Below are positions 1-64,000 of a stretch of DNA of 64,000 bases, in pieces (the stretch's first letter is position 1; every line of letters begins with the position of its first letter). A program made the translations under genes and the position numbers. The stretch covers positions 2,666,001 to 2,730,000 of the forward strand of contig NZ_CP102293.1 of NCBI RefSeq assembly GCF_025152575.1. Reading direction: 5' to 3'. Below the pieces are notes generated by a model. It was not told the DNA's origin. It saw only the letters and a list, made by a program, of their open reading frames with translations, and did no database searches. This DNA comes from Subdoligranulum variabile. Its GTDB lineage: Bacteria > Bacillota > Clostridia > Oscillospirales > Ruminococcaceae.

Positions 1-377
1 AAGATCAGAAAGTTCATGATCGCCCCAATTACCGGCGTGGTCATGCCGAAAGCCTCGGTGTGAGAGAAATGGCATCCTGTTTCAGTTCTTTTTCCTTCAA
101 AGATGATGAACGCTGTTTTCTTGTCGCTCCGGAATACAATGCGGAAGTGGTTCTCATCCTGTTCGCATTCCGTAATCGAGCCTGTCACATCGTAGTCCAG
201 CCCCATAACAATCTCGCGGAAGCGGACCTTGCTTCCCGCATGATAGTTCCCGTTATAGAGATTACATTCGATGTGGTAGGGACTCCATTTCACAAACTCT
301 TCCTCAAAGTTAGCAGTCCATGCCTTTAATTTTTCATAGGAAGCCGGAATCTCTATCTGCTCTGTAAGAACAATCAT
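1..377 (-). CDS. SRPBCC (START-like) family protein, partial
   Basis: The gene starts at 377 with ATG preceded by AGGAG and runs off the left edge of the window, so only about 125 residues are seen. The visible part (MIVLTEQIEIPASYEKL, then SPYHIECN, FREIVMGLDYDVTG and HFRIVFRSDKKTAFIIFEG) has the alternating strand pattern and small-molecule-pocket style of SRPBCC/polyketide cyclase-like proteins. The ligand is unknown. It is the most downstream visible gene of the minus-strand operon led by the XRE repressor at 5221 and lies 20 bases after the small membrane protein. The family call is from sequence feel, not from a search. Confidence 0.55.
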   Translation of the reverse strand, partial: MIVLTEQIEIPASYEKLKAWTANFEEEFVKWSPYHIECNLYNGNYHAGSKVRFREIVMGLDYDVTGSITECEQDENHFRIVFRSDKKTAFIIFEGKRTETGCHFSHTEAFGMTTPVIGAIMNFLI

Positions 378-397
378 TGTCAGTTTCTCCTATTCTG

Positions 398-607
398 TCA
401 AAGCGGCATCGGTGTCCGGGCGATCAGAATGACCGCCAGAATCGCGCCCACAAATGCCGCAGCCCCTATGACCGCCAACAACTTTTTGCTGAGTTTCTTC
501 TTTGCTGCCTTGCCAATCAGAGCAGTGCAAGCCATGCAGACAGCCGCAGCAACAAGCGCAATGCCCAGCGTTTCCCATAGCCAAGAAAGTTCATGTAGGA
601 TTTTCAT
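398..607 (-). CDS. Small two-helix membrane protein
   Basis: A 69-residue protein with two hydrophobic segments (about residues 10-33 and 44-65) separated by a lysine-rich loop (GKAAKKKLSKK). It is expected to sit in the cell membrane with the basic loop in the cytoplasm. It starts at ATG 607 and ends 20 bases before the next operon gene. I do not recognise a family. A second overlapping frame (390-584) is less plausible because it lacks this membrane pattern. Confidence 0.6.
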   Translation of the reverse strand: MKILHELSWLWETLGIALVAAAVCMACTALIGKAAKKKLSKKLLAVIGAAAFVGAILAVILIARTPMPL

Positions 608-651
608 GCGTTCATCATCTCCTGTTCGTTAAACTGGAATTTATAGTCCTC

Positions 652-1071
652 TCAAAACCAATTTGCTTTTTCTTCTCGAAATACGGGAATATCACTATCT
701 CGATATGGATTGTAATTATGAAGATTGCAACCAAACTCTTTTAATGATTTTATTTTGTTATCCTGTGTCCATACAATTAAAGATATTCCGTCAAATTCTT
801 CAACATTTCCATTATTCATTTTGTTTTTAAAATACCACTCCACGATTGTTTGATTGCCTTGATGAAAAAATTGCTTAATCTCCCAGACAAGAACACTTCC
901 GCGTGTATTCCATTCGTCAAACCAGTGCTTTACCGTTTTGCGGTTTTCATATTTAGGACTCCAACTCTCAGTATATACAACATCATCTGTAAAAATATTG
1001 TCAATTCCTAAATCTGCTTTCTTAATCCACATATCAAACCATAATCGGATAATTCTTTCTCTCTCGTTCAT
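652..1071 (-). CDS. NTF2-like / SnoaL-fold protein
   Basis: A 139-residue protein beginning MNERERIIRLWFDMW. The upstream in-frame codons to 1137 are probably not translated, because AGGTGC lies just before ATG 1071. An N-terminal helix is followed by DNIFTDDVVYTESWSPKYE, a KHWFDEWN segment, and alternating strands (VLVWEIKQFFHQGNQTIVEWYF), which is the cone-shaped NTF2/SnoaL pattern of small-molecule enzymes or binding proteins. Substrate unknown. Its codon use is more A+T-rich than the next gene, which suggests it joined the cargo operon separately. Confidence 0.65.
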   Translation of the reverse strand: MNERERIIRLWFDMWIKKADLGIDNIFTDDVVYTESWSPKYENRKTVKHWFDEWNTRGSVLVWEIKQFFHQGNQTIVEWYFKNKMNNGNVEEFDGISLIVWTQDNKIKSLKEFGCNLHNYNPYRDSDIPVFREEKANWF

Positions 1072-1105
1072 AAAGCACCTCCACAACTTCCGATTTGTCT
1101 GCCCC

Positions 1106-1585
1106 TTAAAGTCCAAGTCCTTCAACCCACGCCGCAAGCTCCTGATGCCCGACGCAGCCCTTGAAAACCTTGCCGTCCATCAGCTTTGCGCCTTTGCAGC
1201 TCGGCGCAAGGCGTTCGTTCGTCTTGCCAATGTCGCTTCCTCCGGAGGTCGCAAACGGGATGACCGTCTTGCCGGTCAGGTCATAGCTCTCAAGAAATGT
1301 ATTGATAATCGTCGGCGCAACGTACCACCAGATCGGGAAGCCCACAAAGATGGTATCGTAGTCCTTCATGTTGTCCCGCTTTACGGCAATCTCAGGACGG
1401 GAAGCAGGATCGTTCATCTCAATCGTGCTGCGGGCGTTCTTGTCCATCCAGTTCAGATCGGCTTCCGTGTAAGGCACCTTCGGCTCAATCTCAAAGATGT
1501 CCGCGCCGATTGCCTCTGCCAGCGTCTCAGCTACCTTCGCGGTCACGCCGGACGCAGAAAAATATGCTACAAGTTTATTACTCAT
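1106..1585 (-). CDS. Flavodoxin family protein
   Basis: A 159-residue flavodoxin of the type that acts as an NAD(P)H-linked reductase or electron carrier with FMN. The phosphate-binding loop is YFSASGVTAKVA near residues 7-18; the FMN ring loops are seen in FVGFPIWWYVAPTIINTFLE and FATSGGSDIGKT. The start is set at ATG 1585 (MSNKLVAYFSASG), overlapping the upstream gene's end by 8 bases, which suggests translational coupling. Such flavodoxins are common cargo in mobile elements of gut anaerobes; the substrate cannot be predicted. Confidence 0.85.
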   Translation of the reverse strand: MSNKLVAYFSASGVTAKVAETLAEAIGADIFEIEPKVPYTEADLNWMDKNARSTIEMNDPASRPEIAVKRDNMKDYDTIFVGFPIWWYVAPTIINTFLESYDLTGKTVIPFATSGGSDIGKTNERLAPSCKGAKLMDGKVFKGCVGHQELAAWVEGLGL

Positions 1586-2309
1586 TGTGTTCTTCCTCAT
1601 CAATCTTTTCATTTCCTTCATTCAGCATGAAGTATAGCAGAGCTTCCAGCAATGTTGCCATATAATGAAGCGACCAGTTTTCTTCCGGCTCTTTTGTCAT
1701 CTTATCAAGCACGGCTCGAAAAGCCGTGGTACGGTCAATCCTTGTTTCCTCATCAATGCGGTCAAGTATGCCCTTCATTTTCAGGGCGAGTTCTTTTTCC
1801 TCGTCAGAAAGCTCCGGTATGCCAAGTAACTCAGATAGTTTCTTGTCCTGCATAATAGCATCGTATTCGATGTATGACTTGTGTTCGGCTGACATCAATT
1901 CTTCAAAGTAGTTGATAAAAATATGAACGCGAATGCCACCTTCTTCGTCCGGGGAGAAGCAGACGGTTTGCGATTTTTCTGCAATTTCTTTCAAAAATGC
2001 AAGGTCTTCTGAGTCATCGAACTCCGCAAACGGAAGAAACATATTGATTTCCGCGTGCCAACGATGATAGTCCACGATTCCCTTGATATACCCGCGGTGT
2101 TGCTTGACAAACGCATCACAGCGTTCCAGAAGATACTCGTAGTTCTTCTTGTCCTCCGGTACAATGATCTTTGGTATCTTGTCCATTGCTTCGGAGTACG
2201 CTTTCAGCATACCACAATTAACTGCGCGGTCAAACACCTCATCGCACCATTTATCGTATTCGGCAGACTCGGTTTCCCGGTAATCCTTCTCAAAGATAAT
2301 ATCGTCCAT
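1578..2309 (-). CDS. Hypothetical acidic helical protein
   Basis: A 243-residue, strongly acidic protein rich in predicted helix. I see no signal peptide, membrane segment or metal motif. It overlaps the flavodoxin start by 8 bases and begins 4 bases after the AlkZ-related gene, so the three are almost certainly one transcript. No family recognised. Confidence 0.6.
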   Translation of the reverse strand: MDDIIFEKDYRETESAEYDKWCDEVFDRAVNCGMLKAYSEAMDKIPKIIVPEDKKNYEYLLERCDAFVKQHRGYIKGIVDYHRWHAEINMFLPFAEFDDSEDLAFLKEIAEKSQTVCFSPDEEGGIRVHIFINYFEELMSAEHKSYIEYDAIMQDKKLSELLGIPELSDEEKELALKMKGILDRIDEETRIDRTTAFRAVLDKMTKEPEENWSLHYMATLLEALLYFMLNEGNEKIDEEEHNE

Positions 2310-2313
2310 TGCG

Positions 2314-3000
2314 TTACCCCTTTATGATTTTCTCAAGCTGCATTTCGGTCGCGTTAGGCAGACGTGATTGCAGATGTTTTAGAATGCGTTCTTTGGATTC
2401 CTGCGGGTCTCGCTGATAGGCAGATGTGATAAGGTCGTACCCGAAAAGTTCTTCCGGCGTCGCATACTCTGCGACACCCCAGCCATAAGGTCTTCCGTAT
2501 CTGTCCTGCATATAGACGAAATCCGCGATGCAGACATAGCTCTGCATTTGCAGCCGCGTGATGCACGTCTCAAAACCGGTGTTGCCGCCCTTGCGGTAGT
2601 TCAGAGCCTCTTTCAGCCGTTTGGAAAGCATCCCGCCTTCACCGTCTATGGCTTCATAAAGCTCCTTGTCCTTGTAGGACGCCAAGCCGTCATCCCAACG
2701 GGCGTCAAAGTCATAGCCGTCACGCCGGAAGTTCGCAAAGTCCGGAATCCACTCCCGACTCACAAATCCAGCTTTCTTGTTGAAAAGTTTGCCGTAGAGA
2801 CATTTGCCGCTCCGCGCAGCCGGACCTTTCCATTCCCACGGACCATCTACATCATCCGCAAACCATAACTCAGGTGGACAAAGTTCCTCGATGGAGAAGC
2901 CGTGAATCTCATTCCGAAAGAAGGGCAGAAAGCCGTATTGCTCAACAGCGGCAATCAAGTCATCGGCACTATGCAGTTGTCCGACATCTCGCTCTGACAT
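2314..3000 (-). CDS. AlkZ-related winged-helix-type protein
   Basis: A 228-residue protein. The pattern of N-terminal DLIAAVEQYGFLPFFRNEIHGFS, a WEWKGPAARSGKCLYGKLF segment and a C-terminal helical region resembles proteins annotated as AlkZ-related (a winged-helix superfamily that includes DNA glycosylases). That match is from memory and should be checked by profile search. The glycosylase catalytic motif is not evident, so activity is uncertain. Its ATG overlaps the stop of the preceding small gene (TAATG-like junction at 3000), indicating coupled translation. Confidence 0.5.
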   Translation of the reverse strand: MSERDVGQLHSADDLIAAVEQYGFLPFFRNEIHGFSIEELCPPELWFADDVDGPWEWKGPAARSGKCLYGKLFNKKAGFVSREWIPDFANFRRDGYDFDARWDDGLASYKDKELYEAIDGEGGMLSKRLKEALNYRKGGNTGFETCITRLQMQSYVCIADFVYMQDRYGRPYGWGVAEYATPEELFGYDLITSAYQRDPQESKERILKHLQSRLPNATEMQLEKIIKG

Positions 3001-3305
3001 TACTCTGCCTCTTCAATCACGCCATAATCAATCAGGATGTTCTTCTCCGCATACTGCGGGTAAACAACACCCATCATCTCATACTGATAACGTCTTACGC
3101 GGCGATGCTCCTGAATTGGTTCCGGTGCATACGCAGCGGTTTCACAGTGCGCATACTCCGGCATTTCCGCAAGATCATCCCGAACATCACGGATAAGCGC
3201 GTCTGCCACATCATCAATGCTTTTGCCGGTCTCCACGGCAACCAGTTCGTGCTTCCGGACCGCCTTGTCCAGATCACCGGGGGAGCGAAACAGCTTATAT
3301 TTCAT
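3000..3305 (-). CDS. Hypothetical 101-residue protein
   Basis: A small acidic protein beginning MKYKLFRSPGDLDKAVRKHE and ending in YGVIEEAE. It directly precedes and overlaps the AlkZ-related gene by one base. The middle (DVADALIRDVRDDLAEMPEYAH) is amphipathic helix. No family recognised; the tight coupling suggests it works with, or is an accessory of, the downstream protein. Confidence 0.55.
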   Translation of the reverse strand: MKYKLFRSPGDLDKAVRKHELVAVETGKSIDDVADALIRDVRDDLAEMPEYAHCETAAYAPEPIQEHRRVRRYQYEMMGVVYPQYAEKNILIDYGVIEEAE

Positions 3306-3338
3306 ATCATTGCCCGTCCTTTCTCTCTATCGGTCTGT

Positions 3339-4163
3339 CTATTCTTCCTGAAATCTGTTCTTTAGGGACGCAATCATCGCTTGTGCGGCAATGCTTAGAT
3401 ACAAAACTCCAATTTCATAAATAAAGTCGCGGTCAATCTCGATAAAGCATTCTCTAATGTGTGTGAAGACCAGTTCCAGCAAGTCCCTGTACAGTGGATC
3501 ATCAAAGGGCTTGAACCGTGCAAACTTGCTTTTGGCAGCGTCCCATGTCATGGACGCTTCGCCCTCAGCACTGGTCATCGCCTCGCAGAGAATCATGCTG
3601 ATGCCCATTTTCCCGTTGCCGGTCAGGAGTTCTCCTTCGTAATAGCTGAGTAGGTCTTTCTTGCGTCGGAGCGGAACCATATCACAGTTGTCATCCAGTT
3701 CAAATGCAATCAGCTCCGCAATCAGTTCCCGCCAGACCGCATAACCGGCGTTAATGGTTCCGTCCTCTTCGCGGCTGATGGTATCGTCCATACAGTATTG
3801 CTCATAGAAGTTATCTCCGTCAAGCTCGTTGCGGATGCAGAAGATATGCGCCAGCTCATGCAGAAGAATGTGTTTTAACACTGCCGGATGACGCGCTATG
3901 TCTGTCCGCAGCAGGATTCCGTCAACGCCGTCTTCTTTGCCGATGAAGGCAGAGGCGTGAAAGTCAAAATAGCCGTCCTCTGTATAGCGGTCTTCCAGCC
4001 GGTCAGGGAAATACTGCTTGCAGAACTGCTCAAAGACTTCCTGCTGGTTTTCCGTCTGAAAGCAGCGCAGTACAAGGTTGTCCTCACTGAACTCTGCCCC
4101 CAAGCGTTCGTTAAAGATGGAAGCGGCATAGAAAAGGGCTTCTTTATAGTCGTCGTTGTTCAT
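3339..4163 (-). CDS. HExxH zinc metalloprotein
   Basis: A 274-residue protein with a zinc-protease signature HELAH at residues 102-106 and a possible third ligand in WRELIAELIAFE near residues 145-155 (E146 or E150). It lacks the compact fold and length of ImmA/IrrE peptidases yet lies between an ImmA gene and the cargo genes, so it may be a distant gluzincin-like relative. No signal peptide, so it should act in the cytoplasm. The substrate is unknown; a role in regulating the element is inferred from position only. Confidence 0.65.
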   Translation of the reverse strand: MNNDDYKEALFYAASIFNERLGAEFSEDNLVLRCFQTENQQEVFEQFCKQYFPDRLEDRYTEDGYFDFHASAFIGKEDGVDGILLRTDIARHPAVLKHILLHELAHIFCIRNELDGDNFYEQYCMDDTISREEDGTINAGYAVWRELIAELIAFELDDNCDMVPLRRKKDLLSYYEGELLTGNGKMGISMILCEAMTSAEGEASMTWDAAKSKFARFKPFDDPLYRDLLELVFTHIRECFIEIDRDFIYEIGVLYLSIAAQAMIASLKNRFQEE

Positions 4164-4187
4164 CTAATTACTATCCTTCATCCTCAT

Positions 4188-4724
4188 TCACCCCTCCGGT
4201 CTGACATTTTTCAGGAAGTCAGAGTGCGGTACATAAGGCAAGTTGAGCTGCCAGCCCATGCGGTTCAGTTCGTTGAGCTTGATCAGCATCAGGTTGATGT
4301 TTGTTCCCATTGCAGCCGAGAGCTGCACCACATCGTAGTCCTGCTTCATCAGGTCAATCAGCTCATCATCGTCAATGATCAGGTGTGAGGCAAACGCATT
4401 CGCCTCATATTCGTGTTTTGTGCGCATATCGAACAGCACGAACTCCGGGAGCGGTTCGTTTCCTTTGGCAAGATCACGGTGAAAGGTATCATGCCCGATC
4501 TCGTGACCGCAAACCATTTGCATGATCAGAAACTCCATGTTGGAGTTCAGAAGAATATGCCGCTCTTTATGGCGGTAGGTGTACATTCCGAGCAGATCGT
4601 TCAGATTGTCAAGAAAATGGAGATGAATGCCCAGCTCACGGGCAATCTTCAAGGTATCTCTTGTTCCACAGCTTTTGACAATACTGTTCGCCTTTTTGTA
4701 TATTTCCTCGGAGCGAATTATCAC
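4188..4724 (-). CDS. ImmA/IrrE family metallo-endopeptidase
   Basis: A 178-residue anti-repressor-type protease. The zinc motif HEIGH is at residues 74-78 and the conserved acidic helix KHEYEANAFASHL follows at about 104-116. In the ICEBs1 model ImmA cuts the ImmR repressor and turns on excision. Here the likely target is the XRE repressor encoded just upstream (4793-5221), 68 bases away in the same operon. Length fits the family. A second ImmA/IrrE gene sits on the other side of the promoter region. Confidence 0.88.
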   Translation of the reverse strand: MIIRSEEIYKKANSIVKSCGTRDTLKIARELGIHLHFLDNLNDLLGMYTYRHKERHILLNSNMEFLIMQMVCGHEIGHDTFHRDLAKGNEPLPEFVLFDMRTKHEYEANAFASHLIIDDDELIDLMKQDYDVVQLSAAMGTNINLMLIKLNELNRMGWQLNLPYVPHSDFLKNVRPEG

Positions 4725-4792
4725 GGGACCTTCACCCCTTTCATGTTGAAAACAGTCAAAGTAAATCCGTCAAGAAACCGAGACGCAGACAG

Positions 4793-5221
4793 TTATTCCT
4801 CTGCGTCCGTACCGGTCTTCTTGTATTTCTTCGGCGTGTATTTCTCAACATTCCGGGCTTTGGATTCCCAATATATATCCTGCAACGCCTTCATCACCGC
4901 ATCCTTGTCCTGCTCAGACAGCGTACCGCCCGCAAACAAGCCGGACATCCCTTCAATTAGGTCCTTTGCCTGTTTCATGCCACGGGAGCCGTACTGCTCG
5001 GATGCCTGAACCACAAACTCTTCGTCCTCGGTCAGCAGATAGTTCACATCCACCTTGAAGTATTCCGCGATTTTTCTGTAAGCGTCCTTGGTACGGGGAA
5101 AGGAAATGCCGTTCTCGTACCGGGTAATCATACGCCTGTTGATCCCCAGTGCATCGGCTACTTCCTGCTGGGTCAGCTTCCGCTTCTCCCGTTCAGCCTT
5201 GAATTTCTCTCCAAACGTCAT
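4793..5221 (-). CDS. XRE-family repressor (ImmR-like)
   Basis: A 142-residue regulator with an N-terminal helix-turn-helix (about residues 6-60: FKAEREKRKLTQQEVADAL, then NRRMITRYENGISFP) and a helical C-terminus probably used for oligomerisation and ImmA recognition. A GTG codon at 5233 is possible, but it overlaps AGGAG; ATG 5221 lies 11 bases after AGGAG and gives the usual N-terminus, so I use it. It should bind the inverted repeats between 5283 and 5376 and control both divergent promoters. Confidence 0.88.
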   Translation of the reverse strand: MTFGEKFKAEREKRKLTQQEVADALGINRRMITRYENGISFPRTKDAYRKIAEYFKVDVNYLLTEDEEFVVQASEQYGSRGMKQAKDLIEGMSGLFAGGTLSEQDKDAVMKALQDIYWESKARNVEKYTPKKYKKTGTDAEE

Positions 5222-5276
5222 TTTGGTAATCACTCCTGTTCACAAAAAGTTTGCGACATCAAATTGCGCAAGTCTA

Positions 5277-5376
5277 TTGACAAAGGCACTTGAAGTGCGT
5301 ATAATAATGACTGAGCAATCCAACTACTCATAGTATATCTTGAATTGCTCATCCTGTCAAGGGGCATGAGTAGTTG
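5277..5376. promoter_or_regulatory. Divergent promoters and operators of the element's switch
   Basis: Plus-strand promoter: TTGACA at 5277-5282, 17-base spacer, TATAAT at 5300-5305; the spacer contains the palindrome GCACTTGAAGTGC. Minus-strand promoter: TTGACA (plus TGTCAA 5355-5360), 17-base spacer, TATACT (plus AGTATA 5332-5337). Two nested inverted repeats cover it: GAGCAAT 5313-5319 with ATTGCTC 5344-5350, and CAACTACTCA 5321-5330 with TGAGTAGTTG 5367-5376. The promoters face away from each other, so this looks like the main on/off switch bound by the ImmR-like repressor. Confidence 0.75.
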
Positions 5377-5490
5377 TACACGAAAAAGTTACATCTTTTG
5401 AGCAGTTCAAATGGACAGGCATTTATGCTGCCGAAGATCATCCGTACCGGCATACACCGGTATGAGGGAACAGGAGTGAGAAAAACGGAA

Positions 5491-5751
5491 ATGGCTACAC
5501 AGTACAGAAAAGCATACGTCCCGGTTACGCTGGATGTGGACAAGGAGGGGGCAATCCTTCCTCGCCTTATCTGGTGGGACAACGGTGTAATCTTTCAAAT
5601 CGACCAGATTCTATACAAATGCCGCGCCACATCCAAAAAGGTTGGGGGCGGAGGCATCCGTTACACAGTTCAGATTCGCGGAAAGGAGTCATTTCTTTTC
5701 CACGAAGGAGACAAGTGGTTCGTCGAAGCAAAGGAGGACAACTGCTCATGA
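5491..5751 (+). CDS. Small conserved element protein (86 residues)
   Basis: The ORF is open from 5374, but the protein most likely starts at ATG 5491 (MATQYRKAYVPVTLDVDKEG), with AGGAG some distance upstream. A GTG at 5476 is a second choice. It is a small beta-rich protein; the patterns LIWWDNGVIFQIDQILYKC, GGIRYTVQIRGKESFLF and KWFVEAKE recall small proteins often found beside UmuC-like polymerases in Clostridia, though no polymerase is visible here. Its stop overlaps the next ATG (ATGA at 5748), so the two are co-translated. Function unknown. Confidence 0.65.
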   Translation: MATQYRKAYVPVTLDVDKEGAILPRLIWWDNGVIFQIDQILYKCRATSKKVGGGGIRYTVQIRGKESFLFHEGDKWFVEAKEDNCS

Positions 5752-6476
5752 TTTTATCCCAGCGCCAACTTGAAGAAATTGCAGCCTCAACAACGAAGGA
5801 CTTCAACCGGTTCTTTTTCGGGGATGAGGCTGACAAGCCCGACCGATCAGCTTTGCCAACACCCATTGATCAGTTTGCAAAGAACTATCTCGGTCTTCGC
5901 GTATCATTCGCCCGTCTCTCGCCGGACGGAAGCATCTGCGGTGTCACTGCCTATGCCGACACTGAGTACAAGATCACGGAACTTGGTATTACGCGCACAC
6001 TGGCTTTGAAGCGTAATCAGGTCATCTTGGACGAGAGCTTCATTCGATCCGGAAACGTGCAGCGGCTCTGCGCCAAGCGCAGATTTACCCTTGCCCACGA
6101 GTGCGCCCATCAGATTCTCTTCCAACTGGAATCGGAAGAGGTAAAGGCGTCCTGCGAAATGAAATATTCCGCACGGACAGCCTATACGCCGCGAGAGCTG
6201 AAAACCCGCGAGGACTGGAACGAGTGGCAAGCAAATGTCTTGGGCGCGGCGATCCTGCTTCCTCAAAAAGAGGTTGACCTGGCAATGCGTCGGTTTGCAG
6301 AAACGTCGCTGATCAATTACGAGGGGAGGTATTCGTATGGTGATCACTTAACGCTGCGCCTTTTCTGCCGGTTGTTCGGTGTCTCCAAGACAACGGCGTC
6401 TATCCGCCTTCGTCAGCTCGGCTACATGGTAGATCGTCCATTCAGTGAGTATGTTGACCCATTGGAGGTGTGGTAA
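5748..6476 (+). CDS. Second ImmA/IrrE family metallo-endopeptidase
   Basis: A 242-residue protein with HECAH at residues 117-121, preceded by RRFTLA as in IrrE/ImmA proteins, and a third-ligand helix near WNEWQANVLGAAILLP (E160 region). A C-terminal helix-turn-helix-like stretch (RLFCRLFGVSKTTASIRLRQLG) is also visible, so it may both bind DNA and cut a regulator. The start is ATG 5748, overlapping the preceding stop. It sits under the plus-strand promoter, on the side that should be repressed in the integrated state, unlike the ImmA at 4188. Confidence 0.85.
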   Translation: MILSQRQLEEIAASTTKDFNRFFFGDEADKPDRSALPTPIDQFAKNYLGLRVSFARLSPDGSICGVTAYADTEYKITELGITRTLALKRNQVILDESFIRSGNVQRLCAKRRFTLAHECAHQILFQLESEEVKASCEMKYSARTAYTPRELKTREDWNEWQANVLGAAILLPQKEVDLAMRRFAETSLINYEGRYSYGDHLTLRLFCRLFGVSKTTASIRLRQLGYMVDRPFSEYVDPLEVW

Positions 6477-6718
6477 TGAAGAGAGCATCCATTCGGGTTC
6501 AGGAACCGACGCCGGAGCTGATCGAAAAAATCCGCAGGGCAAGAGTTGCCATTTCCCAGCAGAAGCCCCGATACCTGAAATGTCCCTATTGTCAGCATAA
6601 TGCCATTGCTGTCTACGAAGACACGAGAGGTCATGTAGAATCAAAGTGCAAGAAATGCGGGCGGATCACAGTCTTTGATGTGCTGAATATGAGAAGACTG
6701 CGACCGCGTACCAAGTAA
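6476..6718 (+). CDS. Small zinc-ribbon protein
   Basis: An 80-residue basic protein with a two-pair zinc ribbon: CPYC near residue 39 and CKKCG about 20 residues later. ATG 6476 shares a base with the upstream stop (TAATG) and has GGAGG at 6464-6468, so it is coupled to the second ImmA/IrrE gene. The basic ends (MKRASIRVQ and MRRLRPRTK) suggest nucleic-acid binding, as in Com-like zinc ribbons. Precise role unknown. Confidence 0.7.
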   Translation: MKRASIRVQEPTPELIEKIRRARVAISQQKPRYLKCPYCQHNAIAVYEDTRGHVESKCKKCGRITVFDVLNMRRLRPRTK

Positions 6719-6774
6719 GAACCAGAGGACAAGCCTCTGTTCTAAAATAAAATATATGTCATAGCTGAGCTGTG

Positions 6775-6879
6775 GAGCCGCCTGATAGGTGAAGTCATCC
6801 TAATGCCGCATGAGACAGAGTGTAATTACTCTGTTTTATCGGCATGGGATTCAAACCTCACCGTCATGCGGCTCTTTTT
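6775..6879 (+). ncRNA. Structured leader RNA ending in a terminator-like hairpin
   Basis: Five nested helices can be read: GAGCCGC 6775-6781 with GCGGCTC 6868-6874; GGTGA 6788-6792 with TCACC 6858-6862; ATCC 6797-6800 with GGAT 6847-6850; ATGCCG 6803-6808 with CGGCAT 6840-6845; ACAGAGT 6815-6821 with ACTCTGT 6828-6834. The outer helix is followed at once by TTTTT. The whole therefore looks like a long rho-independent terminator or attenuator just upstream of the sigma-like gene at 6927. A small 6-bp hairpin (6723-6739) precedes it. No known riboswitch class is recognised. Confidence 0.7.
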
Positions 6880-6926
6880 CTGTCTTCACCCTTCCCGCTG
6901 CTCCCGCGCAGCGGAAAGGATGAACA

Positions 6927-7409
6927 ATGAAAATCCCTAAAACCCCTATCGCGTTCGATTACGACCTCTGGACTACGGAGGACGGCAAGTGCATGGTTCG
7001 CGTGAAACGAACCGGCGAAGTTTCCGAGGTTGACCGCAAGGTTATGAGAATCCTTCGCGCGGAGGAAAAGCGGATCAGACGCTCGTATGGCTCTGACAAC
7101 ACCTCTGAGAATGAGGACGGCGCAGAGAAAATTTCTGATACCGTGCTGTCCCTTGACGCTATGCCGGAGGACGATGTGAAGTCCGCTGCATGGCTGGCAG
7201 ACTCCCGCGACTGCATGGAGGAACTGATCACCGCCCTCAAAGAGAAGGAGCTTCTTTCCATTCTGACCGAGAAGCAGCGCGAATTGTATCTTGCGATGAC
7301 CCGTGAAGGACTGACTCTTCGAGAGTTTGCCCGAAGGAAAGGCATCGGCATCAGAGCTGCATTTGACCTCAAAGCAGCGGTGCAGAAAAAATTTCAAAGA
7401 ATTTTTTGA
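6927..7409 (+). CDS. Sigma-70 region 4-like regulator of the element
   Basis: A 160-residue protein. The last third (SILTEKQRELYLAMTREG, then LREFARRKGIGIRAAFDLKAAVQKKF) is a helix-turn-helix like sigma region 4; no region 2 is present. The N-terminus (FDYDLWTTEDGKCMVRVKRTGEV) and RAEEKRIRRSYGSDN match the small sigma-like proteins placed before recombinase operons in Firmicutes mobile elements. It probably activates the recombinase or transfer genes. Start ATG 6927 follows GGAAAGGA. It lies 47 bases after the structured RNA, which may set its expression. Confidence 0.78.
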   Translation: MKIPKTPIAFDYDLWTTEDGKCMVRVKRTGEVSEVDRKVMRILRAEEKRIRRSYGSDNTSENEDGAEKISDTVLSLDAMPEDDVKSAAWLADSRDCMEELITALKEKELLSILTEKQRELYLAMTREGLTLREFARRKGIGIRAAFDLKAAVQKKFQRIF

Positions 7410-7920
7410 GCGGTACTCAACAAACGGCAAAAAGATGTCCGTTGTAAAGTGAAAGGGTCAATCAGACCACTTCACTGCTCCTTGAAAACTGAATAGTTCA
7501 GTGCTGCGGATCTTTCCGCTTCTGCGAAGCAACACAGCTTCCGACGCCAAGACCTCCCGAAAGGGAGTGAGCGACCTCCGGAGAGCTATAACAGTCGTGT
7601 GGTGCGGCTGCTTGCGACGATGCAGATGCCGGGTATAATGATACTTCCGTCTTTTCTTTGAATGGGCGGCTCGGAGCGTTCCTCGGAGGGGTGAGAGTCC
7701 CATGATACCGATTGACCATTGGTAGTCCGCAGCATTCCCGGAACTGCAAAGTTCTTCTGGCAGGGGCGCGTGCTGCAAATATGCCGGACAATGAAACAAA
7801 CCCAAAAGAAACTTACTATATAGTTTCAGGATGAAAACTATGTGGCAGGGTATCTTCACAAGATGCTCTGCCATATCCTTTTGTCCTGAATATTTTCACG
7901 AAACAGGAGGTGCTTAGAAT
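7410..7920 (+). other. Non-coding segment with several hairpins and a promoter
   Basis: No convincing coding frame is present in these 511 bases. A promoter TTGCGA 7612-7617, 16-base spacer, TATAAT 7634-7639 is seen, as well as many short self-complementary stretches. Near the end, a clear hairpin pairs TGGCAGGGTATCTT 7843-7856 with AAGATGCTCTGCCA 7860-7873 (one or two mismatches) followed by TCCTTTTG. The segment may make an RNA of about 230 bases or be a long leader of the next gene. Confidence 0.5.
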
Positions 7921-8163
7921 ATGATGGGCATTGAAGCAATGAAAAATGTCAGCCCGAAAACGGTTGACCGAAGCACACTCGTTCAGAGAAGCAGCATCCG
8001 GCTTGATCCTGCGGCACCGCGAGAGGACAGGCTGAGGGAGTTCATTAAGCAGATCAGAAATCCCTATTGTTATCTGGACGGAAAAACTGTGGTGAAGATC
8101 AGCTTCACCGAGACGGATACGACAATGGAAGATTGTCTGGAACACTATCTGAGAGGTCTTTGA
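7921..8163 (+). CDS. DUF6870-type small protein
   Basis: An 80-residue protein with the pattern KTVDRSTLVQRSSIRLDPAA, then REFIKQIRNPYCYLDGKTVV and a C-terminal EDCLEHYLRGL. These are features I remember for DUF6870 proteins, found beside serine recombinases in mobile elements of Clostridia. AGGAGG lies before the start; the second ATG at 7924 is an equal candidate. Function unknown; position suggests a part in excision, for example as a directionality factor, but this is inference only. Confidence 0.7.
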   Translation: MMGIEAMKNVSPKTVDRSTLVQRSSIRLDPAAPREDRLREFIKQIRNPYCYLDGKTVVKISFTETDTTMEDCLEHYLRGL

Positions 8164-8198
8164 TTTATGAACAGTCTGAATCTTTTCGCCCGGTTCTA

Positions 8199-8227
8199 TG
8201 GACAAGCGATTGAGCCTGTGGTATAAT
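8199..8227 (+). promoter_or_regulatory. Promoter of the recombinase operon
   Basis: TGGACA at 8199-8204, a 17-base spacer and TATAAT at 8222-8227. The transcript would have a leader of about 140 bases before the first recombinase at 8377, which has GGAGG just upstream. Confidence 0.65.
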
Positions 8228-8376
8228 TTAATCGGTCAAAAAAGAAGAATACGGATTAAGCCGCTTGCCTTGATGGTCATGTGGCGTTTTCGTGTTCCTC
8301 TTCATAAGAGTTGAAGCAAGCCTTCGTCTTTCTGATTTGATGTACCACACCAAACAGAAAAACGGAGGTTATTTTT

Positions 8377-10011
8377 ATGCCAGACAAGGTTTACCGCACG
8401 GCGATCTACTGCCGTCTGTCCCGTGAGGATGGAGACAAAGTAGAAAGCAACTCCATCGCCAGCCAGAGAGCCATCTGCGAGGACTACATCGCAAGGCATG
8501 AGGATTTGGAGCTGGTCTGTGAGCCGTTTGTGGATGACGGTTACAGCGGCGTTTCCTTCAATCGTCCTCAGTTCAAAAAGCTGGAAGAGGCAATCCGCAA
8601 GGGTGCGCTTGACTGCATTGTGGTCAAGGATCTCAGCCGCTTCTCAAGAAACTACATCGACGGCGGGCGCTACATTGAAAAGATTTTCCCGCAGCTCGGC
8701 ATTCGCTTCATTGCAATCAATGATGCGTATGACAGTCTGACCGGTGATCCGCAGTCCGACTCCTTTGTTATCCCGTTCAAAAACCTGATTAACGATTCTT
8801 ACTGCAAGGACATCTCCATGAAAATCCGAAGCAGTCTGGAAGTCAAGCAGAAGAGCGGTGAGTTCGTCGGCTCGTTCGCGCCTTACGGCTACATGAAATC
8901 GCCGGAGAACAAAAATCAGCTCATCGTGGATGAAGCGGTCAGCGAATATGTGCAGATGATCTTTTCCATGTACAAGGACGGCTTCTCCATCGGACGTATT
9001 GCAAAGCGTCTGAACCAGATGGGCGTCCTGTCCCCAATGGAATACAAGCATTCCGTCGGCGTAAAGTTCGATACCGTCTTCAAAACCGGCGATACCGCAA
9101 AATGGACATACAAAGCCGTCCAGCGTATTCTCACCAACGAGGTTTATATCGGCGTTCTGGCTCAGGGCAAGCGAGGCACTCCCAACTACAAAGTCCGCGT
9201 CGTGAAAAGCAAGGATGAATCCGAGTGGGTCAAGGTTGAAAACGCGCATGAAGCTCTTGTGTCCTACGAGGACTTCATGGCAGTCAAGGTCATGATGCAG
9301 CGGGATATGCGCTGCTCACCCGATCAGGATGAAGCACACCTGTTTTCCGGTTTCCTGTTCTGCGGAGACTGCCAGCAGCCAATGATCCGCAAGACTGTCC
9401 CGTCGAAGACGAAAAAGTATATCTACTACGTCTGCTCCACCAATAAGCACAGCCGGACGTGCAGCCCGCACAGCATCGCCGCAAAAGAGGTTGAGGAAAA
9501 GGTCTTCCGTGCCATCCATGATCAGATCGAGCTTGTCATCAATCTGGAACACGCGCTTGCGATGATAGAACGGCTTCCGTCTCAGAGCCGTAAGGCTTTC
9601 AATTACGAAGCTCAGATCACCAAAATCGAGGAAGAGATTGAACGGTACCAAAAGCTCAAGCTGGGGCTTTACGAAAACTTCATCGGCGGCGTCATTGATA
9701 AATCGGAATACTTCGAGTTCCGCAACAGCTACACCAAAATCATTGAGGGCAAGCAGGACGCGCTTCTGCGGGTTAAAAAAGAAATGAAGCAGACGGTGAC
9801 AACCGGTACGACTGAACGAAACTGGGTGACGCTTTTCAAGCAGTATGAAAACGTCGAAGAGCTGAACCGCCGTGTGCTGATGTCGTTGGTTGACCGCATC
9901 CTGATTCACGAAAACCATGCAATCGAAATCGTCTTCAAATATAGGGACGAATACCAGCAGACGCTTGAATACATTCTCGGCTATGCCGACGAACTGGATA
10001 TTGCCGTATAA
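8377..10011 (+). CDS. Large serine recombinase 1
   Basis: A 544-residue site-specific recombinase. The N-terminal catalytic domain (about 5-155) has the nucleophile S15 in IYCRLS and the arginine loop VVKDLSRFSRNY. A recombinase domain (about 165-300), a zinc ribbon (CGDC near 328 with a later C pair in YYVCSTNKHSRTC) and a coiled-coil arm (about 400-440, ITKIEEEIERYQKLKLGLYENF) follow, as in integrases of the TndX type. It is the first of three in one operon, 15 bases before the second. All core catalytic residues are visible. Confidence 0.93.
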   Translation: MPDKVYRTAIYCRLSREDGDKVESNSIASQRAICEDYIARHEDLELVCEPFVDDGYSGVSFNRPQFKKLEEAIRKGALDCIVVKDLSRFSRNYIDGGRYIEKIFPQLGIRFIAINDAYDSLTGDPQSDSFVIPFKNLINDSYCKDISMKIRSSLEVKQKSGEFVGSFAPYGYMKSPENKNQLIVDEAVSEYVQMIFSMYKDGFSIGRIAKRLNQMGVLSPMEYKHSVGVKFDTVFKTGDTAKWTYKAVQRILTNEVYIGVLAQGKRGTPNYKVRVVKSKDESEWVKVENAHEALVSYEDFMAVKVMMQRDMRCSPDQDEAHLFSGFLFCGDCQQPMIRKTVPSKTKKYIYYVCSTNKHSRTCSPHSIAAKEVEEKVFRAIHDQIELVINLEHALAMIERLPSQSRKAFNYEAQITKIEEEIERYQKLKLGLYENFIGGVIDKSEYFEFRNSYTKIIEGKQDALLRVKKEMKQTVTTGTTERNWVTLFKQYENVEELNRRVLMSLVDRILIHENHAIEIVFKYRDEYQQTLEYILGYADELDIAV

Positions 10012-10026
10012 AGGAGGGATGAGCAA

Positions 10027-11733
10027 ATGGCAAGAAAAAGCAGAAAACAAATTGCAGTCGAAGAGCCGGTTATCGAACCTGTTTCTTCCGAGGTCTTCTC
10101 AACAGCCATCTATGCCCGTCTTTCCGTTGAAAACAGCGGCAAGTCCGAAAAGGTGGATGTCATCGCAAATCAGATTGAGATTTGCAAGTCCTACATTGCA
10201 GAGCGTCCCTACCTGAATCTGATAGATACCTATGTGGACAACGGACGAACAGGAACGGTTTTTGATAGACCGGAGTTCAACCGGCTGATGAACGACATCC
10301 GCACCGGCAGGATCAAGTGCCTTGTAGTTCGTGATCTCAGCCGGTTCGGGCGTGACTACATCGAGGCTGGAACCTATCTGGAACGGGTTTTTCCGCAGAT
10401 CGGGCTTCGGTTTATCGCTATCAAAGAGAACTACGACAACTTTGATACGGACGGCTCCGGCGAAAGCCTCATCATCCCTCTGCAAAACATGATCAACACC
10501 CTTTACTCGAAGGACATCTCCCGCAAGGTTTCTACTGCGCTCAAAGCACAGATGGAAAGTGGAGAGTTCAAGAAGCGCAATCTCCCGTATGGTTATCGCT
10601 GGGATGAAGAACACAGCAATATGGTTTTCGATGAAGAAACCGCACCGATTGTCCAGAAGATTTTCCAATGGAAAATTGAAGGATTGTCCCTTCCTGCGAT
10701 TGCAGACCGGCTTGATGCAATGAACGCGCCCAATCCGGAGTTTCAGAAGTATCAGGTCGGCGTCCGCACAGGCAATGCTACGGCAAAGAAGATTTGGAAC
10801 AAGTCTTCACTCACTACCATTCTGGATAATCCCCATTACGTCGGAGATACCGTTCTCGGACGGACGCTGAACGCCATCTACAAGGGCGTCAAGAATCAGC
10901 ATATCGACCGCGAGGAATGGATTGTTTTTCCCAATACTCACGAGGCGATTATTTCCCGTGAGGACTTCCAAAAGGTACAAGAGCTGCGCGACGCTGCTGC
11001 AAGGACAAGGATTGAGAAGATGGAGCGCACGGAGAAAATCCGTGCTACACTGATCAATCTCTTTGAAGACAAAATCGTCTGCGCAGACTGCGGCAGGAAG
11101 CTCTATTTCCATCGCAAGCGCGTTGACAAGCGCAAGGACGGCGCATGGTACGCCTTCTATGAGTGCAGCTCATCCGTCAAGCGCGGCAATCTCTGTACGC
11201 CGCACTATACGCGGCAGGACAAACTCGAAGCCGATGTGCTTGCGGCGATCCAGCTTCAAGTCAAGGCGGCTCTCAATTACGATAAGCTGTTTGCCAAGCT
11301 GAGAAACAGCGAAGGCGAACGCAGCATCCGCGATCAGCAGAATGCGCTCATTACAAGCCTGAATCTGAAACTCAGCGGTATTTCCAAGAAGCGTACCCGT
11401 CTCTATGAGGACTTCACGGAAGGCATTCTCGATGAAGAGGAATACGCCTTTGCCAAGAAAGCCTACGATGAGCAGTATGCCGACCTTTCCCGGCGGTTGG
11501 ATGAAGCGGTTCAGCGGAAGGTAAAGTTTGCCGAGGCAATGTCCGAGGATAACAAGTGGCTCACGCTGATGAAATCCGTCAGCGGTGCAACGATGCTCTC
11601 TCAGGAGCTGATTGACGAGTCCGTAGAGCTTGTGAAAGTCTATGAGGACGGCTCAATCGAGCTGGTCATGAAATACGGCGATATTTACGCTCTGACCGTT
11701 CAGAGTATCAAGGAAGTACAGGAGGCGATGTAA
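10027..11733 (+). CDS. Large serine recombinase 2
   Basis: A 568-residue recombinase with a longer basic N-terminus than its neighbours, which puts the nucleophile at S33 in IYARLS. The arginine loop is VVRDLSRFGRDY. A recombinase domain, a zinc ribbon (CADC, then YECSSSVKRGNLC) and a coiled-coil arm (residues about 430-490) follow. It has its own ribosome site (AAAGGAGGG before ATG 10027). Sequence differs clearly from recombinases 1 and 3, so the trio is not a recent duplication. Confidence 0.93.
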   Translation: MARKSRKQIAVEEPVIEPVSSEVFSTAIYARLSVENSGKSEKVDVIANQIEICKSYIAERPYLNLIDTYVDNGRTGTVFDRPEFNRLMNDIRTGRIKCLVVRDLSRFGRDYIEAGTYLERVFPQIGLRFIAIKENYDNFDTDGSGESLIIPLQNMINTLYSKDISRKVSTALKAQMESGEFKKRNLPYGYRWDEEHSNMVFDEETAPIVQKIFQWKIEGLSLPAIADRLDAMNAPNPEFQKYQVGVRTGNATAKKIWNKSSLTTILDNPHYVGDTVLGRTLNAIYKGVKNQHIDREEWIVFPNTHEAIISREDFQKVQELRDAAARTRIEKMERTEKIRATLINLFEDKIVCADCGRKLYFHRKRVDKRKDGAWYAFYECSSSVKRGNLCTPHYTRQDKLEADVLAAIQLQVKAALNYDKLFAKLRNSEGERSIRDQQNALITSLNLKLSGISKKRTRLYEDFTEGILDEEEYAFAKKAYDEQYADLSRRLDEAVQRKVKFAEAMSEDNKWLTLMKSVSGATMLSQELIDESVELVKVYEDGSIELVMKYGDIYALTVQSIKEVQEAM

Positions 11734-13341
11734 ATGAGCAAGGAATACAACATTGGCATCTACATCCGCCTCTCAATGGCTGATGAAGATACCGGCTATG
11801 GCAGCAAGGCGGAAAGTGACAGCATCGGCAACCAGCGTATGCTCATCAATCGCTTTCTCGACAATCATTTGGAGTTGTCTCACTGTCAGCGGTCTGAGTT
11901 TGCGGATGACGGTTATACCGGCACGAACTTTCACCGTCCTCAGTTCACGCAGATGATGGAGAAGGTCAAGCGCGGCGAGATTAACCTGATCTGCGTCAAA
12001 GACTTTTCCCGCTTTTCTCGTGACTACATTGAAACGGGAAACTATCTGGAATGCACTTTTCCATTCATGGGCGTCCGCTTTATTTCCATCAACGACGGCT
12101 ATGACAGTGACGATTACAAAGGCACAACGGGCGGTCTGGAAGTGGTTATGCGCAGCATCATCTACGCCGCATACAGCAAAGACCTTTCCGTAAAGACCAC
12201 ATCGGCAAAAATCCAGATGATGAAGCAGGGCAAGTATGTCGGTGGCTACGCCCCATACGGCTACGTCCTGCATCCCACCATTCGGAACAAACTTGCCGTA
12301 GACCCGGAGGCGGCTGATGTGATCCGTCGTATTTTCCGCGAGGCGCTGGAAGGCAGCAACACCTCTCAGATCGCCCGCAGCCTGAATGATGACGGCATCC
12401 CGACGCCGGGGCAATACTTCAAGAGCAAGCATCCCGACAAGAAGAAGTTCAGTAACATGAGCGAGAAAATCAGTTGGGAAACCGTGATGGTCTATAACAT
12501 CCTCAAAAACCTTGTTTACACCGGAACACTGGTCAGCCGCAAAATGAAGTCCTGCGGTGTCGGCTCAAAAAAACGTGTTGTCAATGAGCCGATTATCGTA
12601 GAAGGTACGCATGAAGCGATTATCAGCAAGGAAGACTTTGAGCTTGCTCAGAAGGTCATTCGAGGCGGAGGACGGAATCCCACGCGCAAGCAGCATGACT
12701 ATCCGCTCAAGGGACTCGTCCGCTGCGGTAACTGTAAACGTGCTATGACACGCCGAAAGAACAAGGCTGGCATTCGATACTTCCAGTGCATTCACTCGGT
12801 CAACAACGGAAACACAGACTGTCCGGTTGGCAGGAGCTTTCCGGAAATGGATATTGAGAAGGTTGTCTTCCATGCCCTTACTCAGTTTCTTGCTTTGGCA
12901 CAGAAGGAAGCAATACAGAACCGCGAAGTCGGTGATCTGCGGAAATCTGCCATCAAGGAATGTGCTGATAAAATCCGCACTCTGCAAAAGCAGAACGAGC
13001 AGCACAAGGCGTCCAAGCTGAGGCTCTACGAGAAGTATGCAGCCGGAAGCATCACGAAGGAGGCGTACATTCAGCAGAAGGCGGCAGCGGATGTGAAGAT
13101 TGCTGAAAACGATGGAGTAATCCAGCGCAGTCACGAACGGATGAAGGAGCTTGACTCCGAGACCGCCTGTTCAGATGAAAAGCTGGATGCGGTCTGCGAA
13201 CAGTACGCCGACTGCAAAGCTCTGACCTATGAGCTGACCCACGCATTCATTTCTGCGGTCTACATTTACGATCTTGACAACATAGAAATCGTCTGGAAGT
13301 TCAAGGACTTCCTCACTACATCAGAAGGAGAAGCCAAATGA
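11734..13341 (+). CDS. Large serine recombinase 3
   Basis: A 535-residue recombinase with nucleophile S14 in IYIRLS, arginine loop CVKDFSRFSRDY, recombinase domain about 165-310, zinc ribbon (CGNC, then YFQCIHSVNNGNTDC) and coiled coil (about 405-450). ATG 11734 abuts the stop of recombinase 2, with AGGAGG overlapping that gene's end. Three intact but divergent recombinases in one transcript suggest they act together or divide integration and excision. Confidence 0.93.
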   Translation: MSKEYNIGIYIRLSMADEDTGYGSKAESDSIGNQRMLINRFLDNHLELSHCQRSEFADDGYTGTNFHRPQFTQMMEKVKRGEINLICVKDFSRFSRDYIETGNYLECTFPFMGVRFISINDGYDSDDYKGTTGGLEVVMRSIIYAAYSKDLSVKTTSAKIQMMKQGKYVGGYAPYGYVLHPTIRNKLAVDPEAADVIRRIFREALEGSNTSQIARSLNDDGIPTPGQYFKSKHPDKKKFSNMSEKISWETVMVYNILKNLVYTGTLVSRKMKSCGVGSKKRVVNEPIIVEGTHEAIISKEDFELAQKVIRGGGRNPTRKQHDYPLKGLVRCGNCKRAMTRRKNKAGIRYFQCIHSVNNGNTDCPVGRSFPEMDIEKVVFHALTQFLALAQKEAIQNREVGDLRKSAIKECADKIRTLQKQNEQHKASKLRLYEKYAAGSITKEAYIQQKAAADVKIAENDGVIQRSHERMKELDSETACSDEKLDAVCEQYADCKALTYELTHAFISAVYIYDLDNIEIVWKFKDFLTTSEGEAK

Positions 13342-13733
13342 AAGTATTTCTTTATACCCGCGTTGCCTGTGCGGATCAGCTTGCGGCAGCAGACCAGCGG
13401 GAAGAGCTGGAACGCTATGCGAAGGACAAAGGCTATGAGGTGGCTGCTGCTGTGGCGGCAGACGGCATCTCCGGCGTCCATACGGAAGGTATCATGAACT
13501 TCCTGCTGAACGAAGCCAAGCGTCAGGACATCGGTACGATCCTCACCCGCGACACCTCGCGAATCAGCCGGGACACTTCCTCTTTCATGAGGTTTGAGCG
13601 AAAGTTTCGGGAGAACGGCATTCGGTTCGAATATCTGTCCAAGCCTGACAACGAGCTTCCGGTCACTCCGATGATGGAGGCATTTGCGGCGGCGTATAAG
13701 AAGCGTCGCACAAAGAACGGCACAAGAGCATAG
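13338..13733 (+). CDS. Resolvase-domain protein lacking the catalytic serine
   Basis: A 131-residue stand-alone resolvase N-terminal domain. Where active family members have YxRxS, this one reads LYTRVAC, so the nucleophile position (residue 10) is alanine. The arginine loop (TRDTSRISRD) and the overall strand-helix order remain. There is no DNA-binding domain. ATG 13338 overlaps the stop of recombinase 3 (ATGA), so it is made with the recombinases. It cannot cut DNA by the usual route; a regulatory or structural role with the active recombinases is inferred. Confidence 0.75.
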   Translation: MKVFLYTRVACADQLAAADQREELERYAKDKGYEVAAAVAADGISGVHTEGIMNFLLNEAKRQDIGTILTRDTSRISRDTSSFMRFERKFRENGIRFEYLSKPDNELPVTPMMEAFAAAYKKRRTKNGTRA

Positions 13734-13741
13734 AGAAAACG

Positions 13742-13781
13742 CAAGCCGTTCACGGGTGGTTGTCCACCTATGAACGGCTTG
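13742..13781 (+). terminator. Long hairpin closing the recombinase operon
   Basis: CAAGCCGTTCA 13742-13752 pairs with TGAACGGCTTG 13771-13781, and inside it GGTGG 13755-13759 pairs with CCACC 13764-13768. An AT-rich tail with a run of seven T follows at 13795-13801. It works as a terminator for the recombinase operon and lies about 30 bases from the inferred element end. Confidence 0.75.
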
Positions 13782-13811
13782 TAAATTCTCAAAATTTTTT
13801 TAGTCCCTACT

Positions 13812-15112
13812 TGACACAAGAAGACCTTTCCCGTCTGGGGCGCAACTATGCCGAGACCGGGCGATATCTGGAAGAAATCTTCCCGCGTTTGGGAATCCGG
13901 TTCATCGCCGTAAACGATCAATACGACTCTGCCAGCAACACCGACAGTGTCCAGCAGATGGCCGTATTCAAAAATGTATTCAACGATTTATATGCCGCCG
14001 ATGCCAGTGCCAAGGTGAGGACCTCTCTGGGCATCCTCAAGCGGCAGGGCAAATTCCTGGGGCGGCAGGCGCCCTATGGGTACCGCATCGACCCCGATGA
14101 CAGATATCATCTTCTGCCCGATGAGGAGACAGCTCCCACGGTGCGGCGCATCTTTGCGCTGTTTCTGGGCGGAGCCAGCCGTACCCGGATTGCCAAGGTC
14201 CTCAATCGGGAGGGGATTCCCTCGCCGGCAGCCCAAAAGCAGATGACCGACAAGAGCCGCCGTTTTACGGGGCTGTGGAATGCGGAGACCATCCGGCGAA
14301 TCCTGAGCCATCCGGTGTATCAGGGCGATATGGCCCAGCAGTTCACCCGCACGATCAACTATAAGGTGCACAATCGCCGCCGGGTCGATCCCGAGGACTG
14401 GATCGTGGTGAAAAACACCCATACGCCACTGGTCAGCCGGGAAGACTTCGCCCTGGCGCAGCAGATGCAGAAGGTCCGTACATACGAAACCACCGACCAT
14501 CCCCATCTGCTCACCGGCATTGCCTACTGCGCCGACTGCGGCAGCCCCCTCTATGCCAAAAAGAGGGGAAAGTACTGGTATCTGAATTGCTATGGATACT
14601 ATCGCGACCCCACAGCACATCACTGTACCTCGCACAGCATCCGGGAAGATGTGGTGGTGCAGGCGGTGGTGGATGCGCTGCGTGCATTGGCACAGAATCA
14701 GGTGGATTCCAAGGCGATGGCCCGCAAGCGTGCGCAAAAGCAGCAGGGACGGCAGGATCTGAAAAGCCGCCGCAGCAAGCTGGAACAGCAGATGGAATCA
14801 GCACGCAAAACCCGGTTGGGTGCCTACAAGGATAAAGCCGCCGGGATCTTGCGTGAGGATGAGTTTTCCTATATCTCTCAGAATCTGCGCAAGGAGGAGG
14901 AACGCTGTCAAAAGGAACTGGAACAACTGGCACACTTGGAAAACGATCTGGACCAGACGGATGCCATCGAAAAAAAGATCCGGACGTTTCTGCAATTCGA
15001 TCATCTGGAAAAAGGACAGCTGCAGCAGCTGGTACGCCGTGTGGAGGTGGATGCCCACAAGCATATTACCGTTACCTTTAATTTCATGGAGCCGGGGAAA
15101 AAGGCTGATTGA
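13812..15112 (+). pseudogene. Large serine recombinase missing its 5' part (interrupted target gene)
   Basis: The recognisable protein begins abruptly at LTQEDLSRLGRNYAETG, in the arginine loop of the catalytic domain; the first 80 or so residues with the nucleophile serine are absent. The rest is normal: recombinase domain, zinc ribbon (CADC, then YLNCYGYYRDPTAHHC) and coiled coil. An open frame reaches back to an ATG at 13760, but those codons lie in the hairpin and T-run. I infer that the element on the left inserted into this gene and that its 5' part lies beyond the left end. Confidence 0.8.
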
Positions 15113-15132
15113 ACCGACCGCTCATAGGCGGA

Positions 15133-15156
15133 AAGGCTCAACTGGCCTTCTTTTTT
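15133..15156 (+). terminator. Terminator after the truncated recombinase
   Basis: AAGGC 15133-15137 pairs with GCCTT 15145-15149, followed by a run of six T. It lies 20 bases after the stop codon. Confidence 0.6.
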
Positions 15157-15334
15157 GTTCGTTTCCTCTATTTATTATGTGATCGTTTGTCTTTCTATGA
15201 GATTGGCTTTTGAAGGTATATTTCTGTCCTTACCCCCCCCCAGGATTTTCTGAACTTCAGGAGAAATTTTATAATGCTTCCAAGTGTTGAGCGTTTTCTT
15301 CCATTGTCTGTCAGCTTTATCATGATAAGGTCGG

Positions 15335-16036
15335 AATCCATACCTTTATTTCATAGGGACAATACCCGCATCCCTGTAAGATCATCACATCTTCCTCTTC
15401 AAAACCCAGACGGGAAATGGCATTCTGAAAGATCTCCGAGATGCTGGCATAGACAAATAATCCCGTACGGGGAAATTTTACCAGGCGGGATTGTTGCCCC
15501 GCACGAAGTAGAGGCTGTACAGCTTGTCCAGAATGGTCAGTGCGAAGGTTCCTTTCAGCTGCTTGGCAATATCCGTCAATACTGGTATGCCCAGTGTTCC
15601 GGTGGATGTAAGCATCTGCACGGCAACATAGATGTCTGTCTCGATCCGCGTCTTGGGCAGATGCAGCTGATGGCGCAGCAGAAGAGCATTGTTCAGAATG
15701 CCGTCGTGGGCAATGGCAAAGTCGGGACCGTTGCCGGGAAGGTGTCCGTCCAGATTGCCGGGAAAGGGATGATTGTTATAATTGGACTGGGCATTCCCTT
15801 GTGTAGTCATCCGTACATGGCCCATGACTACACGGACGGAGGCAGATGTCAGAAGCAGTGTCTTGTTGGCGGGTTTGGGGCGTTTGTAGATGTGCAGCCG
15901 GTCATGGATGTTGTAGGCAATACCGGTGCATCGGTACCTTGTACCATGCTGCTCAACGACAAGGAGCGAAGACGCTGACGGGCCTGGCGTGGGGCAGGCT
16001 GCGAGACGGGTCACTGAATCCAAACAATCTGCACGT
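15335..16036 (-). pseudogene. Class II glutamine amidotransferase, decayed
   Basis: The N-terminal-nucleophile amidotransferase pattern is clear: TCRLFGFSD where active genes begin MCxLFG, then TGIAYNIHDRLHIYKRP, VMGHVRMTTQGNAQSNYNNHPF, DFAIAHDGILNN, KTRIETDIYV and TFALTILDKLYSLYFVRGNNP. It is broken several ways: the start codon is ACG (minus strand, 16036-16034) with a good GGGAGG before it, there is a frame change soon after the N-terminus, and another near 15,478 before LFVYASISEIFQNAISRLGF. It lies directly after the amidoligase remnant, a pairing described for phage and plasmid genes. Confidence 0.8.
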
Positions 16037-16038
16037 GA

Positions 16039-17039
16039 TTACACCTCCCATTTTGCCGTTACCGGCTCGTTGATGTACAGACGGCGTTCTTTCAGATACT
16101 GGATTGATTCCGGGGGGCAGACGGAGCACGAACTCGGGCCAGCTCAGATTCTTGTCCTCACTCTCGGATAAAGCAAGAGCCACCCGGCAGATGCGATCCA
16201 CAAACTGTAGTGGGGTTATGAGGGTGTTGAACTTGAGCTTACCCCGGAAAAGCCCGGAACTCGATGGTGTTGGGGGTGTCAGGTTGACGCAGGCATAGCA
16301 ACCGTTCCCTGAGTTATATTGAGGGGGCTCCAGAATTTCCTTGGCGTTGATCTTATACTCATGGCGGGCAGCCTAATCTTTCGGTGCGGAGGCTGGATCG
16401 TAAAATCTCCTGCCAGAACCGTTCGAACAGATAGAGGATTTTGGAGATGGTTCCATCCTGGGTCGCGCTGTGTTCACCCAGGGCGTCCCGGTTCACATGG
16501 ATATGCAGGCCGAAGGTCCCGGCGTTATGGCTGTTATAGTGCATCTCCCGGAAGGCGGCCACCGTTTCGGCCTAGGGGACCTTGGTGCGGTGTTCTTCCA
16601 GCGTGCAGGGATTGGTCACCAGCTCTAGACCATCATCCAGGCTACCGCCGGTTTTCATGTAGGCGTACTCTTCCAGGCGGTTGATTACATTCAAGACTGT
16701 GCGGGTATGGGAGGCGCTCTGCTCGGTATCGTCAACTTCAGGTCCCCCCCCCAGATAGAGCGGCCCACCGCCATAGAATACGGGGGAGGGCTTGTAGCTG
16801 TAGGGATGCAGGGCGTTGCCTACTTTCTCCCGGTAACAGGATTCACAGTAAGGCAGCGTTTCGTAGTCGTTCCCGTCATACCATGCTTCGCTGTTGGAGA
16901 TCAGGCGGCCACACTCGCTGCAGCCAACAAAGTATTCCTCCCGGAAGGAGGGACAAATGCCTTCGAAATTGATTTCATAATGGCCGTGACTAATCATTGT
17001 TGGAATACAATAGATTTTGGGGCGTAAAACGAAAATCAT
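16039..17039 (-). pseudogene. Amidoligase (glutamine-synthetase-like) family gene, decayed
   Basis: Pieces of an amidoligase can be followed through frame changes: an N-terminal zinc segment (CSECGRLI, then YCESCYREK), SYKPSPVFYGGGP, GSLDDGLELVTNPCTLEEH (16572-17039), then HNAGTFGLHIHVNRDALGE and ILYLFERFWQEILR (16359-16562), then VDRICRVALALSESEDKNLSWPEFV and a final YINEPVTAKWEV before TAA. A nine-base G tract at 16743-16751 replaces the usual GVELE region. Such ligases are predicted to join amino groups to peptide carboxylates together with class II amidotransferases. Confidence 0.8.
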
Positions 17040-17336
17040 ATGAGAACCTAGACTTTTTTGCCCTACTAAGGTATAATAATTTCTAATTAATTTGCTAAAT
17101 TTGGTTGGCTAGATTTTGTGCTGAATATATGGGATTTGAAGGGCAAAAGATTCGTCCAATCTGAGTTTAAATTGAAGGAACAGCTACGTTGAGGCAAACA
17201 ATGGAAAAATATTGCGAGAGCAATTCAGTCTTTGGAGTAGGACCATAGCTTGCTGATGCTGTTGGATAACTTGAGTGAAAGAGGTTATTCTAAAAGTGAC
17301 TTTGCAAATCAACTTTAATGTGATGAGAGATGCGTT
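17040..17336. other. A+T-rich gap without recognisable genes
   Basis: No coding frame or strong hairpin found. The drop in G+C begins here, marking the start of the polysaccharide-type region. Weak A+T-rich stretches could serve as a promoter for the acyltransferase gene at 17337. Confidence 0.5.
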
Positions 17337-18030
17337 ATGTTTCAGCGATTCTTCAATGTGATAAAGGCAATTATAATCAACAAAAAGAAAAAGGTTAGAA
17401 TTTCCATAACTGCTCATGTAGACAACGCGAAATTTGAAGGGAAAAATCTACTTGCAGCACGATCAAATCTTTCAAATTCAGTGATCGGGTATGGCAGTTA
17501 TATTAGAGAAAACAGCAGTTTGCCAAGAACGAGAATTGGCAAATACTGTTCAATCTCTTGGAATGTCAAACTTGTTGCGGGAACACATCCTGCAAAGAAC
17601 TGGGTTTCTACATATCCCAGGTTTCTTCTCAATAAAAACCGAGGGCATCTGTTCATATACACAGGAACAGCGTTTTGAAGAGTATCGCTATGTGGATGAT
17701 GACAAACGGTATTTTTGTGAGATTGGCAATGATGTTTGGATAGGCAGTGATGTAATTATACTGCAGGGAGTTAAAATCGGAAACGGCGCGATCGTTGCTT
17801 CTGGCGCAGTTGTCACGAAAGATGTGCCTGATTTTGCAATTGTCGGAGGAGTCCCCGCGAAGATTATTCGGTACAGATTCACCAAGGATGAAATAAACTT
17901 TCTAAATCAATTGCAATGGTGGAATCGACAAGAAAAATGGATACAAAACCATGCTTTATATTTCTCGGATATAAAACTACTAAAAGACCGTGTTGAAAAA
18001 TCAGATGAGAGAAAATACAAGAGATTATAA
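17337..18030 (+). pseudogene. Hexapeptide-repeat acyltransferase with one frameshift
   Basis: Residues from ATG 17337 ([43 protein letters not shown]) and from the next frame after about 17,620 ([53 protein letters not shown]) together make one left-handed beta-helix acetyltransferase of the CatB/serine-acetyltransferase-like type, as used to acetylate sugars of surface glycans. The break is a one-base shift near [11 protein letters not shown]. Everything else looks intact, so it could be a recent mutation or a sequencing error. Confidence 0.8.
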
Positions 18031-18069
18031 ATGGAAAAATGGTTGATAGCTTTGTAGGGAAAAGCTGAT

Positions 18070-18300
18070 TCTCGAAATGAAGGAATCTGAGAAGTGTGAC
18101 GGCTACCGGTCTCGCAGGTTGAATATGCGGATGAGTACCCTGTATTCATGATGCCGAAGGTACGACATGGTGGTAACATACCGTTCTTTGTTACTGAGCG
18201 CAAGCGCAGTGAAGCGGCATTGATTCAGATGGTTAAGGTTGCCTTCGTGTAGGGGATATGCGCTCGTAAGATGGAAAAGCAGAATTGTAAGAATGGTAGT
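18070..18300 (+). pseudogene. IS256-family transposase remnant
   Basis: Fragments in two frames match the IS256 transposase pattern: EMKESEKCDGYRSRRLNMRM, then MPKVRHGGNIPFFVTERKRS followed by EAALIQMVKVAF and GICARKMEK. Stop codons and frame changes break it, and the catalytic DDE part is missing. It marks old insertion activity beside the polysaccharide cluster. Confidence 0.7.
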
Positions 18301-18911
18301 ACTTGTGGTCTGTGGTGTGGATGAGTATGTGCAGAGAGAACGCATGATGGTAAAGTTGAAAAAAATCGTATCTTGTGCTTTTCCGAGGAGTGCAAGAGCA
18401 GAAACTTCGCACTCCGAGATTGGTGGTTCCCAATGCACACACCGGACTTTTTGGGGGAGCCTCAAAGGTTTCCAAGAAGCAAACTGTTCAGACGGTGCTG
18501 CGGTCGGAGGCTTAACTTTGTATCTTGTGGGAAACCTTTTTGCGAACTTAACTTGACGCGAGCTGCAAGCTATGTTTGATACTTTAGATATTATCTGATG
18601 TTGTTTTTACTATTTCATCGGCTTTTCGTTTGTAAGAAACAAAATTTTAAGACAAGTAAATCGTTGAAGCGATGGTGTTTCAGAACTGTTCGAAGAGTAG
18701 AATTGATTTGATAATAAGTCGTAAGGCGAAAGCTCGCAATTACTACGCCAATTGGTATGGTATATTGTGATTCAGTAGAGGGATATTATAAACTCAGAAT
18801 TTTTATTTATATTTCAAGATTCCAGAAAACATTTTAGAATCCTAGATGTCATAAAGTATAGCGTTATTATACATATTTAAAATATAGTATATTTGGGTGA
18901 GGAGATAGGAA
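18301..18911. other. A+T-rich gap, probably more insertion-sequence debris
   Basis: No intact frame is seen. The first part follows the IS256 remnant and may be its decayed continuation. The last 150 bases are very A+T-rich and likely hold the promoter for the glycosyltransferase at 18912, which has GGTGAGGAGATAGG before its ATG. Confidence 0.4.
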
Positions 18912-20078
18912 ATGACGACGAGAAAATCTGAATTTGCAATCGTAGTAGTGGGATATAACCGTTGTGATAGTCTGAAACGATTGATATCTTCCTTGCAAAA
19001 AGTAGATTATATGGGGGATACCGTTGACTTAATTATCAGCATTGATAATTCAGGGACTAATATAGTTGAAATGTATGCAAATACTGTAGTATGGGAATAC
19101 GGAGAAAAAATTATCCGAACCTTCCCGGAAAGGCAGGGATTGAGAAACCACATTTTGCAATGTGGCGATTATACGGAAGATTATAGTGCGATTGCAGTAT
19201 TCGAAGATGACATTTTTGTTTCTCCGGATTTCTATAATTATATGAAGCAGGCAGTAGGATTTTATAAAGACGATGAATCCATTGCAGGAATTTCTCTATA
19301 TAATCATATGTTTTGCGAGAATTGTCAGCGCCCTTTTCTCGCACAAAAAGGAAATTTTGATAATTATTTTCTAAAGTATGCCCAATCCTGGGGCCAGATA
19401 TGGATGACAAAACAATGGCGTCAATTTCGGCAATGGTATAAAAACAACGATGGAGATATTATTTCTTCTGATAAAATACCTGAATACCTCCGAAGATGGC
19501 CTAATACGTCGTGGCTGAAATATCATATCGAATACTGTATTTTAGAAAATAAGTATTTTGTCTACCCGTACGATTCTTTGTCCACCAACTTTGTGGAGCT
19601 AGGCCAACATTGCAAGATCCCTAGCTCAGTATATCAAGTGCCTATGCTTTATGGTCATAAAGAACGATACAATTTTTGCCGTTTTGGTGCGGAAGATGGT
19701 GTTTATTATGATGCGTTTTTTGAGCGTGAAATTGGTATTGATAGATTGAAAATTTCGAAGGATGATGTGATTTTTGATATTAATGGTGTCAGAAAGATAG
19801 ATTCGCAAAAACGATATCTTGTGTCTTCACAGCAACTTGGATATAAAATATTAGAGCAGTATGGGTATAAATTGAGACCCGCAGAAATGAACGTACTGTT
19901 GGGAATTTCGGGAAAATCTATTTATCTTTATGATACGAAAGAACGTGCGGAAAACAAATTTTGCGATACGACCTTAGAGCAGTGGTATTATGACACTAAA
20001 GTGGAAAGTCTACGTTATGCAGGCGGGATGGTGTTAAAGATGATAAAAAATAAACTAAAAGAAAAGATTATGAGATAG
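18912..20078 (+). CDS. Glycosyltransferase (GT-A fold, GNT-I-like)
   Basis: A 388-residue protein with FAIVVVGYNRCDSLKRLISSL at the nucleotide-sugar-binding N-terminus and a metal-binding acidic motif in IAVFEDDIFVSPDFYNYM near residues 96-113. This arrangement is shared with GNT-I-like and GT2-like inverting transferases. No membrane segment, so it acts at the inner face of the membrane. It opens the A+T-rich polysaccharide cluster. Donor and acceptor unknown. Confidence 0.82.
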   Translation: MTTRKSEFAIVVVGYNRCDSLKRLISSLQKVDYMGDTVDLIISIDNSGTNIVEMYANTVVWEYGEKIIRTFPERQGLRNHILQCGDYTEDYSAIAVFEDDIFVSPDFYNYMKQAVGFYKDDESIAGISLYNHMFCENCQRPFLAQKGNFDNYFLKYAQSWGQIWMTKQWRQFRQWYKNNDGDIISSDKIPEYLRRWPNTSWLKYHIEYCILENKYFVYPYDSLSTNFVELGQHCKIPSSVYQVPMLYGHKERYNFCRFGAEDGVYYDAFFEREIGIDRLKISKDDVIFDINGVRKIDSQKRYLVSSQQLGYKILEQYGYKLRPAEMNVLLGISGKSIYLYDTKERAENKFCDTTLEQWYYDTKVESLRYAGGMVLKMIKNKLKEKIMR

Positions 20079-20208
20079 TGAAAATGATTCTGAACAAAAG
20101 AAAACCACGGCAGTGAAGGCAAAACTGAGTGTAGAATGTGTGCATCTGTGTTGGAATTTTGGATAAGGCGATACAACGGTTGATAGGAAGAAAGGAAATT
20201 TGTGGCTT

Positions 20209-21285
20209 ATGAAAGTCATACATGTGGTCCATAGAGATAAATTTACAAAAGGGTATATTAACTTTATGAAAACACAAATGGCTCGATATGAACATTGTTT
20301 TATAATTCAAGCGGAACAAAAACTCGACCTAGTAGATCAAAACAATGTTTTTTATGTTAAAAGCTTTGAAAAAACAATATCAAATGAATTGCTGGCACTA
20401 ATGGATGAAAGTGATGCTATTATTTTCTCCGGAATTTTTAATAGCATTTATTTGTTAAAGCAGTTGCCCAGAAGGTTATTAAAAAAGACGTATTTGCAAT
20501 TTTGGGGAGCGGATTTTTATAGTTACTCTGAATTCCGCTCCCCGATTCATATTCGTTATTATCTACATAGGTTTATGAGAAAACGACTGTACAATAGTTG
20601 TGCAGGGCATATTTTTTTGATTCAGGGAGAATACAAGAAATATGAAGCGATATTCGGGAAATTTGACAGGAATTTTGTTGTGTCTATGCCTACGGACTAT
20701 GTGAAAGAAATAGTGCAAGAAATTTGTGAACTGCGACAGAAAAAAATAAAAAAAAACAATATTAATATTATGATTGGTAACTCTGCAACGAAATCTAATA
20801 GGCACGAAGAAGTGCTTAACTGGTTAAGTAAGTATTCGGATAAGGAAATTACAATCTATATGCCGCTTTCCTATGGAGATTCCGAATATAGAAATAGAAT
20901 TATTAGAATCTCAAAAGAAAAATATGGCATATCTGCGGTCCCAATTGTGCAATACATGAATACATTGAGCTACGTAAAGTTTTTGTCCACAATGGATATT
21001 GGAATCATTAATTGTAATCGGCAACAAGGAATGGGAAATATTCTTTTTTTACTTGCTTTAGGTAAAAAGGTTTATATTAGACGCGAAACGACGATGTGGG
21101 AAAGCTACTGTTCAAAAGGATACACTATATTTGATGCAGCAAAAATTCCTGAATTGACTTATGAACAATTTATTCACTTTACATCAAAAGATAAAGAAAA
21201 AAATGAAAATATATGTGACCAAACTTTTACTTATGAACAGTATATACGAGAGTGGAACGATTTCTTAGAAGCCATCAATCGTTAG
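20209..21285 (+). CDS. GT56-family (WecF-like) 4-acetamido-4,6-dideoxyhexose transferase
   Basis: A 358-residue protein. Start set at ATG 20209 (MKVIHVVHRDKFTKGYINFM) behind AAGGAAA rather than the upstream TTG. Landmarks of GT56/WecF are visible: LQFWGADFYSY, IMIGNSATKSNRHEEVLNWL near 190-210, IYMPLSYGDSEYRNRI, and MDIGIINCNRQQGMGNILFL. Enterobacterial WecF moves Fuc4NAc from dTDP to lipid-linked sugars. The downstream aminotransferase and acetyltransferase could make such a donor. Substrate is inferred, not shown. Confidence 0.82.
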   Translation: MKVIHVVHRDKFTKGYINFMKTQMARYEHCFIIQAEQKLDLVDQNNVFYVKSFEKTISNELLALMDESDAIIFSGIFNSIYLLKQLPRRLLKKTYLQFWGADFYSYSEFRSPIHIRYYLHRFMRKRLYNSCAGHIFLIQGEYKKYEAIFGKFDRNFVVSMPTDYVKEIVQEICELRQKKIKKNNINIMIGNSATKSNRHEEVLNWLSKYSDKEITIYMPLSYGDSEYRNRIIRISKEKYGISAVPIVQYMNTLSYVKFLSTMDIGIINCNRQQGMGNILFLLALGKKVYIRRETTMWESYCSKGYTIFDAAKIPELTYEQFIHFTSKDKEKNENICDQTFTYEQYIREWNDFLEAINR

Positions 21286-21314
21286 GGCATAAAAATAAGA
21301 TATAGGGGAACATA

Positions 21315-22748
21315 ATGAAATCAACCATCAGCAATTTGTTGTGGCGTTTTGCTGAAAGATGTGGATCGCAGGGCGTACAATTTGTTGTGTCGATCCTTTT
21401 AGCACGCCTTTTGACACCAGAAAATTATGGTACAATTGCACTAGTAACTGTCTTTACAACAATTTTACAGGTTTTCGTGGACAGCGGTTTGAGCACAGCT
21501 CTTGTTCAGAAAAAGAACGCTAATGATTTGGATTTCTCTTCGGTATTTTATTTTAATATATTGGTATGCGTCATTCTGTATGTCGCAATCTTTGCCGCTG
21601 CACCAGCTATCGCTTTATTCTATAATGATATTACACTAGTACCTGTGGTGCGGGTGTTAAGCTTAACCATTGTAGTGTCTGGAGTGCGGGGAATTCAGCA
21701 ATCTTATGTCTCCCGCAATATGCTATTTAAACGATTCTTCTTTTCTACACTTGGCGGAACGGTTGTTTCTGCCATATTTGGCGTCGGGATGGCCTATGCT
21801 GGCTTTGGGGTTTGGGCGTTGGTAGTCCAACAATTATCCAATGTAATTGTGGGCACAATAATACTTTGGGTTACGGTTAAGTGGCGTCCCCAAAAGATGT
21901 TTTCGTGGAAAAGATTACAACGGCTGTTATCATTTGGTTGGAAACTGCTGGTATCGTCGCTCTTAGATACTACGTACAATAATCTGTGCAACTTAATTAT
22001 TGGAAAGCTATATTCATCTTCAGATCTGGCTTACTATAATCAGGGAGATAAACTCCCAAAGACCGTTATTACAAATATAAATACATCGATTGATAGCGTT
22101 TTGCTGCCGACGATGTCTAGCGCTCAAGATGATCGAGTGCGTGTCAGGAGTATGACACGTCGTGCTATCAAAACAAGCATTTATATTATGGCTCCTCTCA
22201 TGATGGGACTGGCATTTTGTGCCGAACCTATTGTGAAACTGGTTCTGACTGAAAAGTGGTTGCCATGTGTGCCATATATAAGAATATTCTGTTTTACTTA
22301 TATGTTTTGGCCAATACATACAGCAAACCTAAATGCCATTAAAGCGATGGGCCGTAGCGATATTTTCTTGCGACTGGAGATTGTGAAAAAAATTGTTGGG
22401 CTGCTTTTGTTGCTTATTGCGATGCGCATCAGTGTTTTGGCAATGGCTTACAGTATGATCATTTCAAGTGTAGCAGGACAAATTATCAATTCTTGGCCAA
22501 ACAGAAAGCTATTACAGTACAATTACTTGGACCAGCTACGGGATATATTCCCATCTATCTTACTGGCAGTTATAATGGGTGTCTGTGTATGGGGAGTATC
22601 TCTTTTAGATCTGAAAGTTGGAGTCACTTTATTGATTCAAATTCCGTTGGGAGCTTTTATTTATTGGGTGGGATCCGCCCTGTTTAGGTTTGAATCTTAC
22701 GAGTATTTGAAGAAACGAGTATTGGCTCTTTTTAAAATAGCGACTTGA
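21315..22748 (+). CDS. Wzx-like polysaccharide flippase (MOP/PST family)
   Basis: A 477-residue membrane protein with about 12-14 hydrophobic segments. The start (ISNLLWRFAERCGSQGVQFV, ILLARLLTPENYGTIALVTV) is characteristic of the PST branch of oligosaccharide exporters (RfbX/WzxC type). It should flip lipid-linked repeat units across the membrane. GGGGAA stands before ATG 21315. Its place between transferases and sugar-modifying enzymes fits a surface glycan pathway. Confidence 0.9.
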   Translation: MKSTISNLLWRFAERCGSQGVQFVVSILLARLLTPENYGTIALVTVFTTILQVFVDSGLSTALVQKKNANDLDFSSVFYFNILVCVILYVAIFAAAPAIALFYNDITLVPVVRVLSLTIVVSGVRGIQQSYVSRNMLFKRFFFSTLGGTVVSAIFGVGMAYAGFGVWALVVQQLSNVIVGTIILWVTVKWRPQKMFSWKRLQRLLSFGWKLLVSSLLDTTYNNLCNLIIGKLYSSSDLAYYNQGDKLPKTVITNINTSIDSVLLPTMSSAQDDRVRVRSMTRRAIKTSIYIMAPLMMGLAFCAEPIVKLVLTEKWLPCVPYIRIFCFTYMFWPIHTANLNAIKAMGRSDIFLRLEIVKKIVGLLLLLIAMRISVLAMAYSMIISSVAGQIINSWPNRKLLQYNYLDQLRDIFPSILLAVIMGVCVWGVSLLDLKVGVTLLIQIPLGAFIYWVGSALFRFESYEYLKKRVLALFKIAT

Positions 22749-22786
22749 AAATTGACGTTGAGTGAGATTGGGGGAGGAGGCCCTTT

Positions 22787-23998
22787 ATGAAAAAATTACT
22801 TCTTTTAGGAGGATCTGGATACTTATTGCCAGTGATTGAAACGGCGCGTAAGCTCGGGCTCTATGTGATCACCTGTGACTACTTGCCGGATAATACAGCT
22901 CATAAGTACTCAGACAAATATATTGATCTCAGTATTATTGAAAAAGATAAGGTGTTAGAGGCTGCTAAAAAAGAGAATATCAGTGGTGTTATGTCCTTCG
23001 CCTGCGACCCTGGAGTTGTGACTGCGGCATATGTGGCAGAAAAAATGGGACTCCCGTTCCAGTGCTCCTATGAGGCTGCTTGCATCTTGCAAGACAAAGG
23101 GCTTTTCCGAGAATTTCTTACCAAGCATGGATTCAATGTGCCCCACGCAAAACGCTATACTGAGAAAAATGTGCCAGCAGAAGATTTGAACTTCTTTACC
23201 TGGCCGGTTATTGTTAAGCCGGTAGATTCTGCGGGAAGCAAAGGCGTCACAAAGGTAAACACACCGGAGGAATTGCTTGCAGCGATTGATGTGGCGGTTG
23301 AACAATCACATAACGGCGCCTTTATCATTGAAGATTTCCTTACGTTTGAAGGTTATCATTCAAGTACCGATCCTTTTACTGTGGATGGAAAGTTGCAGTT
23401 TATTACCTATTCAGACCAGCTGTTTGACCCTGAAGCAGAAAACCCCTATACGCCGGCAAGAATTATTTGGCCGTCGTCCATGAAAGAAGAACATCAGGAG
23501 TATCTGACAAGAGAAATCCAGCGGTTAATGGACCTTTTGCATACCGGGACAGGCATATACAACATCGAGACCTGTGTGGGGGCCAATGATAAACCCTATA
23601 TTATGGAAGTCTCCCCCAGGGGAGGTGGATGTCGTATCGCTGAATTACAGAAGATGGCCTATGGCGTTGATCTGATCGAAAACGAAGTCCGAAAGGCTGT
23701 GGGAATGCCTTTACTGGAATTGCAGCCTCATCCTTGCCAGGGGCACTGGTGTGAATTGGTGGTTCATGCCAAACCAGGCATGGAAGGAATCTTGCAGAGT
23801 ATCCGGATGGACCGTGAAGTGGAGAAAAAATATCTCCGTCAGATTAGCCTGACGAAAAAAGAGGGAGACCATGTGCAGCCCTTTACGGGAGCCAATATGT
23901 CCCTGGGAGATATGTTTTTGCAGTTTGAAAGTCGGGAACAGCTGGACGAGATTACAGGCCATACGGAGCGCTGGCTGTATGTTAATCTGAAAAAATGA
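22787..23998 (+). CDS. ATP-grasp ligase
   Basis: A 403-residue enzyme. N-terminal pre-grasp domain (KKLLLLGGSGYLLPVIETAR), then ATP-grasp core with the lysine in WPVIVKPVDSAGSKGVTKV near 146-164, and metal-binding acidic residues in IYNIETCVGANDKPYIMEVS followed by PRGGG near 265-290. These enzymes join a carboxylate to an amine or thiol through an acyl-phosphate. In a glycan cluster it probably attaches an amino acid to a sugar or makes a dipeptide-like donor. AGGAGG precedes ATG 22787. Confidence 0.85.
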   Translation: MKKLLLLGGSGYLLPVIETARKLGLYVITCDYLPDNTAHKYSDKYIDLSIIEKDKVLEAAKKENISGVMSFACDPGVVTAAYVAEKMGLPFQCSYEAACILQDKGLFREFLTKHGFNVPHAKRYTEKNVPAEDLNFFTWPVIVKPVDSAGSKGVTKVNTPEELLAAIDVAVEQSHNGAFIIEDFLTFEGYHSSTDPFTVDGKLQFITYSDQLFDPEAENPYTPARIIWPSSMKEEHQEYLTREIQRLMDLLHTGTGIYNIETCVGANDKPYIMEVSPRGGGCRIAELQKMAYGVDLIENEVRKAVGMPLLELQPHPCQGHWCELVVHAKPGMEGILQSIRMDREVEKKYLRQISLTKKEGDHVQPFTGANMSLGDMFLQFESREQLDEITGHTERWLYVNLKK

Positions 23999-24034
23999 CC
24001 AAACGATTGCGGTGGGCAGAAAAGAAGGTGCAAT

Positions 24035-25015
24035 GTGAGAGAAATTGGCGGATATATTGAGTTTGAATACTATAACGGCAGTATGTTCCATGATAGTGCA
24101 GTGGCTTTGAACTGTGGACGAAGCGCGCTGGCGTATCTGTGGGAGACAAAGAAAATCCAAAAACTGTATCTACCTTATTTTCTTTGCGATTCGGTAGTGA
24201 ATGAATGCAAAAAACTGAAGATTGATTATCAGTTCTACCATGTTGGACCAAAATTGGAGCCGCTGTTTGCAGAATCGTCGTCAGAAGGTGCTTGGCTATA
24301 CTTGGTTAATTATTATGGCCAACTGTCTAACGAGGAAATTAGCCGCTTGAAAGTACAGTATGACCGAATAATTGTTGATAACGCACAGAGCTATTTTCAA
24401 ATGCCGGTTGAAGGTGTAGACACTTTATATACCTGCCGTAAGTATTTCGGCGTGGCGGATGGAGCTTTTTTGTATACTGATACGCAACTGGAGCGCCCAC
24501 TAGAGCGGGATGAGTCCCACGAACGAATGCATTTCCTTTTAGGAAGATTCGAACGTTCGGCCAGTGAGTTTTATTCGGAATACGTGGCCAATAACGATTT
24601 CTTTGATAATGAGCCTTTGAAGAAGATGTCCCGGTTGACACAAAATTTGTTGCGAGGAATCGATTATTCCGGTATAGAGAAGATTAGAAAGAAAAATTTT
24701 GCTTTTTTGCATAGGGAACTCGGACATAAAAATCAACTTTGTCTGAATGAGAACGAAGGAACGTTCATGTATCCTTTTATGACTCAAAACGGGGCACTGA
24801 TTCGTAAAAAATTGCAGCAAGAAAAAATTTATATACCAACCCTATGGCCCTCTGTAAAAGAATGGTGTTCGGAAGATATGCTAGAATATAAATATGCCGA
24901 GGATATATTGCCACTCCCTATCGACCAGCGATATGGGGAGAAAGATATGATGTATATTGTGAATTCTATTCAAAAATTAGTTTCTCTTGTAGAAAGTGAG
25001 GAGTGCACACAGTGA
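24035..25015 (+). CDS. PLP-dependent aminotransferase-like protein (divergent DegT type)
   Basis: A 326-residue protein of fold-type I PLP enzymes: ALNCGRSALAYLW for the cofactor phosphate, IIVDNAQSYFQ for the aspartate that holds the ring nitrogen, and TCRKYFGVADGAFLYTD for the Schiff-base lysine. It is shorter than normal DegT enzymes. It starts with GTG 24035 behind AAGAAGG; the ATG two bases earlier is out of frame. Stop overlaps the acetyltransferase start (GTGA), so they are co-translated. Substrate unknown; perhaps works with the ATP-grasp protein upstream. Confidence 0.75.
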   Translation: MREIGGYIEFEYYNGSMFHDSAVALNCGRSALAYLWETKKIQKLYLPYFLCDSVVNECKKLKIDYQFYHVGPKLEPLFAESSSEGAWLYLVNYYGQLSNEEISRLKVQYDRIIVDNAQSYFQMPVEGVDTLYTCRKYFGVADGAFLYTDTQLERPLERDESHERMHFLLGRFERSASEFYSEYVANNDFFDNEPLKKMSRLTQNLLRGIDYSGIEKIRKKNFAFLHRELGHKNQLCLNENEGTFMYPFMTQNGALIRKKLQQEKIYIPTLWPSVKEWCSEDMLEYKYAEDILPLPIDQRYGEKDMMYIVNSIQKLVSLVESEECTQ

Positions 25016-25566
25016 ATATCAAAGGGAAAAGAGTTACTCTCCGGGCAATGGAAAAACAAGATTGTGAGATGGTCCGGGAAATGTTTAATGATCCGGAAAT
25101 TGAAAAGCTAGTGATTGGTTGGGCGTTCCCCCTTTCCAGCTATGCTCAGGAGAAATGGTTTGAAAATCATTATGCAGACAATACCAATTTCCGCTTTGTG
25201 ATTGAAACGCCAGAAGACGGGGCGGTTGGAATTGCTACGTTGACTAACATCGACTGGAAAAATAGAAGTGCTGATCATGGTATTAAACTGGCAAAAAAGG
25301 AACGGCGCTCAAAAGGAATTGGAACGGATGCTGTGATGGCCATTATGCGCTATGCATTTGATGAATTACAACTTCATCGCTTAGATGGCGCATGGTTCAA
25401 AGATAATATTGCCTCAAAAACGATGTATACAAAATGTGGATGGGTAGAAGAAGGTGTACGCAGAGAATATATTTTCAAAAATGGCTCATATCGAGACTTG
25501 GTGGTCGTTGGCATTTTGGCCGAAGAATATCATGATTTGGTGAAGCGTACGCATTATTGGGATTGA
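25012..25566 (+). CDS. GNAT acetyltransferase (RimJ/RimL-like), probably sugar N-acetyltransferase
   Basis: A 184-residue acetyl-CoA-dependent enzyme: VTLRAMEKQDCEMVREMFND at the start, acetyl-CoA loop in KKERRSKGIGTDAVMAIMRY near 105-125, and the typical ending LHRLDGAWFKDNIASKTMYT with KCGWVEEGVRREYI. GTG 25012 is chosen because GAGGAG lies 8 bases before it; an upstream GTG at 25003 overlaps that site. Beside a VioA/WecE-like aminotransferase, a WecD-like role, acetylating the 4-amino group of a dTDP sugar, is the best guess. Confidence 0.82.
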   Translation: MNIKGKRVTLRAMEKQDCEMVREMFNDPEIEKLVIGWAFPLSSYAQEKWFENHYADNTNFRFVIETPEDGAVGIATLTNIDWKNRSADHGIKLAKKERRSKGIGTDAVMAIMRYAFDELQLHRLDGAWFKDNIASKTMYTKCGWVEEGVRREYIFKNGSYRDLVVVGILAEEYHDLVKRTHYWD

Positions 25567-25574
25567 GGTATATG

Positions 25575-26681
25575 ATGGATAATATTCTAGTTACACGTTC
25601 CTCCATGCCTAGTCTGGAGGAATACATAGAAGAAATCCGCCCCATATGGGAAAGCCACTGGCTGACCAATATGGGACCGAAGCATAAGGAACTGCAACGT
25701 AAACTTGAAGAATATTTGGCTGTTGATTATGTGGAATTGTTAACCAATGGCCATATGGCGCTGGAACTGACCCTTCAGGCCATGAACCTGCAGGGGGAGG
25801 TTATTACAACGCCATTTACCTTCGCGTCTACTACGCACGCCATAGTGCGCAATGGCTTGGAGCCGGTTTTTTGTGATATTGATCCGGTGACCTATACATT
25901 GGATGCGTCTAAAGTAGAAAAATTGATTACTGACCGTACTTGTGCCATCATGCCTGTACATGTTTATGGTAACGTCTGCAATATGGAGGAAATTGAACGT
26001 ATTGCCCGAAAGTATGGTTTGAAAGTGATTTATGATGCAGCCCATACTTTTGGTGAAACCTATAAGGGGCGTGGGATTGGCTCTTTTGGAGATGCCTCTT
26101 GCTTCAGCTTCCATGCAACTAAGGTGTACAACACTATCGAGGGTGGCGCAGTATGCTATCACAATGAAGAACTGGGTAAACGGCTGTATGAACTGAAAAA
26201 CTTTGGTATTCATGGCCCCGAAGAAGTGGATGCCGTAGGTGCAAATGCCAAGATGAATGAGTTCTGCGCGGCCATGGGATTATGCAATTTGAGGCATGTG
26301 GACGAAGAAATTGCGAAGCGCAAAAAGGTTGTAGAACGTTACCGTGAACACTTGGAAGGTGTTGCGGGTCTGCAGCTGAATGTGGAGCAGCCGGATGTGA
26401 AGTACAATTATGCTTACTTCCCGGTAGTGTTTGATGAAAAAGTGTTTGGTGCCAGCCGCAATGAGGTATTTGATGCACTGGCAAAGCGGGGAGTCTGTGC
26501 ACGCAAGTATTTTTATCCATTGACCAATACTTTTGCTTGTTTCCATAATAAGTACAATGCGGATGAAACACCTGTGGCTCGTTATGTATCGGAGAGGGTG
26601 TTGACGCTTCCCCTTTATGCAGACTTGGCGCTGGAAGATGTGGACCGTATCTGCCATATAATTTTGAAATTAAAAGCGTAA
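25575..26681 (+). CDS. DegT/DnrJ/EryC1 sugar aminotransferase (VioA/WecE-like)
   Basis: A 368-residue PLP enzyme. VTRSSMPSLEEYIEEIRPIW, SHWLTNMGPKHKELQ, TNGHMALELTLQAM, VITTPFTFASTTHAIVRNGL, YDAAHTFGE and FSFHATKVYNTIEGGAV (Schiff-base lysine) are all canonical. The start resembles VioA, which makes dTDP-4-amino-4,6-dideoxyglucose. Two ATG codons stand in tandem (25572 and 25575); the second is better spaced from GAGG. It ends the glycan cluster and with the GNAT gene could make the donor for the GT56 transferase. Confidence 0.88.
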   Translation: MDNILVTRSSMPSLEEYIEEIRPIWESHWLTNMGPKHKELQRKLEEYLAVDYVELLTNGHMALELTLQAMNLQGEVITTPFTFASTTHAIVRNGLEPVFCDIDPVTYTLDASKVEKLITDRTCAIMPVHVYGNVCNMEEIERIARKYGLKVIYDAAHTFGETYKGRGIGSFGDASCFSFHATKVYNTIEGGAVCYHNEELGKRLYELKNFGIHGPEEVDAVGANAKMNEFCAAMGLCNLRHVDEEIAKRKKVVERYREHLEGVAGLQLNVEQPDVKYNYAYFPVVFDEKVFGASRNEVFDALAKRGVCARKYFYPLTNTFACFHNKYNADETPVARYVSERVLTLPLYADLALEDVDRICHIILKLKA

Positions 26682-26804
26682 TTACGTCAGCATTGTTAAA
26701 CATGCTTATAAAGCCAAATTGAAAATGATCTTCGTCGAGAAGATTGTACAAAAACCAGTGAGATGTATGCCTGATAAAGGGGAATGATTTTATAGTCCAA
26801 ACCC

Positions 26805-27347
26805 TTGTACCAGCCGGGCCCGGTAGAGCTGGCCAGTTGTTCTTTCGGACAGAGCAGCAAGGTCAGTTACCTGCAGATGCTCACGGCGGTGTGTGCCGTG
26901 GTCAACGGCGGCAATCTGATGCAGCCGTATGTAGTGCAGACGATCCAGGCCCCAGACGGTACGGTACTGCAGGAAATAGAACCAACGGTCAAGCGCCGGG
27001 TCATAAGCGAGGAAACCAGTGCCACCATGTGCCAGCTGATGGAGGGGGTCGTTACGGAGGGGACCGGCAAGCATGCGGCGGTAAACGGTTATTTTGTGGG
27101 CGGGAAAAGTGGTACCAGCCAGAAGCTGGACAGCGAAAACGAAGGAGCCCGCATCAGCAGTTTTGTGGCGGTGGCGCCCATTGATGCGCCGCGGCTGGCG
27201 GTATTGGTTTGTCTGGATGAACCCCACAGCTGGACGACCAGCGGCGGTACACTTTCGGGACCGGTCTGCGCCGAGGTATTGGCGAAAGCTTTGCCGTATC
27301 TTGGTATCGAACCAGAAGTGCAGCCGGAGTCCACAGAATCTCCATGA
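26805..27347 (+). pseudogene. Class B penicillin-binding protein, 3' fragment only
   Basis: About 180 residues of a transpeptidase C-terminus: SFGQSSKVSYLQMLTAV, NGGNLMQPYVVQTI, and the third active-site motif KSGTS near residue 103. The N-terminal membrane anchor, dimerisation domain and the SxxK and SxN motifs are missing; an in-frame stop lies at 26793-26795. The polysaccharide cluster seems to have replaced the upstream part of the gene. The homology looks like FtsI/SpoVD-type proteins. It ends before a strong bidirectional terminator. Confidence 0.82.
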
Positions 27348-27360
27348 CACAACGACAAAA

Positions 27361-27394
27361 ACACCGCCGGAAGCAGCCTTGCTTCCGGCGGTGT
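27361..27394. terminator. Strong bidirectional terminator
   Basis: A perfect 15-base stem, ACACCGCCGGAAGCA 27361-27375 with TGCTTCCGGCGGTGT 27380-27394, and a GCCT loop. T-rich and A-rich flanks let it serve both the PBP remnant and pepD. Confidence 0.9.
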
Positions 27395-27415
27395 TCTGTT
27401 ATCGATAGGCAAAAA

Positions 27416-28855
27416 TCAGCGGGCGCGCTTGAGCACCTCCACCAGGAACTTCCACACGCGCTGCACAGAACTGATGCTCATCCGCTCACGGGGCGTGTGA
27501 ATCTCCAACAGGTTGGGACCAATGGATACGCAGTCCAAACCCGGCATCTTACCGGCGAACAGGCCGCATTCCAGACCGGCGTGGATGGCTTCCACCCGCG
27601 GGGCCTCACCATACTGTTCAGTATAGACCTGTACCATCAACTCACGAAGCGGAGAGTGCTCCTGGTACTGCCAACCGGTGTATTCACCCTCATATTCCAC
27701 CCGGCCTCCCAACTGCGCCAGCAAGCAGGCAAGCCGGCGTTTGAGCATCTCCTTCTGGGAGTCCACCGAACTGCGCAGGCTGGACACGGCCCGCAGGGTA
27801 TCGGTCTCTGTGGTCAGGATGCCCAGGTTCAGCGAGGTCTGCACAAGCCCTGCAATGTCAGGACTCATAGCCTGGATGCCATTGGGCAGACAGGTCAGCA
27901 GGCAGACCACCTTCTCAGTGGTTGCGGCATCCATGGGATCGTCGGCAACCGTAGCGTTTTCCACTTGCAGGAAAAGGGAGGGATCCGTCACACGATATTC
28001 GTTGCGCAGCGTCTTCTCCATAGCGGCAACGGCATTGCGGGCGGCCTGTGCGTCGGCGACCACCACGGTGGCGGTGCTTTCTACCGGGATGGCGTTGCTC
28101 TTCAGCCCGCCATGCACCTCTACCAGTCGCAGGGGTGTCTGGGCTGCCAGATCCTGCAGGACGCGGCCCATCAGCATGTTGGCATTGGCCCGGCCTTTGT
28201 CGATCTCGGAACCGGAATGACCGCCGGTCAGTCCCCCCACTGTGACAGTAAGGGCCGCACCAGCAAAGGCGGTGTGTATCAGAGGCAGCAGGGAAATGGT
28301 ATTGTTGCCGCCTGCACAGCTGACCGTGAAAATCCCCTCAGCCTCGGAGTCCATATTCAGCATGCGGCGGCCTTTCAGCGGGCTCACATCCAGTGAACCA
28401 GCTCCCAGCAGACCGATCTCCTCATCCACCGTAAAGACGGCTTCCAGGCGAGGGTGAGGAAGGTCATCGGCATCCAGCACGGCCAACGCCATCGCCACGG
28501 CAATGCCGTCGTCTCCGCCCAGCGTGGTTCCTTTGGCGCTGATATAGTCTCCCTCCACCTCAAGGTCCAGTCCCTCCTGGGCCATGTCTTTGGGGCAGCC
28601 AGGTTCTTTTTCACACACCATGTCCAGGTGCCCCTGCAGAATCACCGGCTCAGCCTGTTCATAACCAGGGGTAGCTTCCTTGATGATGATTATATTGTTG
28701 TCGGCATCCTGGTGATATTCCAGCCCGCGCTGGCGTGCAAAGGCGGCACACCAGTCGCTCACCGCCTTGGTGTTGCCGGAGCCGCGGGGGATGGCGGACA
28801 TCTCTTCAAAAAAGCGGAATACGTTTTGGGGTTCCAGATTCTCCAATATCTTCAT
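27416..28855 (-). CDS. pepD: Xaa-His (aminoacyl-histidine) dipeptidase
   Basis: A 479-residue M20-family metallodipeptidase. Metal-binding motifs are LQGHLDMV near 75-82, TTLGGDDGIAVAMALAVLDA near 115-130, and the catalytic glutamates in FTVDEEIGLLGAGSLD; TGGHSGSEI marks the dimerisation lid. It hydrolyses short peptides in the cytoplasm. ATG 28855 is used since AGGAG lies 8 bases before it; a GTG at 28864 would overlap that site. It ends the minus-strand set downstream of the OPT peptide transporter, so the genes fit peptide use. Confidence 0.93.
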   Translation of the reverse strand: MKILENLEPQNVFRFFEEMSAIPRGSGNTKAVSDWCAAFARQRGLEYHQDADNNIIIIKEATPGYEQAEPVILQGHLDMVCEKEPGCPKDMAQEGLDLEVEGDYISAKGTTLGGDDGIAVAMALAVLDADDLPHPRLEAVFTVDEEIGLLGAGSLDVSPLKGRRMLNMDSEAEGIFTVSCAGGNNTISLLPLIHTAFAGAALTVTVGGLTGGHSGSEIDKGRANANMLMGRVLQDLAAQTPLRLVEVHGGLKSNAIPVESTATVVVADAQAARNAVAAMEKTLRNEYRVTDPSLFLQVENATVADDPMDAATTEKVVCLLTCLPNGIQAMSPDIAGLVQTSLNLGILTTETDTLRAVSSLRSSVDSQKEMLKRRLACLLAQLGGRVEYEGEYTGWQYQEHSPLRELMVQVYTEQYGEAPRVEAIHAGLECGLFAGKMPGLDCVSIGPNLLEIHTPRERMSISSVQRVWKFLVEVLKRAR

Positions 28856-28879
28856 AGACGACACTCCTTTTCTACAAAA

Positions 28880-29224
28880 TTAGCTGCGGAGCCGGTAGCG
28901 ACCGCCGCCGGCCTCTTGCAGCATCTGCTGCTCTACCATATAGCGGGTCAGTTTGTCTGCAAAAGCGGCGGCATCCTGAACCTCCAGACGATTGCGGGAC
29001 CAGAACAGTCCGGCCCGGACACCCTGGATCTCACGGGCTAACTCTTTGCGGGTGATGGTTTGCTGCTTCTTCAGCCGATGAAGTACCCGTGCGGCACATT
29101 TGCTCAGTAGGATCCGCTCCAGATCCCTTTGCTGCGTCATGCTGCGGCGCAGCCCCCAGAGATAAAGTACCATGGTTGCGGCAGCGAACAACAGAATGCC
29201 CAGAATGATCTGCGGGATGCTCAT
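28880..29224 (-). CDS. Membrane-anchored hypothetical protein
   Basis: A 114-residue protein with one N-terminal membrane helix (IILGILLFAAATMVLYLWGL), then a basic helical domain with a winged-helix look (LKKQQTITRKELAREIQGVR). Its ATG overlaps the stop of the PqqD-like gene (ATGA at 29221), so they are co-translated. The soluble part should be in the cytoplasm. No family recognised. Confidence 0.7.
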   Translation of the reverse strand: MSIPQIILGILLFAAATMVLYLWGLRRSMTQQRDLERILLSKCAARVLHRLKKQQTITRKELAREIQGVRAGLFWSRNRLEVQDAAAFADKLTRYMVEQQMLQEAGGGRYRLRS

Positions 29225-29583
29225 GGCTTCACCTTGTCTTTCCCCACAAAGAGAATGAACTCATTGTTGTGCAGAATCTGCATATACTTGACCAGCCGGT
29301 CGTACAAGGGTTCCGCTTTGTCACCGAACTGGGCTTTCATTTTGCGGGCCAGATCCCCTACACTCTGCACGCCGTCTATCTCTTTCCACAGAAAACTGCC
29401 GTATTCGTCCAGGGCAATGTGGCTGACCCGCGGCGTATGAAAGAATTTCTGCGCGATGGAGGCATAGAAACCGCGGTGTACCATATCGATGGTGACAATG
29501 CCTTTGTCGTCCTCGCTCCAGCTGTTTTTGGGGTTGGGTACGGGGACAAAATCCAGATAATTTTCCTGCTTGCTTTTGGCCAT
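29221..29583 (-). CDS. PqqD family protein
   Basis: A 120-residue protein with the PqqD winged-helix pattern: IALDEYGSFLWKEIDGVQSV followed by a C-terminal LYDRLVKYMQILHNNEFILF. PqqD-like domains bind peptides and hand them to radical-SAM enzymes, yet none is encoded here. It is coupled to a membrane-anchored protein and lies between pepD and the OPT transporter. Function in this setting is unknown. Confidence 0.8.
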   Translation of the reverse strand: MAKSKQENYLDFVPVPNPKNSWSEDDKGIVTIDMVHRGFYASIAQKFFHTPRVSHIALDEYGSFLWKEIDGVQSVGDLARKMKAQFGDKAEPLYDRLVKYMQILHNNEFILFVGKDKVKP

Positions 29584-29613
29584 AGATATTCTCCCGGATT
29601 GTTTTACTCAAAA

Positions 29614-29643
29614 CAGGGCTGCATACCCAAGTATACAGCCCTG
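29614..29643 (-). terminator. Terminator of the OPT transporter gene
   Basis: On the minus strand CAGGGCTGTATAC pairs with GTATGCAGCCCTG, followed by TTTTG. It separates the transporter from the PqqD-pepD genes. Confidence 0.75.
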
Positions 29644-29663
29644 TCTGCAAGAACGCAATGCGT

Positions 29664-31586
29664 TTATTTGGACTTCTTCTGGTCTTTGGTGGCAAAGAGA
29701 TAGATGGTAACCAGCAGCAGGGCAAAGACGATCAGACCGCCAATCTGCCCGATGCTGAAGATGCCGCTGATATTGATGAACTCACCGACGTTGCTGGCGC
29801 CCATGGGGATGACCGCAAAGACTGCCAGCAGAATGCCGACGATACCTTCACCGGCAATCAGGCCGGAGGAGTAGAGAACGCCGGACTGGACCACGTTGTT
29901 TTTCTCCTTGTCGGAAGCGTACTTGCGCTTTTCCAGGACCCAGCGCAGGGCGCCGCCCAGCATCATGGGCACCGAGAGATAGATGGGCAGATACAGACCA
30001 ATGGAGAAAGGCAGAACAGGAATGCCGAGGATCTCGATGACGATGGCGATGAAGACGCCGGCAAAGACGAGGTTCCAGGGCAGGTTGCCGCCCATGACGC
30101 CCTCGACGATCATCTTCATGAGAATCGCCTGCGGGGCGGGCAGGTCGTTGGAACCATAGCCGCCCCAGGCCATGGACAGAAGGTACAGGATCCCGCCGAT
30201 GGCAATGGAGGAAACCACCACGCCGATGATCTCGCCCATCTGCTGCTTTTTGGGGGTGGCGCCCACCAGGAAGCCGGTCTTGAGGTCCTGGGAGGTATCG
30301 CCGGCGATGGCTGCGATGACGCAGATGACGCCGCCAATAACGATGGCTGCCGTCATACCCTCAATGCCGGTAGAGCCGGTGGATTTGAGCAGCATGGTGG
30401 AGATGAGCAGGGTGGCGATGACCATGCCGGAAACGGGGTTGTTGGAAGAACCGATCAGGCCGACCATGCGGGAGGAAACGGTGGCGAAGAAGAAGCCGAA
30501 GATGATGACGATGAGTGCGGTGAAGAAGTTCAGCGGGATGGCGGGGAACAGCCACAGCACCACAGCGATGACCAGCACGCCGAGGAGCACAAAAGGCATG
30601 GGAATATCCTGCTCGGTGCGCAGGCTGCTGGCGGTACGGCCCTTGCCGTAGGCTTTCATCGAGTCACGGAAGGTGCGGACGATGAGGGGCAGGGATTTGA
30701 TGAGGCTCAGCACACCGCCGCAGGCCACGGCGCCGGCGCCGATGTAACGCAGGTAGTTGCTCCACAGGGCCGAGACACCGTTTTGGGCGACCAGTTCGTT
30801 GATGGTCATATCGGTAACAGGGAAAAGGACAGACTCACCGCCGAAGAGAACCATCAGCGGCATGATGACCAGCCAGCCCAGCACACCGCCGGCAAACAGG
30901 TAAGAGGACACTTTGGCGCCGCATATGTAGCCCACACCCGCCAGGGCAGGCAGGACATCAATGCCCACACCGGCGCCTTTGTAGGCGGAGATGTCGTAGG
31001 TGATTTCACTGGGGAAGATTTTTAGGCCGTCTGTGACGAACTTGTATACGGCGGCAATGCCCAGGCCGGAGAAGACGGTGGAGGCCTTGGCACCGCCCTC
31101 TTCGCCGGCAATGAGGACTTCGGCACAGGCCTGGCCTTCCGGATAGGCCAGGGTGCCATGCTCCTTGACGATGAGAGCGCTGCGCAGGGGAATCATCATC
31201 AGGGTGCCCAGCACACCGCCGCACAGGGCGATGAGGCCGATCTCGATGAGAGAAGGGGTGGCGCAGAGGCCCTCCTTGGCCCACATGAAAAGGGCGGGCA
31301 GGGTGAAGATGGCACCGGCTGCTACCGATTCACCGGCGGAACCGATGGTCTGCACCATGTTGTTTTCCAGAATGGAGTCCCGGTGCAAAATCTTGCGGAT
31401 GATGCCCATCGAGATAACGGCTGCAGGGATGGAGGCAGATACCGTCATGCCGACGCGCAAGCCCAGATAGGCGTTGGCACCGCCGAACACAATGGCCAGA
31501 ATGGCGCCCAGAACGATGGATACCACCGTAAACTCGGGCATGACCTTGTCGGCAGGCACATAGGGTTGGAATTCTTTGTTTTCCAC
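29664..31586 (-). CDS. OPT-family oligopeptide transporter
   Basis: A 640-residue membrane protein with about 14-16 hydrophobic segments. The beginning (MPEFTVVSIVLGAILAIVFG followed by GANAYLGLRVGMTVSASIPA) and the repeated glycine-rich helices are typical of bacterial OPT transporters (often listed as OPT/YSL or TIGR00733-type). It imports small peptides with protons. The start is GTG 31586, with AAGGA at good distance. A downstream dipeptidase (pepD) would break down what is imported. Confidence 0.92.
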   Translation of the reverse strand: MENKEFQPYVPADKVMPEFTVVSIVLGAILAIVFGGANAYLGLRVGMTVSASIPAAVISMGIIRKILHRDSILENNMVQTIGSAGESVAAGAIFTLPALFMWAKEGLCATPSLIEIGLIALCGGVLGTLMMIPLRSALIVKEHGTLAYPEGQACAEVLIAGEEGGAKASTVFSGLGIAAVYKFVTDGLKIFPSEITYDISAYKGAGVGIDVLPALAGVGYICGAKVSSYLFAGGVLGWLVIMPLMVLFGGESVLFPVTDMTINELVAQNGVSALWSNYLRYIGAGAVACGGVLSLIKSLPLIVRTFRDSMKAYGKGRTASSLRTEQDIPMPFVLLGVLVIAVVLWLFPAIPLNFFTALIVIIFGFFFATVSSRMVGLIGSSNNPVSGMVIATLLISTMLLKSTGSTGIEGMTAAIVIGGVICVIAAIAGDTSQDLKTGFLVGATPKKQQMGEIIGVVVSSIAIGGILYLLSMAWGGYGSNDLPAPQAILMKMIVEGVMGGNLPWNLVFAGVFIAIVIEILGIPVLPFSIGLYLPIYLSVPMMLGGALRWVLEKRKYASDKEKNNVVQSGVLYSSGLIAGEGIVGILLAVFAVIPMGASNVGEFINISGIFSIGQIGGLIVFALLLVTIYLFATKDQKKSK

Positions 31587-31676
31587 GATACTTGGTCCTT
31601 TCTTTCGGTTTTGCTGCAGGATACTGACCGCAGAAGGTGGTCCGGGCCTTCAGGGTACAGACAGGCAACTTACACC

Positions 31677-31705
31677 AGTGTATACAAGAATTCGGGGCAC
31701 GTCAA
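31677..31705 (-). promoter_or_regulatory. Promoter of the OPT transporter
   Basis: On the minus strand TTGACG (plus 31700-31705), a 17-base spacer and TACACT (plus 31677-31682). No riboswitch-like fold is evident between it and the start codon. Confidence 0.55.
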
Positions 31706-31917
31706 GGCATTTCTTGCTTTATTTTGTAAAAAATAGACGAAAACGAAACTTTTGAATATTCAAAAGATGACAAAAAGAACAAAATGCTGCGTGGTTCGTT
31801 TAAAAAATGACTCGAAAAGGGAGGAAAAAGGGACTTCAGAAAAACGATGGAAAAAGGTGAAATTTCTGCGGATTTTGTCAATGTTCAGAAAATGTACGGG
31901 AATTCTGATGAAAATTT

Positions 31918-31926
31918 TGCTATAAT
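31918..31926 (+). promoter_or_regulatory. Extended -10 promoter of the ABC/FtsX operon
   Basis: TGCTATAAT at 31918-31926 is a full extended -10 element. No good -35 is seen at the matching distance. The region 31,706-31,917 between the two divergent promoters is A+T-rich and holds no gene. Confidence 0.55.
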
Positions 31927-31963
31927 AACCCTAAACAAGGTGTATAAAAAACGGGAGAAAACC

Positions 31964-32689
31964 ATGGCCAACACACAAACCGGGCATCAGCCCTTTGTCG
32001 TATTTGACAACGTATGCAAATATTATCAGATGGGAGATACGCGGATTGCCGCATCGGATCATGTGAGTTTCACCATCGAAAAAGGAGAATTCTGCGTCAT
32101 TCTGGGTCCTTCGGGGGCCGGCAAGACCACGGTTCTCAATATGCTGGGCGGGATGGATACCTGTGATGAGGGGACCATCCTGCTGGACGGGGAAAAAGTC
32201 AGCAGCTTCAATCAGAAGCGTCTGACGACCTATCGCCGGTATGATGTGGGATTTGTGTTCCAGTTCTATAACCTTGTGCAGAATCTCACGGCGCGGGAAA
32301 ATGTGGAACTGGCGGCGGAAATCTGCCGTGATCCGCTGGATGCCGATACCGTGCTGGAGGAAGTGGGGCTGGCCCATCGCCGCAACAACTTCCCGGCACA
32401 GCTTTCCGGCGGGGAACAGCAGCGTGTCTCCATTGCCCGGGCTCTGGCCAAAAATCCCAAGATTCTGCTCTGTGATGAACCCACCGGTGCGTTGGATTAC
32501 AAGACCGGCAAACAGGTGCTGGCGCTTCTGCAGGACACCTGCCGCCGGAAAGGCCGCACGGTCATCGTCATCACCCACAACAGTGCGCTGGCCGCCATGG
32601 CTGACCGGGTCATCCGAATCAACAGTGGCCGCGTGATCGAGGAAAAAATCAATCCCAACCCCACCCCCGTGGAAAGGATCGAATGGTAA
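31964..32689 (+). CDS. ABC transporter ATP-binding protein (MacB/LolD type)
   Basis: A 241-residue ATPase: Walker A GPSGAGKT near 44, Q-loop in [14 protein letters not shown], signature LSGGEQQR, Walker [13 protein letters not shown], and H-loop VIVITHN. The start is ATG 31964 behind GGGAGA; codons up to 31847 are ignored. It ends directly before the FtsX-like permease (TAA then ATG at 32690). Together they form a mechanotransmission-type ABC system, which usually exports or releases peptides or lipoproteins rather than importing. Confidence 0.92.
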
Positions 32690-35600
32690 ATGACGCGAAC
32701 CTACCGAAAAAATATACTGCGTACCTTTAAAAGTGCACGCAGCCGCTTTGTGGCGATTTTTTCCATCGTAGCCCTGGGCGTTGGTTTTTTGGCAGGCCTG
32801 AATGCAACGCCCGTGGACATGAAGGAATCCATGGAGCAGTATCTGGACGATGGCAACTTTTATGATCTGCGCATCGTCTCCACTATGGGACTGACCGACG
32901 ACGATGTGGAGGCCTTACGTCAGGTGGACGGCGTCGAAACGGTGCAGCCGGCCTATTCGGCGGATCTGCTGGTAGAAGCCGGGAGTGACGTGGTGGTGTC
33001 CCGGCTGCACAGCCTGCCGCCGCAAGAAGAGGATGCCATTAACCGGCTGGTTCTCGCGGAAGGACGCCTGCCGGAAAAATCCGGGGAATGCGTGGTGGAA
33101 GCCAGTGCCAACATCACCGGCGGGGACTATCCTATCGGTTCCACTCTGACCGTCAGCAGTGCGGACAACGAAGATTTGGATACCAAGCTGTCCTGCACAG
33201 AGTACACGGTGGTGGGCATTGTACATAACACCAACTATTTCAGTTTTGAGCGGGAACCGGCCAGTGTGGGCAACGGTACGGTGGAATTGGTGATGTACCT
33301 TCTGCCGGAAGATTTCGCCTACGATACTTACACCGAAATATACGTGACCGCCGAAGGTGCCCTGCAGCAAAACAGCATGGAGGATGGATACGAGGCCACC
33401 GTTGAGGCGGTCCAGACCCGCGTGGAAGCCATTCAGGACGCACGCTGCCAGGCGCGCTACGATGAAATCCGCTCCGATGCACAGGCGGAGATCGACGATG
33501 CCTGGTCGGAATACTATGATGCGGAGGCGGACGCACAGCAGGAGCTGGCCGACGCCGCGCAGGAACTGGCGGACGGACGCCGGGAACTGGCGGACGGCGA
33601 GCAGGAATACCGGGACGGCGAGCAGGAATATGCCGACGGTGTGCAGGAACTGGCCGACAACGAGGCCAAGGTCAATGACGGCGCCGTACAGCTGGAGGAA
33701 GGCCGGCAGGAATTGCTGGACAACCAGGCCAAGGTAGAAGAGGGCGAAGCGGAGCTAGCAGCCAATGAGCCGAAGCTGGCAGATGCCCGCAAAAAGCTGG
33801 AAGAAGGGCAGGCGGAATACGAGGCCGGTCTGCAGGAATACAACGATGCCCTGGCTCATATCGAGGAAGGGGAGCAACAGCTGGCCGACGGCAAGGCCGA
33901 GCTGAACAAACAGGAACAGACCTATGCCGCGGGGCTGGAAAGCATGGCGGCGGAAATTACCGCTATGCTCCAGAAGCAGGACCCGGATCTGACGGTTACA
34001 GTGAAAGCGGAGGATATCGGTGATTTTGTCAGCTGGCTGAATGAAAATGAATACCCGGTCCCGCAGAGCTATGACGAACTGCTGGATGATCTGGACGCTT
34101 ATCTGCAGCCATATGGGCTCACCGCCGAGGGGGTCGGGTTGACTTCCGCTGCCCGTGGAGTCCAGAGCGGTGCACAAAAGATGCTGGAAATGATGAGCAC
34201 CATGCCGCCGCAGACCGGAGAAGAAGGCGGTGCGCCGGAAGATTCCAAGCCGGAAATAACAGCGGAACCGCAGGACCAGGCAGCAGAAATAACGGAGCTG
34301 CCGCAGGAAGAAACCATCCCGGCGGATGAAATTCCCGAAGAGGCAGAAACCTTGCCGGAAGAGCAGCCGGAAGCGGAAACACAGCAAGAATCGGCGTGGG
34401 CGGAGCAGGAGCCTGCAGATGGTGCTCCCGCAGAGGGGGATGCCGAGCCTGAAACGGAAGAACCGACGGAACCCACTCCGAACGATGGGGAACCGAATGG
34501 CGGAGAAAAGCCGCAGGAGGAGCGCGCGGAAAGTGCCTCCAAGCAGAAAGCGCCGCTGTCGGACCCGACAGTACCCACGGAGCCGGGACTTACCGAGGAG
34601 CAGCTGGCCGAACTGGCGGGACAGCTGAACGCTATCGTGACGGCGGACCGCGCCGGGATGCAGGCCGTTCTGACGGATGCACAGCAGTGGTGGGCAGCGC
34701 AGGATGAAGAAAGCCAGAAATCGGATCTTCTCCAGAATTTTGCCGCGCTGGTAAACGTTGGTCTGTATGGACTGCAGCAGGAACAGGCACTGATGGGAGA
34801 GGCGGTCACCGGGTTTGCCCGGGTCGTCAGCGGACGCCGTCAGTTGGATGCCGGCTGGGATGCCTATGAGGCCAATGCACAGAAGCTGGCTGACGGCCGT
34901 AAGCAGCTGGAAGCCAGTGCCCCGCAGTTGGAAGCGGCCAAAAAACAGCTGGATGATGGCTGGAAAGAATACAATGACGGAGTGGCGGAGTACGAAGCCG
35001 GCAAGAAAGAACTGGCCGACGGTCGCAAGCAGCTGGAGGAAGGCTGGGCGACCCTGACCGACAAACAGCTGGAACTGGACGATGCCCGCCGCCAGATCAA
35101 CGACGCCAAGGCGGAACTGGCTGACGCACGGGCAGAATTGGATGACGCCCGGCAGACCATCGCGGAGAACGCCCAGAAGTTGCGCGACGGTGAGATCGAA
35201 TACGAGGATGCCAAAGCCGAGGCGGAGCAGGAGCTGGCCGATGCCCGGGCCGAGATCGAGGACGGCCAGAAGGAACTGGACGAGATCGAGATGCCGGAAT
35301 GGTATGTCTGGGACCGCAGCAACAATGTGAGCTATGCTTCCTTTACCGGCAACGTGGATAAGCTGACCGCCATCACCACGATCTTCCCGGTGTTTTTCTT
35401 CCTGGTAGCGGCGCTGGTGGTCTCCACGACCATGACCCGCATGGTGGAGGAGGAACGCCTGCAGATCGGCACGCTCAAGGCGCTGGGATATACCCGCCGG
35501 GAGATCATGCAGAAATATCTGTGGTATGCTTTCGCGGCGGCAGCCTGTGGTACCGCTGTGGGCCTCGCCGTAGGATTCCGGGCCTTCCCGGCCATTATCT

Positions 35601-36967
35601 GGTCGGCCTATGCCATGATGTACTACATGCCTGCCATCTATACGCCCTGGCGGGTTTTCCAGGCAATCTTTGCGGGCGGCACCCTTACCGTGCTGTCGGT
35701 AGGGGTCACAGCCCTGGCCTGCCGGGCGTCCCTGCGGGAAGTGCCGGCCACCCTTATGCTGCCCCGCGCCCCCAAGGCCGGCAAGCGCATTCTGCTGGAG
35801 CGCATCACCCCGCTGTGGCGGCGTTTTCCCTTTACCTGGAAGGTCACCTGCCGCAATCTGCTGCGCTATAAAAAGCGTTTCTGGATGACGGTCATCGGTG
35901 TGGCGGGATGTATGTCGCTTCTGGTGTCGGGCTTCGGCATTTCGGATTCTCTCAATGCCATTATTACCAAACAGTTCAGTGATATCTCCCATTATGACCT
36001 GATGACGGTGGTCACCAAGGAGGGGGCCACTGAACAGGGGGATGTATATGCCTATCTGAACGATCCTCAAAACTTTACCGAATCCCTGACGGTGGCTGTT
36101 CAAAGCACCCGCCAGCCGGTGGCCGACGGAGAGGCCGACGTCTACCTGATGGTGCCGCAGGATGTGGGGCAGTTTGCCGATTTCCTGGATCTCCATGAAC
36201 GCATCAGCCGCACACCCACTCCGTTGGGTGAGGAGGGCGTGGTCCTGACCGAGAAGCTGGCCAAACTGCTGGGTGTCCAGGCCGGAGATACCGTCACCCT
36301 GGAAAACGGGGATGAAAAGACCGGCACCTTTGTGGTCAGCGGTGTCTGTGAGCACTATGTGAGCAACTATGTTTATATGAGCGCCTCCACCTACGAGGCT
36401 GGTTTCGGGGAGGCTGTCAGCTACAATGCAGTCATCAGCAAGATGGCCGATGACAGCGAAGAAGCGCATGATACAGTCTCCGCCGCTTTGCTGGAGATGG
36501 ACAATGTGGCCAGTCTGACCTTCACACGGGATAGCGTGGCCCAGGTGCTGAATATGCTCAATTCCATCGATGCTGTGGTGGTGCTGATCATTGTCTGCGC
36601 AGCCTGCCTGGCCTTTGTGGTGTTGTATAACCTTTCCAACATCAACATTGCCGAACGTATCAAGGAGATTGCCACCATCAAAGTGCTGGGGTTCTATGAT
36701 CGGGAGGTGTACGCTTATGTCAACCGCGAAAGCATGGCGCTGACATTGATCGGCACACTCTTCGGTATCTTCGGCGGCATGGCCCTGCATCGGTTCATCA
36801 TAGTGACGGTGGAGGTGGATGCGGTGATGTTCGGCCGCGACATCCAGCCGCTCAGCTTTGTGTATGCCATTGCGCTGACGCTTTTGTTCAGTACACTGGT
36901 CAATCTGGTGATGGGGCGGACTCTGAAGAAAATCTCCATGGTGGAGAGCATGAAAGCCCCTGAATGA
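32690..36967 (+). CDS. Giant FtsX-like permease with coiled-coil extracellular region
   Basis: A 1425-residue permease. TM1 at about 18-38 is followed by a MacB-like periplasmic-type domain, a long helical region (about 250-410) of repeats such as ELADGRRELADGEQEYRDG, an acidic proline-rich linker (about 510-640), and a second coiled coil (about 700-865). Three TM helices of the first FtsX domain lie near 890-1010, and the second FtsX domain near 1300-1415. Usual members are 400-900 residues, so most of the extra length is an outside stalk. It works with the ATPase upstream. Confidence 0.9.
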   Translation: MTRTYRKNILRTFKSARSRFVAIFSIVALGVGFLAGLNATPVDMKESMEQYLDDGNFYDLRIVSTMGLTDDDVEALRQVDGVETVQPAYSADLLVEAGSDVVVSRLHSLPPQEEDAINRLVLAEGRLPEKSGECVVEASANITGGDYPIGSTLTVSSADNEDLDTKLSCTEYTVVGIVHNTNYFSFEREPASVGNGTVELVMYLLPEDFAYDTYTEIYVTAEGALQQNSMEDGYEATVEAVQTRVEAIQDARCQARYDEIRSDAQAEIDDAWSEYYDAEADAQQELADAAQELADGRRELADGEQEYRDGEQEYADGVQELADNEAKVNDGAVQLEEGRQELLDNQAKVEEGEAELAANEPKLADARKKLEEGQAEYEAGLQEYNDALAHIEEGEQQLADGKAELNKQEQTYAAGLESMAAEITAMLQKQDPDLTVTVKAEDIGDFVSWLNENEYPVPQSYDELLDDLDAYLQPYGLTAEGVGLTSAARGVQSGAQKMLEMMSTMPPQTGEEGGAPEDSKPEITAEPQDQAAEITELPQEETIPADEIPEEAETLPEEQPEAETQQESAWAEQEPADGAPAEGDAEPETEEPTEPTPNDGEPNGGEKPQEERAESASKQKAPLSDPTVPTEPGLTEEQLAELAGQLNAIVTADRAGMQAVLTDAQQWWAAQDEESQKSDLLQNFAALVNVGLYGLQQEQALMGEAVTGFARVVSGRRQLDAGWDAYEANAQKLADGRKQLEASAPQLEAAKKQLDDGWKEYNDGVAEYEAGKKELADGRKQLEEGWATLTDKQLELDDARRQINDAKAELADARAELDDARQTIAENAQKLRDGEIEYEDAKAEAEQELADARAEIEDGQKELDEIEMPEWYVWDRSNNVSYASFTGNVDKLTAITTIFPVFFFLVAALVVSTTMTRMVEEERLQIGTLKALGYTRREIMQKYLWYAFAAAACGTAVGLAVGFRAFPAIIWSAYAMMYYMPAIYTPWRVFQAIFAGGTLTVLSVGVTALACRASLREVPATLMLPRAPKAGKRILLERITPLWRRFPFTWKVTCRNLLRYKKRFWMTVIGVAGCMSLLVSGFGISDSLNAIITKQFSDISHYDLMTVVTKEGATEQGDVYAYLNDPQNFTESLTVAVQSTRQPVADGEADVYLMVPQDVGQFADFLDLHERISRTPTPLGEEGVVLTEKLAKLLGVQAGDTVTLENGDEKTGTFVVSGVCEHYVSNYVYMSASTYEAGFGEAVSYNAVISKMADDSEEAHDTVSAALLEMDNVASLTFTRDSVAQVLNMLNSIDAVVVLIIVCAACLAFVVLYNLSNINIAERIKEIATIKVLGFYDREVYAYVNRESMALTLIGTLFGIFGGMALHRFIIVTVEVDAVMFGRDIQPLSFVYAIALTLLFSTLVNLVMGRTLKKISMVESMKAPE

Positions 36968-36978
36968 TCTGCATTATT

Positions 36979-37015
36979 GAAACCGGGATACCTTATAAAA
37001 AGGTGTCCCGGTTTC
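36979..37015 (+). terminator. Terminator after the FtsX-like permease
   Basis: GAAACCGGGATACCTT 36979-36994 pairs with AAGGTGTCCCGGTTTC 37000-37015 (one wobble), five-base loop, TTG after it. A second T-rich tract follows at 37045-37063. Confidence 0.8.
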
Positions 37016-37065
37016 TTGCTGCCGACAAGGAAAAAAAGGCCTCGCTTTTTTTATGTTTTTTTCTA

Positions 37066-37143
37066 TTGACAATTGATAAACCCGTGTTATACTGGTTAGG
37101 TACGCCAACGAACTGTTAGGAAGTGAACTGTTCGCAAGCTAAC
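37066..37143 (+). promoter_or_regulatory. Promoter and likely MarR operator
   Basis: TTGACA 37066-37071, 16-base spacer, TATACT 37088-37093. Directly downstream lie a direct repeat of GAACTGTT and an inverted pair GTTAG/CTAAC, positions where MarR-type repressors commonly bind their own promoters. Confidence 0.55.
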
Positions 37144-37159
37144 AAAAACGAGGGGGCAG

Positions 37160-37696
37160 GTGACGAACACGAAGAAACAACAGACCGGCTGTATGTCCGG
37201 CTGCTGCGGCGAGGAACACTTCGGCGCGCTGGTAGGCCAGACCTTCCGCGTGATCCGCCGCGCCATGGATGCGCGCATTGCGGCCGAGGTGACGCCCGAA
37301 CTGACGGGTGTCCGCGGTATGCTGCTGGGAGAAATCGTCCGGGCCAATAAGGAAAACCGGGACGTTTACCAGCGGGATGTGGAGCACTGGATGCAGATCC
37401 GGCGTTCCAGTGTGACGGCGGTCCTCCAGGCGATGGAGCAGGACGGGTTCATTACCCGTTGTTCCGTAGAGCGTGACGCCCGCCTCAAGAGGCTGAATGC
37501 CACGGCCAAAGGCGTTGCCTACCATGAGCGCATCCGCCTGAGCATCGACAACTTCGAGCGGGAGCTGCAGCGCGGCGTCGAGCCGGAGCGGCAGGCCGTG
37601 GCCCGGGCGGTGCTGGAACAGATCCTGGCCAATGCGCACAGTCTGGCAGGCGAAACACGGCCGGCATCGGAAAGCACGGCCGCAGAAAATGGCTGA
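37160..37696 (+). CDS. MarR-family regulator with N-terminal cysteine cluster
   Basis: A 178-residue winged-helix regulator; the DNA-binding part includes VEHWMQIRRSSVTAVLQAME with QDGFITRCSVERDARLKRLN. The N-terminus holds CMSGCCGEEH, a possible metal or thiol sensor not usual for MarR proteins. GTG 37160 is the start, with GAGGGGGCAGG before it. It leads an operon with a heterodimeric multidrug-type ABC exporter and should repress it until an inducer binds. Confidence 0.87.
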   Translation: MTNTKKQQTGCMSGCCGEEHFGALVGQTFRVIRRAMDARIAAEVTPELTGVRGMLLGEIVRANKENRDVYQRDVEHWMQIRRSSVTAVLQAMEQDGFITRCSVERDARLKRLNATAKGVAYHERIRLSIDNFERELQRGVEPERQAVARAVLEQILANAHSLAGETRPASESTAAENG

Positions 37697-37764
37697 CGCG
37701 GGCGCGAGCCCGCTTTTCCCGGTAGGGAAGGGCAGTATGTAAAGGAAGAAAGGAGCAATCAATC

Positions 37765-39522
37765 TTGTTCAAGACACTTGGACGTGAGACCAAGGGCTTT
37801 CGTCTGGTCTCGATCCTGACGCCGATCTGTATGATCGGCGAAGTGATCATGGAAATGATCATCCCCAAACTGATGGCAACCATCGTGGACGACGGTGTTA
37901 CCGCCGGCAACATGGATGTCATCTATTCGGTCGGTGCCAAAATGCTAGTGGCCGCAATCATCGGCCTGCTGGTAGGCATCCTGGGGGCCATGTTCGGTTC
38001 CCACGCGGCAACGGGCTTTGCGCGCAACCTGCGCCGCGGCATGTTCCGCAACATCCAGACGTTCAGCTTTGCTAATATTGACAAATACTCCACAGCCGGT
38101 CTGGTCACCCGTATGACCACCGACGTGACCAATATCCAGAACGCCTACCAGATGCTGCTGCGCATGGCAATCCGTGCGCCTGCCAGCATGATCGTGGCGC
38201 TGATCATGTCCTTCACCATCAATGCCCAGCTGGCCAGCGTTTACCTGGTAGCTGTGGTGCTGCTGGGCTGCGCGCTGATGTACATTATGGTGCATGCCAC
38301 CAACTACTTCACCGGCGCCTTCCGTAAGTATGATGACCTGAACGAGAGCGTGCAGGAGAACGTCTCCGCCATCCGCGTGGTCAAGGCTTACGTGCGTGAA
38401 AAATTTGAGGGCGAAAAATTCCGCAAGGCCAGCGAGAACGTGCGTCAGCTGCTCATGCGTGCTGAACTGATCCTGGCCTGGAACGCCCCGCTCATGACGC
38501 TGGCTGTTTACAGCTGCATCCTGATTATCTCCTGGCTGGGCGCCCGTCTGATCGTTCTGTCCGGCGCCACCAGCTTCACCACCGGTGACCTGATGAGCAT
38601 GCTGAGCTACTGCATGAACATCCTCATGAGCTTGATGATGCTCTCCATGGTCTTTGTCATGATCACCATGTCCGCCGCTTCCGCCAAACGTGTCGCCGAA
38701 GTCCTGGATGAGAAGTCCGACCTGACCAACGGTGAGAATCCTGTGACGGAAGTCAAGGACGGTGCCGTCAAGTTCAACAACGTCAGCTTTGCCTACAAGA
38801 AGGATGGCGAAAAGGCGCTGGAAAATATCAACCTGGACATCAAGTCCGGTGAGACGGTGGGCGTCATCGGCGGTACCGGTTCTGCCAAGTCCAGCCTGGT
38901 GCAGCTGCTGCCCCGTCTGTACGACGTGACCGAAGGCAGTGTGGAGGTCGGCGGTGTGGACGTGCGCAAGTACGACCTCGAGACCCTGCGAAACAGCGTG
39001 GCCATGGTGCTGCAGAAGAACGAACTGTTCAGCGGTACCATCGCCGAGAACCTGCGCTGGGGCAATCCCCACGCCACCGATGCCGAGATCGAGGAAGCCT
39101 GCAAGCAGGCCTGCGCCGACGAGTTCATCGAGCGTTTCCCCGACAAGTATGAAACCTACATCGAGCAGGGCGGTACCAACGTGTCCGGTGGCCAGAAGCA
39201 GCGTCTGTGCATTGCCCGTGCGCTGCTGAAGAAGCCCAAGATCCTGATCCTGGACGACTCCACCTCCGCGGTGGATACGGCTACCGATGCCAAGATCCGC
39301 CACAGCTTTGCCGAGAAGATTCCCGGCACCACCGTCTTCATCATTGCCCAGCGTATCTCCAGCGTAGAGAACGCCGATCACGTTCTGGTACTGGACAACG
39401 GCCGCATCAGCGGCTACGATACGCCGGAAAATCTGCTCAAGACCAATGCGATCTATCAGGAAGTCTACAACAACCAGACCAAAGGCTCCGGAGACTTCGA
39501 CGAGAAAGGGGGCGAGGCGTAA
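37765..39522 (+). CDS. ABC exporter half, degenerate-site subunit (BmrC/LmrC-like)
   Basis: A 585-residue fused membrane-ATPase protein with six TM helices (about 15-305). ATPase: Walker A reads GGTGSAKSS (about 368-376) with alanine before the lysine, signature VSGGQKQR, Walker B LILDDSTSAVD (about 495) with aspartate instead of the catalytic glutamate, and glutamine in the H-loop (FIIAQRIS). This is the pattern of the non-catalytic site in heterodimeric exporters such as BmrCD or TM287/288. TAATG joins it to its partner gene. Confidence 0.92.
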   Translation: MFKTLGRETKGFRLVSILTPICMIGEVIMEMIIPKLMATIVDDGVTAGNMDVIYSVGAKMLVAAIIGLLVGILGAMFGSHAATGFARNLRRGMFRNIQTFSFANIDKYSTAGLVTRMTTDVTNIQNAYQMLLRMAIRAPASMIVALIMSFTINAQLASVYLVAVVLLGCALMYIMVHATNYFTGAFRKYDDLNESVQENVSAIRVVKAYVREKFEGEKFRKASENVRQLLMRAELILAWNAPLMTLAVYSCILIISWLGARLIVLSGATSFTTGDLMSMLSYCMNILMSLMMLSMVFVMITMSAASAKRVAEVLDEKSDLTNGENPVTEVKDGAVKFNNVSFAYKKDGEKALENINLDIKSGETVGVIGGTGSAKSSLVQLLPRLYDVTEGSVEVGGVDVRKYDLETLRNSVAMVLQKNELFSGTIAENLRWGNPHATDAEIEEACKQACADEFIERFPDKYETYIEQGGTNVSGGQKQRLCIARALLKKPKILILDDSTSAVDTATDAKIRHSFAEKIPGTTVFIIAQRISSVENADHVLVLDNGRISGYDTPENLLKTNAIYQEVYNNQTKGSGDFDEKGGEA

Positions 39523-41441
39523 TGGCACAGCAGGCTAAATTGGTGGGCCCCGGCCGCAACCACGGCCCGCGTCCCAAGGTGGAAAACCCCGGCAAGATCC
39601 TCAAGCGCATTCTTGCCTATGTCATGCACCGCTATAAGTTCCCGGTTATTGCCGTGCTCTGCTGCATCTTCATCAGCGTCTTCGCCCAGGTACAAGGTAC
39701 CTTGTTCATGCAGACCCTGATCGACGGTTACATCACGCCCATGCTGACCGAGAAGAGCAACGACTTCTCCGGCCTGATCCGGGCCATCACCCGCGTGGCA
39801 GTGTTCTACGCCATCGGCATTCTGGCCATCTTCCTGCAGAACCGCACGATGGCCCGCGTCACCCAGGGCACGCTGAAGAATCTGCGTGATGAGATGTTCA
39901 CCCACATGCAGACGCTGCCCATCAAGTATTTCGACACCCATGCCCACGGCGACATCATGTCGATCTACACCAACGATACCGATACCCTGCGCCAGATGAT
40001 CAGCCAGAGTCTGCCGCAGCTGGTCAATACCTGCATCACGGTGGTCAGCGTGCTGATCTCCATGCTGGTGCTCAGCCCGGCCCTGACGGTGGTGGCCCTG
40101 CTCATGGTGGGTGTCATGCTGCTCTGCACCAAGTTCCTCACCGGCCGTTCCGGCAAGTTCTTCGTGGATCAGCAGCGGGAACTGGGCCGTGTCAACGGAT
40201 ACATTGAAGAGATGATGAACGGCCAGAAGGTCGTCAAGGTCTTCTGCCATGAGGAAGCTGCTATCGAGCGGTTCGACGAACTCAACGACGAACTGTTCCA
40301 CAGCGCCGACAAGGCCAACGCCTTCTCTCTGGTGGCCATGCCTGTGAACGGCCAGCTGGGCAACCTGAGCTATGTGCTCTGCGCCATCATCGGCGGTGCC
40401 CTGGCCATCAACGGTTTCGGCGGCCTGACGCTGGGCAAGCTGGCCAGCTTCCTGGTACTGACCCGCAACTTCAACCAGCCCATCACCCAGATCTCCATGC
40501 AGCTGAACTCGGTGGTTATGGCACTGGCCGGCGGTCAGCGTATCTTCGCGCTGCTGGATGAGAAGCCGGAGGTCAACGAAGGGGATATCACTCTGGTGTA
40601 CGCCAAGTATCAGCCCGACAACAGCGTGACTGAGGCCAGCGAGCCCACCGGCACCTGGGCCTGGAAGAAGACTGATGCCAACGGCCAGAGCACCTATACC
40701 GAACTGAAGGGCGACATCGTCTTCAAGGATGTGGATTTCGGCTACGATCCCGGCAAGATTGTGCTGCATGACATCAATCTTTACGGCCGGCCGGGCCAGA
40801 AAATCGCGTTTGTCGGCTCCACCGGTGCCGGCAAGACGACGATCACCAACCTGATCAACCGTTTTTACGACATCCAGAAGGGTCAGATTCTCTATGATGG
40901 TCATGACATCAAGTCCATCGAGAAGGATGCTCTGCGCTCCTCCCTGGGCATTGTGCTGCAGGACACCCATCTGTTCACCGGCACCGTTATGGAGAACATC
41001 CGCTACGGTCGCCTGACAGCCACCGATGAAGAGTGCATCGCGGCGGCCCGTCTGGCCAATGCCGATGGATTCATCAAGCATCTGCCCGACGGCTACAACA
41101 CCATGCTGACCGGTGACGGTACCAACCTGAGCCAGGGCCAGCGTCAGCTGTTGGCCATTGCCCGTGCAGCTGTGGCCGATCCGCCGGTGCTGATCCTGGA
41201 CGAGGCGACTTCCTCCATCGATACCCGCACCGAGAAACTGGTTCAGGACGGCATGGACGGCCTGATGTACGGCCGCACCACCTTCGTCATTGCCCACCGC
41301 CTTTCCACGGTCCGCAACTCCGACTGCATCATGGTTCTGGAGCAGGGCCGCATCATCGAGCGCGGTACCCACGACGAACTGATTGCCCAGAAGGGCCGTT
41401 ATTACCGTCTGTACACCGGTAATTTTGCTGAGAATTCGTAA
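39522..41441 (+). CDS. ABC exporter half, catalytic-site subunit (BmrD/LmrD-like)
   Basis: A 639-residue exporter half. ATG 39522 overlaps the stop of the partner. Six TM helices, then Walker A GSTGAGKTT (about 432), signature LSQGQRQL (G to Q change, as in known heterodimers), Walker B LILDEATSSID with the catalytic glutamate (about 557), and H-loop FVIAHRLS. An insert of about 50 residues before the ATPase core carries a tryptophan-rich TGTWAWKKTDANG segment. It likely exports drugs or lipids under control of the MarR protein. Confidence 0.93.
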   Translation: MAQQAKLVGPGRNHGPRPKVENPGKILKRILAYVMHRYKFPVIAVLCCIFISVFAQVQGTLFMQTLIDGYITPMLTEKSNDFSGLIRAITRVAVFYAIGILAIFLQNRTMARVTQGTLKNLRDEMFTHMQTLPIKYFDTHAHGDIMSIYTNDTDTLRQMISQSLPQLVNTCITVVSVLISMLVLSPALTVVALLMVGVMLLCTKFLTGRSGKFFVDQQRELGRVNGYIEEMMNGQKVVKVFCHEEAAIERFDELNDELFHSADKANAFSLVAMPVNGQLGNLSYVLCAIIGGALAINGFGGLTLGKLASFLVLTRNFNQPITQISMQLNSVVMALAGGQRIFALLDEKPEVNEGDITLVYAKYQPDNSVTEASEPTGTWAWKKTDANGQSTYTELKGDIVFKDVDFGYDPGKIVLHDINLYGRPGQKIAFVGSTGAGKTTITNLINRFYDIQKGQILYDGHDIKSIEKDALRSSLGIVLQDTHLFTGTVMENIRYGRLTATDEECIAAARLANADGFIKHLPDGYNTMLTGDGTNLSQGQRQLLAIARAAVADPPVLILDEATSSIDTRTEKLVQDGMDGLMYGRTTFVIAHRLSTVRNSDCIMVLEQGRIIERGTHDELIAQKGRYYRLYTGNFAENS

Positions 41442-41478
41442 AAGAACGGTAAAAAATCCACAGGAATCAATCAAATTT

Positions 41479-41511
41479 GCCGGGATGGCTTTGTGCCATT
41501 CCGGCTTTTTT
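41479..41511 (+). terminator. Terminator of the MarR-ABC operon
   Basis: GCCGGGATGGC pairs with GCCATTCCGGC (one wobble) across a short loop, followed by six T. Confidence 0.85.
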
Positions 41512-41540
41512 GTGCAAAATGCCGCAACAGCGCCAAAAAG

Positions 41541-41569
41541 TTGACGAATTGGAAAAAAGTGGTTATAAT
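41541..41569 (+). promoter_or_regulatory. Strong promoter of the lectin gene
   Basis: TTGACG 41541-41546, 17-base spacer, TATAAT 41564-41569. A leader of about 90 bases follows to ATG 41668, which has TAGGAGG in good position; high expression is likely. Confidence 0.8.
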
Positions 41570-41667
41570 AGAGGACGTAGCCACGCAAATTTGCTGTGGA
41601 ACACTATGCGGCCCGAGGGAGCAAACACAGAAAAGCGGCCGCCCAACGTATTAGGAGGAATTCCGAT

Positions 41668-42519
41668 ATGGCACTTAAAAAGAAAGTGGCCCAGACCGTA
41701 CTTACCGACGGTAAGTTTTATACCATCAGCGCTGCCAACGGCAAGGTCGTGGAGGTTGCTGATTATAACATCGACAACGGCGCCAAGATCCAGCTGTGGG
41801 ACAATGTGAACGCCGAATGGCAGCAGTGGAACTTCGTCGCCGCCGGCGACGGCGTCTACCGCATCCAGAACCGTTTTACCGGCAAGATGCTGGATCTGGA
41901 CTGCGGTGGAGTCAGCGACGGTACCCGCGTCCATCAGTGGGAGGGCGCTCCGGCGTCCAGCCAGCTGTGGGTTGTGGAGCCTTCCAATGACGGCCGGGTC
42001 AAGATCAAGTCCAACCTGGCAGGCAAGCTGCTGGATGTGGTGGGCATGAACACTGACAACGGCGCTGCGCTGCAGATCTGGCGCGATGAGAACGGTACCA
42101 CCCAGTACTGGACCATCAGCGAAGTGACTCGCAAGCCGAAGGCCAGCGCCAAAGCCAGTGCGGCCAAGGCCAAGGCAGAGCTGACTGCCGCCGCAGAGAA
42201 TGTGGCCGATGCTGCTGCGGATGCCGCCGAGGAAGTGGTCAAGGCTGTCAAGAAGGCCAGCACCAAACCCGCTGCCAAGAAGGCCGCCAAGGCCGTCAAC
42301 GATACCGTCAAAGCAGTGACCGATACGGTGAAGCCGGCCGCCGATGAGGCAGTCAAAGCCGCAACCCCCGTTGTCAAGGAAGCTGTCAAGGCCGCCAAAC
42401 CTGTGGTGGAGGAGGCCGTCAAGGCTGCCAGCGAGGCTGTGAAGTCTGCCGCCAAGAAGCCGGCTGCTGCGAAGAAGCCCGCGGCCAAGAAGCCTGTCTC
42501 CAAGAAGACCGGCAAATAA
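41668..42519 (+). CDS. Cytoplasmic ricin-type lectin with histone H1-like tail
   Basis: A 283-residue protein in two parts. Residues 8-150 form a beta-trefoil of the ricin B type, with repeats ending in QLWDNVNAEWQQWNFV, VHQWEGAPASSQLWVV and LQIWRDENGTTQYWTI. Residues 155-283 are an alanine-lysine-valine-rich helical tail (KAVKKASTKPAAKKAAKAV, AAKKPAAAKKPAAKKP), resembling histone H1 or bacterial H1-like proteins. No signal peptide. This suggests nucleoid or polymer binding combined with sugar binding inside the cell. Function unknown; own promoter and terminator. Confidence 0.85.
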   Translation: MALKKKVAQTVLTDGKFYTISAANGKVVEVADYNIDNGAKIQLWDNVNAEWQQWNFVAAGDGVYRIQNRFTGKMLDLDCGGVSDGTRVHQWEGAPASSQLWVVEPSNDGRVKIKSNLAGKLLDVVGMNTDNGAALQIWRDENGTTQYWTISEVTRKPKASAKASAAKAKAELTAAAENVADAAADAAEEVVKAVKKASTKPAAKKAAKAVNDTVKAVTDTVKPAADEAVKAATPVVKEAVKAAKPVVEEAVKAASEAVKSAAKKPAAAKKPAAKKPVSKKTGK

Positions 42520-42569
42520 TCCACCGTCGGATTGATCCCTGCTGCGAATTTTGTGTTGGAACGAGTGAG

Positions 42570-42601
42570 CCCCCGTGCCGAAAGGTACGGGGGCTTTTTT
42601 G
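42570..42601 (+). terminator. Terminator of the lectin gene
   Basis: CCCCCGTGCC with GGTACGGGGG (one mismatch) around a GAAA tetraloop, followed by TTTTTT. Confidence 0.85.
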
Positions 42602-42616
42602 ATTGAAAAGGGCAAA

Positions 42617-42660
42617 AAAATCCCTGCGGTGATGCCCGGGGGAGGGCATCGCCGCAGGGG
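42617..42660 (-). terminator. Terminator of the valS operon
   Basis: CCCTGCGGTGATGCCC pairs with GGGCATCGCCGCAGGG (one wobble). On the minus strand a T-rich stretch follows, ending the transcript after the HD hydrolase. Confidence 0.8.
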
Positions 42661-42683
42661 GCTGTATTGCAAAAAAATGTTTT

Positions 42684-43268
42684 TTACTGAGCTTCCATCG
42701 CTGTGCGGATTTCCGCTTCACTGGCGCGCATGGCCTGCAAAGTCTTGTCCAGCAGGGTGTCCAGTTCCCAGCCCAGCATTTCGGCACCCTGACGGATCAC
42801 ATCCCGGGAACAGCCGGCGGCAAACTTCTTGTCCTTGAACTTCTTTTTCAGGCTGGACAGCTCCATATCGGTGCAGCTCTTGCTGGGGCGCATCTTGGCG
42901 GCGGCGCCGATCAGACCCGTGAGTTCATCGGTGGCAAACAGCACCTTTTCCATCTCGTGTTCCGGCTTGACGTCGCTGCACAGGCCATACCCGTGGCAGC
43001 ACACCGCGTGGGTCAGCGCCTCACTGGCGCCGGCAGCGGGCAGGATCTCGGCAGCTTTGGTGCAGTGCTGCTCGGGATAGCGCTCAAAATCCACGTCGTG
43101 CAAAAGGCCACACAGCGCCCAGAAATCTGCATCCTCTCCATAGCCCAATTCGTTGGCGAACCACCGCATGACGGCTTCCACCGTCAGGGCATGCTGCAGA
43201 TGAAAAGGTTCCTGGTTATATTCCCGCAGCAGGGTCCAGGCCTGTTCCCGTGTGATACCTGCTTCCAT
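42684..43268 (-). CDS. HD-domain hydrolase
   Basis: A 194-residue predicted metal-dependent phosphohydrolase. HD-type motifs: H27 region FHLQHALTVEAVMRWFA, GLLHDVDFERYP (the HD pair, near 55) and AVCCHGYGL. A conserved C-terminal KKKFKDKKFAAGCSRDVI recalls a family widely found in Clostridia. It lies 29 bases after valS with no terminator between, so it is co-transcribed under T-box control. Substrate unknown. Confidence 0.85.
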   Translation of the reverse strand: MEAGITREQAWTLLREYNQEPFHLQHALTVEAVMRWFANELGYGEDADFWALCGLLHDVDFERYPEQHCTKAAEILPAAGASEALTHAVCCHGYGLCSDVKPEHEMEKVLFATDELTGLIGAAAKMRPSKSCTDMELSSLKKKFKDKKFAAGCSRDVIRQGAEMLGWELDTLLDKTLQAMRASEAEIRTAMEAQ

Positions 43269-43297
43269 AGTCTATCGCTCCTTTGCAAAACGGCGGG

Positions 43298-46006
43298 TCA
43301 GCCCAGCGCCTTGATGGAATCCTGGATCTTGGCGGCCTTCTCCTGGGCGGCGGCCAGCTTGGCGCGGGTATCCTCCACCAGTTTGGCCGGCGCTTTCTCC
43401 ACAAACTTCGGGTTGTTCAGCTGATTCTGGAACATGCCCATTTCCTTCTCGGCCTTGGCCAGCTCCTTGTTCAGGCGTGCCAGCTCCTTGTCCCGGTCGA
43501 TCAGTTCCATCATGGGGATGAAGCCGCGGGCATGGGGCGTGGCCACCGTAACCATGCCTTCGGTGGAACCCTCGTACTTTTCGGTCAGCGTCACATCGGT
43601 GGCAAAGGCAAAGCGGGCCAGATAGGCGCTGCCTTTCTCGAAAGCGGCAGGCGAGGCGGTCTCAATGACCATCGTCGTCTTCTTGGCCGGGTGGACATTC
43701 ATCTCGCTGCGCATGGCGCGAACGGCCTTGATGTAGTCCATCAGCTTCTCAAAGTCGGCGCATTCGTCCGCCCAGATCGGCATTTCCAGATTGCCGGGCC
43801 AGGTCTCCAGCATGATGGTCTCGCCGCTGCCGGGCAGAGCCTGATAGATTTCCTCGGTGATGAACGGCATGAAAGGATGCAGCAACTTCAGCGCCTTGTC
43901 CAGCACATAGACCAGCACCTTGCGGGCGGTATCGGCCTGGACGGCGTCGTCGCTGTTCAGGCGGGACTTGCAGATCTCGATATACCAGTCGCAGTAGACT
44001 TCCCAGATGAAGTTCTCCACCTTTTCGGCGGCCAGACCCAGCTCGTATTTGTCCAGGTTTGCGGTGGCCTCGGCGGTGACTTTTGCCAGCTCGGAGAGTA
44101 CCCATTTGTCGCTCATATCCAGCAGGGATTCCTCCGGCATGCCGGGCTGGAAATCTTCCGGCAGATTCATGAGCACAAAGCGGGCGGCGTTCCACAGCTT
44201 GTTGGCAAAGTTGCGGCTGGCAGTGACCTTTTCGTCGCTGTAGCGCATATCATTGCCGGCGGTGGAGCCGACGATCAGCATCATGCGCAAGGCGTCGGCA
44301 CCGTACTGGTCGATGACTTCCAGCGGATCGATGCCGTTGCCCAGACTCTTGGACATCTTGCGGCCCTGGCTGTCGCGGACGATACCGTGGATCAGTACCG
44401 TGTCAAAGGGCGCCTTGCCGGTGTAGGCCAGACCTGAGAAGATCATGCGGGAAACCCAGAAACCGATGATGTCGTAGCCGGTGACCAGCGTATTGGTGGG
44501 ATAGAAGTAGTTGTAATCGGGGGCATTTTCATCGGGCCAGCCCAGGGTGGAGAAAGGCCACAGGGCGGAGCTGAACCAGGTGTCCAGCGTATCGGGGTCC
44601 TGGGTCAGATGGGTGCTGCCGCACTTGGGACAGACGGAAGGCGCTTCCTTGGCCACTACCGTCTCACCGCAGTCGTCGCAGTACCAGGCGGGAATCTGGT
44701 GACCCCACCACAGCTGACGGCTGATGCACCAGTCGCGGCCGCCCTTCATCCAGTTGATATAGTTCTTGGTGAAGCGTTCGGGCACAAACTTGATGTCGCC
44801 CTTTTCCACCGCCTCGATGGCGGGACCGGCCAAGGGTTCCATCTTGACGAACCACTGCTTGGAAACCATCGGCTCGATGACCGAGTGGCAGCGGTAGCAG
44901 GTGCCTACGTCATGGGTCAGGCTCTCGGTCTCCTTGAGGGCGCCACAGGCTTCCAGATCGGCCAGGATCGCCTTGCGGGCTTCCATGGCAGTCATACCGG
45001 CGTACTTGCCGCAATCCAGCACATCGGGCTCGTCCGCGGCGGCACGGCCGGCGGCTTTTTCGGCGTCTACGGCAGCCTTGTCGGCAGCACCGGTCATGTG
45101 GCCGTCATAGGTCAGCACGCGGATCATCGGCAGGTTGTGGCGCTTGCCGACCTCAAAGTCGTTGGGGTCATGGGCGGGGGTGATCTTCACGACACCGGTG
45201 CCCTTTTCCATGTCGGCATGCTCATCGCAGACGATGGGAATTTCCCGGTCCAGCAGCGGCAGGATCACATGGCAGCCGTGCAGATGGGCGTAGCGCGGGT
45301 CGTCGGCATTGATGGCCACGGCGGTATCACCCAGCATGGTCTCGGGACGGGTGGTTGCCAGTTCCAGCATCTCGCCGGTTTCCTTTACTTTATAGAGCAG
45401 GTGCCAGAAGCTGCCCTCTTTGGCTTCGTACTCCACCTCCGCGTCGGAAATGGAAGTGTTGCAGTGAGGGCACCAGTTGACCATCCGGTTGCCCCGATAG
45501 ATCAGGCCCTTGTTGTACAGCCGGACAAACACTTCCTTGACGGCATCGGAGCAGCCCTCATCCATGGTGAAACGCTCACGCTGCCAGTCGCAGGAACAGC
45601 CCAGCTTTTTCAGCTGGCTGACGATGCGGTTGCCGTAGGTGTTTTTCCAGGCCCAGGCCCGTTCCAGGAAACCGTCGCGGCCGACCATTTCCTTGGTCAG
45701 GCCCTCTTCCCGCATCTTGGCGACCACCTTGGCCTCGGTGGCGATGGATGCATGGTCGGTGCCCGGCACCCACAGGGCCGCGTAGCCCTGCATCCGCTTA
45801 TAGCGGGTCAGGATGTCCTGCCAGGTTTCGTCCATGGCATGGCCCATGTGCAGCTGACCGGTGACGTTCGGCGGCGGCATCACAATGGTGAACGGCTTTT
45901 TGCTGCGGTCGATCTGGGTATGGAAATACCCTTTGTCGCACCAGTTCTGGTAGATGCGATCCTCGGCGCCCTGGGGCGCATACTGTTTGGCGAGTTCTTT
46001 CGGCAT
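43298..46006 (-). CDS. valS: Valyl-tRNA synthetase
   Basis: A 902-residue class I synthetase. HIGH motif as HMGHA in PPNVTGQLHMGHAMDETWQD (about 45-60), KMSKS in GRKMSKSLGNGIDP (about 525), editing domain between them, and a C-terminal coiled-coil arm (ELARLNKELAKAEKEMGMFQ) typical of ValS. The start is ATG 46006 with AGGAGG before it; the frame open to 46183 lies in the T-box leader and is not coding. Charges tRNA-Val in the cytoplasm. Confidence 0.97.
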   Translation of the reverse strand: MPKELAKQYAPQGAEDRIYQNWCDKGYFHTQIDRSKKPFTIVMPPPNVTGQLHMGHAMDETWQDILTRYKRMQGYAALWVPGTDHASIATEAKVVAKMREEGLTKEMVGRDGFLERAWAWKNTYGNRIVSQLKKLGCSCDWQRERFTMDEGCSDAVKEVFVRLYNKGLIYRGNRMVNWCPHCNTSISDAEVEYEAKEGSFWHLLYKVKETGEMLELATTRPETMLGDTAVAINADDPRYAHLHGCHVILPLLDREIPIVCDEHADMEKGTGVVKITPAHDPNDFEVGKRHNLPMIRVLTYDGHMTGAADKAAVDAEKAAGRAAADEPDVLDCGKYAGMTAMEARKAILADLEACGALKETESLTHDVGTCYRCHSVIEPMVSKQWFVKMEPLAGPAIEAVEKGDIKFVPERFTKNYINWMKGGRDWCISRQLWWGHQIPAWYCDDCGETVVAKEAPSVCPKCGSTHLTQDPDTLDTWFSSALWPFSTLGWPDENAPDYNYFYPTNTLVTGYDIIGFWVSRMIFSGLAYTGKAPFDTVLIHGIVRDSQGRKMSKSLGNGIDPLEVIDQYGADALRMMLIVGSTAGNDMRYSDEKVTASRNFANKLWNAARFVLMNLPEDFQPGMPEESLLDMSDKWVLSELAKVTAEATANLDKYELGLAAEKVENFIWEVYCDWYIEICKSRLNSDDAVQADTARKVLVYVLDKALKLLHPFMPFITEEIYQALPGSGETIMLETWPGNLEMPIWADECADFEKLMDYIKAVRAMRSEMNVHPAKKTTMVIETASPAAFEKGSAYLARFAFATDVTLTEKYEGSTEGMVTVATPHARGFIPMMELIDRDKELARLNKELAKAEKEMGMFQNQLNNPKFVEKAPAKLVEDTRAKLAAAQEKAAKIQDSIKALG

Positions 46007-46039
46007 AAACAAAACCTCCTGGTCTTTGTTGCGGGGCTC

Positions 46040-46305
46040 CTTTTTGACAAACAAAACGGCCGCCCCATGAACGATCATGGGACGGCCTGAAAAAATCAAG
46101 TCGCGGTACCACCCAAGTTGCCTTCCGACGAAGGCCTCTTTGCGGCAGAGCAAACACCCCGCCTGCCCGGATAACGGCGGCAAACCCGTGTACAGCTACC
46201 CCAAAGGCTCACCGTACCTGCTCAAAAGCGACAGCTGCTTTGCCTGCTTTGCCGGACTCGCACCCGACGCCGGCTCTCTGCAAAAGCGGAACAAAGCGCA
46301 CTCTT
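46040..46305 (-). promoter_or_regulatory. T-box leader of valS
   Basis: On the minus strand the T-box sequence GGGTGGTACCGCG is at 46114-46102, followed by a terminator (46087-46058, stem GGCCGTCCCATGA with TCATGGGGCGGCC) and T-rich tail. Upstream, AGAGAGCCGGCGTC and GAGTCCGGC form the base of stem I. Uncharged tRNA-Val should stabilise the antiterminator and let valS and the HD hydrolase be read. I could not place the specifier codon with certainty. Confidence 0.93.
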
Positions 46306-46329
46306 TTTCATAGCATTTATATATTAGGT

Positions 46330-46358
46330 ATCCTACCGCACCTTCCGGCCGTTGTCAA
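46330..46358 (-). promoter_or_regulatory. Promoter of the valS T-box transcript
   Basis: On the minus strand TTGACA (plus TGTCAA 46353-46358), 17-base spacer, TAGGAT (plus ATCCTA 46330-46335). Confidence 0.8.
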
Positions 46359-46412
46359 GTGAAAAATCGCCCCATGCCGGTAGTGTCTGCGGGCTTTTTT
46401 CCTGGCACTGGC

Positions 46413-46441
46413 TTGCCGTGGCGGTATGGGGGTGCTATAAT
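46413..46441 (+). promoter_or_regulatory. Promoter of vanZ-folC
   Basis: TTGCCG 46413-46418, 17-base spacer, TATAAT 46436-46441, about 45 bases before the VanZ-like start. It is back-to-back with the valS promoter. Confidence 0.75.
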
Positions 46442-46489
46442 ATCGTTCTACAGAGGCGTATTCTGTACCAAGTATATAAAAGGAGAACT

Positions 46490-47143
46490 ATGGAAACACA
46501 AAAAAACAATCCGTGGCTGATCGCTTTTCGTGTGATCTTTACGATCGCGCTGCTGGCCTGCATTGCATATATTTTCCGTAACTCGCTGCAGACCGGAGCC
46601 CAGTCTTCTGCGCGCAGCCAGGCCGTGATGCAAGCTGTCAATGAGACACTGGGAAAGGTGCATCTGGGCCCGGTTTCGGAACATGTGATCCGAAAAACGG
46701 CACATTTTCTGGAGTTTTCGCTGGAAGGCTTTTTGCTGATGCTTTGCCTGCGCGTCTATACGGCCCATTTTGTACGGCATATGAGTTGGCCGTTACTGAT
46801 TGGAATGAGTACCGCTTTGATGGATGAGACCATTCAGCTGTTTATTCCCAACCGGACCTCTATGGTTACCGACGTTTGGATCGACATGATGGGCATTGTG
46901 GCTGGCCTGCTGGTAGCGCTGATTATTTTGCTGATTGTGCGCGCCGTGATGGCGTTCGCCCGTATTGAACGGGAAAACCGGGCTCTGCGGGAAGAGCGGG
47001 AGCAGTTGCGCCGTGCTCAGCAGGAACAGGAACATGAGCGTCTGGCCCAGCGTGCAGCCCACCGCGCGCACGAAGCGCAGCTCGGACATGGCGAGATAAA
47101 TTCTGAAGCACCGTGGGAAAATGAGGAGGAACATTCGGAATGA
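46490..47143 (+). CDS. VanZ-like membrane protein
   Basis: A 217-residue protein with four membrane helices. The VanZ signature is visible: VIRKTAHFLEFSLEGFLLML near 65-85 and MDETIQLFIPNRTSMVTDVW near 110-130. A C-terminal charged helix (RIERENRALREEREQLRRAQ) extends into the cytoplasm, longer than in minimal VanZ proteins. ATG 46490 follows AGGAG. It overlaps folC by ATGA. VanZ-family proteins are linked to glycopeptide tolerance in some hosts; role here is unknown. Confidence 0.88.
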   Translation: METQKNNPWLIAFRVIFTIALLACIAYIFRNSLQTGAQSSARSQAVMQAVNETLGKVHLGPVSEHVIRKTAHFLEFSLEGFLLMLCLRVYTAHFVRHMSWPLLIGMSTALMDETIQLFIPNRTSMVTDVWIDMMGIVAGLLVALIILLIVRAVMAFARIERENRALREEREQLRRAQQEQEHERLAQRAAHRAHEAQLGHGEINSEAPWENEEEHSE

Positions 47144-48438
47144 CGACACAACAAGCAATGGAAGCCCTGCATGCCCTGCCCCGGTTGGGCAGCGGCAAAC
47201 CCGGGCTGGAGCGGATGAAGAACCTGCTGGCACATCTGGGCAATCCGGAAGAAAGCCTGCAGTGTGTGCATATTGCCGGCACCAACGGCAAGGGCAGTCT
47301 GGCGGCCATGACCGCGGCAATCCTGACGGCCGCTGGTTATAAAACCGGCCTTACCATCAGCCCCTATGTGGTGGATTTCAGAGAGCGGTTTCAGATCGAC
47401 GGAGAGATGATTCCTCCCCGTACCCTGGCCTCGCTGACTCAGAAAGTGCTGGGTGCCATAGAAGCAATCCGGCAGGAGGGCGGGGAAGAACCTGTCCAGT
47501 TTGAAGCAGTCACGGCGCTGGCTCTTTTGTGGTTTGCCCGGGAGAAGTGCGACCTGGTGGTTCTGGAAACTGGTCTGGGCGGCCGGTACGATGCTACCAA
47601 TGCGGTGCCCCATACGCTGGTGGCGGCCATCACCAAGATCGGCTACGATCATATGGAACTGCTGGGGGACACGCTGGACAAAATTGCGGCAGAAAAAGCT
47701 GGTATTATCAAGGAAGGCTGCGCGGTAGTTTGTTATCCCGACCAGCCGGCCGAGGCGATGGGCCCCATCCTGACTGCCGCCGCGGAGGCACATACCAGCA
47801 TCATTACACCGGAGCTGGAGGATATCCGTCAGCTGCCCGGCAAGACGCTGGAAAACCGCATTGATTACGGAGGGTATCAGGCTTCACTGGCCTTCCCCGG
47901 TGCGCACCAGGCCAACCATGCGGCTATGGCGGTAGAGATCGCGCTGGCGCTCTGGCGGGAGTACGGCTACGAAATTTCTGATGATGCCATTCTGCAGGGG
48001 CTGGCGGCTGCCCGCATGCCGGCCCGCATCGAGGTACTGCGCCGTCATCCGCTGCTGCTTCTGGATGGCTGCCATAATCCGGACGGAACCCGTGCTCTGG
48101 CTGAAACCCTGCAGAAAGCGAAGTACGAGGAAAACCTGGTGGGGGTGTTGGGTATGCTGGCGGACAAGGACTACCAGAAGATGCTGGAAATCCTGGCGCC
48201 TTGCTTTGCCAAAGTGTATACCGTCACCCCGAACTGCCCGCGGGCACTCAGCGGGGAGGATCTGCAGAAGGCTGCACGATTCCACATGGATGCTGAAGCG
48301 GCCGCTACCGTACCTGAGGCATTGCGCGCGGCGGTGCGCTATGCGGAGGATCATAACCTGGCGGGGGTGGTCGTCTGCGGATCGCTGTATCTGGCGGCGG
48401 AAGCGCGTCCCTGGCTGCTCAAAGAAGCGGAAAAATAA
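47140..48438 (+). CDS. folC: Folylpolyglutamate / dihydrofolate synthase
   Basis: A 432-residue Mur-ligase-type enzyme that adds glutamate to folates. The ATP loop is HIAGTNGKGSLAAMTAAILT near 44-63, with the omega loop YVVDFRERFQIDGE, LVVLETGLGGRYDATN, and DGCHNPDGTRALAETL near 308-325. Length and motifs fit bacterial FolC. ATG 47140 overlaps the VanZ stop. A terminator follows at 48478. Confidence 0.95.
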   Translation: MTTQQAMEALHALPRLGSGKPGLERMKNLLAHLGNPEESLQCVHIAGTNGKGSLAAMTAAILTAAGYKTGLTISPYVVDFRERFQIDGEMIPPRTLASLTQKVLGAIEAIRQEGGEEPVQFEAVTALALLWFAREKCDLVVLETGLGGRYDATNAVPHTLVAAITKIGYDHMELLGDTLDKIAAEKAGIIKEGCAVVCYPDQPAEAMGPILTAAAEAHTSIITPELEDIRQLPGKTLENRIDYGGYQASLAFPGAHQANHAAMAVEIALALWREYGYEISDDAILQGLAAARMPARIEVLRRHPLLLLDGCHNPDGTRALAETLQKAKYEENLVGVLGMLADKDYQKMLEILAPCFAKVYTVTPNCPRALSGEDLQKAARFHMDAEAAATVPEALRAAVRYAEDHNLAGVVVCGSLYLAAEARPWLLKEAEK

Positions 48439-48477
48439 TCCGAAGCCGCCCTCTTCCAACAAAATATTTGCCTGTAA

Positions 48478-48510
48478 GCCTGTATCGTAAAGATACAGGC
48501 TTTTTTGTAT
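48478..48510 (+). terminator. Terminator after folC
   Basis: GCCTGTATC pairs with GATACAGGC around GTAAA, followed by six T. Confidence 0.88.
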
Positions 48511-48564
48511 AGCCTTTGCGGCTGGTGCGGGCCGCACAATCCGTAATGAAAAGGGGACAACCTT

Positions 48565-48861
48565 ATGGCGAAGGTGTGTTTTGTGCCGGGCAGCGGCACG
48601 TTGGCTGCCTATCTCAGCGGCGAAATCGACCATCATGCCGCGCAGTCGCTGCGGCGGGAAATTGACGCCCAGGTGGATGATCGGTTGCCGGAGTTGCTGA
48701 CGCTGGATTTTTCCGGCGTTACATTTATGGACTCGTCCGGTGTGGGGCTGATTCTGGGGCGGGACCGGCACATTGCTTCCCTGGGAGGAAGGCTGACTGT
48801 ACAGAACCCACCGCCTGCCGTGCGACGTATGTTGGATTTGGCCCGTATTACCTATGCCTGA
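48565..48861 (+). CDS. spoIIAA: Anti-sigma F factor antagonist SpoIIAA
   Basis: A 98-residue STAS-domain protein. LAAYLSGEIDHHAAQSLRRE and the phosphorylation-site segment DFSGVTFMDSSGVGLILGRD (serines near 56-57) match SpoIIAA. Non-phosphorylated SpoIIAA binds SpoIIAB and frees sigma F in the forespore. It starts the three-gene spoIIA operon. Confidence 0.95.
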   Translation: MAKVCFVPGSGTLAAYLSGEIDHHAAQSLRREIDAQVDDRLPELLTLDFSGVTFMDSSGVGLILGRDRHIASLGGRLTVQNPPPAVRRMLDLARITYA

Positions 48862-48873
48862 GGAGAATCTGCC

Positions 48874-49308
48874 ATGAAAATGCTCAATCAAGTGAAGATT
48901 ACGTTTGCCAGCCGTTCTGTCAATGAGGGATTTGCCCGGGCGGCGCTGGCTGCATTTTTGGTGCAGCTGGACCCCACGGTACCACAGCTGGCTGATTTGA
49001 AGACGGCTGTGTCCGAGGCGGTTACCAACTGTATTGTACATGCCTATCCGGATTCCATTGGTCCTGTCACGATGACGGCAGGGCTGTATGAAGGCGGCTT
49101 GGTTCGCATCACCATCAGTGACCGTGGCGTGGGGATTGAGGATGTTCAAAAAGCAATGGAGCCGATGTTTACCACCGGAGATCCATCGGAGCGAGCGGGG
49201 TTGGGGTTTGCAGTAATGCAAAGCTTTATGGACAAAGTCCGGGCTTCCTCCACCCCGGGCAAGGGGACGCGCGTTACCCTGACCAAGAGGCTGGCGCCCC
49301 GCGATTGA
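48874..49308 (+). CDS. spoIIAB: Anti-sigma F factor / kinase SpoIIAB
   Basis: A 144-residue GHKL-type kinase. N-box VSEAVTNCIVHAYP near 48-61, G1 box ISDRGVGIEDV near 86-96, and GLGFAVMQSFMDKVR near 109-123. It holds sigma F and phosphorylates SpoIIAA. ATG 48874 lies 12 bases after the spoIIAA stop, with AGGAG between. Confidence 0.95.
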   Translation: MKMLNQVKITFASRSVNEGFARAALAAFLVQLDPTVPQLADLKTAVSEAVTNCIVHAYPDSIGPVTMTAGLYEGGLVRITISDRGVGIEDVQKAMEPMFTTGDPSERAGLGFAVMQSFMDKVRASSTPGKGTRVTLTKRLAPRD

Positions 49309-49339
49309 CCTTTACATATATAGTGAAGGGGGAACCGCT

Positions 49340-50038
49340 ATGCCTGCACAAAGCATCGAGCTGCTGCCGCGCGCGGAATTTATTGAAAAGAATCTGGGGC
49401 TGGTTCATGCCTGCGCCGGACGTTTCAAGGGCCGCGGCATTGAATACGAGGAACTCTATGCGGCGGGGTGTCTGGGGCTGGTGAAAGCTTGCGATGGGTT
49501 TGATACAAGCCGCGGAGTATGTTTCTCCACCTATGCGGTGCCGGTGATCCTTGGGGAGATCAAAAAGCTGTTCCGGGACGGCGGCACGGTCAAGGTCAGC
49601 CGATCTCTCAAAGAGCTGAGCCTGAAAATTAACGCCGAACGGGAACGCTGTCTCAAAAAGACCGGTCAGGAACCTGGTGTGACCCAGCTGGCAGAAATCC
49701 TGCAGACCACGCCGGAGCAGATTGCATTGGCCATCCGTGCATCCTTGCCGGCCATCTCCTTGACCCCTACCGACGAGGAAGATGGGCAGAGAGAATGGGA
49801 CGTTCCGGTGGACTCCCCGGAAGAGAGCCTGTCGGATCGCATCGGCCTGGCGGAAGTGATGGAAAAGCTGTCCCCGACGGACCGCCAGATGATTCGACTT
49901 CGCTTTTTTGGAGGGAGAACCCAAAGCGAAACAGCCAGGGTTCTCGGGACAACCCAGGTACAGATATCCCGGCGGGAACGCAAAGTTCTCAAATGGATGC
50001 GGGCGGAACTGTTAGGGGAAAGTTTGCCTGCGTTATAA
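49340..50038 (+). CDS. sigF: RNA polymerase sigma factor SigF
   Basis: A 232-residue sporulation sigma factor (SpoIIAC). Region 2 is seen in GIEYEELYAAGCLGLVKACD and FSTYAVPVILGEIKKLFRDG, region 3 in VKVSRSLKELSLKINAER, and region 4 in LSPTDRQMIRLRFFGGRTQS followed by ETARVLGTTQVQISRRERKV. It directs early forespore genes. Last gene of the operon, followed by a terminator at 50049. Confidence 0.94.
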   Translation: MPAQSIELLPRAEFIEKNLGLVHACAGRFKGRGIEYEELYAAGCLGLVKACDGFDTSRGVCFSTYAVPVILGEIKKLFRDGGTVKVSRSLKELSLKINAERERCLKKTGQEPGVTQLAEILQTTPEQIALAIRASLPAISLTPTDEEDGQREWDVPVDSPEESLSDRIGLAEVMEKLSPTDRQMIRLRFFGGRTQSETARVLGTTQVQISRRERKVLKWMRAELLGESLPAL

Positions 50039-50048
50039 TCCAACAAAA

Positions 50049-50081
50049 GAAAGCGTGCGTTCGTCAAAATGCACGCTTTTT
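50049..50081 (+). terminator. Terminator after sigF
   Basis: AAAGCGTGC pairs with GCACGCTTT across an 11-base loop, with a T-rich end. Confidence 0.8.
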
Positions 50082-50123
50082 GCTTTGGAAATTGTGCTTC
50101 TTACCAAAAGTGCGACTTTTATA

Positions 50124-50418
50124 TTGACAGAATCGTACAGCGTGTGGTATGATACGCCTACCATCGAAGGAAAAAACGATACAACGTCTTTCTCTCAAGG
50201 GTTTGAAAAAATCTGCGAAAAAAATCGAAAAAGGTGTTGACAAACGAGACCTCTGGTGGTATTATAGTCAGGCTGTCCGGCGCGGAAGCGACACGGACGG
50301 CCGCTGAAAAACCGCATAACAACAGCCTTTGAGGGCTTTTCGGAAGCTTCGGCTCCTGAAAAAACTTCAAAAAAATCTCAAAAAAGTTCTTGACAAAATG
50401 AACTTCACGAGATATAAT
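50124..50418 (+). promoter_or_regulatory. Tandem rRNA promoters
   Basis: Three promoters in a row: TTGACA 50124-50129 / 18 / TATGAT 50148-50153; TTGACA 50237-50242 / 17 / TATTAT 50260-50265; TTGACA 50390-50395 / 17 / TATAAT 50413-50418. The last is near-consensus. The leader to the 16S gene (50,419-50,612) holds no coding frame. Confidence 0.8.
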
Positions 50419-50612
50419 AAATAGGCTGTCACGCGAGATGCGAACAGCGAGCGGGACCTTGAAAATTGAACAAAACTGAAACTTGTGGAACCTTATCGTG
50501 GGTGGAAACCCACGTAAATCAATTCCAAATTACAAGTAATTCAAACAGGACGCAAGCGATTGTGTCTGAGTGATTTACAAGATTAAACACTTATAAAGTG
50601 ATTTAATACCAT

Positions 50613-52144
<1,532 letters not shown>

Positions 52145-52285
52145 GGGAGTCAGACATTCAGTCAAAGCTGGTCTTTGAGTGAATGGACAGGGAAACAAGT
52201 TTCAGTATTGTTCAATTTTGAGGGCCGCTGCAAAGCGAACCTCAAAGCATAAGGGACAGCGAAACCCGAAACGCTGTAAAGGCGC

Positions 52286-52361
52286 GGGGGTATAGCTCAG
52301 TTGGGAGAGCACCTGCTTTGCAAGCAGGGGGTCAAGGGTTCGAATCCCTTTATCTCCACCA
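52286..52361 (+). tRNA. tRNA-Ala (anticodon TGC)
   Basis: A full cloverleaf with acceptor GGGGGTA/TATCTCC, anticodon loop TTTGCAA, T-loop GGTTCGAATCC and encoded ACCA. It sits in the 16S-23S spacer. Confidence 0.97.
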
Positions 52362-52364
52362 TTT

Positions 52365-52441
52365 GGGCTGATAGCTCAGCTGGTTAGAGCACTCGGCTGA
52401 TAACCGAGAGGTCGATGGTTCGAGTCCATTTCAGCCCACCA
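52365..52441 (+). tRNA. tRNA-Ile (anticodon GAT)
   Basis: Acceptor GGGCTGA/TCAGCCC, anticodon loop CTGATAA, T-loop GGTTCGAGTCC and encoded ACCA; three bases after tRNA-Ala in the rRNA spacer. Confidence 0.97.
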
Positions 52442-52640
52442 CTGGTTATCCAGTGTGCTGGGTAACCCAAATCCTTATGCAAGGAAGTACCTTGAAAACT
52501 GAATATAGAACTGCGAAATGAGATTTTAAGCTAGTAAAATTCCTGATTTTTTAATAAAATCTATAATTTCACCAAGCGGTAAAATCTCGTTGGCAAATGG
52601 AGAATCTGAAAAGAGATATGTTTATCGAGAGATAAACAAC

Positions 52641-55471
<2,831 letters not shown>

Positions 55472-55566
55472 CATCTTGATCAGATACTCTGTTTGCAAAG
55501 CGGTTCGATATTCAGTTTTGAGGGTACATCCTCAACAAAAGAGAAGCATGACAAAGGTCATTGCAT

Positions 55567-55684
<118 letters not shown>

Positions 55685-55696
55685 TCTCTTTTATAT

Positions 55697-55771
55697 GGCC
55701 CGTTGGTCAAGCGGTTAAGACAGCGGCCTCTCACGCCGTTAACGTGGGTTCGATTCCCGCACGGGTCACCA
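55697..55771 (+). tRNA. tRNA-Glu (anticodon CTC)
   Basis: Acceptor GGCCCGT/ACGGGTC, anticodon stem GCGGC/GCCGT with loop CTCTCAC, T-loop GGTTCGATTCC and ACCA. It ends the rRNA operon and is followed by a terminator (55773-55805). Confidence 0.95.
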
Positions 55772-55772
55772 G

Positions 55773-55805
55773 AAAATACCTGCTCATTTTGAGCAGGTAT
55801 TTTTT
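55773..55805 (+). terminator. Terminator of the rRNA operon
   Basis: AAATACCTGCTCA pairs with TGAGCAGGTATTT around a short loop, with a seven-T tract. Confidence 0.92.
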
Positions 55806-55859
55806 TATTATGATCAAGGCGTTGCGCCACAGGGCAGCGTCTTTTTTTATAAAAAACTC

Positions 55860-55890
55860 TTGACTTAAAGTGCGGTTTAACTTGTATGAT
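55860..55890 (+). promoter_or_regulatory. MerR-type promoter with 19-base spacer
   Basis: TTGACT 55860-55865, a 19-base spacer, TATGAT 55885-55890. The spacer contains the inverted repeat TTAAA-GTGCGG-TTTAA. Overlong spacers with a central dyad are the hallmark of promoters twisted into shape by MerR-family activators. The regulator itself is not in the window. Confidence 0.65.
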
Positions 55891-55993
55891 AATGATACAG
55901 AAACAAATTGTACCGCATCAAGCTGACCATCGGAATGCTATTGTCAGGTTTTTGTTTCTGATCTTTTGAATTCTCAAACGGGAGGTATCTGAA

Positions 55994-56425
55994 ATGAAAA
56001 TAACAGACAAAGGTCAATTTGAAGCACAAAATGTATTCGGTGCTGGTGCCCCCAATGACGTCTACGCGCAATATTTTATTGGTCATTCTTTCCTGAATCC
56101 GTTGACAGATCCACAGTGTGGCGTATTTCTGGCCAATGTGACATTTGAACCTGGATGCCGCAACAACTGGCATATTCATCATGCGACCAAAGGTGGCGGT
56201 CAGATTCTGGTCTGCACGGCAGGCGAAGGATGGTATCAGGAAGAGGGAAAGCCGGCAGTCAGTCTGGTCCCGGGAACGGTCATTACGATTCCGCCGGAGG
56301 TCAAACATTGGCATGGAGCCAAGGCGGACAGTTGGTTCAGCCATATTGCCATTGAGGTGCCTGGGGATGGCTGCAGCAATGAATGGTGCGAACCCGTCAC
56401 GGATGAGCAGTATGCCGGCCTGTGA
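55994..56425 (+). CDS. Cupin-domain protein
   Basis: A 143-residue single cupin. Metal-ligand motif 1 is in NNWHIHHATKGGGQILVCTA near 57-70 and motif 2 is in ITIPPEVKHWHGAKADSWFS near 95-115. Such cupins often go with carboxymuconolactone decarboxylase-like or aldo-keto reductase genes in anaerobes. GGGAGG precedes ATG 55994. It is followed 17 bases later by the reductase, forming a two-gene operon under the MerR-type promoter. Confidence 0.9.
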   Translation: MKITDKGQFEAQNVFGAGAPNDVYAQYFIGHSFLNPLTDPQCGVFLANVTFEPGCRNNWHIHHATKGGGQILVCTAGEGWYQEEGKPAVSLVPGTVITIPPEVKHWHGAKADSWFSHIAIEVPGDGCSNEWCEPVTDEQYAGL

Positions 56426-56442
56426 GCGTAAGGGAGAAAAAG

Positions 56443-57312
56443 ATGATTATACAAGAAACATACCGCCTTCCCAATGGTGTTGCTATTCCCAAACTGGGAT
56501 TGGGAACCTGGTTTATCGAAGATCAGGAGGCTGCCGAGGCCGTGCGCGCGGCGATTGCCCAGGGGTACCGCCTGATAGATACGGCTCAGGCATATGGCAA
56601 CGAGCGAGGCGTAGGCGAGGGCGTGCGGACCCGCGGTATGCCGCGTGATCAGATTTTTGTTACCAGCAAGGTTGCCGCAGAAGCCAAAACCTATGAGAGC
56701 GCTGCGCGCTCCATCGAGGAGACCCTGAGCAAAATGGGGCTGGATTATCTGGATCTGATGATCATCCACAGCCCTCAGCCCTGGGCAGAGTTCCGGGAGG
56801 AAAAACGCTATTTCCATGAAAATAAGGAAGTCTGGCGTGCCCTGGAGGATGCTTACCAGGCGGGCAAGCTGCGGGCTATCGGTGTATCCAATTTCCTGCA
56901 GGATGATCTGGATCATCTGTTGTCGGATTGCCGTGTGGCACCGATGGTTAATCAGATCCTGCTGCATATTACCAACACAGACCTTGACCTGCTGAAGTAC
57001 TGCCGGCAAAAAAATATTCTTGTGGAGGCATACTCTCCCATTGCCCACGGAAAAGCCCTGGAAAATCCGGCGGTTACGAAAATGGCAGAAAAGTACGGCG
57101 TCTCACCGGCTCAATTGTGCATCCGGTATGCGGTTCAGTTGGGAACGGTGGCATTGCCCAAGACCGCCAACCCAGCCCATATGCGGAGTAATGCATCGGT
57201 GGATTTCGTCATTGCAGATGCCGATATGGAGACGTTGATGACGCTGAAAAAGATTGAAAGCTACGGCGAGTTTGACGTGTTTCCTGTGTTCAGCGGCAAA
57301 CATCTGTCTTAA
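56443..57312 (+). CDS. Aldo/keto reductase
   Basis: A 289-residue NADPH-linked reductase. Catalytic residues appear in order: D and Y in YRLIDTAQAYGNERGVGEGV, K in IFVTSKVAAEAKTYESAARS, H in YLDLMIIHSPQPW; the cofactor part is GTVALPKTANPAHMRSNASV. Start is ATG 56443 behind AGGGAG; the seven codons before it are left out. Likely reduces reactive aldehydes or ketones, in line with an inducible MerR-type promoter. Confidence 0.93.
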   Translation: MIIQETYRLPNGVAIPKLGLGTWFIEDQEAAEAVRAAIAQGYRLIDTAQAYGNERGVGEGVRTRGMPRDQIFVTSKVAAEAKTYESAARSIEETLSKMGLDYLDLMIIHSPQPWAEFREEKRYFHENKEVWRALEDAYQAGKLRAIGVSNFLQDDLDHLLSDCRVAPMVNQILLHITNTDLDLLKYCRQKNILVEAYSPIAHGKALENPAVTKMAEKYGVSPAQLCIRYAVQLGTVALPKTANPAHMRSNASVDFVIADADMETLMTLKKIESYGEFDVFPVFSGKHLS

Positions 57313-57326
57313 TTTGAAAACACAGA

Positions 57327-57358
57327 AAGGCGGCAGATCTGTCCTGCCGCCTTTCTTA
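57327..57358. terminator. Terminator between the reductase and the XRE-membrane gene
   Basis: AAAGGCGGCAG pairs with CTGCCGCCTTT across a seven-base loop; T-rich and A-rich flanks let it work for both convergent genes. Confidence 0.85.
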
Positions 57359-57359
57359 T

Positions 57360-57992
57360 TTAATTAAACAAAAGAATCATTGCTTCCACGAATGGAGGGC
57401 ACAGGGACATCCAGGTATACCACAGATGAAGGGCAAGTTCCAACCAGGAAAAAAGGCGGGAATGAAAAGCCCTTCCCCAGATAAAAAATGAATGCATAAA
57501 GAAACCATGCTCTGCTGCTTTACAGATCTGCGTTACCAAAGCACTGAGCGCGATGCATATAAGGCAGACAACCGGTTTGGGCATGGTCAGGCTTGGCGTA
57601 AGGATACCGTTTTCTTCCGGATGCCATTGCACGGCGACCTGAAAGGGCAGGACCAGCTGAATCCAAAGAGCTAGTCCGATGGTCAGCCAGAAAATGGCGT
57701 TGGCAACGGATATCCACTGAATACGCCCTGGAACGAGTAAGGCAAAAAAATCTTCCAGGGACTGACCAGCGTCCTCCCCGTCGCCGGGATCTGCATGCAT
57801 CAGCTGAGCCAGCGTCAGCCCCAGGGCCGCTGCAAGGGGCTCCAGCGTGTTGATATCGGGAAAGCCCAATCCTCGTTCCCAGCGGCTGACTGCCTTGTCG
57901 GTCACGTGCAATTGCTCTGCCAATGCACTCTGGGTCAGGCCTTTGGCTTTGCGGGTCTCAGCCAAAAAAGAGCCAAATGCTTTTGCATCCAT
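57360..57992 (-). CDS. XRE-family membrane-bound regulator
   Basis: A 210-residue protein. N-terminal helix-turn-helix (AETRKAKGLTQSALAEQLHV followed by TDKAVSRWERGLGFPDINTL) and then three or so membrane helices (SVANAIFWLTIGLALWIQLV, VVCLICIALSALVTQ, and a hydrophobic C-terminus). It may sense membrane stress and bind DNA at the membrane, like other HTH-TM proteins of Firmicutes. Its promoter (TTTACT/17/TATGCT, minus strand) has an inverted repeat just upstream. Confidence 0.82.
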   Translation of the reverse strand: MDAKAFGSFLAETRKAKGLTQSALAEQLHVTDKAVSRWERGLGFPDINTLEPLAAALGLTLAQLMHADPGDGEDAGQSLEDFFALLVPGRIQWISVANAIFWLTIGLALWIQLVLPFQVAVQWHPEENGILTPSLTMPKPVVCLICIALSALVTQICKAAEHGFFMHSFFIWGRAFHSRLFSWLELALHLWYTWMSLCPPFVEAMILLFN

Positions 57993-58018
57993 AGAAATGC
58001 CCCCTTCTTTGTGTTAAA

Positions 58019-58076
58019 AGCATAGCACGGAGTTTTCAGAAAGTAAACCGATGATTCGTTTACCTCCGAATCATCG
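58019..58076 (-). promoter_or_regulatory. Promoter and possible operator of the XRE-membrane gene
   Basis: Minus-strand TTTACT (plus AGTAAA 58042-58047), 17-base spacer, TATGCT (plus AGCATA 58019-58024). CGATGATTCG 58049-58058 and CGAATCATCG 58067-58076 form a perfect 10-base inverted repeat directly upstream of the -35 element. Confidence 0.6.
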
Positions 58077-58123
58077 AGAAAAATGCGGCTTAGTGTGAAA
58101 ACCGCACAGGGGGATCAATGATC

Positions 58124-58152
58124 TTGCGGGATTGTGGGAAGTATGGTACAAT
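58124..58152 (+). promoter_or_regulatory. Promoter of the small membrane protein gene
   Basis: TTGCGG 58124-58129, 17-base spacer, TACAAT 58147-58152. Confidence 0.6.
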
Positions 58153-58199
58153 GCGGAAAACTAAGCGACAGAAAATTACAGAAACAAGGTGACCGTGCC

Positions 58200-58457
58200 A
58201 TGAAAAAACTGACGTTTGACAGACTCGTCTTGGTGGGCGTTGTGTTGATCGCTGTTGCCAACGGGATGGCCTTTGTGCTTCATGCTGGCGTTCTGGTCAA
58301 CCATGCCTGGATACTGTATGGAGGGCTCTGTCTTTTGCATCCGGTTTGCCCTGAGAGATGGAAGAACAGTGATTATGAGAAAAACGCTGTACTGGGCGCA
58401 AAAATAGCAGGCATCCTCTGTATCGCTATAGGACTGCTGACCGGTTTTGCGGTTTGA
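58200..58457 (+). CDS. Small membrane protein (85 residues)
   Basis: Two hydrophobic segments (DRLVLVGVVLIAVANGMAFV near 7-27 and ILCIAIGLLTGFAV at the C-terminus) with a shorter hydrophobic middle. The start is ATG 58200. No family recognised. It is preceded by its own promoter and followed by a hairpin near 58,530-58,550. Confidence 0.65.
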   Translation: MKKLTFDRLVLVGVVLIAVANGMAFVLHAGVLVNHAWILYGGLCLLHPVCPERWKNSDYEKNAVLGAKIAGILCIAIGLLTGFAV

Positions 58458-58559
58458 CAGGCAGGAAAAGCGCTTTCAAGGGCTTGCCAGATGGGGCCGG
58501 AGCTGCAGACGGCAAAAGAAAAGGACGGGGCAGACGCTCCGTCCTTTTTACGGTATATA

Positions 58560-59117
58560 TTACAAAATGCCCAAGCCACTGAACAGCGTTTTCAAGCCGA
58601 TTAAGATCAGCACAATGCCGCCGACGCGTTCGGCGGGAGCACGGTATTTGTCACCAAAGAGGGCGCCTACTTTAACGCCCAGAGCAGAAAGAAGGCAGGT
58701 GGTGCAGCCGATGAGCGCTACAGCGGGAAGAATCTGTACCTGCATGGCAGCAAAGCTCACGCCCACCGCGAAGGCATCAATGCTGGTGGCGATGGCCAAG
58801 GGCAGCATGGCTTTGGCCGAATAGTCATCATCCAGGGACTCCTCCTGGCCGAAACTTTCCTTGAACATATTGGTGCCGATGATGGTCAGCAGCAGGAAGG
58901 CAATCCAGGGACCGAAGCGGGTCAGCAGCGAGGAAAAGCGGTCGCCGAGAAAATACCCCAGTGCGGGCATCAGGGCCTGGAAACCGCCGAACCACAGTCC
59001 GCAGGTCAGGGCATGGCGGAAATTTACCCTGCGGACTGACAGCCCTTTGCAGATGGAGACGGCAAAGGCGTCCATCGAAAGGCTGATGGCAATCAGGATC
59101 AGGTCGAACAGTGTCAT
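58560..59117 (-). CDS. mntP: Manganese efflux pump MntP
   Basis: A 185-residue membrane protein with six helices and two conserved repeats: LILIAISLSMDAFAVSICKG at the start and LPLAIATSIDAFAVGVSFAA near 107-126, each with the aspartate used for Mn2+ transport. Start ATG 59117; the frame open to 59198 overlaps its leader. It lies behind a yybP-ykoY manganese riboswitch, which fits export when Mn2+ is high. Confidence 0.95.
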   Translation of the reverse strand: MTLFDLILIAISLSMDAFAVSICKGLSVRRVNFRHALTCGLWFGGFQALMPALGYFLGDRFSSLLTRFGPWIAFLLLTIIGTNMFKESFGQEESLDDDYSAKAMLPLAIATSIDAFAVGVSFAAMQVQILPAVALIGCTTCLLSALGVKVGALFGDKYRAPAERVGGIVLILIGLKTLFSGLGIL

Positions 59118-59143
59118 AGGTAAAAGCCTCCGTTTTTGAAAAA

Positions 59144-59290
59144 TAAAAAAGACCCACCTGTCCCGCGGATACGGAACAGGTAAGTCTCGCCATTTCAAGT
59201 TAAGCCAGAGCCATAAGGCCCATTCTGTTGACAGAACTGCACCGCAGCTGCTCCGCTACTGTGCCGACTACTCCCTTACACATTGCTAGT
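59144..59290 (-). promoter_or_regulatory. yybP-ykoY manganese riboswitch
   Basis: On the minus strand, the conserved 5' segment AAGGGAGTAG is at 59277-59268; the second conserved segment TTGAAATGGCGAGACTTACC precedes a terminator, GACTTACCTGTTCCG with CGGGACAGGTGGGTC (59186-59151), and six T. These are the marks of the yybP-ykoY class, which senses Mn2+ and commonly controls mntP. Its promoter TTGACA/17/TAAGAT lies on the minus strand at 59319-59291. Confidence 0.9.
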
Positions 59291-59319
59291 ATCTTATCAT
59301 GCCGGAGAGTCCTTGTCAA
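59291..59319 (-). promoter_or_regulatory. Promoter of the mntP riboswitch transcript
   Basis: Minus-strand TTGACA (plus TGTCAA 59314-59319), 17-base spacer, TAAGAT (plus ATCTTA 59291-59296). Confidence 0.8.
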
Positions 59320-59347
59320 GCGAAGCTGTCAGATCGGGGATTGCAGC

Positions 59348-59376
59348 TTGCACAATGGTCGGTTTTAGAGTACAAT
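59348..59376 (+). promoter_or_regulatory. Promoter of the HAD-exonuclease genes
   Basis: TTGCAC 59348-59353, 17-base spacer, TACAAT 59371-59376, 30 bases before ATG 59407. Confidence 0.65.
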
Positions 59377-59406
59377 AGGCATAAACTGGACCAAGGGGAC
59401 GGAAGT

Positions 59407-60225
59407 ATGAAATATAAGGTATTGGCGCTGGATCTGGACGGCACACTGACCAACAGCGAAAAAATCATCACGCCGCGGACGAAAGCTGCATTGCAGGAGG
59501 CGGCACGGCGTGGCGTCTGCATTGTGTTGGCCAGCGGCCGTCCGACGGTGGGCATCCAGCCGTTGGCACGGGAACTGGAACTGGAGAAATTCGGCGGCTG
59601 CATTCTGAGCTACAATGGCGGCAAAATCATCGACTGCAAGACCGGCAAGACGCTGGTACAGCATGCGTTTCCGCCGGATCTCATCGAGCCAGTGTGCACC
59701 TTCAGCCGCTATTGGAACGTGGTGCCGCTGACCTATGATGCCGGCGGTGTGGTGACGGAACATGCAGACAGCCCCTATGTGCAGGAGGAGGCACGGATCA
59801 ACAAGATCCCGGTACGGGAAGTGCCGGATCTCCCGGCGGAGGTGCGCTATCCTATTCATAAGCTGTTGCTGACCGGCGATCCGGCGGACATGCCCCATGT
59901 GGAGGAACTGATGCAGCAGGAGTTTGCCGGCAAGCTTTCCATCTACCGTTCCCAGCCTTTCTTCATCGAGACGATGCCGCTGAATGTGGAAAAAGCCGCC
60001 TCGCTGGATTTGTTGCTGCGCAGCAAAGGGCTCACGGCGGAAAACCTGATGGCCTGCGGCGACGGGTGGAATGATCTGCCCATGATCCGTTTTGCAGGGC
60101 TGGGCGTGGCAATGGGTAATGCCCAGGCGCCGGTCAAGGCGGCTGCGGACTGCCAGACGGCCGACAACGACCATGATGGTGTCGGTCTGGCTGTGGAACA
60201 GTATATTTTGAGCGAGGAGACCTGA
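59407..60225 (+). CDS. Cof-type HAD-superfamily phosphatase
   Basis: A 272-residue hydrolase of HAD subclass IIB. Motif I is LALDLDGTLTNS (nucleophile D9 and D11 region), motif II ends in IVLASGRP, motif III K in VEKAASLDLLL, motif IV MACGDGWNDLPMI. It removes phosphate from sugar phosphates or similar small molecules. The start is ATG 59407. It is followed 3 bases later by an exonuclease gene. Confidence 0.93.
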   Translation: MKYKVLALDLDGTLTNSEKIITPRTKAALQEAARRGVCIVLASGRPTVGIQPLARELELEKFGGCILSYNGGKIIDCKTGKTLVQHAFPPDLIEPVCTFSRYWNVVPLTYDAGGVVTEHADSPYVQEEARINKIPVREVPDLPAEVRYPIHKLLLTGDPADMPHVEELMQQEFAGKLSIYRSQPFFIETMPLNVEKAASLDLLLRSKGLTAENLMACGDGWNDLPMIRFAGLGVAMGNAQAPVKAAADCQTADNDHDGVGLAVEQYILSEET

Positions 60226-60228
60226 TTT

Positions 60229-61185
60229 GTGAATCTGATCGTTTTTGACCTGGAATGGAATATCGGGTACCAGCCCAAGACTTTCCTGTATCATGGGACC
60301 GAACTGACGCTGCGCGGAGAGATCATTCAGATCGGTGCTGCGCGTATCAACGAGTGGGGCGACGTGCTGGATACCTTTGAAGTGAACCTGCGGCCGCGGA
60401 TCTTCCGGAAATTGCAGCATCATATTGCCAAGGTGACCGGCCTCAGCCAGGGAGACCTGGATGCCGGAATGCCCATGAAGGAAGGCCTGCAGAAATTTCT
60501 GGACTGGGCCGGACCCGATGCCGAACTGGCGGAGTGGGGACTGGACGATGTGCCGGTGCTCAAGCAGAATCTCTTCCTGAACGGGCTGGATGAACGCTGG
60601 CCTGAGCGCTGGTATGATCTGCAGCGAATTTTTTTGCAGACCTATCCGCGCAAAGAAGGGGAGGGGATGACGCTGGAAAGTGTGGTGGACCGGCTGGGCA
60701 TTCCCAAGGAGGAGCCGTTCCACAATGCGCTGGATGATGCGCTGTACACTGCGAAGATCTGCCGCAAGCTGCCGCTGAACGAAGGGCTGGCGACCTATCC
60801 CACCGATGAGGAGATGCTGCGGGAAGCGCTGCTGGGCGATGACACCGCGGCGCGGGATGTTCGGATTTTTCCGGACCGGCTGGACCATGACGATTACCGC
60901 AATGCACCGGAAGTCAACCAGGCCCAGTGCCCGGAGTGCGGTGCACCGCTGACCCACGATGAGATATGGCTCAAGCGTGGCAATACAGGTTATTACACCC
61001 GCAGCATCTGCCCGTATTGCGGTCCCTGGTATGTGCGGTTCAAACTGAGCCGCCGGGATGGACTGCACTGGAGTTTTGCACGCTGCACAGACCCCGCCAC
61101 GCCGGAGGCCGATGCACGCTGGAACAAGCAGCGCGCAGCCCTGGCGGAGCGAATGAAACGCAAGAAGGAACGCGAACAGGCATAA
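60229..61185 (+). CDS. DEDD-type 3'-5' exonuclease with C-terminal zinc ribbon
   Basis: A 318-residue protein. DEDDh catalytic residues: D and E in IVFDLEWNIGY near 4-14, D in AEWGLDDVPVL near 100, and H-D in PFHNALDDALY near 163-173. The C-terminal part has CPECGAPLTHDEIW and CPYCGPWYVRFK, a zinc ribbon not common in KapD-like exonucleases, then a basic tail. GTG 60229 is the start. It may trim RNA or DNA; the ribbon could guide substrate choice. Confidence 0.88.
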   Translation: MNLIVFDLEWNIGYQPKTFLYHGTELTLRGEIIQIGAARINEWGDVLDTFEVNLRPRIFRKLQHHIAKVTGLSQGDLDAGMPMKEGLQKFLDWAGPDAELAEWGLDDVPVLKQNLFLNGLDERWPERWYDLQRIFLQTYPRKEGEGMTLESVVDRLGIPKEEPFHNALDDALYTAKICRKLPLNEGLATYPTDEEMLREALLGDDTAARDVRIFPDRLDHDDYRNAPEVNQAQCPECGAPLTHDEIWLKRGNTGYYTRSICPYCGPWYVRFKLSRRDGLHWSFARCTDPATPEADARWNKQRAALAERMKRKKEREQA

Positions 61186-61188
61186 GAA

Positions 61189-61219
61189 AAAAGTCCCGGA
61201 CCATCCGGGACTTTTTGTT
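61189..61219. terminator. Terminator between the exonuclease and degV genes
   Basis: AAAAAGTCCCGGA pairs with TCCGGGACTTTTT around a short loop; works in both directions. Confidence 0.9.
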
Positions 61220-61230
61220 TGCTGCAATGA

Positions 61231-62070
61231 TCAATAGGTGATGATAAGCCCCTGATCCTGAGCATAGAAGCTGCACAGACCGGAGCAGGGCAGAATGCGG
61301 ACCGATGCCTCCGGCCACTTGGAATGGATGCCGTGCTCCAGAAGTTTGGCGGCGTTCATGTTGTTGCATTGGCTGATCAGAACCGGATGCACGCCGTCGT
61401 ATTTGTCGTCATCCATCTGTTCCAGAATTTTGGCCAGCACACGTGTCTCGCCGCGGGTTTTGAAGAAAAAGTCGATCTTGCCGTCATTGGTACGGCGTCC
61501 CAGCACCCGCATGTTCAGCCGCCCGGCAATAAAGCCCACCACCCGGTTGACACGGCCGTTTTTGGCAAGATTGTCAAAGCTGGCCAGGGCGAACAGGATG
61601 TGGGTGGTGGCGGCGAATTTTTTCAGCGCAAAGCAAACGTCCTCAAAACCAAGCCCTTCTCCGATGAGTTTGTTGGCCAGCTCGGCGGCATCGCCCAGCG
61701 CACCGGCACAACTCAGAGTATCCAGGATAAAGATCTGTTTCTCAGGGTGTTCCTCCAGGATCATCTCCCGTGCCGAGAGCGCTGCATTGTAGCTGCCCGA
61801 AAGGTTGCTGCTGATGGTCAGTGCGATGATTTGATCTGCCTGTAAAAAACACTCCGCCCATTCTTCAGGGCTGGGACAGGCGCTGGTGCTGGCGCCGTTG
61901 TAATCGGTCATGGCCTGCAGCATCTGCGGCACATTCAGGGTGGGAAGGTCTACGTATTCCCGTTCACCGATCCGGATTTTAAAAGGTACCAAGGCAAACT
62001 GTACCCCGGGGGCCGGATGCTGCAGTTCCCGGATCTCGCAGGAACTGTCGGATACGATCATCCACGCCAT
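61231..62070 (-). CDS. DegV-family fatty-acid-binding protein
   Basis: A 279-residue protein with DegV marks: IVSDSSCEI at the start, STSACPSPEEWAECFLQADQ near 61-80, ALTISSNLSGSYNAALSARE near 83-102, and DTLSCAGALGDAAELANKLI. DegV proteins such as FakB bind fatty acids for phosphorylation by FakA. Promoter on the minus strand: TTGACG (plus 62133-62138), 17-base spacer, TATAAT (plus 62110-62115). Confidence 0.92.
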   Translation of the reverse strand: MAWMIVSDSSCEIRELQHPAPGVQFALVPFKIRIGEREYVDLPTLNVPQMLQAMTDYNGASTSACPSPEEWAECFLQADQIIALTISSNLSGSYNAALSAREMILEEHPEKQIFILDTLSCAGALGDAAELANKLIGEGLGFEDVCFALKKFAATTHILFALASFDNLAKNGRVNRVVGFIAGRLNMRVLGRRTNDGKIDFFFKTRGETRVLAKILEQMDDDKYDGVHPVLISQCNNMNAAKLLEHGIHSKWPEASVRILPCSGLCSFYAQDQGLIITY

Positions 62071-62109
62071 AAAGCAGTGCCTCCTTTATATAAAAGTCAT
62101 TTTGATTTT

Positions 62110-62138
62110 ATTATAGGGGGCGGGGACGGGCCCGTCAA
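62110..62138 (-). promoter_or_regulatory. Promoter of the degV-family gene
   Basis: Minus-strand TTGACG and TATAAT separated by 17 bases, about 40 bases before the start codon. Confidence 0.75.
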
Positions 62139-62190
62139 GTGAAAGATTTGCGCCCTGTCCCGGCGGGTTTGTAAAAGATTGGCGGGCCCC

Positions 62191-62219
62191 TTGCCCCTGC
62201 CCGGTAAACGCGTTATAAT
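62191..62219 (+). promoter_or_regulatory. Promoter of the SGNH hydrolase gene
   Basis: TTGCCC 62191-62196, 17-base spacer, TATAAT 62214-62219. Confidence 0.7.
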
Positions 62220-62256
62220 AGGAGCATCACAATGCAACAAAAGTCAGGAGCTTTCA

Positions 62257-63267
62257 ATGGCTGATTTTTATACCTATCGCAATGAGTTCGCCCGGCGGCG
62301 CCGCAAGCGCCGTCTGGTGCTGATTTTGCTGATCATTCTGGCACTGCTGTGCGCGGCGGCCGGCTGGTTCTGGTATCAGAAAGAAGACGGCAACGGTTCG
62401 GCGCCGGAAGTATCGGCGGAACCGACGGCCGCAGTGACGGCAACTCCGGAAGCGACGGCAACGCCGCAGCCCACACCGGTTACCGGCAAATCTCCGGAAC
62501 GTATCGTGCAGGCGGTGGATACCGCTGCGTGGAATACCTCCACGGCGGTGGCACAGACCATCGATACGGAATATCTTAACACCGATCACCGCATGATCGG
62601 CGTCCCCATGCTGGGCACCGTCACCAACCGGTATTTCGATACTGTTACCTTTGTGGGGGACAGCATCGCCTCGGGCCTGGGGATCTATACCACCGGTTAC
62701 CCCAACGCTCACTATGCGACTTATACCGGCGCCGGCGTCAACAGTTTCGTCAACAATACCACGATGAAGAACGCTGTGACCAAAACCGAGGAAACGCCCA
62801 TGGAGACCATCGTGGCTTCCCAGCCGGATTATGTCTATATTCTTGTGGGAACCAACAATCTGGTGACCCAGGGCAACGAGGAGAGCTTTCTGGCTTACTA
62901 TGAGCGGCTTATCGATATGCTGCGGGAGCAGCTCAACCCCGGGGTGATCTACTATATCCAGGCCATTCCCGGCGTACAGGAGACCGTTGTGCAGTCCAAG
63001 CCCGGACTGGACAACGCCCGCATTGCCACCGTCAATGACCTTTTGGCCAATCTGGCGCTGCGCAAGGGCTGCTATTTTGTCAACATCCGGGAGGTGCTGA
63101 CCAACCCGGCGGACGGCAGCCAGATCGATGATTACCAGACTTCCGACGGTGTGCATTTCACACCTTCCGGCTATCGTGCCTGGGCGGAGTACCTCGCCAC
63201 GCACACGGTATGGAACCGCCGCAGCCTGTACAGCGGACAAAACCCCTATTACATTTACGGGGCATAA
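62257..63267 (+). CDS. Membrane-anchored SGNH/GDSL hydrolase
   Basis: A 336-residue protein. Basic N-terminus and one membrane helix (LVLILLIILALLCAAAGWFW, about 20-39), a Thr/Pro/Ala-rich linker (about 50-78), and an SGNH esterase domain: block I FVGDSIASG near 130, block III GTNNLV near 196, block V SDGVHFTPSGYRAW near 307. It acts outside the membrane, probably removing acetyl or acyl groups from cell-wall or surface glycans. The start is ATG 62257 behind AGGAG. Confidence 0.93.
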   Translation: MADFYTYRNEFARRRRKRRLVLILLIILALLCAAAGWFWYQKEDGNGSAPEVSAEPTAAVTATPEATATPQPTPVTGKSPERIVQAVDTAAWNTSTAVAQTIDTEYLNTDHRMIGVPMLGTVTNRYFDTVTFVGDSIASGLGIYTTGYPNAHYATYTGAGVNSFVNNTTMKNAVTKTEETPMETIVASQPDYVYILVGTNNLVTQGNEESFLAYYERLIDMLREQLNPGVIYYIQAIPGVQETVVQSKPGLDNARIATVNDLLANLALRKGCYFVNIREVLTNPADGSQIDDYQTSDGVHFTPSGYRAWAEYLATHTVWNRRSLYSGQNPYYIYGA

Positions 63268-63275
63268 TTGTTAAA

Positions 63276-63318
63276 CAACCCTGCGCAAGGTGTAAAAAGT
63301 ACCTTGCGTAGGGCTTTT
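63276..63318 (+). terminator. Terminator after the SGNH hydrolase
   Basis: CCCTGCGCAAGGT pairs with ACCTTGCGTAGGG (one wobble), followed by six T. Confidence 0.9.
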
Positions 63319-63416
63319 TTGTATAACGATACAACATTACAACGAGCATTGTGTCGAATTTGCACAAATCACAAATGACAAGCCGGAAAATTTTAGCGGA
63401 TTATTACAGAAAAACC

Positions 63417-63445
63417 TTGAAATTCATGCCTGAAACGGGTAATAT
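63417..63445 (+). promoter_or_regulatory. Promoter of glgB
   Basis: TTGAAA 63417-63422, 17-base spacer, TAATAT 63440-63445, about 60 bases before the start codon. Confidence 0.65.
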
Positions 63446-63501
63446 AGTAATAGCTAAATACACGGACTGTGTGTAAACGCAGCCCAAAAGGGGAGATTAC
63501 G

Positions 63502-64000
63502 TTGAAGCAAGGCAAACAGACGCCCAAGAGTTCTGACTTGCCCATCTATCTGTTCCGGCAGGGCAACAATCAGGAAGCGTACCGGTATTTTGGTGCGCAT
63601 CTGTGTGAGCAGGACGGCCAGGCCGGCGCGGTGTTCCGTGTCTGGGCGCCGCATGCCAACGCGGTCGCGGTCGTAGGAGATTTCAACAACTGGGCGCCGG
63701 GGGACCATCCCATGCAGAAGGTCGCCGACGGCATCTGGGAACTGTTCATTCCGGGCATCAAGGAATACGACGTTTACAAATACTGCATTACCACCGCATC
63801 GGACGAGCTGATCTATAAGGCTGATCCCTATGCCTTCCATACCGAGACCCGGCCTTCCAACGGCAGCAAGGTCTATGATATTGAGGGCTATCCCTGGGGG
63901 GATGACGCCTGGAACAAGGCGGAGGAAAAGCGGGATGTCATCAACAGCCCGATGTCTATTTATGAGCTGCAGGCCGGCAGCTGGAAGATGAAAGACCCCG
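63502..64000 (+). CDS. glgB: 1,4-alpha-glucan branching enzyme, N-terminal part
   Basis: The gene runs off the right edge, so only 166 residues are seen. It has the CBM48/E-set domain of GlgB: RYFGAHLCEQDGQAGAVFRV then WAPHANAVAVVGDFNNW, ADGIWELFIPGIKEYDVYKY, and the start of the glycosidase domain (PMSIYELQAGSWK). TTG 63502 is the likely start, because GGGGAG lies 6 bases before it and no ATG is in a better place; an in-frame GTG at 63469 is second choice. GlgB makes branches in glycogen. Confidence 0.9.
   Translation, partial: MKQGKQTPKSSDLPIYLFRQGNNQEAYRYFGAHLCEQDGQAGAVFRVWAPHANAVAVVGDFNNWAPGDHPMQKVADGIWELFIPGIKEYDVYKYCITTASDELIYKADPYAFHTETRPSNGSKVYDIEGYPWGDDAWNKAEEKRDVINSPMSIYELQAGSWKMKDP

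Follow-up and report, generated by a model that had tools for sequence, protein, structure and literature searches.

A conserved structured RNA, which we call hairpin B, lies between the gene for a small zinc-ribbon protein and the gene for a sigma-like regulator in a mobile-element-like region of Subdoligranulum variabile, and recurs in mobile elements of other gut Clostridia. It was examined within a window of 64,000 nucleotides (the whole stretch of DNA that was analysed; contig NZ_CP102293.1, positions 2,666,001 to 2,730,000), and coordinates below are counted from the first letter of that window. The best reading of its role is that of an attenuator.

An unassigned hairpin with the structure of a terminator

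Hairpin B, recognised by folding and alignment, is an unbranched structured RNA of about 100 nt on the plus strand (6775..6874). It is preceded by a 5' flank conserved in our alignment A10, TAGCTG(A/T)GCTGTG (6762..6774, plus), and followed directly by a terminator-like U-tract (TTTTT, 6875..6879, plus). The minimum free energy of 6765-6890 is -59.4 kcal/mol against a shuffle mean of -31.76 (sd 3.64; z = -7.59), a value that none of 200 dinucleotide shuffles matched, and this confirms the hairpin drawn here by the preliminary description of the sequence. The fold of 6775-6874 holds 42 pairs when G-U pairs are counted. Counted by eye, its uninterrupted Watson-Crick helices (GAGCCGC/GCGGCTC, TGA/TCA, GGTGA/TCACC, ATGCCG/CGGCAT and ACAGAGT/ACTCTGT) sum to 28 pairs, close to the 29 reported earlier. 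The first of these, 7 bp long, is the basal stem, after which comes the TTTTT. Hairpin B thus has the structure of an intrinsic terminator, a stable GC-rich hairpin with a U-rich tract directly 3', at which transcription would be expected to end. It did not appear in the output of a simple terminator scan, whose criteria are a short loop and one stem that leads straight into the T-run. A smaller hairpin, A, can be seen by eye at the end of the zinc-ribbon gene (6718..6743, plus), and several homologues, not all, have small hairpins resembling it by eye.

The comparison with Rfam leaves the RNA unassigned, as had been claimed. At the gathering score Rfam 15 did not match hairpin B, the only match in its neighbourhood being the pemK RNA at 7635-7705, and up to E=10 it returned nothing overlapping 6775-6865 and a chance-level microRNA row from 6866 on the minus strand. 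We therefore rejected the known Rfam classes, none of which matched. This RNA or module was also undescribed in the titles and abstract openings of the literature searched, a body of text outside which most subscription papers lie.

Hairpin B is conserved as RNA

A covariance model of hairpin B (R1), seeded on 21 sequences (alignment A3), matched 73 plus-sense places, many being identical copies or the same contig repeated; 15 additional rows were the opposite strand of the same palindrome and were not counted. The 73 places represent 34 distinct stretches, of which 31, the window included, make up alignment A10. Left out were L019 (cut off), L037 (rearranged, 46 bits) and L040 (close to L005).

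Folding gave a single unbranched hairpin of about 100 nt in all 31 distinct sequences of A10. Partners pair in 93.7% of 980 cells, compared with 34-50% in controls slid by 1-3 columns. The sequence of the basal stem does not vary and that of the internal loops hardly does, and the apical stem, which takes 28 distinct sequences among the 31, always pairs and in every one folds better than 198 or more of 200 shuffles. Two-sided changes occupy 10 cells at 5 of 32 pairs, and none of 500 shuffles reached 10 cells. Other counts from the same control are less favourable: 36 of 500 shuffles reached 5 two-sided pairs and 248 of 500 reached the number of pair types. The RNAalifold covariation term is just -0.22, with 3 of 24 pairs compensatory. 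Covariation, proposed earlier as a check on the helices, is thus present at a few pairs and modest overall, because the basal stem and internal loops scarcely vary. A T-run of 4 or more follows the hairpin in 27 of the 31; the run is poor in L003, L025, L059 and L062, and L037 has no U-tract after hairpin B.

The conservation also has a direction. The plus strand out-folds the minus strand in 30 of the 31 A10 sequences, by a mean of 8.5 kcal/mol, and G-U cells outnumber A-C cells by 108 to 25. A long inverted repeat in a recombinase-bearing element might have acted as DNA, as a recombination site, origin or operator; this strand asymmetry disfavours a DNA-level palindrome, and the repeat is intergenic and some 7 kb away from where the shared stretch ends near 13824, so that we regard a role as DNA as very improbable. 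Hairpin B is a conserved RNA: conservation at the RNA level, which the preliminary description had suggested, is borne out by the common fold, the variable yet paired apical stem and the plus-strand preference.

Translation of the same stretch accounts for the conservation less well. In the window, ATG 6803 opens a frame of 45 codons that does pass beyond the T-run, as previously noted. GGTGAA ends 9 nt ahead of this ATG and some database proteins use the frame, both of which would suit a leader peptide acting as a peptide attenuator. Across homologues, however, the ATG is kept in 22 of 31 sequences, the frames run from 8 to 208 codons and the length of hairpin B differs out of frame, so that a conserved short open reading frame is absent from the leader. 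The frame test led us to reject the peptide reading of ATG 6803, which seems hardly credible. By eye, 7 of 21 fetched database proteins (P0003, P0007, P0016, P0081, P0096, P0118 and P0119) begin within translated hairpin B; since the frame is unconserved, the sigma-like protein has probably been annotated too long in these cases. The earlier suggestion that such leaders are wrongly fused to proteins in databases was therefore probably right as to the extension, but the extended proteins are sigma-like and not recombinases. This points to an annotation error, in which RNA has been translated as an N-terminal extension.

Hairpin B is tied to an upstream zinc-ribbon gene

The gene ahead of hairpin B (6476..6718, plus) encodes an 80-aa zinc-ribbon protein (CPYC...CKKC) with weak profile matches, which we propose as its trans-acting partner. 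Upstream of it lies an ImmA/IrrE-type (Peptidase_M78) gene (5748..6476, plus; Pfam PF06114, E=1.9e-5). The AF2 model of the zinc-ribbon protein has a mean pLDDT of 73.3 and a pTM of 0.43, and a Foldseek search with it gave no row at E 0.001 or better.

A zinc-ribbon open reading frame lies upstream of hairpin B at 70 of the 73 R1 places, and in 31 of the 34 distinct sequences, none of the 73 having been found via the zinc-ribbon gene. It ends 8-47 nt ahead of the start of the conserved RNA at 69 places. L019, which has no upstream sequence, is counted among the 73. L009 (Angelakisella) might have been taken for a loss of the gene; this is wrong, since the gene is there and an insertion of about 2.5 kb separates it from hairpin B. 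The L009 insert spans 5294-7816 (window 6742-6745), and its 4-base overlap suggests a target duplication. L062 and L063 have hairpin B and no zinc-ribbon gene within 1.5 kb upstream; they are two of the four class-sample genomes with hairpin B, and an apparent gene remnant lies 3' of the hairpin in L063.

What follows hairpin B is more variable. Mostly it is a gene of the window's sigma-like family, and elsewhere it encodes a weak sigma region 4 (L058), a weak HTH_23 (L087), a protein with no Pfam match (L118) or a Cro/C1-type HTH protein (L004 and L067). The earlier placement of the RNA ahead of a sigma-like gene is thus accurate for the window, but the tie of hairpin B is to the zinc-ribbon gene upstream instead. 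Hairpin B probably acts as a conditional stop, which the zinc-ribbon protein may control. A ligand-sensing, riboswitch-like leader that controls the regulator without a protein would also sit in a gene-control position and have near-invariant internal loops. Near-universal adjacency to one protein family, with variable genes downstream, argues against it, as do its patchy presence, of the kind seen for mobile elements, and the lack of an Rfam riboswitch match; we consider it quite unlikely.

A second hairpin class follows divergent zinc ribbons

A profile of divergent zinc-ribbon relatives matched, at E 1e-6 or better, 10 of the 391 genomes in the class sample. Two of these have the window's zinc-ribbon type (G000 and G464), and the eight others are L208-L214 and L228, L210 and L211 being near-identical. 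The 8 loci of this other class that entered an initial linkage comparison had mostly been found via the zinc-ribbon gene and are not evidence of linkage. In the eight genomes named above, by eye, the zinc-ribbon gene is followed by a terminator-like hairpin unrelated to hairpin B, and the R1 search of the eight loci gave no match. Further 3' come a C-like hairpin (hairpin C is described below), a short open reading frame ending ...YP*, a hairpin over a ribosome site and another gene. L228 has a stop inside the zinc-ribbon match.

The 5' arm of the second-class hairpin can pair with 8-15 nt just downstream at all nine loci compared (L208-L214, L050 and L204). For this alternative pairing, 4% or fewer of shuffles are as good in five of the nine and 7-26% in the other four. 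In 15 family-B loci no conserved antiterminator pairing was found, none falling below 5% of shuffles as good. A candidate between the 5' arm and the downstream sequence of family B (GGTGAAG/CTTCACC) was rejected, being unconserved and matched by 250 of 500 shuffles.

Two loci separate the influence of the upstream gene from that of the downstream gene. In L118 hairpin B goes with the window's zinc-ribbon type, in L209 the zinc ribbon is divergent and the hairpin is another one, and their downstream proteins are 33% identical (E=3e-15). With a common downstream family and different hairpins, the class of hairpin follows the type of zinc ribbon and not the controlled gene.

A second hairpin buries the ribosome site of the sigma-like gene

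Just 3' of the U-tract, hairpin C (6885..6924, plus) buries the ribosome-binding site of the next gene, a Shine-Dalgarno-like GGAAAGGA (6913..6920, plus). Among 31 loci examined, 30 have a recognised site at this place, and it is at least 70% paired in 29; the site in L058 is less than 70% paired, and L087 has no recognised site there. In alignment A9 (19 loci), 88.2% of the cells of the hairpin C stem are paired against 33-49% when slid. Two-sided changes occur at 4 of 17 pairs, a figure that 36 of 500 shuffles also attain, the observed number of pair types is reached by 385 of 500 shuffles, and G-U cells are not in excess (11 G-U versus 16 A-C).

The buried site belongs to the proposed gated gene, which encodes a sigma-like regulator of 160 aa (6927..7409, plus). 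Its profile matches are weak (Sigma70_r4_2, E=0.022, below the cut-off; phrog_1190, E=0.001; NF005385, E=0.019). In the AF2 model the C-terminal half has a mean pLDDT of about 89, and Foldseek rows were mostly sigma factors, the best at E 0.012 and none reaching 0.001; chain 8jzt_A gave a TM of 0.84 to target over 54 columns. The predicted C-terminal half thus resembles sigma region 4, which upholds, at the level of a model, the description of the gene 3' of hairpin B as sigma-like. Across the window protein (6927-7409) and the 16 proteins in alignment A1, the first ~92 residues are strongly conserved and the C-terminal halves are of several dissimilar types, as if, going by the sequences, DNA-binding halves had been swapped.

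The promoter-like sites bear on how this gene could be transcribed. The consensus scan, run on the window alone, found TTGACA-17-TATAAT (12/12; 5277..5305, plus) ahead of the rightward genes, the zinc-ribbon gene among them, and a divergent site (11/12; 5360-5332, minus). These opposite-strand sites (5277-5360) lie between an HTH repressor gene and the ImmA and zinc-ribbon genes, an arrangement like a lysogeny switch. A weak site (9/12, 6726-6753) could start transcription just 5' of hairpin B, and between hairpin B and the regulator's ATG the scan listed no sigma-70-type site.

The weak site, together with an AT-rich stretch just before the conserved 5' end and the conserved terminal hairpin, would fit hairpin B as a small RNA product of about 115 nt that ends at the U-tract and acts in trans or titrates the zinc-ribbon protein. 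By eye, however, a common -35/-10 pair is not seen in homologues, and the regulator would still need transcription through hairpin B; we think this reading doubtful. A somewhat stronger contender, though still an unlikely one, is that hairpin B is no more than a strong, constitutive terminator for the zinc-ribbon operon, that hairpin C folds back and silences stray transcripts and that the zinc-ribbon protein is unrelated to both. The GC-rich base with its U-tract and the ribosome site hidden in hairpin C would suit such an arrangement, RNA binding does not follow from the presence of a generic zinc ribbon, and L062 and L063 retain hairpin B without the zinc-ribbon gene. Against it, the internal loops and 5' flank are conserved beyond a terminator's needs, the hairpin type tracks the zinc-ribbon type and not the downstream gene, and the regulator would be left with no listed promoter-like site after hairpin B.

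Element context and distribution

Downstream of the sigma-like gene is the pemK RNA (RF02913; 7635..7705, plus; 68.4 bits), a possible target region of the regulator, with a promoter-like site from the consensus scan beside it (7612-7639). The pemK RNA reportedly stems from a 2017 catalogue of 224 candidate RNAs. Rfam run on 10 other loci gave pemK RNA in 7, one tRNA and no other match, and it lies in the matching place (window 7585-7715) in L209, L212, L213, L050, L204, L118 and L034. A conserved block around AATGATAC, at the 5' end of the pemK RNA, could be a promoter for the regulator instead of RNA structure. Occurring in the same elements as hairpin B, the pemK RNA is unlike it in sequence, structure and position. 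A DUF6870 gene and three serine recombinases follow the pemK RNA and its promoter-like region; the three tandem recombinase genes (8377..13341, plus; Pfam Resolvase/Recombinase/Zn_ribbon_recom) are the presumed end of the cascade.

Homologues of the sigma-like protein number 614 at an E of 0.001 or below, of which 120 were listed, and public contigs searched with its alignment yielded 33 genomic loci and 13 on viral contigs. R1 matches 43 of these 46 loci, counting the truncated L019 and the weak L037; the three negatives are L033 and L049, which have little or no upstream sequence, and L050, which has another hairpin. Searched with independently of the gene, and under strict filters that lose weak matches, R1 detected the RNA in 10 of 295 genomes sampled from the order, 4 of 391 from the class and 1 of 299 from the phylum, the window's own genome being included each time. 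This scattered distribution is consistent with a mobile element.

Eisenbergiella, Gemmiger, Oscillibacter, Faecalibacterium and, from a plasmid collection, a Vescimonas replicon share 9.6-13.8 kb with the window at about 97% identity. Near 13824 the stretch shared with several of these carriers comes to an end, with a 131-codon recombinase fragment on one side and a 450-codon recombinase-like open reading frame on the other (13338-15112), and so the right end may be in or beside a resident recombinase gene. Elsewhere in the window are a T-box leader (46075-46320, minus), an rRNA operon that contains tRNAs for Ala, Ile and Glu (50613-55771, plus) and a 97-base tRNA-Thr(agt) at 37372-37468, which was called by ARAGORN alone, does not appear in the Rfam scan and is possibly false.

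Comparison with known systems

The arrangement most readily compared is that of com and mom in phage Mu. Com, a translational activator, binds mom mRNA and exposes its start (PMC6483171). As here, a small four-cysteine zinc protein is encoded just upstream of a gene whose start lies in an RNA hairpin. Genes of the com type precede other genes in other phages. In Mu, unlike the window, com overlaps mom (L198, 569-757 and 708-1403), leaving no room for a terminator-like hairpin of ~100 nt. The four cysteines are invariant in a joint alignment (A6) of the Com and zinc-ribbon sets, and hhalign returned a weak match between the two (E=3.1e-4, probability 39%); the zinc-ribbon protein also matched phrog_6417, 'translational regulator', at E=0.016. 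The Com SELEX motif CC(N)2-3GAG, as given in PMC6483171, was found in just 2 of 31 hairpin-B RNAs. An identification as Com by motif was accordingly rejected, and we call the protein a zinc ribbon.

Intrinsic attenuators share with this leader a GC-rich hairpin and U-tract ahead of the controlled gene. They differ from it in that the window's RNA is strongly conserved in sequence, has a second hairpin burying the ribosome site, and comes from a family in which the 15 loci compared gave no alternative antiterminator pairing. In processive antitermination by LoaP, a NusG paralogue acts with an RNA hairpin in cis to let polymerase pass terminators. A cis RNA hairpin paired with a protein would be common to both systems, antitermination being proposed in ours, whose partner is a zinc ribbon and not a NusG paralogue.

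The zinc ribbon also bears some likeness to zinc-ribbon elongation factors of the Elf1 type. It matched Elf1 PF05129 at E=0.0011, below the cut-off; several Elf1/ELOF1 chains are among the first 50 Foldseek rows, all of them short of E 0.001, and 2 of 120 listed zinc-ribbon homologues are named Elf1 by JGI. The likeness is confined to the ribbon and is as weak as that to Com, and we know of no dedicated leader RNA for Elf1. Because the likeness to Com is weak and that to Elf1 equally so, we file hairpin B as a new RNA family and its mechanism as a variant of known leader control.

A model for control of the element

We propose that the sigma-like gene has 6762-6924 as its leader and that this leader forms a two-step gate, consisting of termination and occlusion of the ribosome site, that is opened by the zinc-ribbon protein; we give this proposal an even chance of being right. 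The operon transcript would run through the ImmA/IrrE-type and zinc-ribbon genes, and transcripts passing the latter would fold hairpin B and mostly stop at the U-tract. Those reading through would fold hairpin C, hiding the ribosome-binding site. As zinc-ribbon protein made from the same transcript accumulated, it would bind the leader, most likely at hairpin B with its 5' flank and internal loops, and would let transcription, translation or both go on. With a gate opened in this way, the regulator would be made only once the rightward operon was on, and its targets would then be the promoter region surrounding the pemK RNA and the recombinase region. We infer termination, binding by the zinc-ribbon protein, the direction of control and the effect on excision. 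That hairpin B times the element's exit from the chromosome, an idea already raised in the preliminary description, we infer from gene order alone (regulator, pemK RNA, recombinases).

More broadly, the zinc-ribbon protein and its dedicated terminator-hairpin RNA could form a plug-in control cassette of clostridial mobile elements, inherited as a pair and swapped between downstream regulators, and hence a new protein-RNA system. We advance this only tentatively, thinking it possible and no better than that.

Hairpin B represents a structured RNA family so far unlisted, for which a candidate protein partner can be named. If the gate operates as proposed, it would explain how the regulator and recombinases of these elements are kept silent, and would offer a simple two-component system in which to test an RNA switch driven by a zinc ribbon. 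If the cassette is real, at least two sequence-unrelated RNA classes would each be matched to their own zinc-ribbon subtype, and would represent a new protein-RNA system of antitermination or translational activation that times the start of the element's recombinase programme.
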